This document shows positions 1-9,065 of a stretch of DNA of 9,065 nucleotides, one piece after another. Both the position numbers and the translations under genes were made by a program. Location: positions 1 to 9,065 of the forward strand of contig JADFLD010000043.1 in assembly GCA_022564535.1 (NCBI GenBank), given 5' to 3'. The DNA is from Gemmatimonadota bacterium (lineage in GTDB: Bacteria > Gemmatimonadota > Gemmatimonadetes > Longimicrobiales > UBA6960). Position 1 is the stretch's first letter, and each line of letters begins with the position of its first letter. Below the pieces are notes generated by a model. The model saw nothing but the letters and a program-made list of their open reading frames with translations, had not been told where the DNA came from and did not search any database.

Positions 1-184
1 CTCCAGAGCACGCCGATTTCTGCCTGAAAAAGACTCCATGAACTGCCATGTGCGGGCTCCCCTTCGTCCCAGGTCGGGTGTAACTTACGCGGCCCAGCTT
101 CGGTTTGGAGGGTCCCTTTACGGACCGTCGATGTTGGTAGGGTCGCGTGGTGCGACTTGTTCCACCGCAACGGAGTGCGTCAGC
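1..184. other. Upstream stretch with no confident gene
   Basis: No gene is supported here. The reading frame of the next gene is open upstream from the window edge, but the residues before position 185 resemble no family and the recognisable domain starts at the 185 ATG. Two small perfect hairpins lie just before that start: a 5-bp stem at 111-115/122-126 with a 6-nt loop, and a 5-bp stem at 142-146/152-156 with a 5-nt loop. They may be leader structure or chance. The tail of a gene lying left of the window could end within the first 40 bases, but this cannot be judged. Confidence 0.4.
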
Positions 185-442
185 ATGGTCGACCAGAGTC
201 TCTTGGACATCTTGGTGTGTCCCGAAACGAAGCAGCCCCTCAGAGTTGCAGATGATGACCTGCTCGAAAAGCTCAACGCGTCGATCAGTGCTGGCTCCGT
301 GAGCAATCGTGGGGGGGATCGCGTCACCGTCAGCCTCGACGAGGCGCTCGTTCGAGAAGATGGGGCTTTCCTCTATCCGGTGCGAGACGACATCCCGATC
401 ATGCTGATCGACGAGGCGATTCCTCTGTCCCCAAAGTCGTGA
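185..442 (+). CDS. Trm112/UPF0434 (YcaR-like) family small protein, zinc cysteines mostly lost
   Basis: An 85-aa protein with the Trm112-like fold pattern. The N-terminal LLDILVCPETKQPL (residues 6-19) matches the family's 'LLdiLvCPxCkgpL', and the C-terminal YPVRDDIPIMLIDEA (64-78) matches 'YPIrdGIPvmL'. Canonical members carry a zinc ribbon of up to four cysteines. Only Cys12 remains here, so zinc binding is unlikely. Family members are small partners, for example Trm112, which activates methyltransferases; the bacterial YcaR-type role is poorly defined. The frame stays open further upstream (an ATG at 38), but I chose 185 because homology begins there and a GGAG ribosome site lies at 172-175, 9 nt before the ATG. 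The next gene starts 17 nt downstream. Family assignment is fairly secure; the function is not. Confidence 0.85.
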   Translation: MVDQSLLDILVCPETKQPLRVADDDLLEKLNASISAGSVSNRGGDRVTVSLDEALVREDGAFLYPVRDDIPIMLIDEAIPLSPKS

Positions 443-458
443 TGGAGCGGTTTCGGGC

Positions 459-701
459 TTGAGCATGCAGTGGAGCGAGATCGATCCCGAAACGCGGAGC
501 CTCGTCCGATGGACCCTCGTGAGCGCCGGGATCTGGGGAGGGGCGTTCGCGGCGACGTCTGTATTCGGGGCGCTGATCGTCCAGGTGGACCCGCTCGAGC
601 AACTCGGTCCGATCGGAGTGATCAGTGTCATCGGGCTCACCGTCGGAGGGTTGGTAGGCCCTCTGGTCCGGGGGCTCGTCATGCGTCGTCGGGGGCGCTG
701 A
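459..701 (+). CDS. Small two-helix membrane protein, unknown function
   Basis: An 80-aa protein I do not recognise. It has a short acidic N-terminus, two hydrophobic segments at about residues 19-41 and 52-74, and a basic tail ending RGLVMRRRGR, which places both ends in the cytoplasm by the positive-inside rule. The start is uncertain. TTG at 459 sits 11 nt after a GGAG at 444-447, while an in-frame ATG at 465 would have poorer spacing. It follows the Trm112-like gene by 16 nt and probably shares its transcript. No catalytic or metal motif is visible. An overlapping frame (470-742) is arginine-rich and lacks hydrophobic structure, so it is taken as a shadow. Confidence 0.65.
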   Translation: MSMQWSEIDPETRSLVRWTLVSAGIWGGAFAATSVFGALIVQVDPLEQLGPIGVISVIGLTVGGLVGPLVRGLVMRRRGR

Positions 702-768
702 GGGGACACTCCGCGATCAGACGGGGGTCGAGCCACTCCTGACGCGGTGAACGATACCGCAGCACCGC

Positions 769-798
769 TTGTGATCCTGGGTGAGGAAGTAGTAATAT
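769..798 (+). promoter_or_regulatory. Weak candidate promoter before the 841 operon
   Basis: TTGTGA at 769-774 and TAATAT at 793-798 are separated by 18 nt, each matching the sigma70 consensus at 4 of 6 positions. They lie in the 139-bp gap before the start at 841, so transcription would begin near 805. This is a visual match only. Confidence 0.25.
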
Positions 799-840
799 CC
801 CGGTCTTGACCGTTATCCGACCGTCTTCAGGAGCACATGC

Positions 841-1155
841 GTGATCGTCTGGATCGCCGTTATTGCGTTGTATCCAATCCTCGGCGCCCTGTACCTGGGC
901 GGCGCGGCCATCAACATCGAGGGTGGTGGGGCCGGCCGCCAGATCGCCGGCTTGATACTCCACTACGCGGCGTTCATCGGCGCCTACACCGTGTTGCGAC
1001 TGGTCATGACGACGTTCATCGGACCCGTGCTGGCGGTAGGGTTGGCCCTCGTGGGTGCCGCGATCCTGGTGCCGTTGTTGGCACGACTCACGTTCCGGGT
1101 GGTGGGAGTGCGTATTACGAGCGCAGACCCAGCGACCGGACCAGGCGTAGCGTAG
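841..1155 (+). CDS. Small three-helix membrane protein, unknown function
   Basis: A 104-aa, very hydrophobic protein with a GTG start and no family I recognise. Hydrophobic stretches lie at about residues 3-23, 36-57 and 58-80, with a glycine-rich loop at 24-32 (NIEGGGAGR) and a short polar tail from about 90. A CAGGAG ribosome site at 829-834, 7 nt before the GTG, supports this start. The competing frame beginning at 837 gives an arginine-rich sequence with no hydrophobic pattern and is a shadow. This appears to be the first gene of the operon running to 4731. Its place ahead of a zinc-ribbon membrane protein and a ferredoxin suggests a role at the membrane with them, but nothing in the sequence shows what it does. 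Confidence 0.7.
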   Translation: MIVWIAVIALYPILGALYLGGAAINIEGGGAGRQIAGLILHYAAFIGAYTVLRLVMTTFIGPVLAVGLALVGAAILVPLLARLTFRVVGVRITSADPATGPGVA

Positions 1156-1186
1156 GACTGTATTTTGGGGCCTGAGGAAGGATGGA

Positions 1187-1456
1187 ATGGATCTCTCCGT
1201 AGGAGCGGCGGTCGTCCTCGGAGCCCTCGTCGTGCTGCGCTGTGGGCTCATCTGGCTCAGCGTGGGGTTGCTGCTGCGCTCGGCGCGAGAGTGCCCGGCC
1301 TGTTTTCGGCCGACGATGAAGATATTGCGTCCGATTGTGACGGCTTTGCTCCCCAACGCGGAATGGCGCTGGTGTCCTGCGTGCGGATGGCAGGGCCTCT
1401 CTAGAAAGCCCGAGGAGGGTGGATGGACTCGGAGGAATGTCAGGTCGCAGGCATGA
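1187..1456 (+). CDS. Membrane-anchored zinc-ribbon protein
   Basis: An 89-aa protein with one N-terminal hydrophobic helix (about residues 6-30) followed by two CPAC motifs, C36/C39 and C63/C66, spaced as in a zinc ribbon (or rubredoxin-like knuckle pair). The second is followed by GWQG, a common zinc-ribbon ending. It would be a membrane-anchored protein with a small metal-binding domain. A GAGGAAGGA ribosome site at 1174-1182 sits just before the ATG at 1187. The tail after residue 70 is charged, ends in RSQA, and overlaps the start of the ferredoxin gene. The role is unknown. Zinc ribbons of this kind usually mediate protein contacts, and a second zinc-ribbon protein is encoded at 2612. 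Confidence 0.7.
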   Translation: MDLSVGAAVVLGALVVLRCGLIWLSVGLLLRSARECPACFRPTMKILRPIVTALLPNAEWRWCPACGWQGLSRKPEEGGWTRRNVRSQA

Positions 1457-1665
1457 CGGTCCGGATCGACAGGCTGCTGTGTGTCGGCTTCGAGACGTGC
1501 ATCGAGGTCGCCCCCGATCTGTTTGACTTGGACGAGGAAGGCATCGCCGTCTTTCGCGAAAACATCGACGGAGTAAACCGCGAGGACGTTCTGGGCTCCT
1601 GCAGGTCGTGTCCCGTGGATGCTCTCGAGGTCTTCGACGCCTCGCACGTCAAGTTGGTCCCCTAG
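1423..1665 (+). CDS. Single-cluster ferredoxin, probably [3Fe-4S]
   Basis: An 80-aa ferredoxin of the short actinobacterial/cytochrome-P450-type family. C20-VGFET-C26-IEVAPDLF matches the 'CxGxxxCxxxAPxxF' pattern, with C63 in CPVDAL near the end. The position of the second cluster ligand is Phe23, so three ligands (C20, C26, C63) point to a [3Fe-4S] cluster; an extra C60 could change this. It should carry single electrons in the cytoplasm, plausibly to the radical SAM enzyme encoded downstream (inference). Two starts compete. ATG 1423 has a strong GAGGAGG at 1412-1418, 4 nt before it, and a 34-nt overlap with the preceding gene. ATG 1453 (70 aa, beginning MTVRIDRLLC) fits the usual family length and overlaps the upstream stop as ATGA. 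I list 1423 for its ribosome site, but 1453 is nearly as likely. Confidence 0.88.
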   Translation: MDSEECQVAGMTVRIDRLLCVGFETCIEVAPDLFDLDEEGIAVFRENIDGVNREDVLGSCRSCPVDALEVFDASHVKLVP

Positions 1666-1667
1666 AG

Positions 1668-2615
1668 ATGGGTCACGGAGACGGGGGCGCACGCGGTTCC
1701 GCCACGACCCCGGGGGTGCGACGGATTCGGAGCTACGCCGAGGTGACGCACGAGACGGGCTCGCAGCTTGAGGAGCAGGTCTTGGAGAAGCATGCGCGGG
1801 TCGCGGCGCGGCTCGAGCGGATCGCGGCGGTGGTGGCGATCGCGAGCGGCAAGGGCGGGGTCGGGAAGAGCATGGTGACCGCGAATCTTGCGGTCTCGCT
1901 CGCCCGCAGGGGTTTCCGTGTCGGCGCTCTGGACGCAGACCTCAACGGGCCGTCACTCGGCCGTATGCTGGGTTTTTCGAGGAGCCGGCTCCGGGACGAA
2001 CCGGGTGGTATCGTGCCGGCGAGCGGGGCTGGTGGCGTCGTCGGGATCTCGACGGATCTCCTGCTCGAGGACGATGCACCGCTTCGCTGGAAGGGGCCCG
2101 AGTCCGACCGCTTCGTGTGGCAGGGCATGGCGGAGGCCGCGGCTGTTCGGGAGTTTCTGTCGGACGTCGTGTGGGGGGATCTCGACTACCTGCTCGTCGA
2201 CATTCCGCCAGGTACGGACAAGATCGGCCGATTCCTCGACCTGGTTCCGAAACCCGCGGGCGTCATCGTCGTCACCACTCCCTCCGCGGTCACGCTATCT
2301 GTCGTGTCGAGGTCCGTATCGTTGCTCAGAGAGGCCGGAGTGGAGTCTCTCGGCGTCGTGGGGAACATGTCGGGATTCGCGTCTCCTGGATCCGAAGAGG
2401 CGCTCCCCATGTACGTTGGCGACGGCATCGAGCGACTCACCGAGTCCACGGGCCTGGAGCTCTGGGCGGAGATTCCGTTCGACCCGATCATGGGTGCCCG
2501 CACCGACGAGGGCGATCCTCCGGGTGAGGACGGTGCGTCCCTGTTCGGACGGGCGTTCGAGGCGCTGGCCGACCGAGTGGAGCGCCACGTCGGCCGAGGT
2601 GAGCCGGGCCCGTGA
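1668..2615 (+). CDS. Mrp/ApbC-like P-loop ATPase lacking the CxxC cluster motif
   Basis: A 315-aa ATPase of the Mrp/NBP35 branch of the MinD/NifH-like (SIMIBI) family. Visible are the deviant Walker A GKGGVGKS (61-68), the DADLNGPS switch region (89-96), WKGP (141-144), WGDLDYLLVDIPPGT (169-183) and GNMSGF (232-237). Mrp/ApbC proteins normally carry and transfer Fe-S clusters through a CxxC just after the NMS motif. Here that place reads ASPG (238-241), and I see no cysteine in the protein. An insertion of about ten residues (roughly 145-156) follows WKGP. The N-terminal MIP18/DUF59 domain of many bacterial Mrps is absent. The frame is open upstream, but ATG 1668, 2 nt after the ferredoxin stop, gives the natural start. 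It ends in a 4-nt overlap with the PCP_red gene. It may be an ATPase with a changed client or cofactor rather than a cluster carrier. Confidence 0.9.
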   Translation: MGHGDGGARGSATTPGVRRIRSYAEVTHETGSQLEEQVLEKHARVAARLERIAAVVAIASGKGGVGKSMVTANLAVSLARRGFRVGALDADLNGPSLGRMLGFSRSRLRDEPGGIVPASGAGGVVGISTDLLLEDDAPLRWKGPESDRFVWQGMAEAAAVREFLSDVVWGDLDYLLVDIPPGTDKIGRFLDLVPKPAGVIVVTTPSAVTLSVVSRSVSLLREAGVESLGVVGNMSGFASPGSEEALPMYVGDGIERLTESTGLELWAEIPFDPIMGARTDEGDPPGEDGASLFGRAFEALADRVERHVGRGEPGP

Positions 2616-3058
2616 AATTCCTTTGCGTCCCGTGCGACGAAGTGATGGCCTTCGTAGAGCGCCAACTCCCGGGTGACGGCACGCTCACGGCTGTCTTCAC
2701 GTGCCCGGGCTGCGACCGCGAGATGGCGATGCTCACCAATCCGATGGAGACCCAGCTCGTCACTTCACTCGGTGTGGAGATCGGCGGACGGACGGTCCCG
2801 GAGCAGCCGATGCAGCAGACCCGCATGGCTATGGACTCGCCTCGCGAGGACGCTTTGGATGCAGGCGTGGAGCCACCGCCACCAGGGCCTGTCACGTGGT
2901 CGCCCGAGGCTACGGCTCGTCTGGAGGGTGTCCCGCGCTTCGTGCGCGGCATGGTCAAGCGGATCTACTCCGACTACGCCAGGGAACAGGATATCAGCGT
3001 GATCACGCCCGCTGTCATGGATCAGGCCCGCAGCGACCTGGGCATGGAGGGCATGTAG
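2612..3058 (+). CDS. Zinc-ribbon protein with C-terminal PCP_red module
   Basis: A 148-aa two-part protein. Residues 1-40 hold C5-VP-C8 and C31-PG-C34, a zinc-ribbon arrangement. Residues 41-95 are a linker ending in a proline run (88-91). Residues 96-142 form a PCP_red-type module (compare Pfam PF08369): WSPEATARL, then VPRFVRG and a helix with YAREQDISVITPAVM. PCP_red is known from the C-terminus of BchB/ChlB of dark-operative protochlorophyllide reductase and occurs in other bacterial proteins, which makes tetrapyrrole handling a reasonable but unproven guess. The start is GTG 2612, overlapping the stop of the ATPase gene as GTGA, so the two are probably translationally coupled and may work together. 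An ABC ATPase gene starts 3 nt downstream. Confidence 0.85.
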   Translation: MKFLCVPCDEVMAFVERQLPGDGTLTAVFTCPGCDREMAMLTNPMETQLVTSLGVEIGGRTVPEQPMQQTRMAMDSPREDALDAGVEPPPPGPVTWSPEATARLEGVPRFVRGMVKRIYSDYAREQDISVITPAVMDQARSDLGMEGM

Positions 3059-3061
3059 TCG

Positions 3062-4021
3062 GTGTCTGACCCCGACACCGGGGCGAGGGGCGAGCCAGCG
3101 TTCAGTCCGGTGGTGCGCGCGGTCGGAGTGGACTTTCGATACCCGTCCGCGGCCGTGGCCCTTCGGGACATTCGGCTGGAAGGCCATGCGGGAGAGATCG
3201 TGGCCCTGGTCGGGCCGAACGGCGCCGGGAAGAGCACTCTCTTGCGCCTTCTGGCGGGAGCGCTGTCGCCGCAAGAGGGAACGCTCGAGCTGCCGCCCCG
3301 ACGCGGCCCCGAGGGGTGTGTGACGACGGGATATGCGGGAGAGGAGGTGTGTCATTTCGAGTCGCTCACAGGCACGGACAACGCCGTCTTCTTCGCCCGA
3401 GCCGCAGGTCTCGCTCGCAAGGATGCGGAGATCGCTGTCCGTGAGCATTTCGATCGGCTGCGCCTCTCTCCGGACGCGGACCGTCGGGTGTCGACCTACT
3501 CGGGTGGTGCCCGCCGAAAGCTGCTGCTGGTGGCAGCGCTCGTGCACCGGCCGTTGCTGACATTGCTCGACGAGCCCTTCGTGGGCCTCGACTTGGAGTC
3601 GCGCGAGGCTCTGGTGGGGCTCTTGCGTGAGCGGGCCGGGGAGGGCGGAGCGGTGATCATCGCCAGTCACGATCTTGCGCTCTTGCCCGAGCTCGCCGAC
3701 CGGATCGTGTTCCTCCACGATGCCCGAGTCGTCGCAGAGGGCCGTACCGCCGAACTTCTTTCGTCGGTCCCGGACGTGGGCCGGTTCGAGTTTACGCTGG
3801 ACGGCTCGTTCGATGAGTCCGCGTTCTCCCTCCCCGCGGGGATGCGCCTCGCCGACGAGCGGGACGCGCTCGTCCTGGAGAGCGATCGTGGGCAGGCCGC
3901 GCTTGCCGAAGCGTGTGCGGCCGTCGCGGCTTCGGGGGCCCGCATCCGGAGTGTCGTCGTTCGTGACGCGGGGCTGGCTGCGGTGTTCCGCAACGTTACG
4001 GGTGCGGAGCTCGGGGAGTGA
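3062..4021 (+). CDS. ABC transporter ATP-binding protein
   Basis: A 319-aa ABC ATPase. Walker A is GPNGAGKS (51-58), the signature is YSGGARRK (146-153), Walker B is LLTLLDEP (165-172), the D-loop follows at GLDLES, and the H-loop is ASHD (201-204). The Q-loop position reads YAGEE (91-95) where YxxQE is usual, so the glutamine appears to be Glu94. An extra domain of about 90 residues follows the ATPase core (230-319), as in many ABC-2 drug or lipid exporters. Together with the permease encoded next it should form an exporter with two ATPases and two permeases. The substrate is not shown. A CcmAB-like heme-export role is suggested only by the neighbourhood. GTG 3062 lies 3 nt after the preceding stop, and the gene ends in a 4-nt GTGA overlap with the permease. 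Confidence 0.93.
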   Translation: MSDPDTGARGEPAFSPVVRAVGVDFRYPSAAVALRDIRLEGHAGEIVALVGPNGAGKSTLLRLLAGALSPQEGTLELPPRRGPEGCVTTGYAGEEVCHFESLTGTDNAVFFARAAGLARKDAEIAVREHFDRLRLSPDADRRVSTYSGGARRKLLLVAALVHRPLLTLLDEPFVGLDLESREALVGLLRERAGEGGAVIIASHDLALLPELADRIVFLHDARVVAEGRTAELLSSVPDVGRFEFTLDGSFDESAFSLPAGMRLADERDALVLESDRGQAALAEACAAVAASGARIRSVVVRDAGLAAVFRNVTGAELGE

Positions 4022-4731
4022 CCGCCATCGTGTGGGCGCTCGAATGGCGCATCGCCACATCGCGTCGGCGACTCTTCGTCCTCAACATCGTCGTGCCGCT
4101 TCTGCTCGTGACGCCGATCGCGATGGGGGCCGCGCCGCCGGTTCACGCGGCCGCGGTCTACGCGGTGTTGTTTGCGATCTTCGGTACGTTCGGTTCGGCG
4201 ATTCCGCTCGTGAGAGATGCCGAGTCCGGGCTCTCCGGCAGAGTGCTCCGAGCCGGAGTCCCCGCCGCCAGCTATCTCCTCCAACGTAGCGCAGCCGCGG
4301 CGGTACTCGACGTGCTCCAACTCACTCCGGCGCTCGCTGTGGCCGCGGTAGGGTTCGAAGCGAGTCCTCGCGGATTCATCGCGGCGCTCGCGGCGCTTGC
4401 GGGTACCGCTTGGGTTGCGTGTCTCGTCGGAGTCCTCGTGGCCGTGGCGACTCGATCTCTCGCAGAAGCGGCTCTCTTTTCAGCCGTGAGCACGTTGATG
4501 CTCCTGCACATGTCTGGGGTGTTTCGGACGCCCCTTCCCGGCTCGATCGGAGCGACCTTCGAGACGGTGTCACCCTTCCGCGCGCTTCACGAGACGCTGC
4601 TCGCGATGGGTATGGACACTTCGATCGGCGGCGGCGTCTCGCTGGCTCTGTGGGGTGTGTGTCTGGGGCTCGGGATCGCGGTCTTTGCGGGACCAGCTAC
4701 GCGCTGGTTAGGTGCCTCAGGCGAGGTCTGA
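4018..4731 (+). CDS. ABC-2-type (CcmB-like) permease
   Basis: A 237-aa membrane protein with six hydrophobic segments at about residues 20-38, 43-65, 91-112, 119-145, 150-168 and 205-225. After the second comes a cytoplasmic stretch, PLVRDAESGLSGRVL (63-77), in the place where ABC-2 and CcmB-type permeases have their 'xRDxExGxLxxLL' coupling element. The length is close to that of CcmB (about 220 aa). It is the partner of the ATPase encoded before it, with which it overlaps by 4 nt (GTG start at 4018). The stretch SPFRALHETLLAM (185-197) before the last helix resembles the extracellular re-entrant region of ABC-2 exporters. The substrate cannot be read from the sequence. It is the last gene before a gap of about 410 bp. 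Confidence 0.85.
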   Translation: MTAIVWALEWRIATSRRRLFVLNIVVPLLLVTPIAMGAAPPVHAAAVYAVLFAIFGTFGSAIPLVRDAESGLSGRVLRAGVPAASYLLQRSAAAAVLDVLQLTPALAVAAVGFEASPRGFIAALAALAGTAWVACLVGVLVAVATRSLAEAALFSAVSTLMLLHMSGVFRTPLPGSIGATFETVSPFRALHETLLAMGMDTSIGGGVSLALWGVCLGLGIAVFAGPATRWLGASGEV

Positions 4732-4810
4732 GTGGGGCGGCTTACTCGCGTTCCGGACGGTCACCGGGGCGAGCAGAAGAGGGGTGCCTGAGGAGTTGTC
4801 CGGGGGATGG

Positions 4811-4839
4811 TTGACACTCCCTGACGCCCATCCCATACT
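4811..4839 (+). promoter_or_regulatory. Sigma70-like promoter candidate for the USP/radical SAM/oxidase operon
   Basis: A perfect TTGACA at 4811-4816, an optimal 17-nt spacer, and CATACT at 4834-4839 (4 of 6 matches to TATAAT, including the key second A and last T). The transcript would begin near 4846 and carry a leader of about 300 nt before the 5145 ATG. A second, weaker possibility is the extended -10 TG-A-TATATA at 4975-4983, which has no good -35. Confidence 0.45.
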
Positions 4840-4845
4840 CGTCCT

Positions 4846-5144
4846 TCCAGTCGGGCCGTAGTCTTCTGTTTTCGGTCCGATTGGCCCTCCTCGACATTCG
4901 GAATCCTCCTTACGAGGCTCTCGGAAGCTGAGGATTTCACGCGTAAAGTAGAGATCCGCTGGGTTCGGTGGATCTGATATATAAACCGGTGGACAGTTGG
5001 ATGAGGCCGCCGGACATAGACGCAGAAGTCCAGCACGGTCGTCCTAAGTGGCCGATGCCGCTTGTAGGGGTGACTAGACCACAGAGCGACGGTCTGGCGC
5101 TTAGGCACCCGTGCGTGTGAAATCCACACAGCCCATGGGTGGCC
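4846..5144 (+). promoter_or_regulatory. Possible structured 5' leader (inverted-repeat series)
   Basis: Stems found by eye: 4851-4857/4874-4880 (7 bp, one G-U); 4900-4908/4930-4938 (9 bp, one G-U, 21-nt loop); 4952-4957/4970-4975 (6 bp, perfect); and a nested pair, 5043-5050/5098-5105 (8 bp, one G-U) enclosing 5074-5080/5091-5097 (7 bp, one G-U). A palindrome, GTGTG-N5-CACAC, at 5115-5129 lies 15 nt before the start codon and could be an operator or a hairpin over the ribosome site. No known riboswitch consensus was recognised. The region could be a regulatory RNA, a set of protein-binding sites, or partly chance. Confidence 0.35.
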
Positions 5145-7316
5145 ATGTACAAAGAAATTCTGGTTCCGGTTGACAACTCCGACCCCTCCAATTGGGCGGT
5201 TGCGAGAGCAATCGAGATCTGCAAGCGTGCCGACGGCCGGATCACCGGAAACCACGTCTATGCGGCCCGCCTGCACGACGTTCGCTTTCGCCAGCTCGAG
5301 ACCGGTCTTCCTGCTCAGTTCCAGACCGCCAAGGAGATCAAGCGACAGCGCAGGATTCACGACAAGCTCATCGAGAAGGGGCTGCAGCTGATCTCCGACT
5401 CGTTCCTCGACGAGACCGAAAAGCAGTGCAAGGCGGCCGGCGTTTCGCTCACGCGCCAGCTCCTCGAGGGGATCAACTACGAGGAGATCATCCGTGAAGC
5501 CAACAGTGGCGCGGGTCGTCTACCGAGCCTGATCGGTTTCGATCCCAACATCGCCGACAAGTACGACGGCGGGGCCACGGTGCGGGGCGACATCATTCTG
5601 GGTAAGGACGGCAGGATCGTCGCGGAGGACGAGGACGACGACGAGAAGCTCGCGGGAACGAGCGGTCGTGCGTACGACCTTCTGGTCATGGGTGCGCACG
5701 GGATCGGCCGGCAGGAGTTCTCTCAACTCGGCGGCGTTGTCGCGCGCGTGCTGCGGAAGCTCGAAAAGGACGTGCTCATCGTCCGAAACGACCGCCCGTT
5801 GCAGGGCGGGAAGATGATGGTGTGCGTCGACGGGTCCGCATACAGCTACAAGGCTCTGCGGCTCGCGCTCGAGATGGCTCGTGATTTCGACGCGTCGCTC
5901 TACGTTTGCTCGGCGTTCGACGTCGAGTACCACCACGTCGTCTTTGGGAACATCAAGGACATACTCTCGGTCGCGGCGTCGAAGGTCTTCAAGTTCGAGG
6001 AGCAGGAGGAGCTCCACAACAATATCATCGACAAGGGGCTCTTGAAGCTCTGTAAGGCCAACCTGAAGCGTGGGGAGGTCATGGCCGAGGAGTTCCCCGA
6101 CGTGCCGGTGGAGACGCAGATCCTGGTCGGTAAGCCGTTCGACTGCATCCTCCGCTGGGCGGCCGAGATCGAGCCTGCGGTGCTCGTCATAGCGCGCCAC
6201 GGCAGTCACCGGATCGAAGGGACGGACCTCGGGTCGCAAGCCGACAACCTCCTCCGCCTTACCGAGAGCAGCGTCCTGCTGGTAGGGACGGAGGGCGTCT
6301 CGCCTGAGGACATTCCGTGGATCGAGGAGGACGGCGAGGCCGGCCTCGAGTGGGCACCGGATGCCGAGGTGCGTATCCTCAGGGTGCCGCCCTTCGCGCT
6401 GGGAATCGCGCGTCGAGCGGTCGAGGAGTTCATTCTCGACAACTACGGTGAGGGCGCCAACGGGACGTACCGTGAGGACAAGGTCGCGACCAACAGCAGC
6501 CGTCGTGCGGAGGCTCTTCTCGCGGGCGTGGGAGGCAAAAAGGGAAAGGCGGCGGCCAACGAGGCATCCTCGAGCAATGGCGCGTCCGCGCCCAGCGATG
6601 ACTCGCCCATGGTTGCGGTTCCGCCCCTCGGCACCGACCAGCGTCCCCTGGTGACCGGGGATCGGCTCGATGAAGCGATCAGCAAGCTCCTACCCACCCA
6701 CATGCAGCTCATCATGGGCATCGGGACGGCGGAAGAGCTGGCCCTCGCGGAGGTCAAGGCCGAAGAGGCCATGAAGCGGACGCACGTCGAGGGGAACGAC
6801 GCCGACCCGGAAGCGGACGTACCCATGATCTCCACGGCGTGCCCCTACACCGGCGATATCTTGACCCGCGAGCGGACCGAGGCAGATCCCATCGCCTGGA
6901 CCCAAGAGGCCTTCGATCGGCTCCGTGCCGTGCCGCTCATCGCGAGGCCGCTCGCGCGCAATACGGTCGAGCGATTCGCGCGCGGGCACGACTTCTGGCG
7001 TGTCACGACGCTCGTCATGGACGAGAACAAGGACGCGATGATCGAGGCCGACGAATTCGACATGGACACGATGCTCGTGATGTTCCGCGAGCTCCAGTCC
7101 AAACAGCTCAAGGCTGCGGCCGAGGGTGTCGACGGCTTGACCCCGGAGATGAGGCGATTCATCGAGGAGGCCAAGGCGAGCGGTGTCACGCGCTGTCCGA
7201 TCCGCGACGTCGCCGAGGCCGCGGACGATTGCCCGATCGACTTCAAGACGGTGACTCCGGAGCAGGCTAAGGCCGCCGTCGAGGGGTACATGAAGGACGA
7301 GGGCGCCTCGGAGTGA
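5145..7316 (+). CDS. Tandem universal-stress protein with two PCP_red-like modules
   Basis: A 723-aa cytoplasmic multidomain protein. USP domain 1 (about 1-215) begins MYKEILVPVDNSD and ends with MGAHGIGRQEF...VLIVRN, the ATP-binding signature of UspA-like folds. It is split by an acidic insertion (about 118-175, with EDEDDDE). USP domain 2 (about 222-381) begins MMVCVDGSAYS and ends RHGSHRIEGTDLGSQ...VLLVG. The two are internal duplicates; compare HDKLIEKGLQL (72-82) with HNNIIDKGLLK (291-301). A short PCP_red-like copy follows at 403-435 (WAPDAEVRI, VPPFALGIARR), then a low-complexity linker (about 462-490), then a fuller copy at 585-631 (WTQEAFDRL, VPLIARPLARN). Cys residues occur at C566, C684 and C696. 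Typical USPs are about 150 aa, so this is an unusual fusion. ATG 5145 is chosen over GTG 5139 because the USP consensus starts there. It overlaps the radical SAM gene by 4 nt. The role may be nucleotide-dependent sensing or scaffolding of a tetrapyrrole pathway (inference). Confidence 0.9.
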   Translation: MYKEILVPVDNSDPSNWAVARAIEICKRADGRITGNHVYAARLHDVRFRQLETGLPAQFQTAKEIKRQRRIHDKLIEKGLQLISDSFLDETEKQCKAAGVSLTRQLLEGINYEEIIREANSGAGRLPSLIGFDPNIADKYDGGATVRGDIILGKDGRIVAEDEDDDEKLAGTSGRAYDLLVMGAHGIGRQEFSQLGGVVARVLRKLEKDVLIVRNDRPLQGGKMMVCVDGSAYSYKALRLALEMARDFDASLYVCSAFDVEYHHVVFGNIKDILSVAASKVFKFEEQEELHNNIIDKGLLKLCKANLKRGEVMAEEFPDVPVETQILVGKPFDCILRWAAEIEPAVLVIARHGSHRIEGTDLGSQADNLLRLTESSVLLVGTEGVSPEDIPWIEEDGEAGLEWAPDAEVRILRVPPFALGIARRAVEEFILDNYGEGANGTYREDKVATNSSRRAEALLAGVGGKKGKAAANEASSSNGASAPSDDSPMVAVPPLGTDQRPLVTGDRLDEAISKLLPTHMQLIMGIGTAEELALAEVKAEEAMKRTHVEGNDADPEADVPMISTACPYTGDILTRERTEADPIAWTQEAFDRLRAVPLIARPLARNTVERFARGHDFWRVTTLVMDENKDAMIEADEFDMDTMLVMFRELQSKQLKAAAEGVDGLTPEMRRFIEEAKASGVTRCPIRDVAEAADDCPIDFKTVTPEQAKAAVEGYMKDEGASE

Positions 7317-8755
7317 GCGCGGACGCGGGAAGGGTACGCACGGGAGCTGCGGCCTCGCCCGTGACCCCGCTTCCGGTCGTCGACTCGTCTCCGGGCTCGA
7401 CGCTGGCGCTGCCCTGGGGCGACCCGGTGGACACGAGCGCCGACGGAACGCTTCTTCCTCACGTCGTCGCTTGGAACCTCACGCGCCGCTGTAACCTCGA
7501 GTGCTCCCACTGCTATATCTCGGCCGGGGCCTGGCACGGGACCGAGGGTGAGCTGTCCACCGCCGAGTGCTTCCGCATTCTCGACGACCTGCTCGAGGTG
7601 AACCCGTCGATGTTGCTCATCCTCAGCGGCGGCGAGCCCCTGCTTCGTGACGACTTGGAAGCCATCGCGGAGCGCGCGGCGGCGGCGGGGGCGACGGTCG
7701 TCGTGGGAACGAACGGGATCTTGCTCACGGACGAGCGCATCGAGTCGTTGAAGGCGGCGGGCGTGCGAGGCGTCGCGGTGAGCGTGGACTCCCTCAATTC
7801 GACGTATCACGATCGCTTTCGCCACGGAGTCGGCGCGCTCGAAGGAACGCTGGCCGCGGTGGACCGCCTCGTGCGGCACGAGCTGGACTTCATCATCCAG
7901 ACCAGCCTCACCAAGGGAAACCGACACGAGCTTTCCGACATGGTGGCCTGGGCGGCGGAGAAAGGTGCCGTCTCGTTCAACCTCTACTTCCTCGTTCCTA
8001 CCGGGCGCGGGGAGGGAATGCAGGGGCTGACGCCGACCGAGAACGAGGATGTCCTCACCGAGCTCCTCTCGCTCGAGCAGCAGTATCGGGGCCGTCTCAT
8101 GATCCGCTCCAAGTGCCAGCCACAGCTGATGCGCCACGTCTTCGAGGCTGGGGTGGAGTCGGGGCTCCTCAACTACGAGAAGCGTTGCCCGTGCGGGGTC
8201 CACTACTGTCGCATCACCCCTGAGGGGAAGGTCACTCCGTGCCCGTACCTTCCGGCGGTCGCGGGTGACCTCATGCGCGAATCGTTTCGCGATGTATGGA
8301 CGTCGTCTCCTGTCTTCGGTGCGCTCCGAGACGGCGAGCTTGGCGGAAAGTGTGGGCGCTGCGAGTACCGCGAGGTCTGCGGCGGATGCCGGGCCCGTGC
8401 GTACGCTCAGTCCGGCGACCTCCTGGGAGCCGACGAGTCGTGTGTCTACGAGCCTTCCGGCGATCGGCCGCTCGTAAAGAGCCAGCGTTCGATGATGTAT
8501 GGTCAGGCGGCCGAGACTGCGCTCTCGTGGACGCCCGAGGCGCGGCAACGCCTGGAGAAGATTCCGAGCTTCGTTCGAGGCGTCGTCACTGGCCGGGTCG
8601 AAGAGTTCGCGAGAAAGCGCGGTTATCTCGTAGTCGACTTGGAAGTCATGGCGGAGGTGCGTCGCTCGATGCCCGTAGACTTTTCCAAGAAGCTCCCCTT
8701 CTTCCTCCGTTCCGACGATGACAGCGGTTCGCAGGGGACGGGCGCCGATGCCTGA
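7313..8755 (+). CDS. AhbD/NirJ-like radical SAM/SPASM protein with C-terminal PCP_red module
   Basis: A 480-aa radical SAM enzyme. The cluster motif is C60-NLE-C64-SH-C67, followed by SGGEPL (105-110). The C-terminal half has a SPASM-type auxiliary-cluster set: C292, C294, C299, C310, then CGRC (347-350), C356, C359 and C377. The CGRCEYREVCGGCRARAYA stretch and the RITPEGKVTPCPYLP stretch are typical of AhbC/AhbD/NirJ and related enzymes, which modify heme-precursor side chains in the alternative-heme and heme d1 pathways. Residues 406-453 add a PCP_red module (WTPEARQRL, IPSFVRG). The first 46 residues are variable and disordered-looking. The GTG start at 7313 overlaps the USP gene's stop by 4 nt. 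The end overlaps the oxidase-like gene by 8 nt, which ties it to that complex. A peptide-modifying SPASM role is the main alternative, but no precursor-peptide gene was seen. Confidence 0.92.
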   Translation: MSADAGRVRTGAAASPVTPLPVVDSSPGSTLALPWGDPVDTSADGTLLPHVVAWNLTRRCNLECSHCYISAGAWHGTEGELSTAECFRILDDLLEVNPSMLLILSGGEPLLRDDLEAIAERAAAAGATVVVGTNGILLTDERIESLKAAGVRGVAVSVDSLNSTYHDRFRHGVGALEGTLAAVDRLVRHELDFIIQTSLTKGNRHELSDMVAWAAEKGAVSFNLYFLVPTGRGEGMQGLTPTENEDVLTELLSLEQQYRGRLMIRSKCQPQLMRHVFEAGVESGLLNYEKRCPCGVHYCRITPEGKVTPCPYLPAVAGDLMRESFRDVWTSSPVFGALRDGELGGKCGRCEYREVCGGCRARAYAQSGDLLGADESCVYEPSGDRPLVKSQRSMMYGQAAETALSWTPEARQRLEKIPSFVRGVVTGRVEEFARKRGYLVVDLEVMAEVRRSMPVDFSKKLPFFLRSDDDSGSQGTGADA

Positions 8756-9065
8756 GCGCACCTCGCTCGCTCGAATCCTGCAGCGCACGGCGTTACCGCT
8801 GCTGTGCGCGGGTGCCGGCGTGACCCTGCTGGCGCTCCTGGCAGAACCGCTTCTGGCTCAGGGCTACACGCCGCGCGAATACGGTGACTTCCCCATCATC
8901 GGCTCACGAGCCGCGGTGTGGATCGCGGCCCAGCTGCATCTCTTCTTTGCCGCATTCGTGCTCGGCGTGCCGATGTTCGCCGTGGTGGCCGAGGCCATCG
9001 GCATCTTCGCCCAGGACCGGGAGGAGGTTTGGCGCGGAAAGGACGGCAAGCCGGTTCGCACCGCC
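8748..9065 (+). CDS. Partial N-terminus of a cytochrome bd-like oxidase subunit I-type membrane protein
   Basis: The frame is open from ATG 8748 to the window edge (106 residues, no stop), so the gene continues beyond it. A first hydrophobic segment (about 17-36) ends PLLAQGY and looks like a signal peptide or signal anchor. After SRAAVWIAAQLH (53-64) comes a second helix, LFFAAFVLGVPMFAVVAEAIG (about 65-85). A histidine at the start of such a helix, followed by this F.LG.P pattern, recalls the first helix of CydA-type subunits, whose His is a heme ligand. The bd-like oxidases reported in Nitrospira-type genomes are the closest match I can recall. AGGGGA at 8733-8738 is a good ribosome site. 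The 8-nt overlap with the radical SAM gene implies one operon. With only the N-terminus visible the assignment is tentative; the reading frame itself is secure. Confidence 0.7.
   Translation, partial: MPERTSLARILQRTALPLLCAGAGVTLLALLAEPLLAQGYTPREYGDFPIIGSRAAVWIAAQLHLFFAAFVLGVPMFAVVAEAIGIFAQDREEVWRGKDGKPVRTA

Follow-up and report, generated by a model that had tools for sequence, protein, structure and literature searches.

Results

Gene content of the locus

The window, by which we mean the whole 9,065-nucleotide stretch of Gemmatimonadota DNA analysed here, contains a run of plus-strand genes (Table 1). Three of its proteins, a zinc-ribbon protein, a tandem universal stress protein (USP) and a radical SAM protein, matched PCP_red (PF08369) in Pfam hmmscan above the curated cut-off of 32.5 bits, and are abbreviated below as Zn-PCP, USP-PCP and rSAM-PCP. 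The window ends inside a CydA-like gene that, cut short in this way, had no Pfam match of its own; the full-length CydA-like relative at locus L001 is a Cyt_bd_oxida_I protein at 78.8 bits (PF01654 cut-off, 26.2).

Table 1. Positions of genes and PCP_red modules in the window
Feature	Position (nt)	Strand	Basis or remark
Small ferredoxin (Fer4_13/Fer4_15)	1423..1665	+	Pfam, 37-40 bits
Mrp/NUBPL-type P-loop ATPase	1668..2615	+	PF10609, 206.8 bits; start codon inferred from L001
Zinc-ribbon (two CxxC) protein with C-terminal PCP_red	2612..3058	+	Pfam; 4-nt overlap with Mrp gene
PCP_red module 1	2897..3031	+	Zinc-ribbon protein residues 96-140; PF08369
ABC transporter ATPase	3062..4021	+	PF00005
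ABC-2 type permease	4018..4731	+	PF01061, 36.1 bits
Tandem universal stress protein with two PCP_red copies	5139..7316	+	PF00582 above cut-off; tandem fold
PCP_red module 2, helices 1-2 (degenerate, split copy)	6351..6449	+	Tandem-USP protein; core pattern and relatives
Probable helix 3 of module 2, displaced by low-complexity insertion	6648..6695	+	Model helix 507-517; contiguous by eye in L066
PCP_red module 3	6897..7031	+	Tandem-USP residues 587-631, best copy (PF08369)
PCP_red module 4	8528..8662	+	Radical SAM protein residues 406-450; PF08369; pLDDT 90-95
Radical SAM/SPASM protein with C-terminal PCP_red	7313..8755	+	PF04055, 89.3 bits; PF13186, 32.6 bits; PF08369; 4-nt overlap with USP gene
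Start of CydA-like gene (cut by window end)	8748..9065	+	Matched by L001 CydA-like protein; start codon inferred from relatives

Both CxxC motifs of Zn-PCP are kept in 83 of 85 relatives. A C-terminal CxxC is expected of Mrp/ApbC Fe-S carriers; the Mrp ATPase of the window has none, and in 21 of 85 relatives a regular expression located a CxxC a short way past the NMS motif.

PCP_red modules

An earlier note on this DNA had described four PCP_red-like modules in three protein architectures, and the profile search bears this out. PF08369 scored 51.9 bits for Zn-PCP, 41.9 bits for USP-PCP (whole protein, in which two stretches pass E 1) and 54.6 bits for rSAM-PCP, each at the place given in that note; the remaining segment, 6351-6449 (module 2), whose counterparts in ten related genomes score below the cut-off, is a degenerate copy. 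The pattern that the note had offered for all four modules was also searched as a regular expression. Its core starts exactly at 2897, 6351, 6897 and 8528, but the strict form, with [RG] in the final position, fits three modules and fails at 6351, where the last position is L. When the residues of the three proteins were pooled and shuffled 20,000 times, the core pattern never appeared. In no aligned group does any His or Cys inside the modules reach 80%, and the conserved positions are Trp, Ala, Leu, Pro, Phe and Arg; at one module position of the Methylomirabilota USP group, most sequences have His.

PCP_red is able to stand alone, as PDB chains of 62 and 63 residues (2l09 and 2kru) match it. 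The structure-search matches listed included no PCP_red chain and displayed the radical SAM and USP folds instead, because large domains fill the lists. Full-length NCBIfam models of BchB/ChlB (DPOR) were matched by their C-terminal part alone, at 39.5 bits for Zn-PCP and 29.8 bits for USP-PCP against full-length cut-offs of 490-912 bits, which neither protein reached; for the radical SAM protein, no DPOR family was among the best 25 of 82 families. Pfam found no nitrogenase-like domain in the three proteins, and the earlier remark that no BchB/ChlB-like gene is present was right within the window.

We read module 2 as a PCP_red that is degenerate and split, its third helix lying near nt 6648; the copy is weak, but we judge it to be real. 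A second, weaker USP match was found in all 10 genomes of a profile check (20.5-28.8 bits, all below cut-off), spanning profile positions 1 to 28-31 in nine of them and 1-43 in G007 (24.7 bits). In L066 the counterpart of module 2 passes directly, by eye, into third-helix-like sequence. The first USP copy of a second phylum (five loci, L149-L153) scored 45-47 bits with a PCP profile from the Gemmatimonadota modules. In the window, a low-complexity insertion lies between helix 2 and the helix-3-like stretch at about 6648, and the AlphaFold model of USP-PCP (mean pLDDT 70) has helices at 407-413, 418-436 and 507-517, the last preceded by a poorly predicted insertion. All 56 USP sequences aligned share H521, which closely follows helix 3. 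Structure search gives the protein a USP fold, and its ATP motif (G-x9-G-S, at residue 355) is partial. The PCP profile counts one or two copies in 19 USP frames of the second phylum. By eye, the USP protein at L123:6602-8539 has three PCP_red-like copies, the first two of them separated by a rubredoxin-like CxxC pair.

Radical SAM protein

The cysteines of the CxxxCxxC motif (C60, C64 and C67) are invariant in 58 sequences, and the protein has the features of a radical SAM/SPASM enzyme. Against curated models, the window protein scored 290 bits with NirJ2, 278 with AhbD and 248 with TIGR04053, versus 137 with MftC and 111 with PqqE; the L066 protein came closest to AhbD (308 bits) and NirJ2 (298 bits). 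With cut-offs of 500 bits each for AhbD (TIGR04545) and NirJ2 (TIGR04055), rSAM-PCP falls below the cut-offs of these two families and of TIGR04053. In a phylogenetic tree of the best 30 loci of a longer list, ten named plasmid-borne relatives and second-phylum matches to the AhbD model, rSAM-PCP of both phyla formed one clade (support 99/98) apart from NirJ, from AhbD/TIGR04053-like proteins and from MftC, which was placed far off; some branches are long and the deeper order is unsure. The rSAM-PCP of L070, a locus titled Rokubacteria, groups inside the Gemmatimonadota clade, by transfer or mis-binning.

The best structural matches of the radical SAM protein are mostly peptide maturases. The PDB sequence matches at E 1e-5 included no chain under the name AhbD or NirJ, so the structural comparison is unable to separate heme from peptide substrates. 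JGI names several rSAM-PCP relatives 'AdoMet-dependent heme synthase' (among the best 120 of 7470 matches; the other similarity listings likewise held the best 120, of 1911 and of 5590 matches). At L190:1-1671, from Thermus thermophilus, a TIGR04053 radical SAM gene lies between nirS and a cytochrome c gene, and this nirS neighbour hints that TIGR04053 also serves heme d1.

Conservation of the locus in Gemmatimonadota

Related loci were sampled as the best 80 of 128 relatives, most of them titled Gemmatimonadota and some of them bins under other names. Ten genomes chosen from these loci were searched with the profile, and in all ten the PCP_red copies above cut-off lie in one stretch of 3.7-6.1 kb and in three open frames; G006 has an additional match at another place, weak and below cut-off at 18.4 bits. 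The three architectures, whose co-occurrence the earlier note had proposed to survey, thus share one locus in each of the ten genomes.

Gene order is strongly kept. Wherever there was enough sequence, rSAM-PCP follows USP-PCP (71 of 71 loci), a CydA-like gene comes after (63 of 64), and coxA together with a cytochrome c/EB_dh gene lies downstream (49 of 49). Among 60 loci with at least 5 kb of upstream sequence, Zn-PCP is found within 5 kb upstream of USP-PCP in 57, a ferredoxin within 6 kb in 57, and the Mrp ATPase is kept in 57. Zn-PCP is absent from this 5 kb in L043, L057 and L027; the first two carry it farther off, and L027 has none within 10 kb. The stretch up to 4 kb upstream of USP-PCP is more variable across the 60 loci: it holds the ABC ATPase alone in 24, the small membrane protein TM66 alone in 17, both in 3 and neither in 16, so that the ABC ATPase is present in 27. 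A Trm112-like zinc-binding protein, encoded upstream of the set at 38-442 of the window, had no counterpart in any of the 80 loci at the search thresholds applied.

Two apparent gene fusions were rejected. A USP-rSAM fusion in L012 has a run of N in the contig as its joint, and an rSAM-CydA fusion in G165, one of those suggested by long open frames around CydA-like matches in GC-rich genomes, resolved by coordinates into two matches in different frames.

The set adjoins an operon of CydA-like, cytochrome c, EB_dh and cox genes. Neither this operon nor the membership of the Mrp ATPase and the ferredoxin in the set was part of the earlier note. Directly upstream of USP-PCP in L027 (241-10000) lies a second CydA-like / cytochrome c / EB_dh set, as if the operon had been duplicated.

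CydA-like protein and HemQ

In all 72 relatives the CydA-like protein retains the counterparts of E. coli H19, E107 and H186, and hemes are therefore expected in it. E. coli E99, K252, E257, E445 and M393 are not conserved in the 72 relatives, the alignment being loose around M393/E445. We take K252/E257 (quinol loop), M393 and E445 of E. coli CydA to be the marks of a canonical quinol-oxidising CydA, and by these marks the protein is not one.

Of the 51 Gemmatimonadota genomes with the CydA-like gene, 48 encode a HemQ-type protein (PF06778), versus 41 of the 149 others. Bulk heme b therefore need not depend on rSAM-PCP, and the counts disfavour the radical SAM protein as the sole coproheme decarboxylase of the cell. 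In 8 of 80 loci the flanking sequence contains a HemQ match; at L001:4647-5477 a HemQ/chlorite-dismutase-like gene stands just upstream of the locus.

Co-occurrence of PCP_red and CydA-like genes

Presence per genome, as distinct from co-location, was surveyed in 200 genomes from the larger group formed by the phylum of L001 (titled Gemmatimonadetes), with L001:13613-15409 as the CydA-like query. A PCP_red match at E 0.01 was found in 73 genomes, three or more copies in 52, the CydA-like gene in 51 and both of the latter in 50. The CydA-like gene was thus present in 50 of the 52 genomes with three or more copies versus 1 of the 148 others (Fisher 1.5e-43, uncorrected for kinship). All 51 CydA-like genomes are PCP_red-positive, the one outside the 50 being G043, with two copies. 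Three or more copies occurred without a CydA-like gene in G025, where the contig ends inside the radical SAM gene, and in G162, where none was found in the 1.9 kb after rSAM-PCP. The other 20 PCP_red-positive genomes without a CydA-like gene comprise 16 with two matches and four (G036, G099, G143 and G191) with one. In the 16, the best copies score 67-83 bits and lie in frames of 528-766 aa, which were taken for putative BchB-like proteins of phototrophs. G106 and G194, with six matches each, probably hold both kinds of PCP_red.

Canonical CydA, defined as PF01654 at E 1e-60 or better, was present in 63 of the 200 genomes. Three or more PCP_red copies occurred in 9 of these 63 versus 43 of the 137 without it (Fisher 0.014, in the negative direction; kinship ignored). 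Since canonical CydA does not track the set, the link of PCP_red is to the divergent CydA-like gene.

Occurrence in a second phylum

A sample of 95 genomes was reached via the L070 genome. It was taken for Methylomirabilota because the rSAM-PCP of G210 is P0241, which bears the NCBI name candidate division NC10 bacterium CSP1-5. PCP_red matches were found in 65 of the 95 genomes, with up to 10 per genome. A CydA-like match was found in 60 genomes, of which G277 was dropped for its weak match (E 5e-13); the 59 left match at E 1e-60 or better. PCP_red and the CydA-like gene occurred together in 57 genomes, the CydA-like gene alone in 2 (G260 and G291, whose best matches lie at contig ends), PCP_red alone in 8 and neither in 28.

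The locus L123 runs USP-PCP, rSAM-PCP, TM66, Mrp, Zn-PCP, CydA-like, cytochrome c, EB_dh, an order that differs from that of Gemmatimonadota; in L153 the USP and radical SAM genes belong to the same gene run but come on the far side of its cox genes. In the loci examined from both phyla, the three architectures are found together. The PCP_red modules are real, shared and co-located, and in two phyla they show a strong statistical association with a single kind of bd-like gene. The grouping is not chance. The earlier note had called the repeated module a system mark rather than a coincidence, and the joint retention of the architectures in two phyla and the tracking of the CydA-like gene by PCP_red counts uphold that view.

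The second phylum also has a separate protein that consists almost wholly of three PCP_red-like copies, seen as seven frames in six loci (L134:3503-4351, L131, L133, L148, L155 and L157); it is near CydA-like or EB_dh genes in three of the six (L133, L134 and L157). The labels Tectomicrobia, Entotheonellaceae and Acidoferrum stood on three matches among the best 120 of 5590.

Discussion

The bd-like complex encoded downstream comprises a CydA-like subunit, cytochromes c and a cytochrome c/EB_dh protein, often with a cox operon. Our preferred explanation, to which we give about an even chance of being correct, is that all four modules are parts of a single conserved accessory system for this complex, with PCP_red as its docking module. 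The accessory set of ferredoxin, Mrp ATPase, Zn-PCP, USP-PCP and rSAM-PCP probably builds the bd-like complex, a function that we infer throughout from domains and neighbours. The radical SAM enzyme may receive its electrons and Fe-S clusters from the ferredoxin and the Mrp ATPase. As kin of AhbD and NirJ, rSAM-PCP might make or trim a heme of the CydA-like complex, or modify a subunit. The tandem-USP protein could be an ATP-sensing scaffold and the zinc-ribbon protein a carrier or adaptor, and PCP_red would be the docking module shared by all three, bringing enzyme, scaffold and carrier together on one client or with one another. The accessory or maturation role, the heme-like substrate of the radical SAM enzyme and the docking role of PCP_red are all parts that we infer.

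The earlier note had proposed a shared ligand, a tetrapyrrole, or a shared docking partner. The strongest alternative follows the first of these: PCP_red would be a tetrapyrrole-binding module that lets each of the three proteins take up one and the same heme, or heme precursor, and relay it. The module is familiar from BchB/ChlB, the nearest families of the radical SAM protein belong to heme pathways, and the neighbouring genes encode heme proteins, all of which would suit such a ligand. The modules themselves, however, lack a His or Cys at 80% in any aligned group, their conserved Trp, Ala, Leu, Pro, Phe and Arg suit a folded core with a docking face equally well, and the portions of the literature examined contain no statement that PCP_red forms or lies in a pigment site. 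It is possible that PCP_red holds a ligand without His/Cys contacts. We consider this alternative doubtful, though a serious candidate; the tetrapyrrole as shared ligand is the part of the earlier proposal that stays conjectural, while its system mark stands.

A more specific form of the docking model is also doubtful, and somewhat more so. Here rSAM-PCP would make a heme other than heme b, USP-PCP and Zn-PCP would hand it to the bd-like oxidase, and PCP_red would be a mobile docking module. If true, this would be a dedicated special-heme pathway for a respiratory enzyme, with a module common to a chlorophyll enzyme; no description of the oxidase's heme content was found.

That rSAM-PCP is a protein- or peptide-modifying SPASM maturase, in which PCP_red replaces the leader-recognition domain and the client is an oxidase subunit or Zn-PCP, seems improbable to us. 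The SPASM domain and the mostly peptide-maturase structural matches are what such an enzyme would show, but the curated models place it nearer to NirJ2, AhbD and TIGR04053 (290, 278 and 248 bits) than to MftC or PqqE (137 and 111 bits), and MftC is far off in the tree.

Distinctly improbable is a set that regulates the oxidase operon rather than maturing its product, with the USP and zinc-ribbon proteins sensing ATP and redox state. The tight operon with respiratory genes, the USP fold and the partial G-x9-G-S motif at residue 355 would fit a redox- or energy-sensing regulator, yet a ferredoxin, an Mrp-type ATPase and a radical SAM enzyme suit a biosynthetic step better, and no DNA-binding domain was found at the Pfam cut-off in the three PCP_red proteins.

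We think it very unlikely that rSAM-PCP is the whole-cell oxygen-independent heme b synthase (AhbD), as the JGI name on several of the relatives listed would have it, given scores of 278 and 308 bits against a cut-off of 500, a clade of its own and a HemQ-type protein already present in 48 of 51 CydA-like genomes.

If the preferred explanation, an accessory system for the bd-like complex, is right, a Pfam domain listed as phototrophy-related in a genome survey would also mark a respiratory accessory system, and most carriers here would hold that system without high-scoring BchB-like copies. It would name genes for testing the heme supply of divergent bd-like oxidases, and would offer an entry to the role of PCP_red in DPOR.

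Comparison with known systems

No paper on this gene set was found in the portions of the open-licence PMC literature covered, the topics of bd-type oxidases and heme d included. A USP linked to a LI-POR_suB-like_C domain has been noted in Methanomicrobiaceae as an unusual automatic annotation in archaea (PMC12159084). It combines a USP with the same domain as in the window but, in the parts of that paper examined, without mention of a radical SAM or zinc-ribbon partner or of an oxidase context (PMC12159084). PF08369 was counted among phototrophy-related families in the pre-screen of a genome survey, before pathways were checked, according to the part seen of PMC12815261. The OR-N type CydA of Nitrospinota has been called uncharacterised and its affinity for oxygen in Nitrospirales unknown, and the portions seen of the two papers do not mention PCP_red partners for the OR-N type CydA of Nitrospirales/Nitrospinota (PMC10839748, PMC12342949).

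By profile, the PCP_red of BchB/ChlB and the stand-alone Asr4154 (2l09) are the same domain as that above cut-off in the three window proteins. In contrast to BchB/ChlB, the window copies sit on a radical SAM enzyme, a zinc-ribbon protein and a tandem USP, and the nitrogenase-like domain was not found. AhbD, NirJ, NirJ2 and TIGR04053 are the closest curated families of the radical SAM part, but rSAM-PCP lies below all their cut-offs, forms its own clade and has the extra PCP_red domain. Within the cytochrome bd superfamily, the neighbouring CydA-like protein is a divergent Cyt_bd_oxida_I in which K252/E257 of the E. coli quinol loop are not kept.

Ccm, for cytochrome c, and CydDC, for cytochrome bd, are accessory systems of heme complexes. 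To our knowledge, none of the known accessory systems of this kind uses PCP_red; what Ccm and CydDC have in common with the present set is that cytoplasmic and transport proteins are encoded beside the genes of a heme complex.
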